This document shows positions 1 to 53,626 of a stretch of DNA of 53,626 bases, in pieces. The translations under genes were made by a program, and so were the position numbers. How positions within the stretch are numbered: the stretch's first letter is position 1; every line of letters starts with the position of its first letter. A model generated the notes under the pieces. That model did no database searches and was not told the origin of the DNA. It worked only from the letters and a program-made list of their open reading frames with translations. Origin of the DNA: an uncultured bacterium. Lineage in GTDB: Bacteria; Patescibacteriota; Minisyncoccia; Phycocordibacterales; GWA1-40-21. The DNA lies in NCBI GenBank assembly GCA_903822075.1, contig CAIJNK010000009.1, positions 1 to 53,626 of the forward strand. The letters run 5' to 3'.

Positions 1-9
1 ACTAATAAA

Positions 10-1233
10 TTATTCATACCGCAAGGCTTCAATCGGGTTAAGTTTTGAAGCCCGGCGAGCCGGATAATAACCAAAGATGATTCCGATAACGGCCGAAACT
101 CCAAACGCCAGCAAAACAGACATCAGAGAAATACTCGTTTGAATAATACCTAGGGTTGTGACTGTATAACCCACTGCCCACCCCAGGGCCACCCCAATTA
201 TTCCGCCGAGGAAGGTCATGGCTATTGCCTCAATCAGAAACTGTAAGTTAATATCCTTACTTTTGGCACCTATGGCTTTGCGCAAACCGATTTCTTTAGT
301 CCGCTCTGTAACAGTGGTGAGCATCATGTTCATAATACCGATACCACCCACAATAAGCGAGATACCAGCTACAGCGGCCAATAATAAAGTAAAGGTATTA
401 GTCACACTAGAAGCGGTAGCCACGATATCACTTTGATTCAGGACACTAAAATCAGCTGCGGTGGGATCAGTTATTTTATGACGAGTCAAAAGTAGGCCGG
501 TAATATCCGCTTGCATCTGGGTCATAATATCGGCACTGTCGGCCTGAACGCTTATGGTGGAAACATAATCAGCTCCAGCCAGAAATTTCTGTGCTGTAGC
601 TAGTGGAATAAAAATCATATCATCCTGGCTGCCAAAACCGGAGCCCCCCTTACTCTTAGTGACACCGATCACGTTAAACTGCATCCCTTTAATACGAATC
701 ATCTGCCCAGTTGGGTCAGCTCCCACGCCAAATAAATCATCGCGGGCTGTCGGCCCTAATACAGCCACCCGAGACAAGCTTTTGTCATTCTGATCAGAAA
801 TAAAACTACCGAGATCTATAGTGACATTTCTTACTGTCGGATAATCAACAGTTACGCCATCAACCGAAGTATTGGTGTTCGTACCTTTTGCCGTCACTTG
901 ATAGCGTCCAGATAAGTCCGGCGCCACAGCTTTAACGCCAGTGATACTTTGAGCTATAGCCGTGGCGTCTTCTGTTTTCAGGGTCCGGGCGGCGCCTCGG
1001 CCAGTATTAACCTGCACACCAGGTGTTCTTTGTGCTCCTGGCATTACCAAGAGTAAGTTAGAACCAATAGATTGTATGCTGGCTTGGATTGAACCTTGAG
1101 CCCCTTGACCAATGGAAATCATAGCGATCACCGAAGCAATACCAATGATAATACCAAGCATAGTCAAACCGGTCCGTACCTTATTGGCGGTTAAAGCAGA
1201 ATATGTTTCTTCTAAAACGTCGACTATTTTCAT
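10..1233 (-). CDS. MacB-like ABC exporter permease subunit
   Basis: A 407-residue inner-membrane permease of the MacB/FtsX type. One membrane segment lies near residues 18-45, followed by an extracytoplasmic MacB_PCD-like domain (about 50-265) and three C-terminal helices (about 275-400) with the FtsX-type segment around TERTKEIGLRKAIGA. The end (ARRASKLNPIEALRYE) is typical of the family. E. coli MacB carries ATPase and permease on one chain; here they are separate genes, as is common in Gram-positive and CPR genomes. It is the last gene of an operon, 8 nt after the ATPase gene, with the adaptor gene just before. It probably exports a peptide, lipid-linked molecule or drug with the adaptor; the substrate cannot be inferred. 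Confidence 0.93.
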   Translation of the reverse strand: MKIVDVLEETYSALTANKVRTGLTMLGIIIGIASVIAMISIGQGAQGSIQASIQSIGSNLLLVMPGAQRTPGVQVNTGRGAARTLKTEDATAIAQSITGVKAVAPDLSGRYQVTAKGTNTNTSVDGVTVDYPTVRNVTIDLGSFISDQNDKSLSRVAVLGPTARDDLFGVGADPTGQMIRIKGMQFNVIGVTKSKGGSGFGSQDDMIFIPLATAQKFLAGADYVSTISVQADSADIMTQMQADITGLLLTRHKITDPTAADFSVLNQSDIVATASSVTNTFTLLLAAVAGISLIVGGIGIMNMMLTTVTERTKEIGLRKAIGAKSKDINLQFLIEAIAMTFLGGIIGVALGWAVGYTVTTLGIIQTSISLMSVLLAFGVSAVIGIIFGYYPARRASKLNPIEALRYE

Positions 1234-1241
1234 AAAATTGG

Positions 1242-1946
1242 TTATTGATTAATTATTCTTCTTTTGTGTTTTTTATCATCAGAAATTATTTCTCCATCGC
1301 GGATAAAGATTATTCTTTCGGCGTGTTCCGCTACGTCATGTTCGTGCGTAATCAAAACTATCGTCCGGTTATGCTCCTTATTTAATCTCTGAAAAGTCCC
1401 CAGCACAATCTCCCCGGTTTTAGTATCCAAATTTCCAGTAGGCTCATCGGCGAGAATGATGGTGGGATTATTAACCAAAGCCCTGGCAATTGCCACTCTC
1501 TGAATTTGTCCGCCGGAAAGTTCATTGGATTTGTGTAAGAAATGTCCCTCATCCAGACCGGCGGAAACTAGAGCCTCTTTCGCCCTCTTTTCTCTTTCTT
1601 CTTTTGATACTCCCTCATAAATCAAAGGTAACATTACGTTTCGAAGAACAGTCGTCCTGGGTAAAAGATTAAAAGCTTGAAAGACAAAGCCAATTTTATC
1701 TTTACGGATGTCAGCCAACTCATCATCGGTAAATTTCGAAACATCGTGCTCGTCTAAGAAATATTTCCCGGTAGTTGGCGTATCCAGGGCCCCCAAAATA
1801 TGCATCAGAGTCGACTTGCCGGAACCGGATGGACCCATAATGGCGACAAATTCTCCGTCTTCAATCTTAAAACTGACTCCTTTCAGAGCATTGAAAGAAA
1901 CGTCACCGGTCTTATATGTTTTTGTGATATTTTTTACTTCGATCAT
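1242..1946 (-). CDS. MacB/LolD-type ABC transporter ATPase
   Basis: A 234-residue ABC ATPase. It has Walker A (GPSGSGKST, near 39-47), Q-loop (FVFQAFNLL), signature LSGGQIQRVAIARAL, Walker B (IILADEPTGNLD) and the H-loop (VLITHEHD). The N-terminus MIEVKNITKTYKTG and the LolD/MacB-type signature place it in the MacB/LolD/FtsE group. It drives the permease encoded 8 nt downstream and follows the adaptor gene by 5 nt, so the three are almost certainly co-transcribed. All catalytic motifs are intact. Confidence 0.95.
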   Translation of the reverse strand: MIEVKNITKTYKTGDVSFNALKGVSFKIEDGEFVAIMGPSGSGKSTLMHILGALDTPTTGKYFLDEHDVSKFTDDELADIRKDKIGFVFQAFNLLPRTTVLRNVMLPLIYEGVSKEEREKRAKEALVSAGLDEGHFLHKSNELSGGQIQRVAIARALVNNPTIILADEPTGNLDTKTGEIVLGTFQRLNKEHNRTIVLITHEHDVAEHAERIIFIRDGEIISDDKKHKRRIINQ

Positions 1947-1951
1947 CTTGT

Positions 1952-3655
1952 TTAATTCCCGGCTGGTCGGAATCCACCGGTTGTCGCCCGATTAGCCGTA
2001 CCAGCAGCTCTATTACCACCAAGTAAGCTACCGATCGAAGCAGTACTACTAGTTGTCTGAGCGGCAGAAGAAATAACGGTTTTGGTTACAATGTAATCTC
2101 CTTCTTTCAAACCACTCAGAATTTCAATTGAACTGTCATTGGAAGTACCAGTAGTCACTATTTGCTGTCTAGGTAAAACCGCCGACTCTACCCCTTGCCC
2201 ATTCAAATAACCCGCTGGCGGAATGTCAAATACTTCCACATAACTCTGACTGCCCTGAGTTTTAATGGCGCTTGACGGCACGGTTAAGACATCGGTTTTG
2301 GCTTCCGTAATTATGGACACGCTGACCGTCATGCCGGATTTAACCCGGTCATCATTCACGTCAAAACTGACCTGCACGCTATAACTCACCACTCCCTGGC
2401 TGACCGCCCCCACCAAATCCACCTCGGTCACGGTACCAGTTAAGGTCAAATCCGGCAGAGCGTCAAATGTGGCCGTAACTTTTTGCCCGGTTTTTATTTT
2501 AGCGGCATCGATTTCATTCAGTGATATTTCGGCAATCTTCTGTTTGGTGATCAGGGTAGCGACGGCGGTTCCATTACTGGCCGTATCCCCTTTTTTTATA
2601 TTCACCGCGGCAATAATTCCGTCAAAAGGAGCCGTCACGGAATAATTATCGAGATTCTTTTGGGCCTGACTGACGGACAGTTCGGAAGTGCGGAGGGTTA
2701 GTGTGTCCGGACCAGTTTGTAAATTCTTGAGGTCAGCTTGGGCGTTAGTTAGATTTATTTGTGCAGTATCGATAGAATTCGCTGTCGATGAAAGGCTGGA
2801 AACAATTCCTCCGGCTTTGGACACTAAAGACACAACCGAAGTGTAGGCAGCATCAGCCACGGTCTGACTTTTATTGATTTCGTTGTTTCTTAAATAGATA
2901 ACGGCATCTTGGGCATCTTTTGTTGCTTGAGAAATATTTAAGGAAACCGAATTAAATTCGGTAACAAAAGATTTAATAGTGGCGTTATCCGCTCCAGCCG
3001 ACAGACTTCGATATTTTATTATTAAATTACTCAGGAGGCGACTAGAATCGTCATGGCTGGTTTCAGCTTTATCTCGATAATTTTTCCCCACACCGGTTAA
3101 AGAATATCTTCCGGAGGACAAAAAACCAGTATTAAAATCGAATAGACTAGTCAAACCACTGTCGACGTCAGACAGGTCTGTCAGAGCGGTAGAAAGCGAA
3201 GTAACAGCGCTAGTATAAGAATCGGTTAAATTAGTCTGGGCTTGGGTGACGGCATTTTGATCTTTACGCAAAGTATCCGGATCAACGGTGACGAGCTTAT
3301 CGTAAGATAGTTTGGCATTTTCCAATTGATAGGCGGCATCGGTATTATCGATCTGAGCGATCAAAGTTCCAGCTTTAACTTCCTGACCCACCACGGCATT
3401 TAAATAGGTAAGCTCTCCGGACGCCTGGGTCTTTAAATCTACCTGGTCCGAAGCGGAAACCTGTCCTGTACCGCTAACTGTAGAAATGAGAGTTCCTCGT
3501 GTGACGGTTTCCACCGTATATAAAGTTCGACCGCTTGTACTCGTTAATGATTTGACGATCTGATAGCCAATTATAACAATAACAACAAGGGCGATAAAAC
3601 TTATTATCTTGTGCTTTAAAATATAAATCCAAATTTTTGTAAAAATATTTTTCAT
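1952..3655 (-). CDS. HlyD/MacA-like efflux adaptor (membrane fusion protein)
   Basis: A 567-residue membrane-anchored adaptor. One N-terminal membrane segment (about 13-32) is followed by a barrel-sandwich/lipoyl half motif (GTGQVSASDQVDLKTQASGE), a long helical region (about 110-320) and the second lipoyl half (YSVTAPFDGIIAAVNIKKGD). Beta-barrel and membrane-proximal domains with FDALPDLTLTGTVTEVD follow. It is longer than E. coli MacA (about 370 aa), mainly through an expanded helical hairpin and a Ser/Thr/Ala-rich tail. It should connect the exporter to the cell envelope; the role of the hairpin in a cell that may lack an outer membrane is unclear. Spacing is 5 nt to each neighbouring operon gene. 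Confidence 0.9.
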   Translation of the reverse strand: MKNIFTKIWIYILKHKIISFIALVVIVIIGYQIVKSLTSTSGRTLYTVETVTRGTLISTVSGTGQVSASDQVDLKTQASGELTYLNAVVGQEVKAGTLIAQIDNTDAAYQLENAKLSYDKLVTVDPDTLRKDQNAVTQAQTNLTDSYTSAVTSLSTALTDLSDVDSGLTSLFDFNTGFLSSGRYSLTGVGKNYRDKAETSHDDSSRLLSNLIIKYRSLSAGADNATIKSFVTEFNSVSLNISQATKDAQDAVIYLRNNEINKSQTVADAAYTSVVSLVSKAGGIVSSLSSTANSIDTAQINLTNAQADLKNLQTGPDTLTLRTSELSVSQAQKNLDNYSVTAPFDGIIAAVNIKKGDTASNGTAVATLITKQKIAEISLNEIDAAKIKTGQKVTATFDALPDLTLTGTVTEVDLVGAVSQGVVSYSVQVSFDVNDDRVKSGMTVSVSIITEAKTDVLTVPSSAIKTQGSQSYVEVFDIPPAGYLNGQGVESAVLPRQQIVTTGTSNDSSIEILSGLKEGDYIVTKTVISSAAQTTSSTASIGSLLGGNRAAGTANRATTGGFRPAGN

Positions 3656-3660
3656 AATAA

Positions 3661-4140
3661 TTAATTTGTTTTTATTGTTGAACTAGCGGCCATTGGAGCT
3701 GGCATGACACGAATAAATCTAGCGTCTATCTCACCTTGGTTATTTGCTTCTCCAAGTACAGAAACAAAATCACCAACATTAATACCCGAAGGTTTTATAT
3801 CGTCCCGGAATTTTCGAACTAAAGTTTGATCACTCATCAGGACTATTTTTTCAATGTTATTTTGCTCAGCCACGATCAAGGTGGAAGTACTTACCCTTAT
3901 AACCGGACCAACGGCCCCATGACCACCTGAAATATTATCAAAAGGCATTGCCGGACCTCTTTGCTCACCAAAAATGCGATTATAATTTTCACCTAAACGT
4001 CCGGAAAATTCCGCTTTTTTCAAGCCCAAAAACATGCCGGCCTGGAAGACAACTGCCAGCACTAGGACAATAACAATCCCAATTATAACACCTTTAAAAG
4101 TTTTTGATTGAATGCCTTCCTTGATATTGATCATGTTCAT
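3661..4140 (-). CDS. Membrane-anchored protein with DUF5666-like domain
   Basis: A 159-residue protein with an N-terminal membrane anchor (about 18-37) and an extracytoplasmic region. The C-terminal part (about 75-145), with VIRVSTSTLIVAEQNNIEKI, then GDFVSVLGEANNQGEIDARFIRV, resembles the small OB-like DUF5666 fold common in CPR surface proteins. It lies between the sigma-factor genes and the adaptor gene (5 nt before it), so it is probably an accessory or sensor component of the exporter. No catalytic motif is visible. ATG codons at 4140 and 4134 are both possible starts. Confidence 0.75.
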   Translation of the reverse strand: MNMINIKEGIQSKTFKGVIIGIVIVLVLAVVFQAGMFLGLKKAEFSGRLGENYNRIFGEQRGPAMPFDNISGGHGAVGPVIRVSTSTLIVAEQNNIEKIVLMSDQTLVRKFRDDIKPSGINVGDFVSVLGEANNQGEIDARFIRVMPAPMAASSTIKTN

Positions 4141-4167
4141 ATTTATGATAAAGCTAAACGTTAAATA

Positions 4168-4578
4168 TTAAATTAAACTGGCCGACATGCCAATCTTCTT
4201 ATAATCCCTCAAAGCGAACCTTAGACTAACGAGCAGGGTTAAAATCAAAACAAGAATGGAAGTGACTTGAAGAATGGGTAATGATTCTGCCAAAGACATA
4301 GAAAACTCCTTCCAATAAACAGCCACTGCGCCTGTATCAGTAAAGAGCAAAGATAAATAATTCCAGAAACCCGAGGTTTGCAATTGGTAAAAAATCTTTA
4401 TAATTAAAGGAAAAAGAGCAATAAATGAAAGGCTTCCGACTGCCCTAGAGATTACTACCTGAAGCCACCTTCTCTTTTCCTGTTCTCGATTGATCCGTAT
4501 AATAACCTTATCCGTCAAAAAGGCCAAATCTTGTTCGGCAACTATGTTTTTAAAGGCTTTTTTTAGGTTATTGCTCAT
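4168..4578 (-). CDS. Small membrane protein, candidate anti-sigma partner
   Basis: A 136-residue protein whose ATG directly abuts the TAA stop of the ECF sigma gene, suggesting translational coupling. The first 45 residues are soluble, helical and charged. Two membrane segments follow (about 45-65 and 98-120), with an extracytoplasmic loop between them. This order (short cytosolic helical region, membrane part, co-encoded with an ECF sigma factor) is that of a membrane anti-sigma factor, but no zinc-binding anti-sigma HxxxCxxC motif is present. The anti-sigma role is an inference from position alone. Confidence 0.7.
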   Translation of the reverse strand: MSNNLKKAFKNIVAEQDLAFLTDKVIIRINREQEKRRWLQVVISRAVGSLSFIALFPLIIKIFYQLQTSGFWNYLSLLFTDTGAVAVYWKEFSMSLAESLPILQVTSILVLILTLLVSLRFALRDYKKIGMSASLI

Positions 4579-5163
4579 TTACAGTTTTATACGCAATAAA
4601 AGCTTTTTTAGGTGCATAACACCTCGATAATGCTGGCTTTTGACAGTTTCGACTGGTCTATTGAGGACTTTAGCAATTTCCTCAATTGATAAATCATCAG
4701 CGTATTTTAGCAGTAAAACTTCGCGATAGAGCGGTGACAGTTTATTTAATGTTTCATTAAAAACATTTTGATCTTCAACTTTGGAGAATACTTCTTCGGC
4801 CGAAGGCTGGTCATCCGCTAGAGTGTCTTCTAAAATGTTCCCGCCATCTACACTATCAAATTCCGAAAAGGCCACATCCTTCTTCTTGCGCCAGTAATCA
4901 ATGACGGTATTCCGCGCAATGGAAAAAAGCCAGGTCTTGAAAGAATATTTTTCCTTATACCCCTTTATTTTTTTCCAGACTTTTACAAAGACCTCTTGGG
5001 TAATATCTTCTGTCGTATTTTTATCAATTATCAAGCCGTAAACGAAACGATATACGGACTTAATGTGCTTATTTATCAAGTACGGCAAAATCTCTTCCTG
5101 GCCAGCCAGATATTCCGCCACCAATTCCTTATCCTCCATTTTATCTAGGTCAAAATTATCCAT
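4579..5163 (-). CDS. ECF-type RNA polymerase sigma factor
   Basis: A 194-residue sigma-70 family protein. Region 2 is at about 25-95 (NTTEDITQEVFVKVWKKI, then SFKTWLFSIARNTVIDYWRK) and region 4 at about 130-185 (LSPLYREVLLLKYADDLSIE followed by IAKVLNRPVETVKSQHYRG). Regions 1.1 and 3 are absent, as in extracytoplasmic-function sigma factors. It is the first gene of the six-gene operon ending in the MacB-like permease, so it probably controls that operon. A -10-like TAAACT ends 9 nt before the ATG with no Shine-Dalgarno, matching the leaderless pattern of many genes here. Confidence 0.95.
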   Translation of the reverse strand: MDNFDLDKMEDKELVAEYLAGQEEILPYLINKHIKSVYRFVYGLIIDKNTTEDITQEVFVKVWKKIKGYKEKYSFKTWLFSIARNTVIDYWRKKKDVAFSEFDSVDGGNILEDTLADDQPSAEEVFSKVEDQNVFNETLNKLSPLYREVLLLKYADDLSIEEIAKVLNRPVETVKSQHYRGVMHLKKLLLRIKL

Positions 5164-5199
5164 ATAGATGGAAGTTTAACACATTCGAGTCAGATAAAT

Positions 5200-6660
5200 C
5201 TATTTTTCTAAATCTAAAGTATAATCAAAACGGATTTTACTGACAAAGTCTGGCACGTGACTAACCATGATCATGACCCCTTCATATTGATTTAGAGCTT
5301 CGGCAATGATTGGAATATGGCGGAAGTTAATATGGTTCGTCGGCTCGTCCAGAATCAAGATACCGGGCTTTTGGATAACCAGCCTGGCAAAAGCCACCAA
5401 ACCTTTTTGCCCTTCGGACAAACTACCAATCTTAGTACTCATAACGTCACCATTTATCAAAAAACCGGCGGCAACACTGCGCATCATTTCTTCGGAAATT
5501 TTAGCCGAAACTTCCGTGAGCGATTTGTGGACAGTATCTTCAAAATTCAACGTGGAAAAATCTTGGCGGTAATAACCAATAGTGACTCCCGGCGCGATCT
5601 TCGTTCCTTCCGCCTCATTCTTAGCAATCGCTTCAAGTAAAGTACTCTTACCAATACCGTTCGGCCCCTTCAATAATAAGTGCTGATTACGTCTCAATTT
5701 AATATCCGTCTTTCGGATAGACATCTTATGTGCCTTGATCATTTTGAATTTGGAAATATGAACCAGCTCGCCGATAATATCAGCCTGTGCCGGTATAGTG
5801 AAGGCTCGAATCGTTTTGTCTTCCTTACGCACATCGACTTTTTCTTCTTCCAACTCTTCGGCTTTTTCACGCATCCGTTTAGCCACCAAACGCAAACCAC
5901 CTCCCTTCATAGCAAAAGCATTAGCCTGATCTTTCTTGGCCTGGATTTCCTTCAGAAGTAAAGCATTCTTTCTATTTTCCCGATCCATCCTGGCGGTAAT
6001 CTGATCCCGCACATCGGTATAGTTGCCGGCATACTGTTCTATTTTTCTGGTATAGACGTCCAAGTAAAGCACCGCGTCCGTAAAGCTGTTCAAAAAATGC
6101 GCATCATGGGAAATAACGATTACCGTTTTATCATACTTGACCAAAAAATCAGTCAGGTGGGCAATGCCTGATTTATCCAGATTATTTGTCGGTTCATCCA
6201 AAAGCAGAATATCCGGTTTCTGAATCAAAGCCGAAGCCAGAAGTAACCGAGCCTGCTGTCCGCCGGAAAAAGAACGTACTATTCGGTCGTGAACTTTATC
6301 GTGACCTTTCAGATTTACCACTTCCAAAATATCATCGATTCGTGGATCGATATCGTAAACTTTTTCTTTGAAACATTTCTGAAAGAATTCCCTAACGGTC
6401 AGATCCAATTCATCTCGCGGTATCACCTGCCGGGACAAAGCAATGGAAACTCCATTGACAATATTTATTATGCCGTCATCAGGAATTAATTTCCCCGTAA
6501 TCAAGCCAAACAAGGTGCTTTTACCGGCACCGTTTTGCCCCATGATGGTGGTTTTGGTTCCCCGCCGCACGGAAAAATCCACCTCGGTCATCAGAGGGTA
6601 ATTCTCACCGTAACCAAAGCTCACTTTTTCAAATCTCAACACCGCTTCATCTTTTGCCAT
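5200..6660 (-). CDS. ABC-F family ATPase (translation factor/ribosome protection type)
   Basis: A 486-residue soluble protein with two ABC domains and no membrane segments. Domain 1 has Walker A GQNGAGKST and signature SFSGGQQARLLLASAL; domain 2 has GPNGIGKST and SLSEGQKGLVAFARLV. Both Walker B motifs (ILLLDEPTNNLD and ILILDEPTNHIN) are intact. The charged linker at about 225-285 corresponds to the ABC-F interdomain linker that reaches into the ribosomal tRNA site. Housekeeping EttA/Uup-like and resistance-type proteins cannot be separated by eye. A -10-like TATATT ends 10 nt before the ATG. Confidence 0.92.
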   Translation of the reverse strand: MAKDEAVLRFEKVSFGYGENYPLMTEVDFSVRRGTKTTIMGQNGAGKSTLFGLITGKLIPDDGIINIVNGVSIALSRQVIPRDELDLTVREFFQKCFKEKVYDIDPRIDDILEVVNLKGHDKVHDRIVRSFSGGQQARLLLASALIQKPDILLLDEPTNNLDKSGIAHLTDFLVKYDKTVIVISHDAHFLNSFTDAVLYLDVYTRKIEQYAGNYTDVRDQITARMDRENRKNALLLKEIQAKKDQANAFAMKGGGLRLVAKRMREKAEELEEEKVDVRKEDKTIRAFTIPAQADIIGELVHISKFKMIKAHKMSIRKTDIKLRRNQHLLLKGPNGIGKSTLLEAIAKNEAEGTKIAPGVTIGYYRQDFSTLNFEDTVHKSLTEVSAKISEEMMRSVAAGFLINGDVMSTKIGSLSEGQKGLVAFARLVIQKPGILILDEPTNHINFRHIPIIAEALNQYEGVMIMVSHVPDFVSKIRFDYTLDLEK

Positions 6661-6707
6661 TTGTCCATAGAATATAGCCCATTTTCGGGAAAATAGAAAG
6701 GGTCTTT

Positions 6708-7421
6708 TTATTTCTTATGGCCTGTAATACAAATAAAAACTGGCCGATCTCTAAATGGAAATACGGATCCGAATTCTTCTTCCCCACTTATCACCAGACC
6801 ATTTCCGGTTAATTGAGCTTCAATTTCTTCCAGTGTATGTTTATAAAAAATATTACGAGACATCGGATTTATCGGTACATTAACTTTTCCGTCAATTTTC
6901 TTTTTATCTTCTGTTGCGTCAAAATACATGGACCTCCAAAGATCATAAGTTTTTGGATTTGCGGTTATTATCAAAAATTTACCTCCTCTTTCCAAAACTC
7001 GGCTTAATTCTTTTGAGGGTGTATCTAAATCGTCGAGATGAAACCAAACATTCACGGAAAACGCCATGTCGACTGATCCAGCAGCAATCGGTAGAGCATA
7101 AGCATTACCAACCATAAAGTCTCTATTTTCTTTTGTGTATAGTTCCTTAGCTCTTTCAACTAATACGGGTGATGGTTCGACTCCTAAGTATCTAACCTCA
7201 CCGGATTGAACATGGTCAGCGCAGATACCTTGCCCGGAACCAATATCCAAGATTACTTTGGGTTTAAAGGTTTTAGTCCAGTTCTCCAATTTTGGATAAA
7301 TATCATTATCTCGAATCATTCCTTTTTCATTCTCGACTGAATTAATCCATTGTCTAGCTATCTCTTCATCTTCAAATGGATTCTCCAATTTTTCCAGATC
7401 ATCTTTGGTTTGCTCGTTCAT
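6708..7421 (-). CDS. SAM-dependent methyltransferase (class I)
   Basis: A 237-residue class I methyltransferase starting MNEQTKDDLEKLENPF. An ATG 27 codons further upstream exists, but the extra residues look non-coding and would overlap the neighbouring gene. Motif I is VILDIGSGQGIC, an acidic residue follows at VEPSPVL, and the post-motif region is GSVDMAFSVNVWFHLDDLD, as in the Methyltransf_11/UbiE group. The substrate cannot be told. It is separated from the ABC-F gene by 47 nt. Confidence 0.85.
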   Translation of the reverse strand: MNEQTKDDLEKLENPFEDEEIARQWINSVENEKGMIRDNDIYPKLENWTKTFKPKVILDIGSGQGICADHVQSGEVRYLGVEPSPVLVERAKELYTKENRDFMVGNAYALPIAAGSVDMAFSVNVWFHLDDLDTPSKELSRVLERGGKFLIITANPKTYDLWRSMYFDATEDKKKIDGKVNVPINPMSRNIFYKHTLEEIEAQLTGNGLVISGEEEFGSVFPFRDRPVFICITGHKK

Positions 7422-7498
7422 GATAGTAAAAGGATACTGTATTATCTGTGAAATAGAAAGAGGTACCGGATTTCTCCAGCGCCTCACAAAACTCGACC

Positions 7499-7942
7499 TC
7501 AAGCTGTCAGCCGCCCAAGTCTCATATCAGGAATCTTGTAACCCGCATCCCTCAACTCCCTCATTGCTGCAACGTTACCGAAGACTGCATCAAAAAGGCG
7601 TGTTTGCTTATGATCGAGGCTTTTCAGTGTTCCCGTTTTGCCCTTCTTGCCACCAGTGAAAAATTCACCGAGCATTGTGAAGTGCAAGGAGACCCAGTGA
7701 CTGTCACGAACGACTACAGGGTAACCGGTAGCAAATCGCCAGCAGTGCCCTTCGCCGTTTTCATCGGGACCACCAAACTGCATGACGGTATGAAGTTCTA
7801 CTTCAAACACTTCCACGACCCCCTCTTTGTCACGAACCGTAAACCTCACTGATTGCGCAGGGTGTTTCCGAAATGAGAGTGACTGTAAGAAGTCAAACTT
7901 CGACGGACCGCCAATGATATCCCATACCTGTGTGGTTTCCAT
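7499..7942 (-). CDS. Unknown protein, SD-led gene
   Basis: A 147-residue protein with no family I recognise. It has no signal peptide or membrane segment; the sequence is mixed alpha/beta, with a basic Gly/Lys patch (GGKKGKTG) near 105-112. The start at 7942 is chosen over an in-frame ATG at 7972 because AAGGAG lies 6 nt upstream of it. A strong promoter (TTGACA, 17 nt, TATTAT) about 110 nt upstream gives a leader of about 100 nt. This expression signal is unlike that of the flanking methyltransferase and EamA genes. Confidence 0.75.
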   Translation of the reverse strand: METTQVWDIIGGPSKFDFLQSLSFRKHPAQSVRFTVRDKEGVVEVFEVELHTVMQFGGPDENGEGHCWRFATGYPVVVRDSHWVSLHFTMLGEFFTGGKKGKTGTLKSLDHKQTRLFDAVFGNVAAMRELRDAGYKIPDMRLGRLTA

Positions 7943-8053
7943 AAGGAACTCCTTTGCTACTGACCTGCTCAATTAAATAGGGCGAGCGTTACCTCTTACA
8001 GGCCACATAAGCAACCTGCGTCCTGCCTTACAAGACAGAAAATACCCGTTAAA

Positions 8054-8082
8054 ATAATATATCTACCGCACCAATATGTCAA
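8054..8082 (-). promoter_or_regulatory. Promoter of the 147-aa unknown gene
   Basis: Reading the minus strand, TTGACA (8077-8082) is separated by exactly 17 nt from TATTAT (8054-8059). The predicted transcript starts near 8047, about 100 nt before the ATG at 7942. The leader contains an imperfect hairpin (CTGTCTT/AAGGCAG) and a possible 11-codon leader ORF. Confidence 0.75.
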
Positions 8083-8097
8083 TATTAGATCAGAAAA

Positions 8098-9012
8098 TTA
8101 ATACACCAACATGAAAGTTCCGACCAATAGAATAACGATCGCCACTATCCGTTGGGTTAAATGCTTTTTGGTAATTTCTTCTTTACCTAGAAACGGCAAA
8201 AATATCGTTATGAACAAACCGATTAAAAAGACAAACATCGGTTGCAGACCGTTTGCCAGATTCACAATGACAAGCGGAACCAGCAATGTGGCATAATTGG
8301 CGCAGAGCTTACCGCCGATATTTAGTATCTCGTTTATCACATTTATCAATATGACAAAGAATGAATTCTCTCTTATTAAAATCACAAACTCCCTCCGGTA
8401 ATTATTCATAAATATCAATAAATACAAAGCGACGGCTGCCGCCCCAAGATACTCCCAAAATACCGTTCGCCAAAAAGTTCCTTCTGTGGCTATAAACTTA
8501 AAAATCAGAAAGTGGACGGCAATCAACAATGAAGATAGCAGCATCAAAAAAAGAGGTTTAATTTTAAAACCAATTTTAAATTTACTGAAATCTATGGATA
8601 TCAGAACCGCACCAAAAATAATAAAGATACCGGCGATCGCCTGAAAGGGCGTGATTGTCTCTTTTAAAATAAGAAATCCCAAAATAAATGAAAAGATTGG
8701 GATGGTTTGATAAAGAGGGACAACAGAAGAGGCATCCTCGGTATTTAAGGCGTAGTAGTACGGAATATAGGCAATTATCAAGAGGGCGCCATTTAGGATA
8801 ATTATTATGCCATTAATGATACCGATACCAAGAATATTTCCGTGATAAAATAACAAAACAGCCAGTGAGAAAAAGAGGCCTATAATACCGACAAATATGG
8901 CGATTACTCCAGAATTGGCATTTTTAAGATATCGACCCAAGATATACTTGTCCACATGATTGGAAATTGCCCATAATAACGGCGAGAGGAAGGCTAAAAA
9001 ATACCAGTGCAT
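8098..9012 (-). CDS. EamA/DMT-family transporter
   Basis: A 304-residue integral membrane protein with about ten predicted helices in two EamA-like halves. The first half carries the typical ...SSVVPLYQTIPIFSFILGFL stretch before LKETITPFQ. Members move metabolites such as amino acids or nucleosides; the substrate is unknown. I prefer the ATG at 9012 (MHWYFLAFLSPLLWAIS). An upstream ATG at 9051 would overlap the CYTH gene and add a hydrophilic N-terminus. Confidence 0.88.
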   Translation of the reverse strand: MHWYFLAFLSPLLWAISNHVDKYILGRYLKNANSGVIAIFVGIIGLFFSLAVLLFYHGNILGIGIINGIIIILNGALLIIAYIPYYYALNTEDASSVVPLYQTIPIFSFILGFLILKETITPFQAIAGIFIIFGAVLISIDFSKFKIGFKIKPLFLMLLSSLLIAVHFLIFKFIATEGTFWRTVFWEYLGAAAVALYLLIFMNNYRREFVILIRENSFFVILINVINEILNIGGKLCANYATLLVPLVIVNLANGLQPMFVFLIGLFITIFLPFLGKEEITKKHLTQRIVAIVILLVGTFMLVY

Positions 9013-9029
9013 GATTTTAATATTGTGTT

Positions 9030-9572
9030 TTAAAACCTCATATTGTACCAATCCAGACCATAGGTATCTTGAATAAGGATTCGCTCACCTTTGGCCCAGG
9101 TTTTATTGCTATCTAAATTCAAAAGAGAAATAGCTTCCTTAATGCTTTCCTCGCTTTTTCCTTCAATTTCCAGATAAGCCGGCATTTTGGGATACTGATC
9201 AATATCAAACTGCCAATCTTTTAAAATAAAGCTTATTCTATCCTTTTCCTGATGGGCATATTTTTCCAAACCCAATTCCTCAAACAAATCAGCCAGTTTT
9301 TCTGGTTCGGAAATAATAAAATTAATTTCTTTATGCTTTCGGGCAATTCCGAGGATATCTGACTTGGCTTTCCAGGTCACTTCATGTTTTCCTTCCGAGT
9401 TAGAGCGAATCCGCAAAAACCAAGGATCTTCTCCCTCTTTGATTCCTTTTATTCGATACCAATCAACAATCAATCTGGTTTCCTGCTTTTTCTTCGCTCC
9501 AAAAGAAATAAGTTTTTCTTTTAGAAGATTCGCATCAATATCTAAAACTTTTGTTTCAATTTCATGGGCCAT
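9030..9572 (-). CDS. CYTH-domain protein (CyaB/ThTPase-like)
   Basis: A 180-residue protein starting MAHEIETKVLDID. EIETK is the ExExK signature of CYTH triphosphate-tunnel enzymes, and further tunnel residues are visible (WFLRIRSNSEGKHEVTWKAK and YLEIEGKSEESI). Family members act as class IV adenylate cyclase, thiamine triphosphatase or inorganic triphosphatase; which applies is not determined. TATACT (9579-9584) ends 6 nt before the ATG with no Shine-Dalgarno, a likely leaderless start. The gene ends 17 nt before the transporter start. Confidence 0.88.
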   Translation of the reverse strand: MAHEIETKVLDIDANLLKEKLISFGAKKKQETRLIVDWYRIKGIKEGEDPWFLRIRSNSEGKHEVTWKAKSDILGIARKHKEINFIISEPEKLADLFEELGLEKYAHQEKDRISFILKDWQFDIDQYPKMPAYLEIEGKSEESIKEAISLLNLDSNKTWAKGERILIQDTYGLDWYNMRF

Positions 9573-9606
9573 CCGGCAAGTATAGCAAAAAAATTACAAA
9601 AGAATA

Positions 9607-9637
9607 GAGCGCAGGTCCATTCCTGGTTCCTGCGCTC
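9607..9637 (-). terminator. Intrinsic terminator after the NDK-like gene
   Basis: A 9-bp GC-rich stem (GAGCGCAGG / CCTGCGCTC) with a 13-nt loop, followed by T-rich sequence on both strands. It separates the NDK-like gene from the CYTH gene. Confidence 0.8.
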
Positions 9638-9652
9638 TTTTAGATACAGATA

Positions 9653-10048
9653 TCATACCCGCAATGATGGAAAGACTAACGGTATCTCCCGTGCTGCCGC
9701 CGCATCCGAATCGGAGGCATGAAGACATGTCTCCCTTTCGTTTGCTTGGTATTTTTCCCTCAGCGTTGCCACGACCAGTCTGCGAACCAAGACAACAGTA
9801 TCGTCCCCACTACTCTCCACCACTTGAAATGGCAGCGGCATTGAAGACAACCATCCGGCGAAACCCCTGAAGTCCGGAAATGCCGGATTATTAGCATGAA
9901 CTGAGTAGAATTCAAACCAGAATTCTACAGGTTGCTGAACCAGTTGATAGGCAACCAAACGCAAACTATTTCTTATGTTGAGGCGAATCAGTTCCGACAT
10001 CAAACACTTTCTTACGCCATCAGGCTTAAGGAAAATCAATGTTCTCAT
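9653..10048 (-). CDS. Nucleoside-diphosphate-kinase-like protein, shortened loop
   Basis: A 131-residue homologue of NDP kinase, which transfers phosphate from NTP to NDP via a phospho-histidine. The N-terminus MRTLIFLKPDGVRKC carries the nucleotide-binding lysine (K8), and HANNPAFPDF matches the family's YxxH..KPFF region. LHASDSDAAAAREI matches the NxxHGSDS...AEREI active site, making H110 the phospho-acceptor. Between ATL and the active site about nine residues are missing relative to standard NDKs (the PxxAxPGTIRG part), so it is shorter than the usual ~140 aa. The start at 10048 is chosen because family similarity begins there and AAAGGGAA lies about 10 nt upstream; a longer reading frame reaches 10114. 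Possibly an active minimal NDK or a diverged paralogue. Confidence 0.75.
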   Translation of the reverse strand: MRTLIFLKPDGVRKCLMSELIRLNIRNSLRLVAYQLVQQPVEFWFEFYSVHANNPAFPDFRGFAGWLSSMPLPFQVVESSGDDTVVLVRRLVVATLREKYQANERETCLHASDSDAAAAREIPLVFPSLRV

Positions 10049-10085
10049 ACTTAAAGTTCCCTTTCTTTTTATCTTTCTACCATCA

Positions 10086-10136
10086 CTTATAACAAATAAT
10101 GTATAAGTTGTCAAACATAAAAAACCATGCTAAACT
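10086..10136. promoter_or_regulatory. Interlocked divergent promoters (NDK-like / TrmH-family)
   Basis: Minus strand: TTGACA (10109-10114), 17 nt, TATAAG (10086-10091), driving the NDK-like gene. Plus strand: TTGTCA (10108-10113), 17 nt, TAAACT (10131-10136), driving the TrmH-family gene. The two -35 boxes share five bases, so both promoters probably cannot be occupied at once. The plus-strand -10 ends 6 nt before the ATG (leaderless); the minus-strand transcript has a leader of about 31 nt. Confidence 0.75.
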
Positions 10137-10142
10137 CACCCC

Positions 10143-10907
10143 ATGTTTACCAGAGGCCGGGCGAGTGCCATAAAATCACTGCAAGATAAAAAATACCGTC
10201 AGAAGACGGGCTTGTTTTTGGTGGAAGGCGAGAAAAGCGTGGTGGAAACTTTGAATTCCGATTTTGAAATTAAGACGCTTTTAGTGACCAAATATTTTTA
10301 CACCAAATATTCAAAACTGATTAAGGATAAAAAAAATGATTGTGAGATAGTGGAACCGGGTGAAATAGAAAAAACCGGAACTCTGGAAAGCAACGACTCG
10401 GCCTTGGCTATTGTGCAGCAAAAAAAGACTGAGACTTTAGACCTGAATGGACAGACAGATGATAAGATAGGTGAAAACGAGATAGTCTTAGCTTTGGACA
10501 ATATTCGTGACCCCGGTAATTTTGGCACCATTATCCGGATAGCAGACTGGTATGGGATCAAGAGAATATTTGCTTCCATTGGAACGGTAGATTTTTATAA
10601 TCCGAAGGTTATCACAGCCACCAAAGGTTCTTTTACCAGGATCAACGTTTACTATGTTGATCTGAAAAACTATTTGGAAAAATCCAAAGTACCAATACTT
10701 GGTGCTTTTATGGCGGGAGAAAATGCCCACAAATTTAATTTCCCAAAAAATGGGATTCTGGTCATGGGCAATGAGTCAAACGGTATCACGCCGGAAGTAG
10801 AAAAATTAATCAAACAAAAAATAACCATCCCCTCTTTTGGTCAGACAGAATCTTTGAATGTCGCCATCGCCACGGCAGTATTATTGGACAACTGGAAAAG
10901 GAATTAG
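10143..10907 (+). CDS. TrmH/SpoU-family RNA 2'-O-methyltransferase
   Basis: A 254-residue SPOUT methyltransferase. The N-terminal substrate-binding domain (about 10-85, with GLFLVEGEKSVVE) is followed by the knotted catalytic domain with the three SpoU motifs: ALDNIRDPGNFGTIIRIADW, GILVMGNESNGITPEVE and IPSFGQTESLNVAIATAVLL. It should transfer methyl from SAM to a ribose 2'-OH in rRNA or tRNA; the substrate is not predictable. CACCCC is the only sequence between its TAAACT -10 box and the ATG, so the mRNA is probably leaderless. Confidence 0.93.
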   Translation: MFTRGRASAIKSLQDKKYRQKTGLFLVEGEKSVVETLNSDFEIKTLLVTKYFYTKYSKLIKDKKNDCEIVEPGEIEKTGTLESNDSALAIVQQKKTETLDLNGQTDDKIGENEIVLALDNIRDPGNFGTIIRIADWYGIKRIFASIGTVDFYNPKVITATKGSFTRINVYYVDLKNYLEKSKVPILGAFMAGENAHKFNFPKNGILVMGNESNGITPEVEKLIKQKITIPSFGQTESLNVAIATAVLLDNWKRN

Positions 10908-10919
10908 GGTTTTAATTAC

Positions 10920-11486
10920 TCAAAACCTCTTCTCCACGACCGACCAATCAATTATCTTTAAAAAATTTTCGATATACTCCGCCCTTTTGATACCGTAATC
11001 TGTCATATAGGCATGTTCCCAGACATCCATGATCAATAGTATTTCTTCATTGGCTAGATGCCCCATATCGTGCTCGCCGAGCCAAATATTCATCAAGACT
11101 CCGCTTTGTTTATCCCTGACCAAAGCCGCCCAACCAATCCCTCTTGTCAGCCCAAGAATCTTGAAATCGACTAGCCAATTTTCATACGAGCCAAAAGCGG
11201 TAATTAGATTCAGATATAAATCACCTTGAACATCCAATTCTTTGAAATCTTTGGCTAAAGCTTCAAAATATAGTTCATGTAGCTTCATTCCATTCCATTC
11301 CCACCCAAAACGGCGACGGATTTCATTGTACTCCACCGAGCCGATCTTCAGGGTTTTTGACAATTCAACAAAAGCGTTCACGTTTTTCACGTAACCTTCA
11401 TAAAGAGTGAGGTGGTTCTTAAGCATCACTTCGCTTATTCCTTTTACCCCCAACAAACTCTCATACTTTTTGGGTTCATAAGTCAT
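10920..11486 (-). CDS. Fe/Mn superoxide dismutase
   Basis: A 188-residue superoxide dismutase of the iron/manganese family, converting superoxide to H2O2 and O2. All four metal ligands are visible: H25 (KNHLTLYEGYV), H70 (MKLHELYF), D154 and H158 (MDVWEHAYMTDYG, the family signature). Length is close to the usual ~195-205. Fe or Mn preference cannot be read reliably. TAATAT (11493-11498) ends 6 nt before the ATG with no Shine-Dalgarno. It converges on the TrmH-family gene with a 12-nt gap. Confidence 0.93.
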   Translation of the reverse strand: MTYEPKKYESLLGVKGISEVMLKNHLTLYEGYVKNVNAFVELSKTLKIGSVEYNEIRRRFGWEWNGMKLHELYFEALAKDFKELDVQGDLYLNLITAFGSYENWLVDFKILGLTRGIGWAALVRDKQSGVLMNIWLGEHDMGHLANEEILLIMDVWEHAYMTDYGIKRAEYIENFLKIIDWSVVEKRF

Positions 11487-11526
11487 AATGCCATATTACG
11501 ATTAATGTTTAAATATTCTATTAATA

Positions 11527-12420
11527 TTAGATGGATACCTCTTCTTTTCCACCATAATCCAAAAGCGCTTTTATGCCGGCGAGATTTTTATCCCATTCAA
11601 TAGTCTCGTGAGTCTTGAGCTCCACGGTAATAGCCGGAATATTTATTGACGACAACCAATCCTCCACGGCTCCAGTCACCGCATAACTATCAAACACATC
11701 CACCGCCGGGTAGCCTGCAGCCTTGGCATATAGATTCATGATATTTCTTGTCTCCGGTAGAATACCTTTACCACATTGAGAAGCGTACACGGCATTGGAC
11801 TGACTGTGAAGAAAAACCATGACCGCCGGTTTATTTTTCAGCACAAAATCCCGAATCGCCTTTGCTTCCGGCTCGGAAAAGGCAGCCGTACCGGCACTTA
11901 CGATATTTCCTTTCCAAGTGCTGGTAGCTTGCCAATCACAATCAAAGTTCCGGTTCAGATCTACTTTATCGGCGTTAAACCGTCCAGTGCCACTGGGTAA
12001 ATTTTCTTTAACATCCGCCACTGTAAAAGGTCCAGTTTTACCGGTTACCAAGTACACGCCATCGGGGTTAGCGTCCGGTATTACAGTCACCGTCAGATTA
12101 GCGGGGACTAGGCTTGGATTGGTGAGTAAATAGTCTTTCAACTTGTAAGCCAAAAGAACACTATTCCATTCATAACCGCCGTGAATGCCGCCGACAAAGA
12201 CAAATTGTTTTGGACCACTGCCGTACGTATACGCTTCTATCTCTCGCCCTTGAACCGATAATCCGATCACGCTCCGTAAACCAACGTTTGTTACTTTGAC
12301 CGGTGGTAAAATCACCGGTTCAGACTTTTTGGAGATGATATAAGCCAGGAGGCCGATGCCTGCCAAAACAAAAAGGATCAAGATGGTAATGATCGCCCTT
12401 TTCCAAAAATTTGAACTCAT
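11527..12420 (-). CDS. M14-family zinc carboxypeptidase-like protein, catalytic residues present
   Basis: A 297-residue protein with an N-terminal membrane anchor (about 8-29) and an extracytoplasmic M14 domain. It has the zinc motif GGIHGGYEWN (H80, E84), the substrate-binding region DLNRNFDCDW, the third zinc ligand in VFLHSQSN (H205) and the catalytic glutamate in AITVELKTHE (E267). It may trim peptidoglycan cross-peptides or other peptides at the cell surface. It starts directly after the stop of a paralogue (12420-13316) and probably arose by tandem duplication. Confidence 0.88.
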   Translation of the reverse strand: MSSNFWKRAIITILILFVLAGIGLLAYIISKKSEPVILPPVKVTNVGLRSVIGLSVQGREIEAYTYGSGPKQFVFVGGIHGGYEWNSVLLAYKLKDYLLTNPSLVPANLTVTVIPDANPDGVYLVTGKTGPFTVADVKENLPSGTGRFNADKVDLNRNFDCDWQATSTWKGNIVSAGTAAFSEPEAKAIRDFVLKNKPAVMVFLHSQSNAVYASQCGKGILPETRNIMNLYAKAAGYPAVDVFDSYAVTGAVEDWLSSINIPAITVELKTHETIEWDKNLAGIKALLDYGGKEEVSI

Positions 12421-13316
12421 TAGTTGGTATAGTATTTAAGAAGAGCCTTGATGCCGGCCAAATTCTTTGTCCACTCAGTATCGGAATGATTCGTCAGAAG
12501 AACACTGATAGCAGGAATCTCTTTCTTGGCCAACCAATTTACCATGTCACCGGTAATTTCATAAAAGTTAAATTGTTCAAAAGCTGGATAACCGGAAGCT
12601 TTGGCAAAAGCATTAGTCAGAGCTTTAGTCTCAGGCAATACCCCATTATGACAACTTGATGAATATACTCCGCCGGCGGCACTATACCAAACCACAACCG
12701 CTTTTGGATTTTGCGTTTCGATATAATTTTTCACCGCCAGACTCTCCGGTTCGGAGAAAGCAGTAGCACCGCCAGAAACAGTTTGACTTTGCCATTTACC
12801 TTCCGTCTGCCAGTCACAATCGAAGTTACGGTTCAAGTCCACGTTGTTACCATTGAAGCGTCCGGGGACAGTTTTTGCTTCGGAAGTTGGCACATCGGAA
12901 GCGGCAAAACGGGTAGAAGTGCCGACCACTTTATTCAAACCGTCTGGATTTAATACTGGAATGACGGTAACTTTCAAATTAGCTGGAATTATATTTGGGT
13001 TAGCTTTTAGATAATCCATGACCTGGAAAGCAAGAAGAGAAGTATTCCACTCATAACCGCCGTGGATGCCGCCGACAAATAAAAGTTCAGTGTTACCGGT
13101 ACCATAATGATAAGCGGTAATATCCAAACCGCCCGCCGATTTGCCAATGACGGTCACATCCTTGTTTGCAGGTGTAGTGGTGGCGATTGTAGAGGTAGTA
13201 GTGGTTCCGGTCTGATTATTAACAACCTCAACACTCTTTGATGATCTTATAAAATAGTAAACGCCAAGGATGATTAAAATCACAACAACAATCCCAATAA
13301 TTATTCTCTTCGTCAT
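12420..13316 (-). CDS. M14-like paralogue lacking zinc and catalytic residues
   Basis: A 298-residue paralogue of the downstream gene, with the same anchor plus domain layout and a Thr-rich linker (about 33-50). The first zinc motif is intact (GGIHGGYEWN, H85/E89) and DLNRNFDCDW is conserved. The third zinc ligand His is Tyr (Y211, in VVWYSAAGG) and the catalytic Glu is Leu (L273, in ISVLLTNH). The reading frame is intact and otherwise well conserved, so this looks like a selected pseudoenzyme rather than a decaying gene. It could bind substrate, or assist the active copy encoded next to it. Confidence 0.85.
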   Translation of the reverse strand: MTKRIIIGIVVVILIILGVYYFIRSSKSVEVVNNQTGTTTTSTIATTTPANKDVTVIGKSAGGLDITAYHYGTGNTELLFVGGIHGGYEWNTSLLAFQVMDYLKANPNIIPANLKVTVIPVLNPDGLNKVVGTSTRFAASDVPTSEAKTVPGRFNGNNVDLNRNFDCDWQTEGKWQSQTVSGGATAFSEPESLAVKNYIETQNPKAVVVWYSAAGGVYSSSCHNGVLPETKALTNAFAKASGYPAFEQFNFYEITGDMVNWLAKKEIPAISVLLTNHSDTEWTKNLAGIKALLKYYTN

Positions 13317-13422
13317 GTTTGAGATTTAAGCGTTACTTATTCCGCCTAATCTGATTATATCTAATAAATAGTAACACCAGTATTATACACCCGTGGCCAA
13401 ACGGAAACAATGCAAAATAAAA

Positions 13423-13452
13423 TGGCCAGGGTTCCTCTTGGAACCCTGGCCA
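13423..13452 (-). terminator. Intrinsic terminator after the ligase-like gene
   Basis: A perfect 13-bp stem (TGGCCAGGGTTCC with its complement) and a 4-nt loop. On the minus strand it is followed by ATTTTATTTT. It lies 23 nt past the stop codon of the DNA-ligase-like gene. Confidence 0.88.
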
Positions 13453-13475
13453 CAACAAACACTGACAAACACTAA

Positions 13476-15242
13476 TCACTTGGCCGTAAACATCCTCGCC
13501 AGAGCATGCACCGTTGCATAATCAGTAGTCGTTGACTTGTCAAAACGAACTCTTTCTGCAAAACAGTTGTTCAAACAGAAAGAATTGCCGTACCAAGAGT
13601 GAAATCCGGCCGGAAAGGGCGAGCTTGCCCATTTGATATCAAAGACTTGCGTCTCAAGAATGACCGGCTCGCTTACGTTAACCACGACTTGCGGTTTGGC
13701 AAGTTTGGCCGAAGTTACCTTGATCTGCTTGGTCTTTGAAAAATACCCGAAGAACCTACTCCGACGCTTTTTATCCAGCACCTCAACGGCCTGGAAAAAG
13801 ACCAAATGCTCGGCAATGAACCGGCGCGGGACGGTGTTCAATTTTGCCGTACCTGCACAGAATTCTTTCTTTTCCGCCCTGAACGTCTCGCAGAGATCGA
13901 CCAAGTCCGACCTGGCCGGAAGATTTGAGATCACTTCCTCAAACGGCAAGTCTTTCAACTCGCCTTCTCCAAAGAGATACTTCACGACGAATTTTCCCTG
14001 CATCAGGAACACGTCATAAAGCGTAAGGATCCTCCCTTCCGGATCAATTCTTTCTTTCACAAGGCTGAACAGGTCGGAACGCAACTCCGTCAATCTTTGT
14101 CTTTGACCCGCCGTCTTGATTTGCACCCCATTGGGATCCAAATTGACTTTGGTTACCGGGAGATAAACTCCGAGTGCGTTATCGCACAGTCCCACAAGTG
14201 CCCCCTTGATGTTTTCTTCCGTCAGCCCGATCTCGGTTTTTTCGAGATACAGACCTAGAAGAACGCAATCAAGAGTCTCGTAGGCTTTGATTTTGACACT
14301 GCGCGGGCCAATGATGAGCTTACCCTGTTCATTCCAAACAGATTGGACAACGCATGTCCCTTCCAAACCGTTTCCCTCATTCTTGGCCACGTAAGCTATG
14401 AGCTGACTGTGATTGTAAATCACCGTCCTTTCCACCACCCGCGCATTCAAGGACTTTTCCCGAAGATAAACCGCCAACTGCTCCAACAGTTCATCAACTT
14501 GACTATAGTCTACTGGCAATCGACAGAGAGAAAGCATGTTTTTCAACTGGACCTCTCTCGGTCGATTCCACGTCTTGGGATCGGCGATCGCAAACAATCC
14601 ATGGAAGGCCAACGTGAGCTCGGTATCCGGCAAAGATTCGCCCTCAGTGAAAAGTGCCGGGTTGGACAAATAATTCGCCAACACTTTCTGATCCAAACCA
14701 GTCTGCCCGGGCTTTGGCCAGTAAGTATTATCCGGTATCCTTAAACGAACCCGGTTAAACCCAGCCAAATGGAGATGACGTTTATTCACCAACTCGGCAT
14801 CACCAATCATTGCCGGCAACCCCTTAAACGTTTGTGCAAGCTCCGGAAACATCGAGAGGTCATACCGGGTAAACTGCCTGGTAAACGCCTCGTTCACGTG
14901 TCCGGCATGAATTTGCATCCGATAGCCGTTTTCCTTTACGGAGGCCCGAGTGTAATACCGACTGCCGGAAAAACCGGCAAAAGAAATGCCCGCCGTGGAA
15001 TCGGTAAAAGTTGGATTCAAAGACGCCACCGGACGCCCCAGCAGAGGAATTTTCCCGTGAAGATAAACCTCGCGCTGATAAGCAACGAAGTCCAAAATCT
15101 CCGCATCGGTCCGTCCCACCAACTGTGGAATATATCGAACCAATTCCTGCTCCAGAAAGCGTTCCGCCGCATTACCGGTATTTTCACCAAACATGAGTGC
15201 TTTGACCTTTTCCGATTTATCTGTGGTCACAAATCGTGACAT
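13476..15242 (-). CDS. Divergent ATP-dependent DNA-ligase-like protein
   Basis: A 588-residue protein with the nucleotidyltransferase motifs of ATP-dependent polynucleotide ligases in order. Motif I is KENGYR (103-108; K103 would be adenylated) and motif III is IGDAELV (about 146-152). A IIIa-like LAFHGLFAIAD sits at about 211-221, motif IV EGNGLEG near 289-295 and motif V SVKIKA near 315-320. The C-terminal AERVRFDKSTTTDYATVHAL resembles the motif VI end of the OB domain. The Asp of KxDGxR is Asn here. The ~100-residue N-terminal region and a basic insertion (about 490-520) are unusual. Bacteria use NAD-dependent LigA for replication, so this would be an accessory, repair-type enzyme. It has a strong promoter (TTGACA, 17 nt, TAGTGA) and a GAAGGG sequence before the ATG. 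Confidence 0.7.
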   Translation of the reverse strand: MSRFVTTDKSEKVKALMFGENTGNAAERFLEQELVRYIPQLVGRTDAEILDFVAYQREVYLHGKIPLLGRPVASLNPTFTDSTAGISFAGFSGSRYYTRASVKENGYRMQIHAGHVNEAFTRQFTRYDLSMFPELAQTFKGLPAMIGDAELVNKRHLHLAGFNRVRLRIPDNTYWPKPGQTGLDQKVLANYLSNPALFTEGESLPDTELTLAFHGLFAIADPKTWNRPREVQLKNMLSLCRLPVDYSQVDELLEQLAVYLREKSLNARVVERTVIYNHSQLIAYVAKNEGNGLEGTCVVQSVWNEQGKLIIGPRSVKIKAYETLDCVLLGLYLEKTEIGLTEENIKGALVGLCDNALGVYLPVTKVNLDPNGVQIKTAGQRQRLTELRSDLFSLVKERIDPEGRILTLYDVFLMQGKFVVKYLFGEGELKDLPFEEVISNLPARSDLVDLCETFRAEKKEFCAGTAKLNTVPRRFIAEHLVFFQAVEVLDKKRRSRFFGYFSKTKQIKVTSAKLAKPQVVVNVSEPVILETQVFDIKWASSPFPAGFHSWYGNSFCLNNCFAERVRFDKSTTTDYATVHALARMFTAK

Positions 15243-15294
15243 ATTCTGCCTGCCCTTCTGTTTTTACTGTTTTCTTTTCAAGCTATCTTCCTTA

Positions 15295-15323
15295 TCACTA
15301 TCACGAAATATACCAATTGTCAA
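15295..15323 (-). promoter_or_regulatory. Promoter of the ligase-like gene
   Basis: Minus-strand TTGACA (15318-15323), 17-nt spacer, TAGTGA (15295-15300). It gives a leader of about 50 nt containing GAAGGG before the ATG at 15242. Confidence 0.65.
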
Positions 15324-15341
15324 ATATTTATATATAAAAAT

Positions 15342-15364
15342 GCGACACCCCAACGGAGTGCCGC
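15342..15364 (-). terminator. Intrinsic terminator after the 142-aa unknown gene
   Basis: A 10-bp stem (GCGGCACTCC / GGGGTGTCGC, two G-U pairs) with a 3-nt loop, followed on the minus strand by ATTTTTATA. It lies just upstream of the ligase promoter, insulating the two units. Confidence 0.75.
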
Positions 15365-15386
15365 AAAGAAAATACCGACGAAGCGC

Positions 15387-15815
15387 TTACGACGGATTCT
15401 TCATCCCATCGACCCACTCGGGCTTGCTTTCAAGATTTGGACCGTACTTACCCGGAGATATTTCGACGTCGCCATCAACCATGATGACACCGAAAACCTG
15501 ACAACTTTCATCAGGTTTAAGTGCATCTTTGATGGCTTCCTTCGTTACTCTAACGAGTTCCGCAAGCGCAAGTCGAAACTGCTCAGATGTCCGTCCGTCA
15601 CGACTAGCGCCAGTCAAGCGCACCTCCACCCCCATTACATCGCTCGAACCCTCGTCGGCATTTTGAACATAAAATTCTGCCGGTCGATTCAATACATTGC
15701 TAACGCCCAGGACTTTTCCTAAGACGGCTAAAAGGACAACTCGGGAAAAATCTTTTCCACTCAATGCCCTTACAACGGCGTCAGGGGTCCCAACACACGC
15801 AGCCTTAATCTTCAT
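15387..15815 (-). CDS. Unknown protein, SD-led gene
   Basis: A 142-residue soluble protein I do not recognise. Predicted alternation of strands (VFGVIMVDGDVEIS) and a long helix (about 80-105, ...LALAELVRVTKEAIKDALK) suggests a small alpha/beta fold. The promoter is textbook (TTGACA 15895-15900, 17 nt, TAGATA 15872-15877), followed by a ~50-nt leader with AGAAGGG. Its leader shares ACAGAAGGG with that of the ligase-like gene, and both end in GC-rich terminators, hinting at common control. Confidence 0.75.
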   Translation of the reverse strand: MKIKAACVGTPDAVVRALSGKDFSRVVLLAVLGKVLGVSNVLNRPAEFYVQNADEGSSDVMGVEVRLTGASRDGRTSEQFRLALAELVRVTKEAIKDALKPDESCQVFGVIMVDGDVEISPGKYGPNLESKPEWVDGMKNPS

Positions 15816-15871
15816 CTTCTGTTCCCTTCTGTTTACATTTCTTTTTTATTTCCAACACAAATCTGCCTTAA

Positions 15872-15900
15872 TATCTATCATTTTGGAAGAAGACTGTCAA
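15872..15900 (-). promoter_or_regulatory. Promoter of the 142-aa unknown gene
   Basis: Minus-strand TTGACA (15895-15900), exactly 17 nt, TAGATA (15872-15877); predicted leader about 50 nt. Confidence 0.75.
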
Positions 15901-15909
15901 TTCCAGAAA

Positions 15910-16362
15910 CTAAAAAGGTTCTTTAAAATCTTCCGGATTAAATAGACCCGGCAACTCTTTTGTCTGACCAGCCAACTCTATTTTTGAAAGCTCTTCTTTG
16001 GAGAAAAAACTTAGATCCTCGCACTCTTCTGTTTCCTTAAAATCCAGACTTTCAAACTCTACTCGGTAGGCCAGCACTAGGGAATAATACCAATCCAAGC
16101 CGCGCCGCTCTTTAAACTTATGCGTCCAAACATATACCGGCGCTTGGGATATTTTTGTGACCTTCAAACCCATCTCTTCCTCGAGTTCCCTTTTAAAACC
16201 GATTTTAATATCTTCGCCAAAATCCAAGCCGCCACCGGGCATTTCCCATTTGCCGCTACGAGCTTTGGGCTCAAGCATTAAAAGAACCTTGCCGTCTCTC
16301 ACGCAAAGACCTTTGACCGTCACTCTATAAAAACTGTCCGGAAAATCTTTTGAGCGTTCCAT
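15910..16362 (-). CDS. NUDIX hydrolase
   Basis: A 150-residue NUDIX protein with an intact Nudix box: GGLDFGED, then seven residues, then RELEEEMGL (Gx5Ex7REUxEExGU). It hydrolyses a nucleoside diphosphate linked to another group; MutT-like sanitation of oxidised nucleotides is possible but not specified. It lies 6 nt after the MazG-like gene, forming a two-gene nucleotide house-cleaning operon. Confidence 0.92.
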   Translation of the reverse strand: MERSKDFPDSFYRVTVKGLCVRDGKVLLMLEPKARSGKWEMPGGGLDFGEDIKIGFKRELEEEMGLKVTKISQAPVYVWTHKFKERRGLDWYYSLVLAYRVEFESLDFKETEECEDLSFFSKEELSKIELAGQTKELPGLFNPEDFKEPF

Positions 16363-16368
16363 ATTTTA

Positions 16369-17082
16369 TTATGATTTATAATTAACCACGTGATTATATT
16401 CGCAAGCGCAAGGAGTTTTATGACATTCATGGCAACCGACGGAAAACATCTGGACGAGAGTTTTTTCATAATCAATGCCGGCCGAATTAAAGACCCCCAT
16501 AATGCAGGAAATCAGATCCGAAGCTTCAAGCTTAAACTGCTCAAAAATCTCCGGCGAATGTTGGCCGCGAAACATTAATATTGCCTCGGAAAGCTCCCCC
16601 ACCTCTTCCGCCAAATGGATACCGGCATGTTCCAAAGTTCGGCCTTTGGCCGGATATAAATCATTGAACATCTGCTGAAAACCGTTAATTGTCTTGGGGC
16701 GACGTTTATCATTCACTTTTATTTTTAAGCGCTTTTGAACCTTCTTTGTCTTACAGGCACAAGGGCATTCGCCACAGTACGAACAGAGGTAAGGAAAGCG
16801 CTGCCAAACGCTGTCTCCGATATTGATATCAAATTGATTCATGAGTGACATGAACCAGCTCAGGGCAATCACCAGGTTCATTTTGATCTTTTCTGCATCA
16901 TTCTTACGGATACCTTTCAAGCCGCGCATGGAAAAACGCGTGATGTTGGCCACCATGTCATCCACGGAAAAGTTACGCAAATTACTGGCGCCATAGACCG
17001 CCTGGACAAATTCCTGATAATCCCCAAATGAAGGGTGTGTGTTAAGCGCCGCCATACGTGCCTTTATCATAAACTTTTTCAC
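16369..17082 (-). CDS. MazG-like pyrophosphohydrolase with two Cys-rich modules
   Basis: A 237-residue protein starting at GTG. The C-terminal half has an all-alpha NTP-pyrophosphohydrolase pattern: HLAEEVGELSEAI (E159, E160, E163) then EASDLISCIMG (E186/D189). Each half ends in a cysteine cluster (C100, C103, C106, C108, C110 in LCSYCGECPCAC; C217, C220, C225, C227 in CHECHKTPCAC), likely metal sites. The N-terminal half looks like a degenerate copy without the acidic motif. So it reads as a duplicated module in which only the second copy is catalytic. It heads an operon with a NUDIX hydrolase. Confidence 0.75.
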   Translation of the reverse strand: MKKFMIKARMAALNTHPSFGDYQEFVQAVYGASNLRNFSVDDMVANITRFSMRGLKGIRKNDAEKIKMNLVIALSWFMSLMNQFDINIGDSVWQRFPYLCSYCGECPCACKTKKVQKRLKIKVNDKRRPKTINGFQQMFNDLYPAKGRTLEHAGIHLAEEVGELSEAILMFRGQHSPEIFEQFKLEASDLISCIMGVFNSAGIDYEKTLVQMFSVGCHECHKTPCACEYNHVVNYKS

Positions 17083-17102
17083 GATAAAGGCAATACGGTA
17101 GA

Positions 17103-17354
17103 TTAGACTTCCAAGTCCTTTTTCTTTTCTTCAAACTCCTTCTTGTCTATTTCCCCTTTGGCATAGCGAGCCTTGAGGACATCCAGGGCGTCCTCGCCTT
17201 TCATCATCCATTTCATTCCTTGACCATGGTGCATCGTCATGGAACGTCTGATAAGCCAGACAATAAACAGTATTACCAAAATCCACAAGATAAAAGTCAG
17301 TAACCCGCCAAAAATCCCCGAACCCATATTTCCACAGCCAAAATAATATCCCAT
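17103..17354 (-). CDS. Small membrane protein with SHOCT motif
   Basis: An 83-residue protein with one membrane segment (about 14-36), a Met/His-rich linker (MTMHHGQGMKWMM) and a C-terminal SHOCT motif (ALDVLKARYAKGEIDKKEFE). SHOCT proteins are usually oligomerisation or tether modules in envelope proteins. The Met/His linker could bind copper, but that is speculative. Confidence 0.85.
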   Translation of the reverse strand: MGYYFGCGNMGSGIFGGLLTFILWILVILFIVWLIRRSMTMHHGQGMKWMMKGEDALDVLKARYAKGEIDKKEFEEKKKDLEV

Positions 17355-17431
17355 ATTATTAATTAAATTATCGACTAATAAAGCAGACCTTTTCTGCCAG
17401 TTACTATATCAGCCACAGTATAAAAATAGGA

Positions 17432-17704
17432 TTAAACCAAGGAAATAACCTGGATACCTTTTTCCTCAATGTCTTTTCGGGAAAAAAACGGCGCCAGATC
17501 ATCTATCTTCCATTTACCAACAAAGCCGACTTTTCTCTCCAACACTCGCCCGGTGTAATCTTTGGTTTTAGGGTTCCACTCCTTTAAGACAAGAGTGTCC
17601 CCCTCAACTATGTCAAAATCATTAAGACGAAGCTCAAAGGTCTTCTTGCCTTCCAAAATCTTTTGGAAATATTCCGGCCAAACTTTTTTCTCCACGGTTT
17701 TCAT
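17432..17704 (-). CDS. ASCH/DUF3850-like small RNA-binding-fold protein
   Basis: A 90-residue protein. The pattern PEYFQKILEGKKTFELRLND, then DFDIVEGDTLVLKEWNP, resembles the DUF3850/ASCH family, a PUA-like fold proposed to bind RNA. A molecular role is not established. The start is the first ATG. Confidence 0.8.
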   Translation of the reverse strand: MKTVEKKVWPEYFQKILEGKKTFELRLNDFDIVEGDTLVLKEWNPKTKDYTGRVLERKVGFVGKWKIDDLAPFFSRKDIEEKGIQVISLV

Positions 17705-17748
17705 ATTATTTATATAACTAAATATTCATATTAAGAATATTGTTTTAT

Positions 17749-18801
17749 CTATCCTATCTCCATTGGCTTTTTGCCTTCAAGGTTATTTTGATTGAAAACT
17801 ACGGACGGCTTGTTCCAGTCATTAACCATCATCTGAGTTTTCTCTTTAAGCAGTCTTATAACCATATCTCTATCAATGTCCGGTTCCAATAAAAAAGCAT
17901 AATTTGGGTCCTGACGCAGCATGGACAACACTTCATTCTTTGTAGTCCACGGATCAAAATTATGAAAAACCACCCGAATATTCCGGCTCTTATCTTCAAA
18001 AAGGACTTCCCCCTGGCCACCAATATTTAATCCGATAGAAATATCTATGTTTTTTGGATTATCAAGCCTGCCGGAAATTTTAAACCGGACATCTATCCTG
18101 GTATCTTTCTTATCCTCCCGCTCGTGATGCCGGCCAATAATATACAAATCACGATATTCTGTTTCTGTACTTTCTGCCTCAGGACTTTTGATATCCAAAT
18201 ATCTCAACCAGCGAACAGGGGTCTGCGCTTCTTGCCATGAAAATATTCCTTCATCCATACGTTCAAAATTCAAGCCCGTTAATCTTTTATCACCAATCGG
18301 GTTTGTCTCATAGGTGAATTTGGCGGAACCATGAGGGGAATCAACTTCGCCCGGAGCCGCGGTATTTATAGCTTGCCGACTTTGGTTCAAAATCGAATCC
18401 TTAACCGTGGTAACCAAAATATTCCCCAGCCCCTCACTGGCATCCGGTTCCAATATTTTAATCTCACGAATAATGTCATTACTCTGTGTCTGCTTTGGGA
18501 CGGTGGATAATATCACATATCTCACTCTGGAACCTTGGGCATAATAGTGACTGGTACGGTTTTCATATGACACAACGTAATATGTCCCAGGGTAGTCAGC
18601 GACAATTGAGTTAAGAGCGGTCGGCAACTCTTTGGCATAGGGATTATCGCCATACTCACCGTTCACATCGGAATACCTTGAGCCGGCATTTTCTGGCAGA
18701 TTTTTTTCGGCAAAATCAAACAATCTTTTGGCTAATTCAAAAGGACTCATTAATTCCCCTTTACCCTTTGGTACCAATGATTCCACTGTAGGATTATTCA
18801 T
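17749..18801 (-). CDS. Unknown soluble protein
   Basis: A 350-residue protein with no family I recognise and no membrane segment or signal peptide. Charged helices and strands alternate; the middle (about 235-275) has a beta-rich stretch around DIDISIGLNIGGQGEVLFED-like sequence. A likely leaderless start is suggested by TATAAT ending 8 nt before the ATG. It begins MNNP, like two other unknown proteins in this region. Confidence 0.7.
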   Translation of the reverse strand: MNNPTVESLVPKGKGELMSPFELAKRLFDFAEKNLPENAGSRYSDVNGEYGDNPYAKELPTALNSIVADYPGTYYVVSYENRTSHYYAQGSRVRYVILSTVPKQTQSNDIIREIKILEPDASEGLGNILVTTVKDSILNQSRQAINTAAPGEVDSPHGSAKFTYETNPIGDKRLTGLNFERMDEGIFSWQEAQTPVRWLRYLDIKSPEAESTETEYRDLYIIGRHHEREDKKDTRIDVRFKISGRLDNPKNIDISIGLNIGGQGEVLFEDKSRNIRVVFHNFDPWTTKNEVLSMLRQDPNYAFLLEPDIDRDMVIRLLKEKTQMMVNDWNKPSVVFNQNNLEGKKPMEIG

Positions 18802-18850
18802 AGTGTTTTATTATAATTTATAAACAATATTATACAAAACGATAACCATT

Positions 18851-19354
18851 TCAAAGAAAATTCAAACCGGGATAAGGTAAATCACCTTCCAGATACCATT
18901 TGTCTTGATATTTAACTAATTTTATTGTCTGTCCGGACGAAAGTTTACAGGTGCCATCGGTATCAGTTTTTTCAATCAAATAAACACAGCCTCGAAAATT
19001 ATAGTAATTTTCAAATGAACTGTGAGCCACCCTAAGAGTCTGAATTTGATAAACAGCCAGGATAATGAGCATTAGAAGTACAATATAAACCAGGACTATT
19101 AATGATTTGTTATCACTCTTTTCCCATAATTCAGATCCGGGCCGGTCGCCAGTCAGTATGGCAAAAACAATGAATATGACAATAAGCGCAACCGCGACCA
19201 CAATACCAAATATGCTTTTCTTGAAATAAATTACATCAGCAACAACCATACCTAAAAAAACAAGCGTGGCCAACCACCCCTCGGGACTTACCGGTCTCAA
19301 TCCCCAACCGATATATTTTTTTCCGAACCAAGCTTTTTTAGTTATTCTTTTCAT
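18851..19354 (-). CDS. Small membrane protein, unknown
   Basis: A 167-residue protein with three hydrophobic segments (about 23-40, 45-62 and 77-97) and a C-terminal extracytoplasmic region with two Cys (GCVYLIEKTDTDGTCKL). The ATG at 19354 directly follows the methyltransferase stop codon at 19356; an ATG 7 codons further upstream would overlap that gene. Function unknown. Confidence 0.65.
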   Translation of the reverse strand: MKRITKKAWFGKKYIGWGLRPVSPEGWLATLVFLGMVVADVIYFKKSIFGIVVAVALIVIFIVFAILTGDRPGSELWEKSDNKSLIVLVYIVLLMLIILAVYQIQTLRVAHSSFENYYNFRGCVYLIEKTDTDGTCKLSSGQTIKLVKYQDKWYLEGDLPYPGLNFL

Positions 19355-19355
19355 G

Positions 19356-20168
19356 TTATTTTTTAACCGTAACAAACAAGAAAACCTCTCCTTCCTCTAG
19401 TCGACCGTCAGCAGTACTCCTGTCAATGATATATTTCAAAGATTTGTCGGCTTGCTCCTTGGCTATTTGATCAAATTCTTTCATAGCAATCCAACTGACT
19501 ATTAATCGGCTGTCGTCCGTAAATTTATCATCACGCAAACAGTTATTAAAGCTCGTGCTTGAAGTTTTGACTTTTACCACGAAGCCTTCTTCCGATATCT
19601 CTTTTCGCAAAGATTCAATATTTTTTCTTTTCACAGCAAAAGAATCATCCAAAATATCCTTTAGGCCGGCCAAGAATGAATTTTTATCATTAACAACAAA
19701 AATTGCCGACCCGCCGTCTTTAAGTAATTTCTTGGTCTTCTCCAGATATAACGTATCATTAAAAGAATAAATGCTATGAATAAACAGAATTAGGTCAAAT
19801 TTTTCTTTCGACTGATAATCCTCGAAGGTTGAATGTATCGGCTTAATCTCATATCCCAATTTATGGTCTGATAAGGAAGACTTTAAATCATTGATGAAAG
19901 CTTCTGATTGTTCAACGACTGTCGCCTTCGAAGAAACACCTATCGCTTCCAACAACCTCATTAGAAATTTCAATCTCTTGGCATCACCGCCGCCCACATC
20001 AAGAATATTCAGCTTCTTATTTTTTATTTGGGGCGAGACATAATCAAAAAGTCTCGTAATCAAAGAATCTGGATTATCATACATTATTTCCTTGAATTTA
20101 TTATAAGCTTCCACCCCCTCGCTGGTGTTTAAATATTCCTTATATTTTTCTTTAGCGCTTTCGGTCAT
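19356..20168 (-). CDS. SAM-dependent methyltransferase
   Basis: A 270-residue protein with class I methyltransferase motif I (LNILDVGGGDAKRL, about 52-65), an acidic binding residue (TVVEQSEAF) and a post-motif block FDLILFIHSIYSFND. The second half contains a region like KDGGSAIFVVNDKNSF, typical after motif III. The substrate is unknown. It ends 5 nt into the next operon gene on the downstream side and starts 5 nt after the membrane-anchored gene at 20174. Confidence 0.82.
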   Translation of the reverse strand: MTESAKEKYKEYLNTSEGVEAYNKFKEIMYDNPDSLITRLFDYVSPQIKNKKLNILDVGGGDAKRLKFLMRLLEAIGVSSKATVVEQSEAFINDLKSSLSDHKLGYEIKPIHSTFEDYQSKEKFDLILFIHSIYSFNDTLYLEKTKKLLKDGGSAIFVVNDKNSFLAGLKDILDDSFAVKRKNIESLRKEISEEGFVVKVKTSSTSFNNCLRDDKFTDDSRLIVSWIAMKEFDQIAKEQADKSLKYIIDRSTADGRLEEGEVFLFVTVKK

Positions 20169-20173
20169 TTTAT

Positions 20174-20551
20174 CTATTTTATTAATACGTTACAATCCTT
20201 ATAAGTAATATTACTAGGGTCGCCTTCGGTAACAAAAGCCGTATCACCTTTATTCCAGAAGACAAGGGATTCATCTGGGTTGGCATAACGAGCGCCGGAG
20301 GCGGAAATAGTTTGTGGCAAATACATCATTTCTCCGCCACCAAACTTCAGGTGAACAAAATTCTTGTAGAAATCCGCAGCGATCACTTTATTTTCAGCAC
20401 AAATAAATTTCACACTGTTTACGGGCTCGCCTAGAATACTGACGCTCTCAAACTTCCGACCCAGCATAAAGCCGACAAAAAACACCGCCACAAAGACGAT
20501 TATGGCCACAATCTGCGAAAATTTTGTCACTTTATTCCAAATTATTTTCAT
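20174..20551 (-). CDS. Membrane-anchored small extracytoplasmic protein
   Basis: A 125-residue protein with one N-terminal membrane segment (about 14-30) and an extracytoplasmic domain with two cysteines (FICAENKV and YKDCNVLI), likely a disulfide. TATAAT (20558-20563) ends 6 nt before the ATG with no Shine-Dalgarno, so the mRNA should be leaderless. Unknown function. Confidence 0.75.
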   Translation of the reverse strand: MKIIWNKVTKFSQIVAIIVFVAVFFVGFMLGRKFESVSILGEPVNSVKFICAENKVIAADFYKNFVHLKFGGGEMMYLPQTISASGARYANPDESLVFWNKGDTAFVTEGDPSNITYKDCNVLIK

Positions 20552-20558
20552 AATTGCA

Positions 20559-20678
20559 TTATACCACGTTTTTCAAGTCAGCCAGGTTGTCTATAACTCT
20601 CCAGGCTTCCTTTTTGATCCTTGAACCGGGAAAAGTGACTCCACGGCTAGGTTTATTAATTTCAGCAATTTCATATAT
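20559..20678 (-). pseudogene. Possible C-terminal gene fragment without start codon
   Basis: A 39-codon open frame with protein-like composition (ending RIKKEAWRVIDNLADLKNVV) but no ATG, GTG or TTG start after its upstream stop. Its end overlaps the -10 box of the downstream gene. It may be the remnant of a truncated gene; chance is not excluded. Confidence 0.3.
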
Positions 20679-20694
20679 TTACCTTATTCATTTC

Positions 20695-21633
20695 TTAATC
20701 AGATTCCAAAGAAGATATCTTGTCTAATTTTTCAATGATATCTTTTTTTCTTTCTTCATCGGCCTGTAAAAAATATTCCTCCACCAGTTTATTGGTGCTC
20801 TCGCACTTTTCTCCGTCATCAAAAGTATCCAGGAAACCGAGAACCCTTATGGATCCTGGACCAAAAACAAGATCAATCGGGGCCAGAGATCTTAGAGATC
20901 CCGAGAAATGACTTCTGACAATATCCTGAATAAAATGTTCGCTGATTTCGTCTGATTCTGACATTATTTCGCCTATTTTTTCAAAAAAATCACTATGTCT
21001 TGAACCCGATCCATAAATCGAACCCTCAATATCATTAATCGTTATGCCAAAACGGCTTTCTAGAGTCTTTGAAATTTTCTTAAGGGAATAATAGACCAAA
21101 GTATTGACTAGGAACTCATTTAGCCCGCGATTCTCGGTTCTAGAATCCTTCCATTGGGAACTTGTTCGTAGACCGACTCGGGCGTCAAAAACATGCGTTC
21201 CATCTTCCTTTAAGTCAACAAAAAAATATTGTTCTGAAACAGCGTGCAGACCTTCGTGGAGCAGGGTAGCTATTAAGTGAGCGCGATTTTCTCCAATTAA
21301 ATCAGCGTTTATACGTATAGCTCCGGTCGTCGACAAATACGAACCGGCATTGCTTGAGTCAGCGATTTCATCGAATTCTTTTCTGTGCAAAAAATGTATC
21401 TGTTTTGGATCAACACTTTTACCATCTTTAATATCAAAGTAGCGATATATCACATCCAAGATCTGATTAACCGTTCGAATTGCTTCATTGTAAAAATCAG
21501 TCTTTTGAATTTCTCCCGGTATTTCCTTTCTACCTTGAGAATAAAAAAGATTTAATGCTTTTATCGCCTCCAGCCGATCAGGGTCTGATTCGGATTTTGG
21601 ACCGACAAATTTAAATCCTTCAGGGTTGTTCAT
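20695..21633 (-). CDS. Unknown protein with HExxH zinc-peptidase motif
   Basis: A 312-residue protein. The segment LIATLLHEGLHAVSEQYF contains HEGLH (126-130), the HExxH zinc-binding motif of gluzincin/zincin peptidases, in an amphipathic helix. No third ligand is obvious; a candidate Glu lies in the helical region about 170-200. No signal peptide is evident. I do not recognise the family; the zincin assignment rests on one motif and its surroundings. Confidence 0.6.
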   Translation of the reverse strand: MNNPEGFKFVGPKSESDPDRLEAIKALNLFYSQGRKEIPGEIQKTDFYNEAIRTVNQILDVIYRYFDIKDGKSVDPKQIHFLHRKEFDEIADSSNAGSYLSTTGAIRINADLIGENRAHLIATLLHEGLHAVSEQYFFVDLKEDGTHVFDARVGLRTSSQWKDSRTENRGLNEFLVNTLVYYSLKKISKTLESRFGITINDIEGSIYGSGSRHSDFFEKIGEIMSESDEISEHFIQDIVRSHFSGSLRSLAPIDLVFGPGSIRVLGFLDTFDDGEKCESTNKLVEEYFLQADEERKKDIIEKLDKISSLESD

Positions 21634-21711
21634 TATATTAATACTCTATGGTCTAAAATATACACCAGGGTTTCCAAAAAGTCTATTCTCTCGGTTCGAT
21701 TCCAGGGAGGG

Positions 21712-22329
21712 TTATTGATTGTGCTGTAGAATCTTAAAAACATGCGCTTGCTCGGCGGGAGAATTTTGAGATAACAAAAGCAAATCGCAATTTCCGAAAT
21801 GAAACTGTGTGAGCACCTGTTTCCAGTCCAGCTTGTAATACTCCGCATAAATCATTTTGCCAATATCACCGTGAGTAACCACTAATATATTCCCTGACTT
21901 ATGTTTTGCTTGGATTTTATCAAGTAAAGTCTTTCCTCTCTTTATCAGATCAGGAAAAGTCTCAGCGCCTGCCGGACTAAGGAAATATGTGATTATTTCG
22001 GCCTTAATGATATTCGGGGTACATATCTTTTCAATGTCTGCTATTTTCTGGCCGGTCATTACCCCGAAATCTCTCTCAATTAAGAGGGGTTCCGTTTCTG
22101 GCTTCATAGAACTGACATTTTTAGAAATTATTTCCGCGGTTTTAAAAGCCCTTTTAAGGGGTGAACTGTAGATGGTGTCAAACACAATTCCAGTCTCTTT
22201 TATTTTATTCGCTACCTCATGTGCTTGTTCAATGCCTTTTTTGGTCAGCGGTTCATCACGGTGGCCATTCAAAATACCCCTGACGTTATCTCCATCTTGA
22301 CCATGTCTGGCTAGGTAAATATTTAGCAT
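21712..22329 (-). CDS. Histidine phosphatase family protein (PGM-like)
   Basis: A 205-residue protein of the RHG superfamily. The catalytic His is in LARHGQDGDN, the second catalytic His in VVTHGDIGK and the acidic residue in a FDTIYSSPLKRAFKTAEII context. It could act as a phosphatase on small molecules or a cofactor-dependent mutase; E. coli SixA/CobC-type roles cannot be separated. Third gene of an operon with an S51 peptidase and a LysE-type exporter. Confidence 0.92.
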   Translation of the reverse strand: MLNIYLARHGQDGDNVRGILNGHRDEPLTKKGIEQAHEVANKIKETGIVFDTIYSSPLKRAFKTAEIISKNVSSMKPETEPLLIERDFGVMTGQKIADIEKICTPNIIKAEIITYFLSPAGAETFPDLIKRGKTLLDKIQAKHKSGNILVVTHGDIGKMIYAEYYKLDWKQVLTQFHFGNCDLLLLSQNSPAEQAHVFKILQHNQ

Positions 22330-22338
22330 ATTATTTTC

Positions 22339-22935
22339 TTAGATGAATACGCTTAATATTGTCCTAACACCTAAAATAATCAAAACCGAGGCAAGGACCT
22401 TAAAGGTGGCGCCCACTAGATCATTTTTTTGTAAAAGAGGACGAAATTTATAAAATATAAACGTTAGGGCTACGGTGATGATAAGCCAGGCTATTTCAAA
22501 AACGATCAGAAAGATAAACTTTCCTCCGATCATGGTCTGATCCAAAATTAAGGCCTTGGGGATTCCAACTGTAATCCAAAAAATCCAATAACCACTATTC
22601 AAGGCGGTCAGGACGACTATCTGCCAAAATGAGAGAAATTTCTTGTCTTCAGTATTTATTTTGCTTATATTCCAAACTTTTGATGCCAACCAAAAGAGAA
22701 CCAAACCACCACAGATAGAAATTACTTGAATAACTATCTTTGATAATCCTAATTGATAGAGAATAAACAAAGCTAAAAGAGCACCAACTGTTTCAGCAAG
22801 TAAAGCCCAAAAGATTATTCGCAAACCCCGTCGGAAATTAGTATTCAGGATTTCCGTAAATGTTCCGGTCAAAATCGGTCCAGGAATTGCCCCACCAACC
22901 AACCCCAACAAAAATGCTTCAATGAGTGATGTCAT
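22339..22935 (-). CDS. LysE-family amino-acid exporter-like protein
   Basis: A 198-residue membrane protein with six predicted helices and the family-like N-terminus (LIEAFLLGLVGGAIPGPILTG). LysE/RhtB proteins export amino acids. Its ATG overlaps the TGA of the S51 gene (ATGA, 4 nt), so the two are translationally coupled; the histidine phosphatase follows by 9 nt. The substrate is unknown. Confidence 0.85.
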   Translation of the reverse strand: MTSLIEAFLLGLVGGAIPGPILTGTFTEILNTNFRRGLRIIFWALLAETVGALLALFILYQLGLSKIVIQVISICGGLVLFWLASKVWNISKINTEDKKFLSFWQIVVLTALNSGYWIFWITVGIPKALILDQTMIGGKFIFLIVFEIAWLIITVALTFIFYKFRPLLQKNDLVGATFKVLASVLIILGVRTILSVFI

Positions 22936-23564
22936 GTTACTATTCTTATTCCTTGATCATTCACTAAAACCGCTTGACTATCATAAATGAAAATCAGCGG
23001 TTGCTTGGACTTGATATCCGGCAATTCGGATACCATCTTGGAATTTCCTCCGGTAAAATCTTTATTATTGGTGTGGGGTATAATCAAGAAATTTACCAAT
23101 TTTAAACCAGAAAAATCCTTTATCTTTTCAACGTCTATATACTCCTTCTCCTCTGGATCAGAATAACTTAAAATCAAATCCTCCGCCACAATCATTGATC
23201 CGGCGCTTGTCCCGGTATAAATGATCCGGCCTTTTTTAACAAAATTAGTCACTAATTTATCAAAACCTTTCTTTCTCAAGAGATCAATCAAATAAAGGAC
23301 ACTCCCGCCGCAAAAATGAATAATATCAGATTCACGTAGTGTTTTTTCAAAATCTTTTTTGGGAACTATTCTTAAGTCCGTATCAATAACCTTACAGCCA
23401 AGTTTCAAAAAAGCCTGACGGTCTGCATCAATCCACCACATATCTCCTGTGTGAGTATCGGCGGCATTGGCTATAAAAATAACCTTTCGGCCTTTCTTTG
23501 AGCCAAAAATCTTTTTAAAAGATAGGATACTCTGATCAAAAGATGATGCTAAAAATAATTTCAT
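22932..23564 (-). CDS. S51-type (peptidase E-like) hydrolase
   Basis: A 210-residue protein with the class I glutamine-amidotransferase-like fold of dipeptidase E. The nucleophile is in YTGTSAGSMIVAEDL (S120), a second block IIHFCGGSVLYLI precedes it, and FLIIPHTNN carries a conserved His. The family cleaves N-terminal Asp-X peptides or cyanophycin dipeptides. Together with the LysE exporter this suggests a small peptide/amino-acid turnover operon, by inference. Confidence 0.85.
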   Translation of the reverse strand: MKLFLASSFDQSILSFKKIFGSKKGRKVIFIANAADTHTGDMWWIDADRQAFLKLGCKVIDTDLRIVPKKDFEKTLRESDIIHFCGGSVLYLIDLLRKKGFDKLVTNFVKKGRIIYTGTSAGSMIVAEDLILSYSDPEEKEYIDVEKIKDFSGLKLVNFLIIPHTNNKDFTGGNSKMVSELPDIKSKQPLIFIYDSQAVLVNDQGIRIVT

Positions 23565-23576
23565 AATTTTATAATA

Positions 23577-23693
23577 TTAATACTTTTTCCTCCTCGGCAT
23601 AATCACATCAACCAGTTTCAGAGTAGCTACCAGATAAAGAACGAGCAGACAGATAGCCACCGGAACAACCAAAGCGCCCTTAATCCCTTTCAT
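23577..23693 (-). CDS. 38-aa single-pass membrane miniprotein
   Basis: A 38-codon gene: MKGIKGALVVP, a hydrophobic helix to about residue 32, then a basic tail MPRRKKY. AAAGGAAA lies about 8 nt before the ATG at 23693. A textbook promoter (TTGACT 23753-23758, 17 nt, TAGGAT 23730-23735) begins right next to the end of the methyltransferase gene. Function unknown; the positive C-terminus predicts a C-in, N-out or re-entrant orientation. Confidence 0.7.
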   Translation of the reverse strand: MKGIKGALVVPVAICLLVLYLVATLKLVDVIMPRRKKY

Positions 23694-23729
23694 GCCCCAT
23701 TTCCTTTCGCTATTAGTTAATCTAAATTA

Positions 23730-23758
23730 ATCCTAACTCACAGATAGTCCGAAGTCAA
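23730..23758 (-). promoter_or_regulatory. Promoter of the 38-aa membrane miniprotein
   Basis: Minus-strand TTGACT, 17-nt spacer, TAGGAT; predicted leader about 30 nt with AAAGGAAA. Confidence 0.65.
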
Positions 23759-23759
23759 T

Positions 23760-24473
23760 TTATTTCTTAAAAATAAATAATGTGTTTAAAAAATATCCAT
23801 CATCTATTTCTTTCTTCTCTTCCACCCAAAAACCATTTTGAGAAAATATATCAGCATAAAGGTCTTCATCCCTATTATAGTCAAAAACATATCCGATGCC
23901 AGGCAGTAATGACTTGTGCAAGAATTCTGTATAGTGTTTACCCTTATATTCGCGATTATTCTTTTCGAGAATAGTAAAAAGATCCTTATTGTTCTTTGAA
24001 TCCTTGTATGATTTTTCGGCAGCAATCACGCAATAGAATCTTCCGCCCTTATTCAACATTAAATACACTTTCTTGGCAAAGTGTTCAATATCCTCAAAGA
24101 GGACGGCAGGCATTACGTATACGGCGGTAATAACATCAAACTTAGACAAGGTTTTTACGTCAGCAATAGTCTCATGATGAGCCACCATATTCATCTCCTT
24201 GCCTGATTCATTAATAAAATATTCGAAGCTTGTCTTTGACGGCTCACAACCCTCCAAATAAACCCTGGCGTATTTCTTAGAGGCTTTTTCAAGAAACATC
24301 CGCAGAAATAAACCTATGCCAAAACCAACATCAAAAAGTGAGATGGCGTTATCGTTATATTTGAGAAAAATATTGGAAATAATATAATCATAAACAAATG
24401 AATTCATCTTTGTCTTTTCCTGATTTTTCCAATCAATATTATTATACTGTTCGTATATGGGTCTTTTTTTCAT
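23760..24473 (-). CDS. SAM-dependent methyltransferase
   Basis: A 237-residue class I methyltransferase. Motif I is ISLFDVGFGIGLFLRM, the acidic region is YLEGCEPSKTSFEYF and the later block KFDVITAVYVMPAVLFED. The C-terminal half has GGRFYCVIAAEKSY. The best match by pattern is to small-molecule or lipid methyltransferases, but the substrate is open. Confidence 0.82.
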   Translation of the reverse strand: MKKRPIYEQYNNIDWKNQEKTKMNSFVYDYIISNIFLKYNDNAISLFDVGFGIGLFLRMFLEKASKKYARVYLEGCEPSKTSFEYFINESGKEMNMVAHHETIADVKTLSKFDVITAVYVMPAVLFEDIEHFAKKVYLMLNKGGRFYCVIAAEKSYKDSKNNKDLFTILEKNNREYKGKHYTEFLHKSLLPGIGYVFDYNRDEDLYADIFSQNGFWVEEKKEIDDGYFLNTLFIFKK

Positions 24474-24495
24474 TTTGTTGACTGTCTGGTATGAA

Positions 24496-24855
24496 TTAGA
24501 CGTTCCTTAATTTATTCCACTGGGTTGAAATATAAATAAGAATCAATATGTTTAAGACTAAAATAGTATAATTATTTTGTAATGGAATTCGGGCAAGTGG
24601 TTCCACTGTCCTTAATAACTGGGGTAGTATAACGGCAATCCATCCAAAAACAATCGCCCAGTTTTTATTTCTCCACAACCCAATACCGGCAAGAATAAAT
24701 AATAATATAGTGGCAATGTAAACACCTAAAGTGGGAATATTACTATAACTAAAAGTAGCTAACACTTTAGTAAAAATAAGTGTAAATTTGTATAAATAAT
24801 AAATTCCTTCAATTAGTAAGAGTAAAGCAAGAATATTATTTATATATTTTTTCAT
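24496..24855 (-). CDS. Four-helix membrane protein, unknown
   Basis: A 119-residue protein with four predicted membrane helices (about 6-28, 45-60, 68-80 and 95-112). No family recognised. CATAAT ends 6 nt before the ATG at 24855 (leaderless pattern). Confidence 0.7.
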   Translation of the reverse strand: MKKYINNILALLLLIEGIYYLYKFTLIFTKVLATFSYSNIPTLGVYIATILLFILAGIGLWRNKNWAIVFGWIAVILPQLLRTVEPLARIPLQNNYTILVLNILILIYISTQWNKLRNV

Positions 24856-24894
24856 ATCTTTATTATGCTATTTTATATATAATTTACGAGCTGA

Positions 24895-24935
24895 GATGCT
24901 CGGGCTGGAACCTTTAGGTTCATTGCCCTGTAAGG
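24895..24935 (-). other. Stem-loop pair in the intergenic region
   Basis: On the minus strand, GGGC/GCCC enclose a perfect 6-bp hairpin (GAACCT/AGGTTC, 2-nt loop), followed by CGAGC/GCTCG with a 6-nt loop. No long T-run follows, so terminator function is uncertain. Confidence 0.4.
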
Positions 24936-24990
24936 TTATTCTAGCATACTTTTAATCTAAAAATCGACGCGACTTGAGCTACTAAATATT

Positions 24991-25713
24991 TTAAGCATCA
25001 CCTCGAATACGAGCCATAGCAAGATCTCTATCGATTAGTAGTCTATGGTTTTTTGGATGAAATTCATGCAAAACCATTTGCTTCGATCCACCATCATGAT
25101 AAAGAAGACAAACTTTATCAAAAAATATCTTCCCAGTACAAATTTTTGTAAATTCAGAATAAAATTTATCTATTTCAATCATACTATTATCGGTGGGTGC
25201 TCTAAGAAATATGACCAGTGTAGTTCCGCTCATATCACCATATTTTTTAATAAATACTTTTTTATTTAACCAAGTAGCAAAACCAGTGGGAGTATGATCG
25301 GAATAATCTCTTTTAATTTGAAAAGAGATTATTTGTCTACTACTTCTAACTTCACAGTCAACATATGTTCCACTTTCTATATTTTCTATTAAATCCTGGT
25401 ATGATTTTATATCTTCTGGTTTAGTATTCCTCTTCAGTTCAAAACAGATATCCTTATTGGTATTTGGAAAATAAAAATCTGCTAGTTGCAGAGCAGCAAT
25501 AAATTCAACGAATTCTGTTTGTTTGGTCATAGACTTTATAAAGCCTCTTATGCTATCTATAAGAACTCCTTTTTGAGTATCTAGCTGTCTCTTTATTTCT
25601 GCTCGCGGTAATTTTTTAGCCCAACCATCATAATTTTCGCGTGACTTAGATTTCATATATTGAACATATAAATCACGTATATTTTCAAATGAAGTATAAT
25701 AAGGATTATTCAT
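24991..25713 (-). CDS. Unknown protein, possible PD-(D/E)XK nuclease fold
   Basis: A 240-residue soluble protein, first described here by pattern only. YVDCEVRSSRQIISFQIKR at about 117-135 resembles the Mrr-like nuclease core, with D119 and a QxK variant (Q132, K134) of the usual ExK. It forms a two-gene operon with the gene at 25718 (4-nt gap). A nuclease assignment is a weak inference. The locus is AT-rich and flanked by hairpins. Confidence 0.5.
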   Translation of the reverse strand: MNNPYYTSFENIRDLYVQYMKSKSRENYDGWAKKLPRAEIKRQLDTQKGVLIDSIRGFIKSMTKQTEFVEFIAALQLADFYFPNTNKDICFELKRNTKPEDIKSYQDLIENIESGTYVDCEVRSSRQIISFQIKRDYSDHTPTGFATWLNKKVFIKKYGDMSGTTLVIFLRAPTDNSMIEIDKFYSEFTKICTGKIFFDKVCLLYHDGGSKQMVLHEFHPKNHRLLIDRDLAMARIRGDA

Positions 25714-25717
25714 AAAA

Positions 25718-26290
25718 TTATTTTCCTTCAGTTATTTCCTCAATTGATTCTCTTGTAACTCTAATTTTCTTTCCAGTCGGAAGAGTAATTACCGATTCAA
25801 TTTTTTTAATTAGTTCTAATGGTTCCAACTGGTTATCTTCTATACGAATTTCACCAGTTTTCTCATCAAGTACAGCGTGAGCCTTTTCAGATTTTCCATC
25901 CCTTTTTCCGATAAGTAGGTGTATATCACCATCTTCTTTAGAACGTGATTCAATAAATAAATTCTCGGCTTCCAAACGGTTTTTAAAAGTCTTTTTAGAA
26001 TTATTAATATGGTCCAAAACTTCTTTTATAAAAATTCTCCAAACTTCAAGTTTTGAGTTGGCAGTCATTACATTATGAAAACCTGGCTTCAACTGATCTC
26101 GCCATCCGCTATTTAATTTTTTAAACTTTAGTTGGAGTACTTCATCATCTAAATTTACTACAATATTATCTACTTCTGTTCTAATTTTATATTCAGTATT
26201 TTCTAATTTTTCTCTTTCTAAAAGATCTTGTCCACCTAATAGATAACACCTATCTATTTCTTGCAACAATGATTTTAAAGTTTGTTCCAT
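25718..26290 (-). CDS. Unknown soluble helical protein
   Basis: A 190-residue protein of mostly charged helices plus a short beta-rich C-terminus (LPTGKKIRVTRESIEEITE). The start is set at the ATG at 26290 (MEQTLKSLLQ). An upstream ATG at 26311 would lie inside a hairpin. It precedes the possible nuclease gene by 4 nt. No family recognised. Confidence 0.6.
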   Translation of the reverse strand: MEQTLKSLLQEIDRCYLLGGQDLLEREKLENTEYKIRTEVDNIVVNLDDEVLQLKFKKLNSGWRDQLKPGFHNVMTANSKLEVWRIFIKEVLDHINNSKKTFKNRLEAENLFIESRSKEDGDIHLLIGKRDGKSEKAHAVLDEKTGEIRIEDNQLEPLELIKKIESVITLPTGKKIRVTRESIEEITEGK

Positions 26291-26298
26291 ATATTTAT

Positions 26299-26314
26299 AG
26301 GACTCGTGCATCGC
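26299..26314 (-). other. Short perfect hairpin upstream of the two-gene operon
   Basis: A 6-bp stem (TCGTGC / GCACGA) with 3-4 nt loop located just upstream of the start codon at 26290. It may affect translation initiation. Confidence 0.4.
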
Positions 26315-26413
26315 ACGAACTGGCTGGCCGTCTGGGATTGTATCCGAACTATTTTATCATAAGCTTGATAGAGTTTACCGGCTTGCTTGAACTAAACCAT
26401 AAGAACAAGATAA

Positions 26414-26947
26414 TTAAGAAGTTTGTTTAGTAAGTGGTAATTTCTCTAATATTTCATGAACTAGGCCTAATTCTTTTGCCTTTTCAGCACTCAGTATTGT
26501 GCTATTTTGTAATAATTCATTAATCTGCTTTTCTTCCTTCCCTGTCTCTTTAGCTAATATACTTATATGTTTTTTTAATAATTCCTTAAAAATAGCTAGA
26601 ACTTCTTCATGATTATGAAGGGTCGTTGTTTGTGTTCCAGTCGTAAATGTCCCTTCGTGCAGAAAGAAACGACACCCTTTTATTGCGATCCTTTTTGCTC
26701 CAGCAGAATAAATAATATTGGCAGCGGAATCAATTTGACTTAATGCTATTGTCTCAATTTCTATAGATAATGCTTTTAGGTAGGAATAAATTCTAATTGC
26801 AGAATCAACATCACCCCCGGGTGAGGATATAAGTATTTTTAATTTTTTTATATTTGAGCCATAAATTTGACCATTAATATAAGTAATAAGGTTATGAGCT
26901 GTATTAATATCAATACCTCCTGTTATTGTGTACCATTGTTCTTCCAT
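26414..26947 (-). CDS. ClpP/SDH-fold serine hydrolase-like protein
   Basis: A 177-residue single-domain ClpP-like protein. It has the oxyanion strand SPGGDVD (42-48), the nucleophile in QIDSAANIIYSAGAK (S74) and the catalytic His in CRFFLHEG (H97). The third residue, normally Asp in TDRDxFMSAEEA, is not conserved (QNSTILSAEKA). The G-x-A-S-M nucleophile motif is altered to QIDSA. It could be a true serine peptidase using another acid, or an assembly partner without activity. Confidence 0.8.
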   Translation of the reverse strand: MEEQWYTITGGIDINTAHNLITYINGQIYGSNIKKLKILISSPGGDVDSAIRIYSYLKALSIEIETIALSQIDSAANIIYSAGAKRIAIKGCRFFLHEGTFTTGTQTTTLHNHEEVLAIFKELLKKHISILAKETGKEEKQINELLQNSTILSAEKAKELGLVHEILEKLPLTKQTS

Positions 26948-26971
26948 ATGTTTATATTTAAATCAAATTCT

Positions 26972-27847
26972 TCAAGCACAACCAGGCCCACAATATCCGG
27001 ATGTTACCTTCATATTTCCTCTTGTAGATCCAGTAATTGGAACCGCGTTATTTGAACTATTATAAAGTTGCATGTCGGACGAATCGATACTAGTGGAAAT
27101 AGAAAATGGGGAATCGTCTTTTGAATATTTCAGATTTGTTCCTGTCGTGTCAACTTTAATAGTAAACTGACTAGGGATATTAGCTCCGAAACTAGCACCA
27201 GTTGTGTTATTAGGAATAAGGAATGTCGCTGTATTACCAGACACTGAAGCGCTAGATACTGGGGTATCATTCCCTTGGTATAAATATGCGGTAGTAATTT
27301 GAGCTGTGCCATTTACACTAAAATGAACGGTCAAACGGTGAAGGTGTAATGTGTCATCTTGTCCTTCAATATCAAAAATAAGTACCGGAATCATTTTTAC
27401 AATACCTGAAGCCTCGGAAGAAGGGTTTCTTAAATCAGTATATATTGTGGCTGAGCCACTATCTTCACTAGAATTTGCTTCTGTTGAATCAGTTACGGAT
27501 ATTGGCTGTTGTGGAGTTTTACAATATGCACCACCTGTCTGAGGACAGATAAAATTTTGTCCTACAGGACATTCGCTCCAATATGTACCATTACAAAGAG
27601 TACCTGCTATTTGGGCTTGTATCGTAGTAGTCGTTGTGGCAGAGCTAGTTGATATTTGACCATTATTTAAACTTGCCAAAAAGGTATTCACTGCTGGTAA
27701 TTTATCGGGAGTAATGACACCAATAGTAATTAAGAGATTAATAAAATCTTTGATAGACATACCAGAAGCTGATGCCTGATTAACGGTAAAAGATACCCCG
27801 ATTAAAAATAGAAAAGCAATTAAAATAATGATCGTGTATTTTTTCAT
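26972..27847 (-). CDS. Secreted/surface protein with Ser/Thr-rich regions
   Basis: A 291-residue protein with a signal peptide (MKKYTIIILIAFLFLIGV, cleavage near ASASG). Residues about 30-65 resemble the short helical repeat often found behind CPR signal peptides (SIKDFINLLITIGVITPDKL). A Thr-rich linker, a Cys-rich segment (CNGTYWSECPVGQNFICPQ) and a beta-sandwich-like C-terminus follow. Probably envelope-exposed. The start at 27847 is preferred over an ATG at 27865 because it begins the signal peptide. Confidence 0.8.
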   Translation of the reverse strand: MKKYTIIILIAFLFLIGVSFTVNQASASGMSIKDFINLLITIGVITPDKLPAVNTFLASLNNGQISTSSATTTTTIQAQIAGTLCNGTYWSECPVGQNFICPQTGGAYCKTPQQPISVTDSTEANSSEDSGSATIYTDLRNPSSEASGIVKMIPVLIFDIEGQDDTLHLHRLTVHFSVNGTAQITTAYLYQGNDTPVSSASVSGNTATFLIPNNTTGASFGANIPSQFTIKVDTTGTNLKYSKDDSPFSISTSIDSSDMQLYNSSNNAVPITGSTRGNMKVTSGYCGPGCA

Positions 27848-27905
27848 ATTGATAACACTATACAATAAAATAATAAATTAAACAATGTCTTAAAAATTAA
27901 GGCTA

Positions 27906-27949
27906 TTCAAAACACAAAAACACCCATTTGGGTGCTTTTGTGTTTTGAA
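27906..27949. terminator. Long bidirectional terminator hairpin
   Basis: An inverted repeat of about 20 bp per arm with one mismatch, stem core CACCC/GGGTG and loop ATTT, flanked by A/T-rich arms. It serves as a terminator on both strands, here after the tRNA-Gln transcript. Confidence 0.85.
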
Positions 27950-28091
27950 TACCGCTCTCAGCGGGTATGCTTTCTCAGGTTAGACCTTGCGCTTCATTCG
28001 ATGCAACTTGAGCGCTCAAACTGCGCTCAACTTAGCTCGAGGACTTGGACACGCGAATACACATTTTCATTCGACTTTTTCCTGAACACAG
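27950..28091 (-). other. tRNA-Gln 3' trailer with palindromes
   Basis: About 140 nt between the tRNA and the terminator. It contains a 12-bp perfect palindrome (TTGAGCGCTCAA) with a nearby direct copy of TTGAGCGC, and TCGAATGAA twice. No convincing gene was found; this is either a structured trailer or a small RNA. Confidence 0.35.
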
Positions 28092-28162
28092 CTGGGGGAG
28101 CTGGAATCGGACCAACATTCCACCCTTCAAAGGGGCGTGTCCGACCATTAGACGATCCCCCA
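28092..28162 (-). tRNA. tRNA-Gln (anticodon TTG)
   Basis: 71 nt, folds completely. Acceptor TGGGGGA/TCCCCCA; D stem GTCT/GGAC; anticodon stem CGCCC/GGGTG with loop CTTTGAA (TTG, Gln); T arm GTTGG/CCAGC with loop TCCGATT. Discriminator G; CCA is not encoded. Confidence 0.93.
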
Positions 28163-28183
28163 GCTCTGTTCACGAAATTTAAG

Positions 28184-28864
28184 TCAAAAACCTTTATTTA
28201 TGCCCCTAACCCATCCGGCTATCTGACGATTCAAGGATGAACTACGGTATACTTTAACCCTTAATTGACCGTTATACAAGTCCCCGGTATTTTTTCTCTT
28301 AGTATTGATTTTGTTTCTTTTGAAGTAAACTGTATTAAAGTAACTCAGCGGTAAACCAGTTTTTTGTGACCAATACTCTTGGAAACGAGCAATTTCATTT
28401 TTATAACTGTCATGTAAGTATATTTCGCAACGAATTTGATCTTTTGGAATATGACAAATTTCAAATAACCATCTCAGAAACACAACGATCAAATCTGCAT
28501 CTGAGTTAATGAGCATTACCCCGGAGCCAGGGCGAGATTCTTTCTCTTTTGACCCTTCGGCCCAGTATAAAGCAACGCCAAGTAACCATAATTCTCTCTT
28601 GGATAATTTGCCAATCTCTTTTTCCGCCTTGCCGATTATTTTGTTAAATAGGGTAATTCTTTGATTTCTCCTTGCTTGACCGCCACGGAGTGATGCTAAT
28701 CTTCTTTTCTCGGTAAATACCTGCTTTACTTCTTTTACCATACCAACTTCCCTAAGCCATTCAGATAAAGTGGATTTGGCCACGGGAATAGCCTTCATTA
28801 TTTCAGAATATGTATTCCCCTCTTTCCTTAAGGCAATTGCTTTGTTTTTTAATTTACTTTTCAT
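28184..28864 (-). CDS. HTH plus LAGLIDADG-like protein, possible homing-endonuclease relative
   Basis: A 226-residue protein. Residues about 8-45 form a helix-turn-helix (KEGNTYSEIMKAIPVAKSTL). Residues about 85-215 have the pattern LWLLGVALYWAEGSK, then VMLINSDADLIVVFLRWLFE, then a C-terminal LRVKVYRSSSLNRQIAGW, resembling LAGLIDADG-fold proteins common in CPR genomes. Nuclease activity is unproven. The start at 28864 is chosen for the HTH and because it lies just after a symmetric element. A 31-base-long AT-rich symmetric region at the promoter suggests autoregulation. Confidence 0.7.
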   Translation of the reverse strand: MKSKLKNKAIALRKEGNTYSEIMKAIPVAKSTLSEWLREVGMVKEVKQVFTEKRRLASLRGGQARRNQRITLFNKIIGKAEKEIGKLSKRELWLLGVALYWAEGSKEKESRPGSGVMLINSDADLIVVFLRWLFEICHIPKDQIRCEIYLHDSYKNEIARFQEYWSQKTGLPLSYFNTVYFKRNKINTKRKNTGDLYNGQLRVKVYRSSSLNRQIAGWVRGINKGF

Positions 28865-28906
28865 GAACATTAATACTAAGCCCACAGTATACATGATTAA
28901 TGTTCA
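28864..28906 (-). promoter_or_regulatory. Candidate operator: 11-bp inverted repeat around a -10 box
   Basis: TGAACATTAAT (28864-28874) and its perfect reverse complement ATTAATGTTCA (28896-28906) are separated by 21 nt, i.e. 32 nt start to start (about three helical turns). The minus-strand -10 box TATACT (28886-28891) sits in the spacer, and one arm touches the ATG. This is the geometry of a dimer-of-dimers repressor site, plausibly for the HTH protein it precedes. Confidence 0.55.
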
Positions 28907-28929
28907 ACATACCAGACTTTTTCAAGTAT

Positions 28930-29282
28930 AAAAATACCCCGCTGTGTAGAAACAGCGGGGTGAAGAGGAGCAGGTATCGAGGTTTAGCCTTTCGGGTAAG
29001 AGCTTTTCGTAGCGCTTCTTGCCGATGCAATGGCACTGACGGATTTAACCGCCTAACTTAATGTCTGTTACCCGTAGTTTCCCGTCATAACCTTGCACAC
29101 AAAGCGCACAAAGTATTTGACAGTACTTGAGGTCCGCCGTAGGACTTATTGACCGTTCTCCCATTTGAGAACAACCGATACGTTCCATGTTCGACGCCTC
29201 ACAACCTTAGTCCCGTGAGACTAATTTAGGCTCTTCCCTTTTTTGGGAATCGATATTTCTTTCTTCCTCTAAAGACCTGCTC
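28930..29282 (-). ncRNA. Candidate structured RNA of about 350 nt
   Basis: Transcribed on the minus strand from a near-consensus promoter (see next entry) and ended by an intrinsic terminator (28936-28961). The 5' end GAGCAGGU (29275-29282) pairs perfectly with ACCUGCUC (28968-28975), closing the whole molecule as a P1-like helix. Local perfect hairpins lie inside: UUCCC/GGGAA, UUAGUC/GACUAA, GUUCUC/GAGAAC, AAGUA/UACUU. It lacks the conserved RNase P, tmRNA and SRP signatures. A 47-codon ORF (29045-29188) also fits inside, but it starts mid-molecule and overlaps the hairpins. Family unknown. Confidence 0.6.
28936..28961 (-). terminator. Intrinsic terminator of the candidate RNA
   Basis: A 10-bp GC-rich stem (ACCCCGCTGT / ACAGCGGGGT) with a 6-nt loop, followed by ATTTTTATA on the minus strand. 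Confidence 0.88.
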
Positions 29283-29287
29283 ACGAT

Positions 29288-29316
29288 AGTATACGTTTTT
29301 ACTTTTTAGATATCAA
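29288..29316 (-). promoter_or_regulatory. Promoter of the candidate structured RNA
   Basis: Minus-strand TTGATA (29311-29316), exactly 17 nt, TATACT (29288-29293). Predicted start is near 29282, at the first base of the closing helix. The -35 box lies just downstream of the dnaX stop codon. Confidence 0.75.
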
Positions 29317-29318
29317 GA

Positions 29319-30356
29319 CTAGTTATCCACACGGATAAGTTTAGTCAAAATGAGCTCCAACACCATTTCCGGCAGATAGGCTTTGGCCACAAGATCATAA
29401 GACGAGAGAAGGGCAAGTAAAGTATCAGAATTTATTTTGGAAGGTTTTTCTTCGGCCAGAGTTTTAAGAAAAGTGAAATCCGTATCCGTCATCTCCTCTT
29501 TTATTTTTTCTTCCGCCGCTTTCAGGTTTCGCAGGAGCAAGATGGCGCGCATTTTGTGGAGGACCAACTTGAAATATAAGAGCAAATCAATATTAGCCTC
29601 CGTGGCTTGGGCAATAGAAGTGAGGCCGAGTTCAAGGTTACTCTGAGCGATGGAACGGATAAAATCATTGATCATTTCCCCTTTTGGCGCGCCGGTCACA
29701 GTAACCACTTCTTCCAAAGAGATTTTTTTATCTTTGGACGAGCCCATAACTTTTTGCAAGATGCTCTGAGCATCACGAAAAGAACCATCACCAAGCAGAG
29801 CAATCAGCTCCGCCGAGGCCGGCTCCAAGGTAAAGCCTTCTTTCTTCGCAATGGCAGTTACAACATCTTTCAAGACCTTTTGCGCCGGTTTGCGGAAAGA
29901 AAAAGTCTGACAGCGGGACACCACGGTTTCCGGAATCTTTTCAAACTCGGTCGTGGCCAAAATAAAAATCACATGCTTAGGCGGTTCCTCCAAAGTTTTT
30001 AAAAGGGCATTCCAAGCGGACTTGGAGAGCATGTGCGCTTCATCCAGAATGTAAATCTTGTATTTTGATTCAAACGGAATAGTGTTCACACTCTCATTTA
30101 AGGCTCGGATATCATCCACACCGGTATTTGAGGCGGCATCTATTTCAGTAATATCATTGGCACTCGTGCCCAATTCTTTGGCAAAGATGCGGGCCACACT
30201 GGTCTTGCCGGTACCTCGACTCCCGGAAAAGATATAGGCGTGGGCAATCTTGTCCAGTTCAATGCTAGACTGCAAAACTTTGACAATATGATCCTGCCCC
30301 AGGACTTCTTTGAAAGTCTGCGGGCGGTATTTTCTGTACAATGCGGTTTCCGACAT
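29319..30356 (-). CDS. dnaX: DNA polymerase III gamma/tau-like subunit without zinc module
   Basis: A 345-residue clamp-loader AAA+ ATPase. Walker A is GSRGTGKT (45-52), Walker B ILDEAHML (103-110), sensor ATTEFEKIPETVVSRC. In most bacteria a four-Cys zinc module separates Walker A from the EIDAASN motif. Here the linker is only ELGTSANDITE and no cysteines are present. The tau-specific C-terminal domains are also missing, so it corresponds to a gamma-length product. TATACT ends 6 nt before the ATG with no Shine-Dalgarno (leaderless). Confidence 0.95.
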   Translation of the reverse strand: MSETALYRKYRPQTFKEVLGQDHIVKVLQSSIELDKIAHAYIFSGSRGTGKTSVARIFAKELGTSANDITEIDAASNTGVDDIRALNESVNTIPFESKYKIYILDEAHMLSKSAWNALLKTLEEPPKHVIFILATTEFEKIPETVVSRCQTFSFRKPAQKVLKDVVTAIAKKEGFTLEPASAELIALLGDGSFRDAQSILQKVMGSSKDKKISLEEVVTVTGAPKGEMINDFIRSIAQSNLELGLTSIAQATEANIDLLLYFKLVLHKMRAILLLRNLKAAEEKIKEEMTDTDFTFLKTLAEEKPSKINSDTLLALLSSYDLVAKAYLPEMVLELILTKLIRVDN

Positions 30357-30398
30357 GCCGACAGTATAACATGGGAAGGTAAAATCTTAAATAAAAGT

Positions 30399-30430
30399 GG
30401 CCGGTTGCCAGTGTGTACTGACAACCGGCC
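30399..30430 (-). terminator. Terminator of micro transcription unit C
   Basis: A 9-bp stem (GGCCGGTTG with complement) and a 14-nt loop; on the minus strand it is followed by ACTTTTATTT. It lies between unit C and the dnaX -10 box. Confidence 0.75.
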
Positions 30431-30700
30431 ATCTGATCAAGCTGTAGACCCATTCATCAAGACTACTCGCAGTTTTCGATTTTTCATTTCTAGTCTTACT
30501 TCCACAGCCGACGAGAGACAGGCATACAAATGACTATGGCTATTTCAGCTCGTGTGCCTCGCCACTAAACACACTTAAGCGACAATCTTTGGATGTATAC
30601 TGCGTCGCGCACCAATATCCTCCTTTCTCTTTTGCGTTCTGTACTCAAGATAACAGATCAAATAATTTTCTGCAACTTAGTCAGAAGTCGGGACAAAAAG
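30431..30700 (-). other. Micro transcription unit C with 15-codon ORF
   Basis: Promoter TTGCAG (30670-30675), 17 nt, TATCTT (30647-30652) on the minus strand. A perfect Shine-Dalgarno AAAGGAGG (30619-30626) sits 6 nt before a GTG that opens a 15-codon ORF (30565-30612, MRDAVYIQRLSLKCV). A long untranslated stretch follows to the terminator. No longer gene is visible. It could be a leader peptide, a microprotein, or a regulatory RNA with a coding 5' part. Confidence 0.45.
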
Positions 30701-30731
30701 AGGCCCCGTTGAATGTAATCCAACGGAGCCT
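30701..30731 (-). terminator. Terminator of micro transcription unit B
   Basis: An 11-bp stem with one mismatch (AGGCTCCGTTG in the transcript) and a 9-nt loop, followed by CTTTTTG on the minus strand. Confidence 0.75.
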
Positions 30732-31011
30732 GAACCGCGTGACCGCAAAACATCATCAATGTTCCAGATTTCTTGGGTCAAAATCCAACCCTAACATCCA
30801 GACCAAGGACTATTGGACATTACGAGAGCGCCTCTCGCTCGCTCCGGTAAAACCTGCGTTGTGCGGTAGAAAAGGATCACCCCCCTTCAAAGTTTGAATT
30901 TTGCTCCTCTCTCGCCAGCAAAAACCGAGAAACGAACAACGAATTTTCCACTCTTCATCCGGGACTTCCTCCTTTCTTCCAAGGTTATTTCAACCTATGG
31001 TTGATATAATA
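30732..31011 (-). other. Micro transcription unit B with 23-codon ORF
   Basis: Promoter TTGCCT (31029-31034), 17 nt, TATTAT (31006-31011) on the minus strand, with a 6-bp palindrome (TCAACC/GGTTGA) overlapping the start region. A Shine-Dalgarno AAAGGAGG precedes an ATG opening a 23-codon ORF (30887-30958, begins MKSGKFVVRFSVFAGERGA). The next 190 nt lack a convincing gene. Coding status is unproven. Confidence 0.45.
30887..30958 (-). CDS. 23-aa SD-led micro-ORF
   Basis: ATG at 30958 after AAAGGAGG, 23 codons, stop TGA. Basic, mixed composition (MKSGKFVVRFSVFAGE...). No homologue recognised; low confidence because of size. Confidence 0.4.
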   Translation of the reverse strand: MKSGKFVVRFSVFAGERGAKFKL

Positions 31012-31028
31012 TACCCGTCTCAAAAAAT

Positions 31029-31034
31029 AGGCAA
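31029..31034 (-). promoter_or_regulatory. -35 box of micro transcription unit B
   Basis: TTGCCT, 17 nt upstream of TATTAT at 31006-31011. It lies at the end of the unit A terminator T-run, so units A and B are packed end to end. Confidence 0.5.
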
Positions 31035-31046
31035 ATAAAAAAAGAA

Positions 31047-31084
31047 GGGGTGGCGGCAACATGCAAGCATGCGACCTCCACCCC
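31047..31084 (-). terminator. Terminator of micro transcription unit A
   Basis: A long imperfect stem (GGGGTGG/CCACCCC outer, CATGC/GCATG inner) followed by TTCTTTTTTTATTTG on the minus strand. Confidence 0.8.
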
Positions 31085-31187
31085 CTCAAGTACTCGAACA
31101 AGAATTTTTTATTTTTGAGAGGTCCAGACGGATGAAACCAGTTCGGGGTTATCTTCCTATCTCGTGACCACACTGAGGGTCCGAGCA

Positions 31188-31274
31188 TTATTTTTTAATT
31201 TCCGGCCTACTCTCTGGTTGAACCAACTTACGGGGGAGCGCGTGCTTTACGCGAGGGTCGAGTTTTGCGCACAT
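31188..31274 (-). CDS. 28-aa micro-ORF of unit A (second)
   Basis: AAAGGAGGT lies 3 nt before an ATG at 31274; 28 codons (MCAKLDPRVKHALPRK...). An overlapping GTG at 31272 would open a 14-codon alternative in another frame. Which, if either, is translated is unclear. Confidence 0.35.
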   Translation of the reverse strand: MCAKLDPRVKHALPRKLVQPESRPEIKK

Positions 31275-31329
31275 CTACCTCCTTTCACTCGTTCTTTTCA
31301 TCATGCCAGGACCGGGGCGTTGCTGTTTG

Positions 31330-31431
31330 TTAGCCCCTGGCCGCGCGGGCGCCGATGGCGCTGGTGATCAGGCGGATTTCAAAACATGTGACTCTGGTGT
31401 TGCCAGACTCGGGACCGTAACGACTCTTCAT
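31330..31431 (-). CDS. 33-aa SD-led micro-ORF of unit A
   Basis: ATG at 31431 with an ideal Shine-Dalgarno AGGAGGTCAC. 33 codons beginning MKSRYGPESGNTRVTCFEI. The ORF fills most of the first 100 nt of the transcript. No homologue recognised; composition is plausibly protein-like. Confidence 0.45.
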   Translation of the reverse strand: MKSRYGPESGNTRVTCFEIRLITSAIGARAARG

Positions 31432-31498
31432 GTGACCTCCTCAGTTGTTTCTGCGTACTGCTTACCGCCACTACAGTGACGGCCCTTTAGAAGTATCA

Positions 31499-31526
31499 AG
31501 CATATCACACCTACAGTAAAAGTCAA
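31499..31526 (-). promoter_or_regulatory. Promoter of micro transcription unit A
   Basis: Minus-strand TTGACT (31521-31526), 16 nt, TATGCT (31499-31504) with an extended -10 TGA. Transcript about 31492 to 31047. Confidence 0.65.
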
Positions 31527-31579
31527 GCACTGTGACTGCTTTACGCTATTTTAGTATCTTAGTATCATTAAGTATGGCT

Positions 31580-32575
31580 CTAAATAAGGTTATTTTTGGA
31601 GGAGGTCAAAATTGTCACAGCATCTTTGGCGGTCTCAGTAAGCATTAATTTGTTTCGAAGTTCTTTGGCACCGGCCCAACCGTTTATGTAAGCCTTGAAA
31701 TGCTTTTTCATGACCGAGAAATTTTTATCGCTTTTTTTTAGCAGAGTTTTATCAAAAATTTTAATATGTTCTATCAGAACGCTCATTTTTTCTTTGACCG
31801 AAATTTCATTTATATCTTGTCCGGAAAAAAACCACGGATTACCAAACACTCCCCGCCCAACCATCACCCCGTCAGAACCGTATTTTTTTATTTTTTCCTT
31901 AGCGTCAGTTAAATCCTTCACATCACCATTGCCGATGACAGGAATGTTTTTACCACTCGCCCTAACAAGCTCGGCCACTCTTTTGACGTAATTCCAATTT
32001 GCCGGTACCTTGGACATCTCTTTTTTAGTCCGGGCATGAACGGTTAAAGCCGAAATATCTTCCGCCAGTAGCGCCGGAATCCAGGTATCTATCTCTTCCT
32101 TATTAAAGCCCACGCGCGTTTTAACCGAAACCGGCAGGCCATTCCCGCCACGGATAGCTGCCTGAATTATTTCTCGGGCCAGCTGAGGATTCTTAATTAA
32201 AGCGGAACCAGCCCCCTGTTTGACCACACTTTTATCCGGACAGCCCATATTGATATCAATGCCGTCAAAACCAAGTTTGGAAATAAGCCGGCAAGCCTTC
32301 TCCATATTCTTTGGATTAGCCCCAAACACCTGCGCAACAATAGGCTTCTCCGGCTTGGAAAATTTTAAAATATGAGCCAGGTTTTTTCGCCCAGTCTTAT
32401 TACATAGGCCGTCGGCCGAGACAAACTCGGTCCAAAAAACCACCTGATTTTTATTCGCTGGATTTTTCCCATATTTGGCCATCATCGCCCTGAAAGCCAC
32501 ATCCGTCACATCGGCCATCGGCGCCAGACAGTAAAAAGGCTTTTTCAATTTTTCCCAAAAATTCTTCTTTACCAT
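31580..32575 (-). CDS. dus: tRNA-dihydrouridine synthase
   Basis: A 331-residue TIM-barrel flavoprotein. It has the Dus signature with catalytic Cys (GFDGIDINMGCPDKSVVKQGAG), conserved VSVKTRVGF, HARTKKEM and VIGNGDVKD segments. It reduces uridine in the tRNA D-loop. TAGTCT ends 6 nt before the ATG with TTGTCT 17 nt upstream, so the mRNA should be leaderless; the promoter interlocks with that of the divergent small gene at 32666. The exact target U positions (DusA/B/C type) cannot be read. Confidence 0.95.
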   Translation of the reverse strand: MVKKNFWEKLKKPFYCLAPMADVTDVAFRAMMAKYGKNPANKNQVVFWTEFVSADGLCNKTGRKNLAHILKFSKPEKPIVAQVFGANPKNMEKACRLISKLGFDGIDINMGCPDKSVVKQGAGSALIKNPQLAREIIQAAIRGGNGLPVSVKTRVGFNKEEIDTWIPALLAEDISALTVHARTKKEMSKVPANWNYVKRVAELVRASGKNIPVIGNGDVKDLTDAKEKIKKYGSDGVMVGRGVFGNPWFFSGQDINEISVKEKMSVLIEHIKIFDKTLLKKSDKNFSVMKKHFKAYINGWAGAKELRNKLMLTETAKDAVTILTSSKNNLI

Positions 32576-32581
32576 AAAGTC

Positions 32582-32632
32582 AGACTAGCATTTTATAAAC
32601 CGTTAGACAATTCGGCTATTTTTTGCCATACT
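32582..32632. promoter_or_regulatory. Interlocked divergent promoters (dus / 61-aa gene)
   Basis: Minus strand: TTGTCT (32605-32610), 17 nt, TAGTCT (32582-32587), 6 nt before the dus ATG. Plus strand: TAGACA (32604-32609), 17 nt, CATACT (32627-32632), driving the 61-aa gene. The two -35 boxes overlap by five bases, the same design as at 10.1 kb. Confidence 0.6.
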
Positions 32633-32665
32633 ATGTGACAGTTTGGGTCTTTCGAAAGGAGAATC

Positions 32666-32851
32666 ATGCAAACCCTGTGTGGATATCTGTTTTCATATCT
32701 GACGGTGACCTGTTATTTCATGGTCTTTGCTCATGATCCGGTCACAAAGACGATGGGAAAAATCCATTTCATATTTGTCATAATAGCGGCCGCCGCTGTC
32801 ATAACCTACGTGGTTACTACGCCGAAAAAAGTCCGAAAGACAGTGACGTAA
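32666..32851 (+). CDS. 61-aa membrane miniprotein
   Basis: A 61-residue protein with two hydrophobic segments (about 6-25 and 34-50) and a basic tail. A good Shine-Dalgarno AAAGGAGA precedes the ATG, and a perfect 13-bp terminator follows. It is a clear small SD-led gene between housekeeping genes. No family recognised. Confidence 0.75.
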   Translation: MQTLCGYLFSYLTVTCYFMVFAHDPVTKTMGKIHFIFVIIAAAAVITYVVTTPKKVRKTVT

Positions 32852-32867
32852 AGACGGCAAATAACCG

Positions 32868-32897
32868 AAGTGCCGCGGAGATTACTCCGCGGCACTT
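32868..32897 (+). terminator. Terminator after the 61-aa gene
   Basis: A perfect 13-bp stem (AAGTGCCGCGGAG with complement), 4-nt loop, then GTTTTTTT. It also lies at the end of the convergent ftsQ-like gene. Confidence 0.9.
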
Positions 32898-32909
32898 GTT
32901 TTTTTATAA

Positions 32910-33740
32910 TCATTTCTTCCCCACTACTATTTTATCGGCAAAACGTAAATCAATATATTTTATTTTCTGGACGTCTTTATTTAAATCCAAATTATTTGTC
33001 TGAACAGCCCGTAACAGATTATCAAAAGAGGCGTCAAAGTCCGTCTTGTCGTTGAAGATTATTTCTATCCCCTGCTCTAGAATAAACCGATAATCATGGC
33101 CGTCATAACTCATGGCTACCACCTTCATGTTGTTTTGGTCTAAAATTCCCGCTAGGGTCAGAAGCTTGGCGTATACGGGTTTGGTTAAAAACTGTTGGCC
33201 AATAGGTGAAGTAGAGGTAGAAATATTGCCATAGCCTTTTATAAACATACTACCGGAGAAAACGGGCGCCAAGCTATAAATGTAACCCTCGTTATCGACA
33301 AAGTAACACTGAGGGTCGACAACTTTTATATCCGGACCGCACCAGACTGAATCCGGTCTCCTTTCCATGACAGTAATAGATATTTTTTGCCAAGAGTTCC
33401 AAGAGACATCCACCTCTTTGACGGCTTTAATTTCGTTCAGAATGTCAGTTTGGATCTGGAAGCGCGGAAAAATCAGGAAATCATTCCGAGCAAACAGGTA
33501 AAAGTAACGGCCGGTCAGGTCTCTATTCACAATAGCTAAAATATCGTCAGCAGAGACAGCGGCGTTACCGTAGACGTTAATTTCTTTCACTTTTATTTTC
33601 TCGTGCCCAGAAAAAATAGCTAGAGTAAAAATAATAACCAACACAAAAAACAAGATTATAAGAAACCGGATTAAAAACAGCCTCCGTCTCCTCACACGTA
33701 TTTGCGACGGGCCAAGATTTGGATTTCTAGTGATTGACAT
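32910..33740 (-). CDS. ftsQ: FtsQ/DivIB-like cell-division protein
   Basis: A 276-residue bitopic membrane protein: a basic cytosolic N-terminus (RVRRRR), one membrane helix (about 22-45) and a POTRA domain (IKVKEINVYGNAAVSADDIL). A beta domain follows, ending IKYIDLRFADKIVVGK, which is typical for FtsQ. It couples the divisome to septal peptidoglycan synthesis. Its ATG overlaps the serS stop by one base (TAATG), so the two are co-transcribed. The symbol is assigned from domain layout. Confidence 0.8.
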   Translation of the reverse strand: MSITRNPNLGPSQIRVRRRRLFLIRFLIILFFVLVIIFTLAIFSGHEKIKVKEINVYGNAAVSADDILAIVNRDLTGRYFYLFARNDFLIFPRFQIQTDILNEIKAVKEVDVSWNSWQKISITVMERRPDSVWCGPDIKVVDPQCYFVDNEGYIYSLAPVFSGSMFIKGYGNISTSTSPIGQQFLTKPVYAKLLTLAGILDQNNMKVVAMSYDGHDYRFILEQGIEIIFNDKTDFDASFDNLLRAVQTNNLDLNKDVQKIKYIDLRFADKIVVGKK

Positions 33741-35020
33741 TATTTACTAATCACGCTTTTCCCCATATATTTCTGCAATACCTCCGGCACTTTGATAGTT
33801 CCGTCGGCTTGCTGATAATTTTCCATAATAGCAATCAAGGTTCGGCCAATGGCGATAGCCGTGGCGTCATTCATGTGGACAAAGTCGGGCTTATCGTCTC
33901 CTTTCTTGAATCGAGTGTTAAGCCTTCTTGATTGATAGGAGGTCATTAAATCGGAAGTTTGCGTTTCTCGATATTTATTCTGCCCTGGCATCCAAGTTTC
34001 AACATCGAATTGTCTGTGATCTGGACCGCCCATATCGCCCGTACAAATAAGCATAACCTGGTAAGGCAAACCCAATGACTGCATGATATATTCCTGAATG
34101 GCGACCAGAAATTCTTGCTCCTGATATGAATATTCCGGCAGACAAAATGTTTCCATTTCCACTTTATCAAACTGATGCATACGAAGTATTCCACGAGTAT
34201 CCTTACCGGCCGCCCCCGCTTCCCGCCTGAAGGAAGTAGAGTAACCAGCATAACGGATTGGCAGTTTATCAACCGGAATAATTTCATCCATATGTATCGG
34301 CCCAAGTGTATGTTCCGCACTTCCCACTAAATATAGATCATCCGCCTCCGTATGGTATCTCTCTTCCCTTGGCTCAAGACGCGCCATCCTATTCATCACG
34401 GCTGGCTTTACAAAAACTGGTGGAATAATAGGCGTAAAAGGCTTCGTGCTGATATTCAGACCGGCGTTATTCTTTATTTTTTCTAAAGTATCTTCATTGG
34501 TTAATATTTCCAAGACAAATTGAATCAAGGCAAATTGCATTAAAGCCAAATCACCTTTTAGATATGTGAATCTTGGACCGGAAACCTTTGCCGCCGTTTC
34601 ATTATCAATAATGCCAAGTGCCTCCCCTAGTTCCCAATGCTCTTTCGGTTTAAAAGCAAAGACCGGTTTTTCACCAACTTGTCTAGCCACTTTATTTCCG
34701 GATTCGTCAGGACCGATCGGAGTATCCGCGGATGGGATATTCGGTAAATCAATCATCAGAGCCATAAAGGTCTTCTCCACCTCGGCCAATTTGGCCTCAA
34801 CCAAGACGGCCTCTTTTTTTATGGTAATTCCCTCTTCAATGGCCCGATTTTGAGCCGCAATGTTCTTCTTCTGACCTAATTCATCAAGTTGATTTTTTAG
34901 AACTTTTCTTTCTTCGTATGAAGCAAGTAGAGCATCCAAATCCACCGGCTTGGACCGTTTATTCTTTATGGCCGCCTCAACTAGGTCCCTGTTTTCCTTA
35001 ATGAATTTTATGTCTAGCAT
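33740..35020 (-). CDS. serS: Seryl-tRNA synthetase
   Basis: A 426-residue class II aminoacyl-tRNA synthetase. The N-terminal coiled-coil arm (about 30-100) precedes the catalytic domain with motif 2 (SFRREAGAAGKDTRGILRMH, R/H contacts) and motif 3 near the C-terminus (AIAIGRTLIAIMENY). Length matches bacterial SerRS (~425). TATAAT ends 9 nt before the ATG. It leads an operon with the ftsQ-like gene. Confidence 0.97.
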   Translation of the reverse strand: MLDIKFIKENRDLVEAAIKNKRSKPVDLDALLASYEERKVLKNQLDELGQKKNIAAQNRAIEEGITIKKEAVLVEAKLAEVEKTFMALMIDLPNIPSADTPIGPDESGNKVARQVGEKPVFAFKPKEHWELGEALGIIDNETAAKVSGPRFTYLKGDLALMQFALIQFVLEILTNEDTLEKIKNNAGLNISTKPFTPIIPPVFVKPAVMNRMARLEPREERYHTEADDLYLVGSAEHTLGPIHMDEIIPVDKLPIRYAGYSTSFRREAGAAGKDTRGILRMHQFDKVEMETFCLPEYSYQEQEFLVAIQEYIMQSLGLPYQVMLICTGDMGGPDHRQFDVETWMPGQNKYRETQTSDLMTSYQSRRLNTRFKKGDDKPDFVHMNDATAIAIGRTLIAIMENYQQADGTIKVPEVLQKYMGKSVISK

Positions 35021-35108
35021 TTTTTTAAAATTATAATTAACTTGTTTTTTATAATATCAATACTAGCATTTTCCAAAAAAGTTATCCACAGGATCAGGTT
35101 TTTAATTG

Positions 35109-35137
35109 TTGATTCAATTTTTAACCAGCGATATAAT
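35109..35137 (+). promoter_or_regulatory. Promoter of the 51-aa gene transcript
   Basis: TTGATT (35109-35114), exactly 17 nt, TATAAT (35132-35137). The predicted start is near 35144, 23 nt before the leader ORF. Confidence 0.8.
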
Positions 35138-35166
35138 TATGGTGAAGATGGAGGGTAGGGAGATCA

Positions 35167-35217
35167 ATGAGGGTTTCCCCTGAATACTTCTTCATCGAAA
35201 CATGCATACCGACATAA
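35167..35217 (+). CDS. 16-codon leader peptide coupled to the 51-aa gene
   Basis: ATG after TAGGGAGATCA (SD-like); 16 codons (MRVSPEYFFIETCIPT). Its TAA stop overlaps the Shine-Dalgarno TAAGGAGG of the next gene, so a ribosome terminating here would sit on that site. This suggests translational coupling or attenuation. Confidence 0.5.
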   Translation: MRVSPEYFFIETCIPT

Positions 35218-35229
35218 GGAGGTACGGGT

Positions 35230-35385
35230 ATGAGAACGAGACGAGTAGTGGTTGGTTTGGCGGCGGTGGTGGCGGTTCGTGAAGTCAAGAAGGTCGACGA
35301 CATGGACACAACGGCGATCATGGCAACCGGTGCAACGCGGGCGACGATCATCGATATTGCGGCCGGCTCGGTCGTGGTTGAATAA
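35230..35385 (+). CDS. 51-aa unknown SD-led protein
   Basis: A 51-residue protein (MRTRRVVVGLAAVVAVREVK...), rich in Val/Ala/Thr, with a basic start and an acidic end; strand-rich by prediction. Shine-Dalgarno TAAGGAGG, 7 nt spacing. Promoter and terminator bracket it. No family recognised. Confidence 0.7.
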   Translation: MRTRRVVVGLAAVVAVREVKKVDDMDTTAIMATGATRATIIDIAAGSVVVE

Positions 35386-35492
35386 GGACGCCAGCGAACT
35401 CACCAACTTCTGGTCCTGAAGTCACAATAAAGGACGGATCGGCTGAAGAACCAGCGGAACCCTCTCAATCCTAGAGCAAAAAAGGGATAAAC

Positions 35493-35517
35493 GGATCGCA
35501 GCTTCTGGTTGCGATCC
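35493..35517 (+). terminator. Terminator of the 51-aa gene unit
   Basis: An 8-bp stem (GGATCGCA/TGCGATCC) extended by two weaker pairs, followed by TTTTTTT. About 105 nt of 3' untranslated RNA precede it. Confidence 0.85.
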
Positions 35518-35573
35518 TTTTTTAATTTCAAAAATTTTCTAAAACAAAAATATCATGTTACTATTCAGCCAGA

Positions 35574-36467
35574 ATGAAAATAATTCACCAGATGGATCAG
35601 GACTTCCCTATTCGCGAATTGAATAAAAAGGAATTTCCATCCCAACTATTGGAAATCCCCCAACCACCGGAAAAACTTTATATCAGAGGTGGCTTGCCCG
35701 GACCGAATACCAAATTACTCTGCGTGGTAGGCAGTCGAAGGTATACTAATTATGGCAAAGAGGTTTGTGAAAAATTAATCAGTGGCTTACGCGGTTATGA
35801 CATAGCCATTGTTTCCGGACTCGCCATTGGCATTGACGGTATTGCCCACGAGGCGGCTATGAATACCGGTTTAAGAACCATAGCGGTGCCCGGTTCCGGA
35901 TTAGGTGTTGAGGCTATCCACCCTATGGCACATGTTGGCTTGGCTAAAAAGATTTTGGATAGTGGCGGATGCCTGCTATCAGAATATGAGCAAGACTTTA
36001 AATCCACCCTGTGGAGCTTTCCGCAGAGGAACAGAATCATGGCCGGTCTATCTTGTGCTGTCCTTATCATTGAAGCCGAGAAAAAATCCGGCACTATGAT
36101 CACCTCCCGAATGGCCACGGATTATAACCGCGATGTGCTTACCGTACCGGGTAATATTTTTTCCAAAACCTCCGAAGGGCCACATCTCCTGATCCGCCTC
36201 GGTGCCACCCCCATTACCAATTCCGCCGAACTGCTTTTGGCGCTTGGTTTTGAAAACAAAGATTCCGCGCCTCGAAATCTGGAATTGGAATACAGTGAAT
36301 GTTCACTGGAAGAAAAAGCCGTCATCAAAATTCTCCGAGAGCCCATACCCAAAGATGACCTCTTGCGAGCCCTCAATATGCCCGTCGGCCAAGCTAATGC
36401 CGTCCTCTCCGTCATGGAACTCAAAGGCCTGATCATAGAAAGACTCGGCGAAGTGCATTTGATATAA
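35574..36467 (+). CDS. dprA: DNA processing protein DprA
   Basis: A 297-residue DprA. It has the Rossmann-like DprA core (VVGSRRYTNYG, IVSGLAIGIDGIAHEAAM, LLSEYEQDFKSTLWSFPQRNRIMAGLS, EKKSGTMITSRMATDYNRDV) and a C-terminal winged helix (about 235-297). It loads RecA on incoming single-stranded DNA during natural transformation; competence is a known interest in CPR bacteria. TACTAT ends 9 nt before the ATG. Confidence 0.95.
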   Translation: MKIIHQMDQDFPIRELNKKEFPSQLLEIPQPPEKLYIRGGLPGPNTKLLCVVGSRRYTNYGKEVCEKLISGLRGYDIAIVSGLAIGIDGIAHEAAMNTGLRTIAVPGSGLGVEAIHPMAHVGLAKKILDSGGCLLSEYEQDFKSTLWSFPQRNRIMAGLSCAVLIIEAEKKSGTMITSRMATDYNRDVLTVPGNIFSKTSEGPHLLIRLGATPITNSAELLLALGFENKDSAPRNLELEYSECSLEEKAVIKILREPIPKDDLLRALNMPVGQANAVLSVMELKGLIIERLGEVHLI

Positions 36468-36469
36468 AG

Positions 36470-36498
36470 TTGCCTTTTTACTTTTTTTGTTTTAATCT
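36470..36498 (+). promoter_or_regulatory. Promoter of the 190-aa unknown gene
   Basis: TTGCCT (36470-36475), 17 nt, TAATCT (36493-36498). Leader about 55 nt. Confidence 0.55.
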
Positions 36499-36562
36499 AA
36501 CAAAAGAAGTTCCAAACACAATAACGATCTAAACAAATAGCAACGGAAAGGCACGGTAGATT

Positions 36563-37135
36563 ATGGATCTGAAGCAACTGACAGATATCCTGACGATGTT
36601 TGGCATACCCTTTGCCAATTGGGGGAATGATCCGGCAAATCCGCACGCTCGAACCGTTGATGATTTGTTGCGCCTGATTAATGATGGCTTTGCAAAACTC
36701 GAGATAAGCGAGCAGGGATTATCAATCGCATCCCATGAAATCCACCTGTATATCACGAGGGAAGATCAAGAAGGTACCTTCATCAATGCACAGGAAATCC
36801 TGCCAAACGGCAAAGTTATCGATTACGGACCAGAAATATATTTGCCGGGATTTTCGGTAAAACTAAATGGCAATCCGATCTCAGAGGTATGGAACAGGAT
36901 AATTAAAGGACTCGGATTGCAGGGCAAAAGGGATTATTGGATAAACAAAATACCCAAAGAAGACATCCCTTTTCCGATAACTCCAAGGAGTCCGTTTCCT
37001 GGTTTAAACCTGTCACTGACAGTCAGTGACGACTGGTACGCCCTTACTTTCAGAATAGGCGCTGAAGTTGAGGAGGAATACAGCTTTCCTCACACCGATG
37101 GTCGCCGGTCAGTTTGGCGTTGGAAAAAGAAATAG
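36563..37135 (+). CDS. Unknown protein, SD-led gene
   Basis: A 190-residue soluble protein I do not recognise. It alternates helices and strands, with Pro-rich turns around KEDIPFPITPRSPFPGL. It sits between dprA and topA with its own promoter and a perfect terminator, so it is an autonomous unit. GGAAAGG lies about 13 nt before the ATG, a weak Shine-Dalgarno. Confidence 0.75.
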   Translation: MDLKQLTDILTMFGIPFANWGNDPANPHARTVDDLLRLINDGFAKLEISEQGLSIASHEIHLYITREDQEGTFINAQEILPNGKVIDYGPEIYLPGFSVKLNGNPISEVWNRIIKGLGLQGKRDYWINKIPKEDIPFPITPRSPFPGLNLSLTVSDDWYALTFRIGAEVEEEYSFPHTDGRRSVWRWKKK

Positions 37136-37152
37136 GGGCGCAAGCATCATCA

Positions 37153-37178
37153 GCGGCGGGATCAGCAGATCCCGCCGC
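37153..37178 (+). terminator. Terminator after the 190-aa gene
   Basis: A perfect 11-bp stem (GCGGCGGGATC with complement), 4-nt loop, then TTTTTT. Confidence 0.92.
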
Positions 37179-37256
37179 TTTTTTAATTGTAAATTTTTAA
37201 CTGATAAATTTTCCAAATTTGGTGAAAAATATATTCTGTGGCATACTACGCTTTAT

Positions 37257-39431
37257 ATGAAACTTTTAATCGTCGAGTCACCATCAAAAGCCAAGACCAT
37301 TTCCAAATACCTGGATGGAAAATATGAAGTCCGCGCGAGCGTTGGGCATATTCGCGATTTGCCGAAGAGCAACAAAAAAGCCATTGACATCGAGGGCGGT
37401 TTTATCCCCCATTATGAAATTTCCCCCGGCAAAGAAAAAGTAGTGAGTGAAATTAAATCTTTGGCCAAAAAAGCGGACGAAATATTATTGGCCACCGACC
37501 CCGACCGTGAAGGCGAGGCGATTGCCTGGCACATCAAAGAAGCCGTGGGTTTGAAGGATCCGAAGCGCGTAGTTTTTTACGAAATTACCAAGGATGCCGT
37601 ACAGGAAGCGATGAAGCATCCGCGCGAGATTGATGACAATTTGAAACAAGCGCAGGAAGCGCGCCGGGTGCTTGACCGCTTGGTGGGTTATGACCTGTCC
37701 GGTTTGATTTGGAAAAAAGTGCGTTACGGTTTGTCCGCCGGCCGAGTGCAAAGCCCCGCTCTCCGCATTATAATGGAAAGAGAAAGGGAGATCCGCGCTT
37801 TTATTCCGGAAAACTTTTGGGTCATCACAGCTAATACCTTGACCACTGGAAAAGAGGATTTGACACTGACTTGCTCCGAGGAGCCACGTGATGAAAAACT
37901 GGTTGGCAAAATTTTAGAAACTGGTAAAAAATCCAAGTGGCTGGTTAGGGATGTAACAGAAACCGAAACTAAACGCTCTGCCCGTGCGCCTTTTACCACG
38001 AGTACCTTACAACAAACAGCCAGTTCCCGCCTCGGCCTGGCACCTTCCCGTACCATGGGTATAGCGCAGGGACTTTACGAAGCCGGACTTATCACATATA
38101 TGCGTACCGATAGCGTAAATCTGAGCCAAGTGGCCTTGGGTCAGATTCATAATTTGATTATAAAAAAATACGGTAAGGAATATCTAGATCCGCATGTCTT
38201 TACTGCCAAAAGCAAGAACGCCCAAGAAGCGCACGAAGCGATTCGTCCGACGGATATCAATAATATAAACGCCGGGATGAGTGATGAACAGAAAAGATTG
38301 TACCGCCTGATCTGGCAGAGAACCATCGCCTCCCAAATGGCCGATGCTAAAATGATGCGCACCAAGATTTTTGTGCAGGTTGGTTCATCAGAAACAATTC
38401 CAGAATTTACCGCCAACGGTTCCCGTCTGCTTTTCCCTGGCTGGCTCTCAGCTGATCCCGAAGGTACTGGCGATGACGTAATCTTACCAAAAGTGAGCGT
38501 GGGCGAAGAATTAAAACTCATAGACATAAGTGCCGAAGGCAAACAGACTGAACCACCTGGACGTTATTCCGAAGCTGGTCTGATTAAAGAACTGGAGAAA
38601 AGAGATATCGGCCGTCCGTCCACTTATGCTTCCATTATTAAAACGATTGAGGATCGTGGTTATGTGGAAAAAATAAACAAGGCGCTCGTGCCCACAGATA
38701 CCGGAGATGTGGTTAGTTCTTTCCTGGAAAATAATTTCCCAAATTATATCAGTGACACTTTTACCGCGGAAATGGAAGACAAACTCGACTTGATTGCCGA
38801 AGGTAAAGCCCAATATTTAAAGACACTGAAAGACTTCTACGGACCATTCCTAAAAGATGTGAAGTCCAAGGATAAGATAGATAAAGTGAATAATTTTGGC
38901 GAAGCCAGTCCTGAATTCAAATGCCCTATCTGTGGCGGACCAATGATTATTAAACTGGGTAAGACCGGTAAATTTCTTTCCTGCGCGAAATATCCCGACT
39001 GTACCGGCGCAAGAAAAATCACCGGTGAGGAAATGGCCGGACCAAAAGAAACCGGCGAAAAATGCCCAGAATGTAAGGACGGCAAATTAGTTCTGCGCGA
39101 AGGTAAGTTTGGTCAATTCATTTCTTGTTCCAATTACCCCAAATGCAAATACATCAAAAAAGATGCGGAGTTGGAAAGACAAAACAGTACCGGCGTAGCC
39201 TGCCCAATGTGTAAAATCGGCCTCATGACCGAGCGCCGCGGCCGCTTTGGTATTTTTTATAGCTGTTCCAATTATCCTAAATGCAAAAACGCTATCAAAG
39301 CGAAACCAACCGGCAATCTCTGTCCCACTTGCGGCGCTTTGATGATGGAAGGAACCAAAACCATACCTGAACGCTGTTCGGTCAAAACTTGTCCGAACCA
39401 CAATCCTCATAAAATTGACAAGATCAAATAA
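37257..39431 (+). CDS. topA: DNA topoisomerase I
   Basis: A 724-residue type IA topoisomerase. The start MKLLIVESPSKAKTISKYL begins the TOPRIM domain; the DxDxxxE metal site is in ATDPDREGEAIAWH. The active-site Tyr is Y281 (GLITYMRTDS). The C-terminus carries four Cys4-type zinc ribbons (CPICGG..., CPECKD..., CPMCKI..., CPTCGA...). It relaxes negative supercoils. The ATG at 37257 is chosen because family similarity starts there; CATACT ends 9 nt upstream, TTGGTG lies 17 nt before that. Confidence 0.97.
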   Translation: MKLLIVESPSKAKTISKYLDGKYEVRASVGHIRDLPKSNKKAIDIEGGFIPHYEISPGKEKVVSEIKSLAKKADEILLATDPDREGEAIAWHIKEAVGLKDPKRVVFYEITKDAVQEAMKHPREIDDNLKQAQEARRVLDRLVGYDLSGLIWKKVRYGLSAGRVQSPALRIIMEREREIRAFIPENFWVITANTLTTGKEDLTLTCSEEPRDEKLVGKILETGKKSKWLVRDVTETETKRSARAPFTTSTLQQTASSRLGLAPSRTMGIAQGLYEAGLITYMRTDSVNLSQVALGQIHNLIIKKYGKEYLDPHVFTAKSKNAQEAHEAIRPTDINNINAGMSDEQKRLYRLIWQRTIASQMADAKMMRTKIFVQVGSSETIPEFTANGSRLLFPGWLSADPEGTGDDVILPKVSVGEELKLIDISAEGKQTEPPGRYSEAGLIKELEKRDIGRPSTYASIIKTIEDRGYVEKINKALVPTDTGDVVSSFLENNFPNYISDTFTAEMEDKLDLIAEGKAQYLKTLKDFYGPFLKDVKSKDKIDKVNNFGEASPEFKCPICGGPMIIKLGKTGKFLSCAKYPDCTGARKITGEEMAGPKETGEKCPECKDGKLVLREGKFGQFISCSNYPKCKYIKKDAELERQNSTGVACPMCKIGLMTERRGRFGIFYSCSNYPKCKNAIKAKPTGNLCPTCGALMMEGTKTIPERCSVKTCPNHNPHKIDKIK

Positions 39432-39434
39432 CTA

Positions 39435-39462
39435 TTGACTTTTATAGTGTTTACTGTATAAT
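39435..39462 (+). promoter_or_regulatory. Promoter of the 117-aa unknown gene
   Basis: TTGACT (39435-39440), 16 nt, TATAAT (39457-39462). Leader about 32 nt with TAGGAG. Confidence 0.75.
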
Positions 39463-39500
39463 GGGAAAAGAATAAGAACACTTAGGATAGGAGTTTTTAA

Positions 39501-39854
39501 ATGGCTTGGCAACTAACAACGGAACAGGAAAATGTCGTCCGAACGGTTGGAAGACTGTATGATGATGCCTGCGAGGCTTCATCAATTTTGCTCCGAGAAA
39601 TCGAGGCGAGAAACTGTTTTATCATCTGGGACAACGGTGAAGTGAGACCGGGATTCCTGAAAGATGAGTTGAAGCACAGGGCGTTTCGAGAAAAACAGGG
39701 CTGGCCGCACAGTATTAAAATATTATTAAGCCACCTGCGGCCTCCCCCATCTACGGGCAGATTCGGTGACATCGGCCCATCAGGAGGACGGCTTCACCTT
39801 ACACACGCCGCAGTCTGTAGGGAGAATGTCCAGTACTACGGCGCAAACATGTAA
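39501..39854 (+). CDS. Unknown protein, SD-led gene
   Basis: A 117-residue soluble protein, no family recognised. The N-terminal half is helical (MAWQLTTEQENVVRTVGRLY), the C-terminal half Gly/Pro/Arg-rich. TAGGAG lies 7 nt before the ATG, and a strong terminator follows. Confidence 0.7.
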   Translation: MAWQLTTEQENVVRTVGRLYDDACEASSILLREIEARNCFIIWDNGEVRPGFLKDELKHRAFREKQGWPHSIKILLSHLRPPPSTGRFGDIGPSGGRLHLTHAAVCRENVQYYGANM

Positions 39855-39875
39855 CTGACCAGCCGTCAGGTAGCG

Positions 39876-39899
39876 CACCCCGAGCAAGCACTCGGGGTG
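39876..39899 (+). terminator. Terminator after the 117-aa gene
   Basis: A perfect 9-bp stem (CACCCCGAG with complement), 6-nt loop, then TTTTTT. It isolates the unit from the relA/spoT gene. Confidence 0.9.
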
Positions 39900-39941
39900 T
39901 TTTTTATTTGCGATTTTTTTAGGAAGGTCTATACTGAATAT

Positions 39942-41450
39942 ATGACTGTCAAAGACATTACAAACCTGATTAATTCCCCCACACCGGAGGATATTGTCTT
40001 AATCACCAAGGCCTATGATATGGCCGAAGAAGCGCACCGCGGAGTACTAAGAAAATCCGGCGAGCCTTACTTTACTCATGTCTATGAAACCGCTAAAATC
40101 ATTGCCGAGTTAAAAATGGACCCACCCACCATCTGCGCCGGACTCCTTCATGACTCCATTGAAGACGGAGTACTGACGGAAGAAAAAATCAAAAAAGAAT
40201 TTGGTGATGAAATACTCTTCTTAGTGCAAGGAGTAACCAAACTTGGAAAACTAAAATACCGCGGAGCGGAAAGACACATTGAAAGCTTGCGCAAGTTGTT
40301 CGTTGCTTCCGCTCAAGACATCCGCGTCATCATTATCAAGCTTTGCGACCGTTTGCATAATATGCGCACCTTGCAATATGTCAGGCCCGATAAACAAAAA
40401 AGAATTGCCTTGGAGACCTTGGAGATATTTGCTCCGCTCGCCTACCGTCTTTCAATCAGAAAGATATCACGTGAATTGGAGGATCTGTCTTTTCCTTACG
40501 TTTACCCCAAAGAATATGAAAACGTCAAAGAATTGATGAAACTGAAAAATGAGGAGACCTTACCTCGTTTGGAAAGATTTATGAAATCGGTCAAAATAGC
40601 TTTGGTGGAAGGCGGCTTAACTAATTTTAAAACCGATTATCGGCAAAAAGGTCTCTATAGCTTAAGCAAAAAAATAATTAAAAAGGGTGGTGATATTGAA
40701 AATATTTATGATATTCTCGCGTTACGAATTTTTACGGATTCTGTGACGGATTGTTACAAAGCCTTAGGTATCATCCATGGTAAATGGCGTCCTTTACCCG
40801 GACGTATCAAGGACTACATTGCCATGCCCAAAACCAACGGCTATCAAAGTTTGCACACCACGGTCTTTACTGGCGACGGTTCGATTGTGGAAGTCCAGAT
40901 TCGCACGCATGATATGCATAAACAGGCTGAATACGGTATCGCTTCGCACTTGTCGTACAGTGACATAAAAAACAATGAGAGTAAGGAGATGGGTTGGTTC
41001 AGCCAATTTTTGCCAAAATCTTTGAGTTTTTTCTTTAAAACCCAGACGCCAGACCAAAAAACTCCGACTTGGGTTAAAGATCTAGCGGAAGAATCATACA
41101 AAGCTTGCAATGGTGAAGAGACACTGGATGATTTAAAAACTGATTTTTTCCAACAGCGGATTTTTACTTTTACACCCAAAGGAGACACGGTGGATCTGCC
41201 AATCGGCTCCACTCCAATTGATTTTGCGTATGCCATTCACTCGGATATCGGAAATCACATTTCGAGTGTCATGGTGAACAATAAGATTGCTTCCCTTCAT
41301 ACGGAGTTAAAGAATGGCGACCAAGTAGAAATCATCACCAAGAAAAACGCCAAGCCAAACCGTAAATGGCTAGACTATGCCAAAACCACCATGGCCAAGA
41401 GATTTATCAAGGCGGCTCTGAATATTAATACCGAAGAGATTAAACCGTAA
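39942..41450 (+). CDS. RelA/SpoT-type (p)ppGpp synthetase/hydrolase
   Basis: A 502-residue Rel homologue. The N-terminal HD hydrolase domain is intact ([16 protein letters not shown]), the synthetase domain follows ([31 protein letters not shown]-like), and a TGS domain ends the protein ([20 protein letters not shown]). The regulatory ACT/zinc-finger domains of long RelA/SpoT are missing. It probably sets alarmone levels in the stringent response. Start at 39942; an ATT/ATG upstream would reach through the terminator. TATACT ends 6 nt before the ATG. Confidence 0.95.
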   Translation: [502 protein letters not shown]

Positions 41451-42426
41451 AATTGTCCGCCGAATAGAGATCTTGGTCATCCTCTTCCTTCTTCTCGTCT
41501 TTTGACCGATCATCAACCAAGATAGAATCTTCAGTTTTTGTTATTTCATTTTCGATCTTGGCAATATGGTTGTTCAACAAACTATTAGTACCTAGATTTT
41601 GTTTATTATTCACAGCATCAAGAATGGCGCGAAGGTCATCATTGGAAAAGAAATCAATCATAATTTTTCCACCCGTGTTACTTCTTTCAATCCTCACTCT
41701 GGCGCCAAAAGTATTCGCTAATTTTTCTTCCAATTCAGTTAATTCCGGATCTGGCATTCGTTCCACCTTTCTTACTCTCTCCACGGCGATTTTACGAGCT
41801 GTCAATTCGGCTTCCCGAACAGACATTTTTCTAAACAACATTTCCTTAAATAAAACGGCCTGCTCTTCCTTTCTGTCTTCCAACATCAAAAGCGGCCTAG
41901 TGTGCCCTTCAGAAATTTTACCTTCTGACACAGCTTGAAGCATGTCCGGAGGCAGAAGCAAGATTCTCAAACTGTTAGAAACATACTCCCGGCTCTTACC
42001 TACCCGTCTCGCCACATCCGCATGCTTGAAATGAAACTGCTCCACCAATTGCTGAAAGGCCTTGGCTCGGTCGACAGGATTCAAATCTTCTCTTTGTAGG
42101 TTTTCAATGATAGCCAATTCTAATTTTAACTGATCGCTTTCTTCTTGATCACGGATCAACACCGGTACCTGGGAAAGTCCGGCAATCTTTGACGCTCTTA
42201 ACCTTCTTTCGCCGGAGATAAGTTCATATTCAGTGGTTAATCCGCCATCTTCCTTGACCACTTCCTTCCGGGTCACTACCATCGGTTGCAAAATGCCATA
42301 CTGACGAATGGAATCAGCCAGATCCTTTAACTTGGATTCTTCAAACTCTTTTCTTGGTTGGAAGGGATTGGGATGGACCTTGCCTATCTCTACCCAAAAT
42401 ATAGAATCACTAAAAAATTGGCTCAT
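41440..42426 (-). CDS. parB: ParB/Spo0J chromosome-partition protein
   Basis: A 328-residue ParB. It has the N-terminal CTPase/ParB box (FWVEIGKVHPNPFQPRKEF, GERRLRASK), the HTH for parS binding (ADVARRVGKSREYVSNSL) and a C-terminal dimerisation part. It loads on parS sites and spreads as a CTP-dependent clamp. The ATG at 42426 is chosen over 42462 because TATACT (42434-42439) ends 7 nt upstream and TTGGTA lies 17 nt before it. Its stop overlaps the end of the convergent relA/spoT gene by 11 nt. No parA is in this window. Confidence 0.95.
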   Translation of the reverse strand: MSQFFSDSIFWVEIGKVHPNPFQPRKEFEESKLKDLADSIRQYGILQPMVVTRKEVVKEDGGLTTEYELISGERRLRASKIAGLSQVPVLIRDQEESDQLKLELAIIENLQREDLNPVDRAKAFQQLVEQFHFKHADVARRVGKSREYVSNSLRILLLPPDMLQAVSEGKISEGHTRPLLMLEDRKEEQAVLFKEMLFRKMSVREAELTARKIAVERVRKVERMPDPELTELEEKLANTFGARVRIERSNTGGKIMIDFFSNDDLRAILDAVNNKQNLGTNSLLNNHIAKIENEITKTEDSILVDDRSKDEKKEEDDQDLYSADNFTV

Positions 42427-42433
42427 GCTCCAC

Positions 42434-42477
42434 AGTATATCATGCGAGTTGATTTTTACCAAAATTTTAAGTATGAT
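42434..42477. promoter_or_regulatory. Overlapping divergent promoters (parB / tRNA-Leu)
   Basis: Minus strand: TTGGTA (42457-42462), 17 nt, TATACT (42434-42439). Plus strand: TTGATT (42449-42454), 17 nt, TATGAT (42472-42477), start near 42484 just before the tRNA. The two promoters interleave, so they cannot be used by two polymerases at once. Confidence 0.65.
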
Positions 42478-42496
42478 GTCTGAGTTGAAAAATAGA

Positions 42497-42579
42497 GCCG
42501 GGATGGCGGAATGGTAGACGCAATAGACTCAAAATCTATCGATCGCAAGGTCATGAGAGTTCAAGTCTCTCTCCCGGCA
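42497..42579 (+). tRNA. tRNA-Leu (anticodon CAA)
   Basis: 83 nt with a long variable arm. Acceptor GCCGGGA/TCCCGGC; anticodon stem ATAGA/TCTAT with loop CTCAAAA (CAA, Leu); T arm GAGAG/CTCTC with loop TTCAAGT. Discriminator A; CCA not encoded. A promoter starts about 13 nt upstream. Confidence 0.95.
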
Positions 42580-42588
42580 CACAGAAAC

Positions 42589-42906
42589 ATGAAATACTTT
42601 TTTATTTTACTGGTTATTATTGTATCTATCCTAGAAGTGATTGGAGATATTCTATTCAAGGAATGGATCATTAAAAACAATAAGTATCTCCTAATTATTG
42701 GAATTATAGCCTACTTGGCCGCAACGACTTTTTGGGCTTTTTCCTTGAAATTTCAAAATCTCTCGAAGGCGGTGGTGATTTTTGGTGTCCTGACAGTCAC
42801 AATCGGTGTCCTTGTCGGTGTATTTTTATACAAAGAACCATTAACGAGCGTGAATATTATCGGAATAATTTTGGGTTTGGTCAGCATATTTTTACTTGAA
42901 ATATGA
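42589..42906 (+). CDS. Small four-helix transporter-like protein (SMR/EamA type)
   Basis: A 105-residue membrane protein with four predicted helices. SMR-like features are the C-terminal helix pattern and the Glu in helix 1 (VSILEVIGDILF). SMR family proteins export cationic drugs or guanidinium in exchange for protons. It follows tRNA-Leu and its TGA overlaps the miaA ATG (ATGA), so it is cotranscribed with miaA. Confidence 0.75.
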   Translation: MKYFFILLVIIVSILEVIGDILFKEWIIKNNKYLLIIGIIAYLAATTFWAFSLKFQNLSKAVVIFGVLTVTIGVLVGVFLYKEPLTSVNIIGIILGLVSIFLLEI

Positions 42907-43793
42907 TCTCTAAACCACGAATTTTAGTAGTACTCGGTCCGACCTCTTCCGGCAAAAGTGATTTAGCCGTGGAGTTGGCTTTGAAATACGACGGCGAGGT
43001 TATTTCGGCCGACTCACGACAGGTGTACAGAGGAATGGATTTAGGTACCGGAAAAATTACTAAAGAAGAAATGAGAGGTGTAACTCATCACCTGCTCGAC
43101 GTCGCCAATCCAAAAGCTGTTTACAATGTGGCCAAATATAAAAAACAGGCGCAAAAAATAATTGCCGATATTTTAAAGCGCGGGCATTTACCTATCATCT
43201 GTGGCGGCACTGGTTTTTATATTGATGCAGTTGTAAACGGTATTATTCTGCCGGATGTGCCGCCAAATCCTGAACTGCGAAAAAAATTGGAAAGAAAAAC
43301 AGTTGAGAAGATTTTTACCATGTTAAAAAAACTGGATCCGAACCGAGCAAGGAATATAGATAGTCAGAATAAAGTCAGACTGATACGGGCCATTGAGATA
43401 GCCAAGAGCCTCGGGGCGGTGCCTAAAGCCAAGAGTAGCCAAATATACGACCCTGTTTTTATTGGCCTGGATTTGCCGGATTTAGAACTCAAACAGCGGA
43501 TTAACGCCCGGCTAAAAAGGCGTCTAGCACACGGTATGGTGGCGGAGGTGGCTCGTCTGCACCAAGAAGGCGTAACATACCGCCGACTGGAAAAGTTTGG
43601 TCTAGAGTATAGAAACTGCGCTTTATTGCTTCAAAAAAAGATTACCGAAGAGCAGCTGATCCAGAATCTGGAAAGGGAGACATTCCAATATGCCAAAAGA
43701 CAGAGAACTTGGTTTAGGCGGAACAAAGAGATTGTTTGGCTGAATCCACGTACCTGCTCCGATAAAGATTTTCTATTTCTCGAGCAGATTTAA
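42903..43793 (+). CDS. miaA: tRNA dimethylallyltransferase
   Basis: A 296-residue MiaA. It has P-loop GPTSSGKSDLAVELA, the conserved ISADSRQVYRGMDLGTGK and HHLLDVANPKAVYNVAKYK segments, and ICGGTGFYIDAV. It transfers a dimethylallyl group to A37 of tRNAs that read UNN codons. Length matches the family. The last 80 nt overlap the convergent pterin dehydratase-like gene. Confidence 0.95.
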   Translation: MISKPRILVVLGPTSSGKSDLAVELALKYDGEVISADSRQVYRGMDLGTGKITKEEMRGVTHHLLDVANPKAVYNVAKYKKQAQKIIADILKRGHLPIICGGTGFYIDAVVNGIILPDVPPNPELRKKLERKTVEKIFTMLKKLDPNRARNIDSQNKVRLIRAIEIAKSLGAVPKAKSSQIYDPVFIGLDLPDLELKQRINARLKRRLAHGMVAEVARLHQEGVTYRRLEKFGLEYRNCALLLQKKITEEQLIQNLERETFQYAKRQRTWFRRNKEIVWLNPRTCSDKDFLFLEQI

Positions 43794-44094
43794 AATCCAG
43801 CTCGGTCACTTTTTGCCCGGAATGATAACGTTGCGACCGGAATTGGATTTTTTTGTAATAAATCAGGATATCCGGGTGATGCCCCATCCGCTCGCAAATC
43901 GGCGCCAGGTCATTTACGAAGGTAATACCTGAGAGGAAAGTGGGAAAATCAAACATCTTGAATATTTCATCGTTTGCAAAAACCCAGCCGGGAAAGTCCC
44001 TCAGTTTGACTGAAATTTCTTCAATTGTAAGTGGCCTCTTATCACCGATAAATTCGGCCTCCCCACCGCTATTTTTTATGTCTCGCATATCCAT
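43714..44094 (-). CDS. Pterin-4a-carbinolamine dehydratase-like protein
   Basis: A 126-residue PCD/DCoH fold protein: GHHPDILIYYKKIQFRSQRYH contains the conserved HHP and second His, followed by TELDFKSAREIENL. In bacteria members dehydrate pterin or act as molybdopterin-related or structural proteins. It overlaps the end of miaA by 80 nt on the opposite strand. Confidence 0.85.
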   Translation of the reverse strand: MDMRDIKNSGGEAEFIGDKRPLTIEEISVKLRDFPGWVFANDEIFKMFDFPTFLSGITFVNDLAPICERMGHHPDILIYYKKIQFRSQRYHSGQKVTELDFKSAREIENLYRSRYVDSAKQSLCSA

Positions 44095-44137
44095 ACGTGG
44101 CCCTAATGTAACCCAAAAATATTAAATTTAGGATTAA

Positions 44138-44494
44138 TTATACGGAAGGAATTATTTTCTCAATTTTTACTAAAATAGCGCCTTTGGCGGGGAATCCCTT
44201 ATTCTCAGGCAAATTCTTTACAAAATCTGACCATTTCCCATCCGTAAAATATTCCGCTTGTCCGATCATCTTACAGCCTTTCAAATCCTTGTCCCAAACC
44301 AACAGACAAATATTCTTATTATTCAAAATATCTTTCAATGTTTGGTTCATGTAATTATCAGTAATCACTATTTCCGAGTCAGAAACAACCTTCACGCCGG
44401 CTACACTAATCGCATTTGGCCGTCCTTCTTCCATAACAGTTGCAAGAACGACAGGGTTATTCTCAATAATGTTTTTAATTTCAAGAAGATTCAT
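44138..44494 (-). CDS. FMN-binding split-barrel (PNPOx-like) protein
   Basis: A 118-residue protein of the pyridoxamine-phosphate-oxidase-like split barrel: PVVLATVMEEGRPNAISVAG, EIVITDNYMNQTLKDILNN. These bind FMN and reduce or scavenge small molecules. It starts just after the tRNA-Trp gene. Function is not further resolved. Confidence 0.85.
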   Translation of the reverse strand: MNLLEIKNIIENNPVVLATVMEEGRPNAISVAGVKVVSDSEIVITDNYMNQTLKDILNNKNICLLVWDKDLKGCKMIGQAEYFTDGKWSDFVKNLPENKGFPAKGAILVKIEKIIPSV

Positions 44495-44498
44495 TTTG

Positions 44499-44569
44499 CG
44501 GGGGATGTAGGAATCGAACCTACACTAAAGCGTTTGGAGTGCCTTGTGATACCATTTCACTAATCCCCC
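44499..44569 (-). tRNA. tRNA-Trp (anticodon CCA)
   Basis: 71 nt. Acceptor GGGGGAT/ATCCCCC; D stem GTGA/TCAC; anticodon loop CTCCAAA (CCA, Trp) with one A-C mismatch at the top of the stem; T arm GTAGG/CCTAC with loop TTCGATT. Discriminator G; CCA not encoded. Confidence 0.93.
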
Positions 44570-44635
44570 GTCGGGGAAATACTAGCATAAAACAAGCCAA
44601 ATAAAAACCCCTCGAATGGGATTTTTATTTTTAGA

Positions 44636-44794
44636 TTATTTCTTTGATTCCTTGTGAGTAGTGTTCTTCTTGCACCATTTACAAAACTTCTTGAGCTCAA
44701 TTTTGCGCTCAACTTTCTTGCGATTTTTTCGGGACCAGTAATTTACTCTTTTACAGGTCTTACAGGCTAATTTGATCAATTGGTCTTGTGACAT
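44636..44794 (-). CDS. rpmG: Ribosomal protein bL33
   Basis: A 52-residue L33 (MSQDQLIKLACKTCKRVNYW...). It has two CxxC pairs (CKTC and CKWC), the zinc-ribbon (C+) form of bL33, and the basic KKFCKWCKKNTTHKES tail. Part of the 50S subunit near the E site. It precedes tRNA-Trp on the same strand. Confidence 0.95.
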   Translation of the reverse strand: MSQDQLIKLACKTCKRVNYWSRKNRKKVERKIELKKFCKWCKKNTTHKESKK

Positions 44795-44867
44795 ATGTGT
44801 ATTTAGTTAACGAGGGTGAGTATAGCCTACTTTTCATTTAAATGCAACCTCTTTTTGGAATATAAAA

Positions 44868-44906
44868 AGAGCCCGGGAGTGCCAACATGCACACAACCCG
44901 GACTCT
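44868..44906 (-). terminator. Terminator of the secreted-protein operon
   Basis: A 10-bp stem (AGAGTCCGGG/CCCGGGCTCT in the transcript, one G-U) with a 19-nt loop, then TTTTTATA on the minus strand. Confidence 0.85.
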
Positions 44907-44927
44907 GCTCAGCTCACCAAGAAAGGC

Positions 44928-45998
44928 TCAACCACCCTTGCCACCACCTCCACCGCCATAGTAGTAATCCCACATCTGGTGATTGGCATCCTCATGGAAC
45001 TGAGGCCAACCATCAAACCAGATGTCATACGTACCGGGCTCAAAAGTGAACGGACCAGTCGGACTAGGCTGCCACTCCGTATCACCGGGACCGTTATCAT
45101 CCTTCAACCGACGGTATTGGAAACTCGGCGCTACCTCACCTTCCGACGTCTTTGCCCTGACCGTCACCGTCACCGTCTGACTGATCGGCAACTGATATAG
45201 TGGATTGATCCCGACCGAATTCTGGCTCGGAATCGTCACCAGAATATTCTGGTTTGTTGCCAGATATTCCCGACCGACAATTGCCGGATCGAGCGACCCT
45301 TCCACCACCGCCTGAATCTTTTCCCCACCGGTACTGGGATCAATGACGATCGTGAATGAACCACCCGCGCCATCGCTCTCAGTCATCTGCAACTCGGCAG
45401 TCTGACCATCAAGGGCCAACTGATCTCCCGTCACCCAGCCTGGGTACTGGAGATATTGTTGACCGCTTTGAGCAGTGGAGACCGGACAATTCCGATAACC
45501 GACGATGTTTCCGTTGGCATCATAGATCCTTACTCCGGCGTTGTTGACGACACTACCTTTGGGAATCGGCAGGGGTACCATATAGTCCGGCACCCGCAGG
45601 TTCACCGTCCTTGGTATAACCCAAACACCGTTCACCTTTTCCGCTGTGACGTTTTCGGCGCCATAAACGGTACAGTTACCGTCTACATCCGAGTACTGGA
45701 TTCTCGTCCAGAAAGTCGGATACTGCGGATCAAAGTTTGCCCTCAGATGAATGCTCTTCACAATCTTCCTGAGCGCGGTCGCGTTGGCGGCGTTCGTCTG
45801 AACCCAATTGCTTGTGGCCCAGTACACATGATCGCCATCGATAGACACGTACGCCTGAACCGACCGTTCCTCCAGATAGCTGCGGAGGGCAGGACCGGAC
45901 TTCAACGCCTGTGACCACTCGAGATCGGCTCGTGTTTCCGTTGCCAGAAACAACCAACCGACGATTCCCAACAATGCGATAAACCAGTTCTTCATCAT
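44928..45998 (-). CDS. Secreted surface protein with Gly-rich tail
   Basis: A 356-residue protein with a signal peptide (about 1-24, cleavage near TRAD). The body is rich in strands (Ig/beta-sandwich-like prediction), with a motif-poor Thr/Val composition. The C-terminus ends in a poly-Gly/Lys tail (YYYGGGGGGKGG). GGAGG lies 7 nt before a tandem ATG-ATG start. Surface location is inferred; no family recognised. Confidence 0.7.
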   Translation of the reverse strand: MMKNWFIALLGIVGWLFLATETRADLEWSQALKSGPALRSYLEERSVQAYVSIDGDHVYWATSNWVQTNAANATALRKIVKSIHLRANFDPQYPTFWTRIQYSDVDGNCTVYGAENVTAEKVNGVWVIPRTVNLRVPDYMVPLPIPKGSVVNNAGVRIYDANGNIVGYRNCPVSTAQSGQQYLQYPGWVTGDQLALDGQTAELQMTESDGAGGSFTIVIDPSTGGEKIQAVVEGSLDPAIVGREYLATNQNILVTIPSQNSVGINPLYQLPISQTVTVTVRAKTSEGEVAPSFQYRRLKDDNGPGDTEWQPSPTGPFTFEPGTYDIWFDGWPQFHEDANHQMWDYYYGGGGGGKGG

Positions 45999-46030
45999 CG
46001 TACTTCCTCCAATGTGGTTTGTTTAACTTC

Positions 46031-46264
46031 TCACTTCGAAACCGGATCCAAACTCACCTCAATCGTGGCCACCTCCTTGTTCGTGTTTGTTTCTTTCGGT
46101 TCATTCAGGAACCCCTTGGCTTCCGGTGCTGCCACTGTTTTTGTCGGAATTGGCTGTACGACGGGTGAACGTCGATTAACACCCGACATGAGACAGATTG
46201 CCAAAAGACAAAGTAAGACGAATAACGCCCACTTCGCCGCCCAGACCATATCTTCCTTAGTCAT
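46031..46264 (-). CDS. Membrane-anchored 77-aa protein
   Basis: A 77-residue protein with one membrane segment (about 9-29) and a Pro/Lys-rich extracytoplasmic tail. It precedes the secreted-protein gene by 32 nt and shares its promoter and terminator. It may anchor or process that protein; function unknown. Confidence 0.7.
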   Translation of the reverse strand: MTKEDMVWAAKWALFVLLCLLAICLMSGVNRRSPVVQPIPTKTVAAPEAKGFLNEPKETNTNKEVATIEVSLDPVSK

Positions 46265-46308
46265 TTTTTTCTTTTTTTCCTTTCTTGTGCTCTGTCAAAC
46301 CAACAAAA

Positions 46309-46328
46309 ATAAGGGCTTTCTCCCTTAT
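46309..46328 (-). promoter_or_regulatory. 5' hairpin with T-run in the operon leader
   Basis: Reading the minus strand, ATAAGGG/CCCTTAT (7 bp, 6-nt loop) is followed by TTTTTG and lies about 6 nt after the predicted start. It could be an attenuator or a 5' mRNA-stabilising hairpin. Confidence 0.5.
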
Positions 46329-46340
46329 CTACCTTTCTCA

Positions 46341-46369
46341 AGTCTAGCACAATACCCTAATAAAGTCAA
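46341..46369 (-). promoter_or_regulatory. Promoter of the secreted-protein operon
   Basis: Minus-strand TTGACT (46364-46369), 17 nt, TAGACT (46341-46346). Leader about 70 nt to the ATG at 46264. Confidence 0.75.
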
Positions 46370-46383
46370 TAGAAGAAATGCTT

Positions 46384-46728
46384 TTATTTCAAACGGCCAT
46401 AATCATCTTCCAGTCTGACAATGTCATCCTCTTCAAACGTTCCAAAGGAGATTTCCAGCACTTTAGCCGGTTTATCCTTCCCTACCAACCGGTGCTTCAT
46501 TTTATTTTCTATCGTACATTCCGTACCCACTACCGCCTCAATTTTCTGTCCATCTACTTCAAAAATAGCCTCCCCTTCAATTAATTTCCAAAATTCTTGC
46601 CGCTGGTTATGGTATTGCAGACTGCATCTTTGACCGGGATTAATAGTTAAAATCTTGACCGTTGTTGGCGTATTTAAAGTTAGAATCTCTTCCGCTCCCC
46701 AAGGTCTTTTATCATTAATTATTTTCAT
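46384..46728 (-). CDS. Cupin, mannose-6-phosphate isomerase type II-like
   Basis: A 114-residue single cupin domain resembling the C-terminal PMI part of bifunctional ManC/AlgA proteins: KRPWGAEEILTL, PGQRCSLQYHNQRQEFWKLI with the metal-binding His/Glu residues, and EEDDIVRLEDDYGR. It probably interconverts mannose-6-phosphate and fructose-6-phosphate, or is a related isomerase or epimerase. It follows the PMM-like gene by 6 nt on the same strand. Confidence 0.85.
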   Translation of the reverse strand: MKIINDKRPWGAEEILTLNTPTTVKILTINPGQRCSLQYHNQRQEFWKLIEGEAIFEVDGQKIEAVVGTECTIENKMKHRLVGKDKPAKVLEISFGTFEEDDIVRLEDDYGRLK

Positions 46729-46734
46729 TTTCTT

Positions 46735-47514
46735 TTACTTGTCCTGATTTTTAAGCGAGAGATTAATAATGTTCCTGACTATATCTTTTGTCTCATTGTA
46801 ATCGTCCACGTCAATATTGTCCACCCCAGTTTTAGTGACACAATAATCATTACCGCCCTCAAAAATAGCATCGCCAATAAATAGTACGTCTTCTTTTTTA
46901 AGATTCAAATATGAACAGAGTTTTTCTATGGCATAAGCCTTATTGATCGATTTCTGTGTGATATCAATTGAAGTGGAACCGCCAATTTCCACAGAAAATT
47001 CCGGCAAATACTTATCCAGGTGTTTTTTTAACTCGATTCTTTTCGAGATATCTTCATCCCAATGCTTCTTTATTTCCGGCGCCGCATCTTGGCCCAAGGC
47101 AGAGAAAGTGAATTCTGAGCCACGATCTTCAAGGAATTCTCCGGTATGTTCTTTTGGTAAAAAATCAACCTCTTCTCTTACTTTGACAAAAGCTTGAATT
47201 ATTTTCTCTTTATCTTCACTTGATAAGGACATTTCGTATATCTTCTTCCACTCTAGGCCGTCAAAGGCATACATCATGGCTCCTTTGGTAGGAAAAATGT
47301 ACAGATTTTTGAATTTTCTAATATCAAATTTAATTTTTTCAATTACTTGTTTTTGCAATTGAACAAAACCGCCACCGGTAATAATGGCCACTTTCATCAC
47401 TCCAAGGAGTTGGTCCAAAAGGACAGACATTTCCGCGTCCAAACTTTGCTTACTTTCAGCCAAAGTACCATCTAGATCAAAAACTAATATTTTTTTGCCG
47501 CTTAAATCAATCAC
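46735..47514 (-). CDS. HAD-family phosphomannomutase-like protein (PMM type)
   Basis: A 259-residue HAD IIB-type protein. Motif 1 is LVFDLDGTLAES (two Asp), and the cap domain contains the PMM-like VEIGGSTSIDITQKSINKAYAIEKL. The C-terminal motif 4 is LFIGDAIFEGGNDY. It is close to eukaryotic-type phosphomannomutases, which interconvert mannose-6-P and mannose-1-P; phosphatase activity is an alternative. GTG start at 47514; TATAAT ends 7 nt upstream. Confidence 0.85.
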   Translation of the reverse strand: MIDLSGKKILVFDLDGTLAESKQSLDAEMSVLLDQLLGVMKVAIITGGGFVQLQKQVIEKIKFDIRKFKNLYIFPTKGAMMYAFDGLEWKKIYEMSLSSEDKEKIIQAFVKVREEVDFLPKEHTGEFLEDRGSEFTFSALGQDAAPEIKKHWDEDISKRIELKKHLDKYLPEFSVEIGGSTSIDITQKSINKAYAIEKLCSYLNLKKEDVLFIGDAIFEGGNDYCVTKTGVDNIDVDDYNETKDIVRNIINLSLKNQDK

Positions 47515-47629
47515 GCCTTATATTATATAAGATAAAGTTCGAAATAACCAGTCAAATACCTCTTGCAAAGCATTGCTCATTTACATATAATTATTATACC
47601 AACCCAAGGTAAATGCTATTTTGTTTTTT

Positions 47630-49510
47630 ATGAAAAAAGGTAAAAAAGAAAAGAAGAAATTGAAGGAGGAAAGGATTTGTCTCCCCATAGGTTTTTACAA
47701 CAGCAACAAAGAACACTCGCTTTTCTGCAGAAACAGCGACAACCCGGAGAAGATTTTTCTACTACCCAGTAAAAAAGGAGATTTTGGTCATTTTTCAAAA
47801 AATAAAAGGCCAGTTATTTTTAAACTTAAGTCTACTGATAAAAAAATAAAATTAGCGAATATTGATGATATTTGCTATTCAAAAGTTAATAATAAAGATC
47901 TAATTACTTTTTCCTACAACAAAGGCGCAAATCAATATCTGTATTGGGCAATCTCTAAAAAGAAAGATGAGTGGGTAATACAAGATCAGATACCAAAAAT
48001 AAAAACCGTTGGTTCATTTATTACAAATCATGACCCCGAAAACAAATATTATGTATATTTTGGCGAATCTTCAATTTATATCGCGTACTCTGATGATCTT
48101 GAGGAATGGCAAAAACCCAAAGAGCCCATATTGAGACCTAGGCCAGGATTTTTTGATAACGGAAACTTAAGATATATTGCTTCCGTAACAACTCCAAAAG
48201 GAATTCTGGTTTTCTACGATGCTTCTGTTAAAAAGGGAGAGCAAACAATACTTCAAATTGGCTTTGCCTTATTTTCCCTAACTGATCCATGTAAGATCAT
48301 CTGGCGCGCCGATGAACCGATTTTTGAAGACAAAGTCCCTTATGAAAAAAGTCTCCAATGCAAAGGGATGCTTTCAACCGACAGCAAGCTTGCCATATAT
48401 TGGTATTCAAAAAATAACGGCCTGACCTGCGTTAATTTAGCCCTACCGTTTTCGCCAAACCTGATTGAAGAGACCGTAAAGAAATTAGACCGGTACCACA
48501 ATAATCCTATAATCTCACCCAAAGACGCCGCTCAGCACGAATGGGTAACCAAAGGTGCTTTTAATCCAGCAGCTATAATTATCAAGGATAAAACACATTT
48601 ATTATTTAGAGCGATTGGAGATGACGGAATATCTCGAGTTGGGTATGCTTCGAGTGAAGACGGATTAAACATTGATGAAATCCACCCCACCCCAGTTTTT
48701 TCCTTGAATAAAAATAGTTTTAATTTGAAATCAAAAGCCGCCGATACAAATTATAATCCCATTCTCTACCCTTCTGGTGGAAGTTGGGGTGGTTGCGAAG
48801 ACCCGCGGATGGTGAAGATCGAAGATAAGATCTATATGACATTCAACGCCTTCGATGGTTGGAATTTTATTCGTGTAGGTTACACCTCAATCAAGGAAGA
48901 AGATTTTCTAAATAAAAAATGGAATTGGAACAAACCCAAGCTGATCTCCCCAGCAGGAGAAATACATAAAAATTGGGTCATCTTCCCAGAAAAAATTGGC
49001 GGAAAGTTTGCAATTTTGCACAGTTTGACACCTGAAGTTCAAGTGGATTATGTTGATAAACTGGAAGACCTAGCATCAGGAAAACAAGTTATAAAGAGCT
49101 GCTTTGGAAAAAAGACCCCGCGCCGCATGTGGGATACATGGTTACGTGGTGCCGGCCCACCACCATTAAAAACGGCTGCTGGCTGGCTGGTTTTCTACCA
49201 CGCTATCAGTGCCGAAGAGACTTCAAAATATAAATTAGGAGCGATGCTTTTAGATCTTAATAATCCCCAAAAGATACTGGCTCGATCATCGGCTCCAATT
49301 CTATTACCGGACATGTGGTATGAAAATGATTGGAAACCGGGAATAATATATGCCTGCGGATCAGTACTCAATGGTGACACTCTCTACATATACTACGGCG
49401 GGGGTGACAAATTCGTCTGTGCCGCCACTGTCCGGTTTAAAGATTTCATGGATAGCCTGAAGGGTTTAAAAGAAACAGTACCATTTATCAGTAAAGTAAT
49501 TTTTTCCTAA
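47630..49510 (+). CDS. GH130 glycosidase/phosphorylase with degenerate N-terminal module
   Basis: A 626-residue protein. The C-terminal half (about 285-626) is a five-bladed GH130 propeller with GGCEDPRM (catalytic Asp near 391). It has a FYHAIS block and an IYYGGGDKFVCAAT end. The N-terminal half follows the same blade pattern but lacks GCEDPR, so it is probably a non-catalytic propeller. GH130 enzymes phosphorolyse or hydrolyse beta-mannosides. It pairs with a second GH130 gene 2 nt downstream and with mannose-phosphate genes upstream on the opposite strand. Start ATG at 47630; a TTG three codons upstream is possible. Confidence 0.88.
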   Translation: MKKGKKEKKKLKEERICLPIGFYNSNKEHSLFCRNSDNPEKIFLLPSKKGDFGHFSKNKRPVIFKLKSTDKKIKLANIDDICYSKVNNKDLITFSYNKGANQYLYWAISKKKDEWVIQDQIPKIKTVGSFITNHDPENKYYVYFGESSIYIAYSDDLEEWQKPKEPILRPRPGFFDNGNLRYIASVTTPKGILVFYDASVKKGEQTILQIGFALFSLTDPCKIIWRADEPIFEDKVPYEKSLQCKGMLSTDSKLAIYWYSKNNGLTCVNLALPFSPNLIEETVKKLDRYHNNPIISPKDAAQHEWVTKGAFNPAAIIIKDKTHLLFRAIGDDGISRVGYASSEDGLNIDEIHPTPVFSLNKNSFNLKSKAADTNYNPILYPSGGSWGGCEDPRMVKIEDKIYMTFNAFDGWNFIRVGYTSIKEEDFLNKKWNWNKPKLISPAGEIHKNWVIFPEKIGGKFAILHSLTPEVQVDYVDKLEDLASGKQVIKSCFGKKTPRRMWDTWLRGAGPPPLKTAAGWLVFYHAISAEETSKYKLGAMLLDLNNPQKILARSSAPILLPDMWYENDWKPGIIYACGSVLNGDTLYIYYGGGDKFVCAATVRFKDFMDSLKGLKETVPFISKVIFS

Positions 49511-49512
49511 TA

Positions 49513-51426
49513 ATGTTTACAATTAAAAAGTCTCCGCACAACCCCTTACTATCTCCCAGCACCAATGACCCCTGGGAAGCAAAAGCGGTCTTCAACTGGT
49601 GTCCAGTCAAAGATGGCAAGAAGATGCATTACGTGTATCGGGCGATGTCCTCGACTGAATCATATTTTGGCAGCAACATAAGTATCTCTTCCATCGGCTA
49701 CACCTCAAGTCATGATGGAATTAACTTTTCCGAAAGAAGACAACTTATCGCTCCGGAATACGATTGGGAAAAATATGGCTGTGAGGATCCGCGAGTGACA
49801 AAAATGGGAAATAAATTCTATATTTTTTATACCGCCCTCTCAAATTATCCGTATAACGCCCAAGGAATTAAAATTGCTGTCGGTATCACAAAAGATTTTA
49901 AGAAAATAGAAGAAAAGCATTTAATTACTCCTTTTAACGCTAAAGCGATGGCTCTTTTTCCAGAAAAGATAAACGGTAAATATGTGGCTATCTTGTCAGT
50001 CAACACCGACCTGCCGCCCGCAAAAATATGTTTTGCCGAATTTGATAATTTGGAAGACATGTGGGATCAAAAATATTGGGAAAAATGGTATCAAGAACTA
50101 GACTCTCACTGTATCGACCCTCGTCGATCAAAGAATGACCACGTCGAGGTGGGTGCGGTGCCGGTTAAAACTAAAAAAGGTTGGTTGTTGATTTATAGCC
50201 ATATTGAAAATTATTTCAAAGATAACAATCCTTTTGTTAAAGTTTTTGGCATCGAGGCCCTGCTACTAGACTCCAAAAATCCGAAAAAAATCATCGGGTT
50301 TACCAACGGTCCTATGTTTGCCCCCTCGGAAATTTATGAAAAATATGGTCAAATTCCAGATATTGTTTTTCCTTCTGGAAGTCAAATTAATAAGAATAGT
50401 CTGAGTATATACTACGGCGCCGCCGACACCGTTTGTGCAGTAGCCAATGTCAACCTTGATGATCTTCTTGATAGCATGAAGCCTGGCTCGATTGATACGT
50501 ACTGTGTGAGATATGATAAAAACCCCATATTGAGCGCACGGCCTGGAGTGGCCTGGGAAGCACATGGAGTTTTTAATCCTGCCTCCATTCAAATAGGAAA
50601 TATTACCCATATACTTTACCGTGCTATGTCTCAAGATGACACATCGTACATTGGTTATGCCAGCTCCAAAGACGGCTACACCATAACGAGCCGAGATGCT
50701 GAACCGATATATATTCCAAGAGAAAATTTTGAAAATAAAACTCACTCCGGAAATTCCGGCTGCGAAGACCCGCGCCTGACAATTATTGATGACCAGATTT
50801 ACATGTGTTACACGGCATACGACGGGACTAATCCGCCACGAGTAGCACTTACCTCAATTAGCCTGGATAATTTTAAGAACAAGAAATGGGATTGGAAAAA
50901 ACCAGTTTTAATCTCCCCCGAAAACACTGACGACAAAGATGCTTGCGTCTTTCCGGAAATGATAAATGGAAAATATTTAGTCCTCCACCGAGTAAATTCG
51001 GATATTTGTGCCGACTACGTTGATTCTCTGGATTTTACAAATGGGGCACTCCAGGTAGCTACGCCGATAATTCTACCACGAAAAGGTATGTGGGATAGTG
51101 AAAAAGTTGGTATTACCGCTCCGCCAATAAAAACCAAAAAAGGGTGGCTGGTCCTTTATCATGGTGTTTCCGCAAATCACCATACTTACAGGGTAGGTCT
51201 AGCTCTTTTGGATCTCAAAAATCCCTTGGATGTAATAGCTAGGGCTAGTCAACCAATAATGCAGCCAGAAACAATTTACGAAAAAGTAGGAATGATTCCT
51301 AATGTCGTTTTTCCTTGCGGGACAGCCACCAGAAAATCAACCTTGTTTATTTATTACGGCGGCGCCGACAGCGTGGTAGGCGTAGCGACTGTATCACTGA
51401 AAAAACTGCTGGATTCCCTGCTCTAG
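49513..51426 (+). CDS. Duplicated GH130 protein with two catalytic modules
   Basis: A 637-residue protein with two GH130 modules: about 1-325 with YGCEDPRV (Asp near 92) and about 330-637 with SGCEDPRL (Asp near 419). The spacing between the two motifs is about 327 residues, one full domain. Both halves end in an IYYG[AG]AD block (SIYYGAADTVCAVA and FIYYGGADSVVGVA). Each module should act on beta-mannosides; a fused pair suggests processive or two-specificity cleavage. It follows the first GH130 gene by 2 nt (operon). Confidence 0.9.
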   Translation: MFTIKKSPHNPLLSPSTNDPWEAKAVFNWCPVKDGKKMHYVYRAMSSTESYFGSNISISSIGYTSSHDGINFSERRQLIAPEYDWEKYGCEDPRVTKMGNKFYIFYTALSNYPYNAQGIKIAVGITKDFKKIEEKHLITPFNAKAMALFPEKINGKYVAILSVNTDLPPAKICFAEFDNLEDMWDQKYWEKWYQELDSHCIDPRRSKNDHVEVGAVPVKTKKGWLLIYSHIENYFKDNNPFVKVFGIEALLLDSKNPKKIIGFTNGPMFAPSEIYEKYGQIPDIVFPSGSQINKNSLSIYYGAADTVCAVANVNLDDLLDSMKPGSIDTYCVRYDKNPILSARPGVAWEAHGVFNPASIQIGNITHILYRAMSQDDTSYIGYASSKDGYTITSRDAEPIYIPRENFENKTHSGNSGCEDPRLTIIDDQIYMCYTAYDGTNPPRVALTSISLDNFKNKKWDWKKPVLISPENTDDKDACVFPEMINGKYLVLHRVNSDICADYVDSLDFTNGALQVATPIILPRKGMWDSEKVGITAPPIKTKKGWLVLYHGVSANHHTYRVGLALLDLKNPLDVIARASQPIMQPETIYEKVGMIPNVVFPCGTATRKSTLFIYYGGADSVVGVATVSLKKLLDSLL

Positions 51427-51428
51427 AT

Positions 51429-52328
51429 TTAGTCAAAGATACTAGCTAAATATTTATCAATCTCGCGCTGATCCATATCAGAAAAATTTATCCCATCATT
51501 ATGTAATCTGGTTGCGAGCTCGACCCCCACAAAACGCCAATGCCAAGGTTCATACTGGTAGTAAGCATTATTTTTTGGATAAGATAGAATAAAACCATAT
51601 CTATAAGCGTATTTAGTGAGCCAATCAAAAGCAGGAGTTTTGTCGAAACTAATATCCAAAACCGGCTTTAAACCGCTAGTTGTAAGATCAACGGCCGTAC
51701 CCAACTGATGCTCGGAATAACCCTGATCAGCGGAGAACTGGTTGGCACCGCTGCCGTAAGTCACCAGATAGCTGCTTTTTAAACTTGATTGGGTACCAAA
51801 AGAACGATAGGCAGAACTAATTTCCAAAGAAACATTATCTCGGCCGGCCCGACTCATCATTCGCTCCAAAAAAGGCAGCGCTGAGGCATGGAACTGTAAA
51901 CTCTTGGTTTGGTCATATAAATATTGCCCATCTATAGTATCCAAACTCATTGGTACGTAGTTGTCACTCAAAAAATATACTTTGGAGTATTTTTGCAAGA
52001 GCTCTTTGTCTGTCTTGGATAGTTTTTCCAATGTTCCGACTGTCCCAGCGATATCATTAATATTTTCTTCTAAAGTCTGCCTCTGGTCCGCCACGTTTTG
52101 AGCTAACTCCTGCCCGGTCAAGGTAGTTGAGGCTAATACCGCCTCCAGATTAAGCAGTTTTTGGTTCAAATTACGATCCGACGAAAGCGTATCGGCTTGT
52201 AAGCCTTTAATGTTGTAAAACAAAAAACCGACGCTACCGGCTAAAATAAGTAGAAAAATAAACACTATTATCACCATAATCACGACCTCACGCTGACTTG
52301 CCCAATGTTTTTGAAAAAATTCTTTCAT
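51429..52328 (-). CDS. VanY-type D-Ala-D-Ala carboxypeptidase (M15B)
   Basis: A 299-residue membrane-anchored peptidase: one N-terminal helix (about 14-37), a coiled-coil-like linker (about 40-125) and an M15 domain. It has SSAYRSFGTQ, the zinc motif GYSEHQLGTAVDL (His/Asp ligands) and EPWHWRFVG. It trims D-Ala from peptidoglycan precursors. The ATG at 52328 is chosen because TATAAT (52336-52341) ends 7 nt upstream (leaderless). Two earlier ATGs overlap that box. Confidence 0.9.
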   Translation of the reverse strand: MKEFFQKHWASQREVVIMVIIVFIFLLILAGSVGFLFYNIKGLQADTLSSDRNLNQKLLNLEAVLASTTLTGQELAQNVADQRQTLEENINDIAGTVGTLEKLSKTDKELLQKYSKVYFLSDNYVPMSLDTIDGQYLYDQTKSLQFHASALPFLERMMSRAGRDNVSLEISSAYRSFGTQSSLKSSYLVTYGSGANQFSADQGYSEHQLGTAVDLTTSGLKPVLDISFDKTPAFDWLTKYAYRYGFILSYPKNNAYYQYEPWHWRFVGVELATRLHNDGINFSDMDQREIDKYLASIFD

Positions 52329-52355
52329 ACTGGCCATTATAGCATAAATTAACAA

Positions 52356-52666
52356 GAAATTTAACTAGGTCTGTTATATTTTGGCCTTATCAAGGAAAAA
52401 TTAATTCATCGATAAATACATGAAAATAATAACAAGACTTTCTTTCCTGATTATTGCTCTCCTTTTTTTCTTTTTTTCCACCGTCTTGAATGGACTGGCA
52501 TACATGTGACGACAAAGACAAAGCTTAATCATAAATTTAACCATATTACATATACTAAATTCATGAAAAAAATTGCAAGGAGTTTCTCTGTGATGATTTT
52601 GATGTCAAAAAAACAAACCAAAAGTCGAAAATTATAAGCCATTTAATAATAAATAAAATTAAAAAA
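52356..52666 (+). other. Intergenic region with two possible tiny ORFs
   Basis: Holds a 29-codon signal-peptide-like ORF (52420-52509) and a 24-codon ORF (52563-52637), the latter with TATACT 6 nt before its ATG. Beyond these I see no clear gene. Both could be decayed 5' ends of older genes or short secreted/leader peptides. Confidence 0.35.
52420..52509 (+). CDS. 29-aa hydrophobic signal-like ORF
   Basis: MKIITRLSFLIIALLFFFFS then TVLNGLAYM and stop: a full signal-peptide profile without a mature domain. Probably a remnant or a membrane micropeptide. Low confidence. Confidence 0.3.
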   Translation: MKIITRLSFLIIALLFFFFSTVLNGLAYM

Positions 52667-53626
52667 ATGAACGTCATAAAAAAAATATCTTTCGTCGGAA
52701 TGTTACTGGCCTCATTGTTAGGGTCATCTTTCTTTTCAACCATACCAAACATGGTTTCCGCCGCCGCTACATCTTCTCAAACTACAAACCCCGTCTTAAC
52801 TTCCATCACTCTTGCACCAAGCAATCCAACTCTATCCGTCGGTAGCACTACACAATTCACAGCCACCGGCTTGGATCAGAATGGCGTGGCTTTAGTGACT
52901 CAACCATCCTTTGACTGGAACAGCTCAAACACGGCCATAGGAACAATCAATTTGAATACCGGAATTTTCATCGGCTTGGCAAATGGAACTTCAACAATCA
53001 TGGTTACCTCTGAAGGCACAACCGTTATGTCCACTAGCACGATAGCGACAGTTACAGCACCTCAAGTTGCAACTTCATCCTTAATGGTCACTAAGATTAC
53101 CCCGATTAAAACTACCGCCATCGCCGATAATACCTACACCGACGGCTGGAAATGGGTATTTGATGTCACCGTCCCAACCAATGAGACGCAGGTGGGAATG
53201 AAATTTGCTGATTGGGTTTCCGGCTCAAACATAATCCCAGCCACCGGCAATATCCGCTATTTTTCATCACAGTCAACTAATGCTAACTCCGAATCAAACG
53301 CTGTATCCATCACTGCCGCCAATACCTATCCGACAACTGACATGATTTTAATCGGTGACTTGGATAGTAATTCAACCGATCGACAGATTCAGATAACCGT
53401 GGAGGTAAAGACACCCACCGGTACAGCTGTCGGGTCCTACTCAACCGTTTATGGAATACAGTCAACTGCTCCTACCTCTGCGCCTTCCAACATCACCGCC
53501 ATCGCCACTTCAACTGATATCAACGTCCCAATCGAAACTGCCACGAGCTCAATTCCTTTCCCAGCTACAGTTGATGTTACCTTGAGTAATGGCGCTACCA
53601 CCACCCTCCCAGTGGTCTGGAATTCT
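52667..53626 (+). CDS. Surface protein with bacterial Ig-like domains (partial)
   Basis: At least 320 residues, open to the end of the window. A signal peptide (about 1-34, FFSTIPNMVSAAA) is followed by a Big_2-like domain (about 45-140: SITLAPSNPTLSVGSTTQFT and VTSEGTTVMSTSTIATVT). A second domain follows (about 150-270), then a Big_4-like domain begins (VDVTLSNGATTTLPVVW). Probably a large cell-surface adhesin-like protein, as in many CPR genomes. No Shine-Dalgarno is visible before the ATG. Confidence 0.85.
   Translation, partial: MNVIKKISFVGMLLASLLGSSFFSTIPNMVSAAATSSQTTNPVLTSITLAPSNPTLSVGSTTQFTATGLDQNGVALVTQPSFDWNSSNTAIGTINLNTGIFIGLANGTSTIMVTSEGTTVMSTSTIATVTAPQVATSSLMVTKITPIKTTAIADNTYTDGWKWVFDVTVPTNETQVGMKFADWVSGSNIIPATGNIRYFSSQSTNANSESNAVSITAANTYPTTDMILIGDLDSNSTDRQIQITVEVKTPTGTAVGSYSTVYGIQSTAPTSAPSNITAIATSTDINVPIETATSSIPFPATVDVTLSNGATTTLPVVWNS

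Follow-up and report, generated by a model that had tools for sequence, protein, structure and literature searches.

A structured RNA of ~347 nt (28936..29282, minus strand) is predicted to form a stand-alone transcription unit in the window (the whole 53,626-nt stretch of DNA that was analysed), as judged from its fold energy, its promoter and terminator, and a closing helix. The dnaX gene (29319-30356, minus strand; Pfam DNA_pol3_delta2, 5e-36) ends at 29319, just upstream of the RNA. A sigma-70-type promoter, TTGATA-17-TATACT, with 10 of 12 consensus matches was identified at 29288..29316 (minus strand), and a terminator search located an intrinsic terminator with a 10-bp stem and a 6-nt loop, ATTTTTATAC, at 28936..28961 (minus strand). 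The 315-nt unit between them on this strand is closed by helix P1, in which GAGCAGGU (29275..29282) and ACCUGCUC (28968..28975) form a perfect 8-bp duplex; in the MFE fold, an inner part of P1, GAGG (29266..29269, minus strand), pairs with CCUC at 28979-28982. The initial annotation had described a promoter, a closing helix, a terminator and strong folding downstream of dnaX, with no strand given. All of these features are present, all on the minus strand, and dnaX does end immediately upstream of the RNA promoter; the interval assigned there, 28930-29282, contains the RNA but not the promoter (29316-29288). On the minus strand, the RNA terminator is followed 42 nt later by the start of the next gene (28894-28184). 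Its product gave no Pfam match and was not recognisable as a ribosomal protein; its start appeared helix-turn-helix-like by eye. A dus gene lies at 31580-32575 (minus strand), 2.3 kb upstream of the window RNA.

The minus-strand fold energy was -127.3 kcal/mol, compared with -97.3 +/- 6.2 kcal/mol for shuffled sequences (z -4.9), and 0 of 100 shuffles folded as well. The plus strand was also stable (z -5.3), since the complements of structured RNAs fold well too. A plus-strand RNA was rejected, because that strand carries neither promoter nor terminator.

The host genome (819 kb in 22 contigs, CPR-sized) contains a second locus, the paralogue L002 at C4:7783-7931 (minus strand), which also carries GAAGAAAGAAAUAUCGAUUCCC and has its own closing helix, GGAAAGCUCG/CGAGCUUUCC, and its own terminator. 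A sensitive search of the same genome revealed no third copy, the two weak extra matches being devoid of the other features, and blastn searches for homologues within the same family gave chance matches only, the paralogue on C4 excepted. The host's own 23S rRNA gene is absent from the assembly. Another 22 members came to light in searches with patterns and covariance models, giving a family of 24 that comprises 23 free-standing RNA genes and one copy embedded in a 23S rRNA gene. Besides the window RNA and L002, the members (locus/genome) are L030/G028, L039/G116 (Ca. Campbellbacteria CP011215), L141/G374, L151/G959, L154/G722, L190/G971, L203/G751, L231/G027, L232/G242, L234/G1035, L236/G032, L239/G131, L242/G135, L243/G175, L248/G1021, L252/G237, L271/G103, L281/G033, L302/G250, L362/G470, L363/G618 and the embedded copy L070 (Saccharibacteria). 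Members were separated from 23S rRNA by the absence of the H14 loop GUAGYGGCGAGCGAA, and the candidates were then inspected one by one for P1, the 3' GNCUAAA strand and a terminator. The pattern matches L013, L014 and L017 were judged to be non-members. At least one member was present in 15 of 377 genomes of the order, a lower bound because the model covers only the 5' third of the RNA, some weak matches were left uninspected, and the model detected 23S rRNA itself in only a minority of the genomes. The relatives are spread over many families of the order, class and phylum, among ultra-small bacteria of the CPR/Patescibacteria type; in the searched relatives of the same family and genus, no member was detected.

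In Rfam, the RNA region of the window matched nothing at the gathering threshold and gave only sub-threshold chance matches at E <= 10. The RNase P, tmRNA, SRP and 6S models had no match in this region, nor was a tRNA or tmRNA found there. Eighteen other members likewise had no Rfam match, and RF02541 (LSU_rRNA_bacteria) matched neither this region nor these 18. The best tblastn match of the 47-codon frame (29188-29045, minus strand) in the 23 other members covered 10 aa (E 0.28), and the coding reading was rejected because the frame is not conserved among the members. These results agree with the initial annotation, which had seen no convincing gene and no RNase P, tmRNA or SRP signature and had proposed the Rfam search. 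The RNAs form a structured class absent from Rfam, for which a covariance model is now available for annotation.

The conserved parts of the RNA correspond to the H13-H14-H16-H21 core of 23S rRNA domain I, in unchanged order. Comparison of the members with 23S rRNA identified the most conserved block, GAAGAAAGAAAUAUCGAUUCCC (29245..29266, minus strand), as the counterpart of H13 and the H14 5' strand. An H14-like helix, UUCCC/GGGAA (29234..29249, minus strand), emerged from comparison, covariation and the MFE fold, with a 6-nt loop replacing the 23S loop. In the H16-like long-range helix, the 5' strand AGCC (29229..29232, minus strand) was assigned by covariation, and the 3' strand GGCU (28986..28989, minus strand), which lies inside AAGGCUAAAC (compare AAGGCUAAAUAC in 23S rRNA), by covariation and 23S comparison. 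A hairpin past H16 (29207..29224, minus strand), identified from the alignment and model R1 and present in all 20 aligned members, is followed by GGUUGUGAGGC (GGGGUUGUAGGAC in 23S rRNA). Further on, CUCAAGUA (29119..29131, minus strand) is the counterpart of 23S CCUGAGUA, where H21 starts; 18 of the 24 members have this H21 element, CC[UAC]RAGUA, in their inner region, compared with 0.82 expected and a maximum of 4 in 500 simulations. P1, H14, H16 and the next hairpin all appear in the MFE fold computed for the window RNA without constraints, and forcing H13 into this fold costs 0.6 kcal/mol. With 23S domain I (H13-H22, roughly E. coli nt 215-425; RF02541), the RNA has in common GAAAGAAAUAUCGAUUCCC, GGGAAGAGCCUAAACC, GGGGUUGUAGGAC, CCUGAGUA, AAGGCUAAA and the helix order. 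It differs in being encoded separately, with a promoter, a terminator and a P1 of its own, in H16 bases that are free to covary, in an AGGAA(GA)AAAG stretch shorter by 2 nt, in giving no significant RF02541 match, and in lacking the H14 loop, a difference that is partly true by definition because the loop was the sorting criterion.

Model R1, trained solely on five free-standing members and the copy inside the L070 23S gene, matched genuine 23S domain I in L021 (58.7 bits, 8e-13), with further 23S domain I matches in L019, L078 and L028. Across hundreds of genomes, R1 and R2 found little besides 23S rRNA and additional members. A scan of 84,980 species genomes with AGAAAGAAATNTCGATTCC also returned mostly 23S rRNA, and these matches continue with GGGAAGAGCCUAAACC and GGGGUUGUAGGAC, as the window RNA does; since the scan selected for the motif, the independent evidence lies in the neighbouring blocks and not in the motif itself. 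An nhmmer profile of the motif-selected 23S sequences gave E-values of 8.5e-8 for the window RNA, 6e-5 for its paralogue and 2e-6 for the Campbellbacteria copy, and a CPR-only 23S profile unselected for the motif found the window RNA at only E = 0.07. The direction from R1 to 23S rRNA is the better test than that from a 23S profile to the RNA. The 23S H13 of relatives in the window's own family is quite different from that of the window RNA, which is therefore not a fresh copy of the 23S rRNA of its own family. Taken together, these RNAs very probably represent a new class of RNA genes homologous to 23S rRNA domain I.

In the 20-member core alignment (A4), 98.4% of helix cells were paired and 13 of 16 pairs showed two-sided changes, with a covariation score of 0.694, compared with 0.178 for shuffled and at most 0.124 for slid controls. 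This alignment was hand-trimmed and helix-anchored by hand, and replaced an automatic MAFFT alignment of the untrimmed sequences, in which H14 was misaligned. Compensatory changes were found in all four helices tested (the H13-, H14- and H16-like helices and the following hairpin), of which H13, H14 and the hairpin were favoured because the trimming followed the helices; H16 was anchored by AG..NAAA and CUAAA and not by its own pairs. Its variants include AGCC:GGCU, AGUC:GACU, AGGG:CCCU, AGGC:GCCU, AGGA:UCCU and AGCAA:UUGCU, with a mismatch in one member (L231). At the level of sequence comparison, selection is shown to maintain the core fold of 23S domain I in this RNA. A duplicated piece of a 23S rRNA gene in the course of decay would account for the resemblance to 23S rRNA but is hardly credible, as the strong compensatory evolution contradicts decay, the promoter, terminator and P1 occur at independent loci, and H13 is unlike that of the family's own 23S rRNA. 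The initial annotation had inferred a lineage-specific structured RNA and suggested a covariation check, which proved strongly positive in the 20 members. The conserved structured noncoding RNA is upheld by the 23 other members, the covariation, and the RNAs' own promoters and terminators, but lineage specificity is contradicted by the scatter of members across the phylum; the homology to 23S domain I and the second genomic copy had both been missed.

Several members deviate in structure. L363 and L190 are reduced, with roughly 120-130 nt from the motif to CUAAA, and may define a minimal core; L190 is without the hairpin and the GGUUGUAGGAC block. In L248 (1501-1630, plus strand), the motif recurs as a small nested repeat within the H14 loop, GGAUGAGUCUAAACCUC...GAGGGACUAAGG, an arrangement resembling an insertion of the module into itself. 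A possible pseudoknot was observed in L141 (1501-1800, minus strand), with UGUCGGGGC preceding and GCCCCGAUA following the 3' strand of H16.

Three genomes (G242, G175 and G103) contain this RNA together with an ordinary copy of 23S domain I with a normal H14 loop. Because both are present in at least three genomes, the RNA is not a split piece of rRNA, and the split-rRNA reading was disfavoured. The same observation weighs against a piece supplied in trans, which would take the place of the corresponding 23S domain I segment in the 50S subunit and make alternative ribosomes. In favour of such a role, the core fold is kept and one Saccharibacterium 23S gene holds an extra copy, but P1 makes the RNA a closed unit and the H14 loop consensus is lost, so that we consider this role improbable.

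The copy in that 23S gene (L070) lies at 3304-3581 (minus strand), within an RF02541 match at 1960-6902, and is flanked by what we take to be the H63 region of 23S rRNA. Its domain-I-like module has its own closing helix, CUAGGUGAU/AUCAUCUAG, and the surrounding insertion is bounded by long complementary arms. A mobile or intron-derived element bearing an rRNA-like module could explain this copy and the patchy distribution, and rRNA genes of CPR bacteria are rich in insertions (PMC11270868). However, no encoded protein was seen, and two patterns searched in viral contigs found no members (one rRNA-like match was ordinary 23S rRNA, and the others looked like chance), nor did blastn of phage records. 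Moreover, the gene order transketolase-RNA-PfkB (genes named by eye) is common to G1035 and G1021, which belong to different families, and alaS lies upstream of the RNA in G374 and G959, which belong to one family. Such common synteny suggests vertical inheritance with much loss and makes a mobile origin distinctly unlikely. The RNA also lies immediately 5' of dus in G374, and one gene intervenes between the two in G959, possibly by coincidence.

We also evaluated the gene character of the RNA across the family. Under a strict rule, a promoter was found within 75 nt upstream in 9 of 22 members, compared with 5% of random stretches, and many of the members failing this rule show TTGAC-type sequences by eye. 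Terminator-like sites were found downstream of 17 of 22 members, compared with 15% of random stretches. Neighbouring genes vary among members and are often convergent, with no constant neighbour, which makes a role in trans likelier than that of a leader. A cis-regulatory leader of the downstream gene, of the ribosomal-protein type with rRNA mimicry, would fit the short distance of 42 nt to the next same-strand gene of the window (28894-28184), and rRNA-mimicking leaders are known (PMC7247131). A ribosomal-protein gene is not regularly found downstream, however; the downstream genes differ in most contexts, the terminator comes after the whole structure, and the downstream gene of the window, without a Pfam match, is no recognisable ribosomal protein. 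The chance that the RNA is a leader is accordingly slim. Two members adjoin rRNA genes: in G618 the RNA directly follows 23S-5S (L402 1-960), and in G470 it follows 16S-tRNA (L401), with no 23S along the 3 kb of contig that follow.

The best overall explanation, to which we assign a probability of about 0.4, is that a free-standing homologue of 23S domain I acts in trans as an rRNA mimic and is recognised by either a ribosomal protein or an assembly factor. The minus-strand RNA would be an independently transcribed homologue of H13-H14-H16-H21(-H22) that became detached from rRNA, gained its own closing helix P1 and lost the H14 loop consensus. Its folded rRNA core may have been kept because a protein specific for this segment of 23S rRNA binds it, putatively a ribosomal protein or an assembly factor; among domain-I binders, uL24, uL4 and bL28 would be candidates. 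The RNA could then serve as a sponge or carrier that sets the amount of this protein reaching nascent 50S subunits; alternatively, in cells where rRNA copies are few, it might keep the bound protein in solution. That these phylum-wide rRNA-domain RNAs tune ribosome assembly in trans, as decoys or chaperones of a protein that binds 23S domain I, is a tentative proposal, held somewhat less firmly than the overall explanation. Slightly less likely again is descent from 23S domain I with a function unrelated to ribosome supply, as part of some ribonucleoprotein or enzyme (a scaffold, or a dormancy or stress RNA like 6S, OLE or raiA). The private promoter and terminator, the trans-acting layout, the variable insertions between conserved core elements and the paralogues in one genome are consistent with such a function, but the retained residues are those conserved in 23S rRNA, and the two members adjoining rRNA genes point to ribosome biology. 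For the preferred reading, binding in trans by a ribosomal protein or assembly factor, the patchy occurrence (15 of 377) and the failure to find a member in those relatives of the same family that were searched speak against the RNA being essential. Ribosome biogenesis and assembly factors are about half as numerous in CPR bacteria as is usual (PMC12641178), which makes RNA-based control of assembly plausible, short of demonstration. Such control of ribosome assembly may matter in bacteria that lack many assembly factors, and a gene family derived from a whole rRNA subdomain allows rRNA domains to be tested, in a natural setting, for function outside the ribosome.

Large structured noncoding RNAs of bacteria include 6S, OLE, ROOL, GOLLD and raiA, with which the present RNA shares its size class and the form of a stand-alone structured RNA gene. 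To our knowledge, none of these is an rRNA homologue, and we know of bacterial rRNA mimicry only in short cis-acting leaders. The window RNA and 18 other members are set apart from these classes by having no Rfam match, and a literature search, in which subscription journals and preprints were thinly covered, found no free-standing counterpart. The 23S insertions described for CPR bacteria (PMC11270868) belong to the bacterial group that also carries the present RNA, and L070 is itself inside a 23S gene; unlike these insertions, the other members lie outside rRNA genes and have their own closing helix and mostly recognisable terminators, with no encoded protein seen. Ribosomal-protein leaders with rRNA mimicry (the L20, S15 and S4 leaders and others), which act in cis and locally, are likewise extra-ribosomal RNAs resembling a piece of rRNA (PMC7247131). 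By contrast, whereas those leaders belong to the 5' UTR of the mRNA that they regulate and imitate a small binding site, the present RNA is an independent gene with no constant neighbour that reproduces a whole subdomain.
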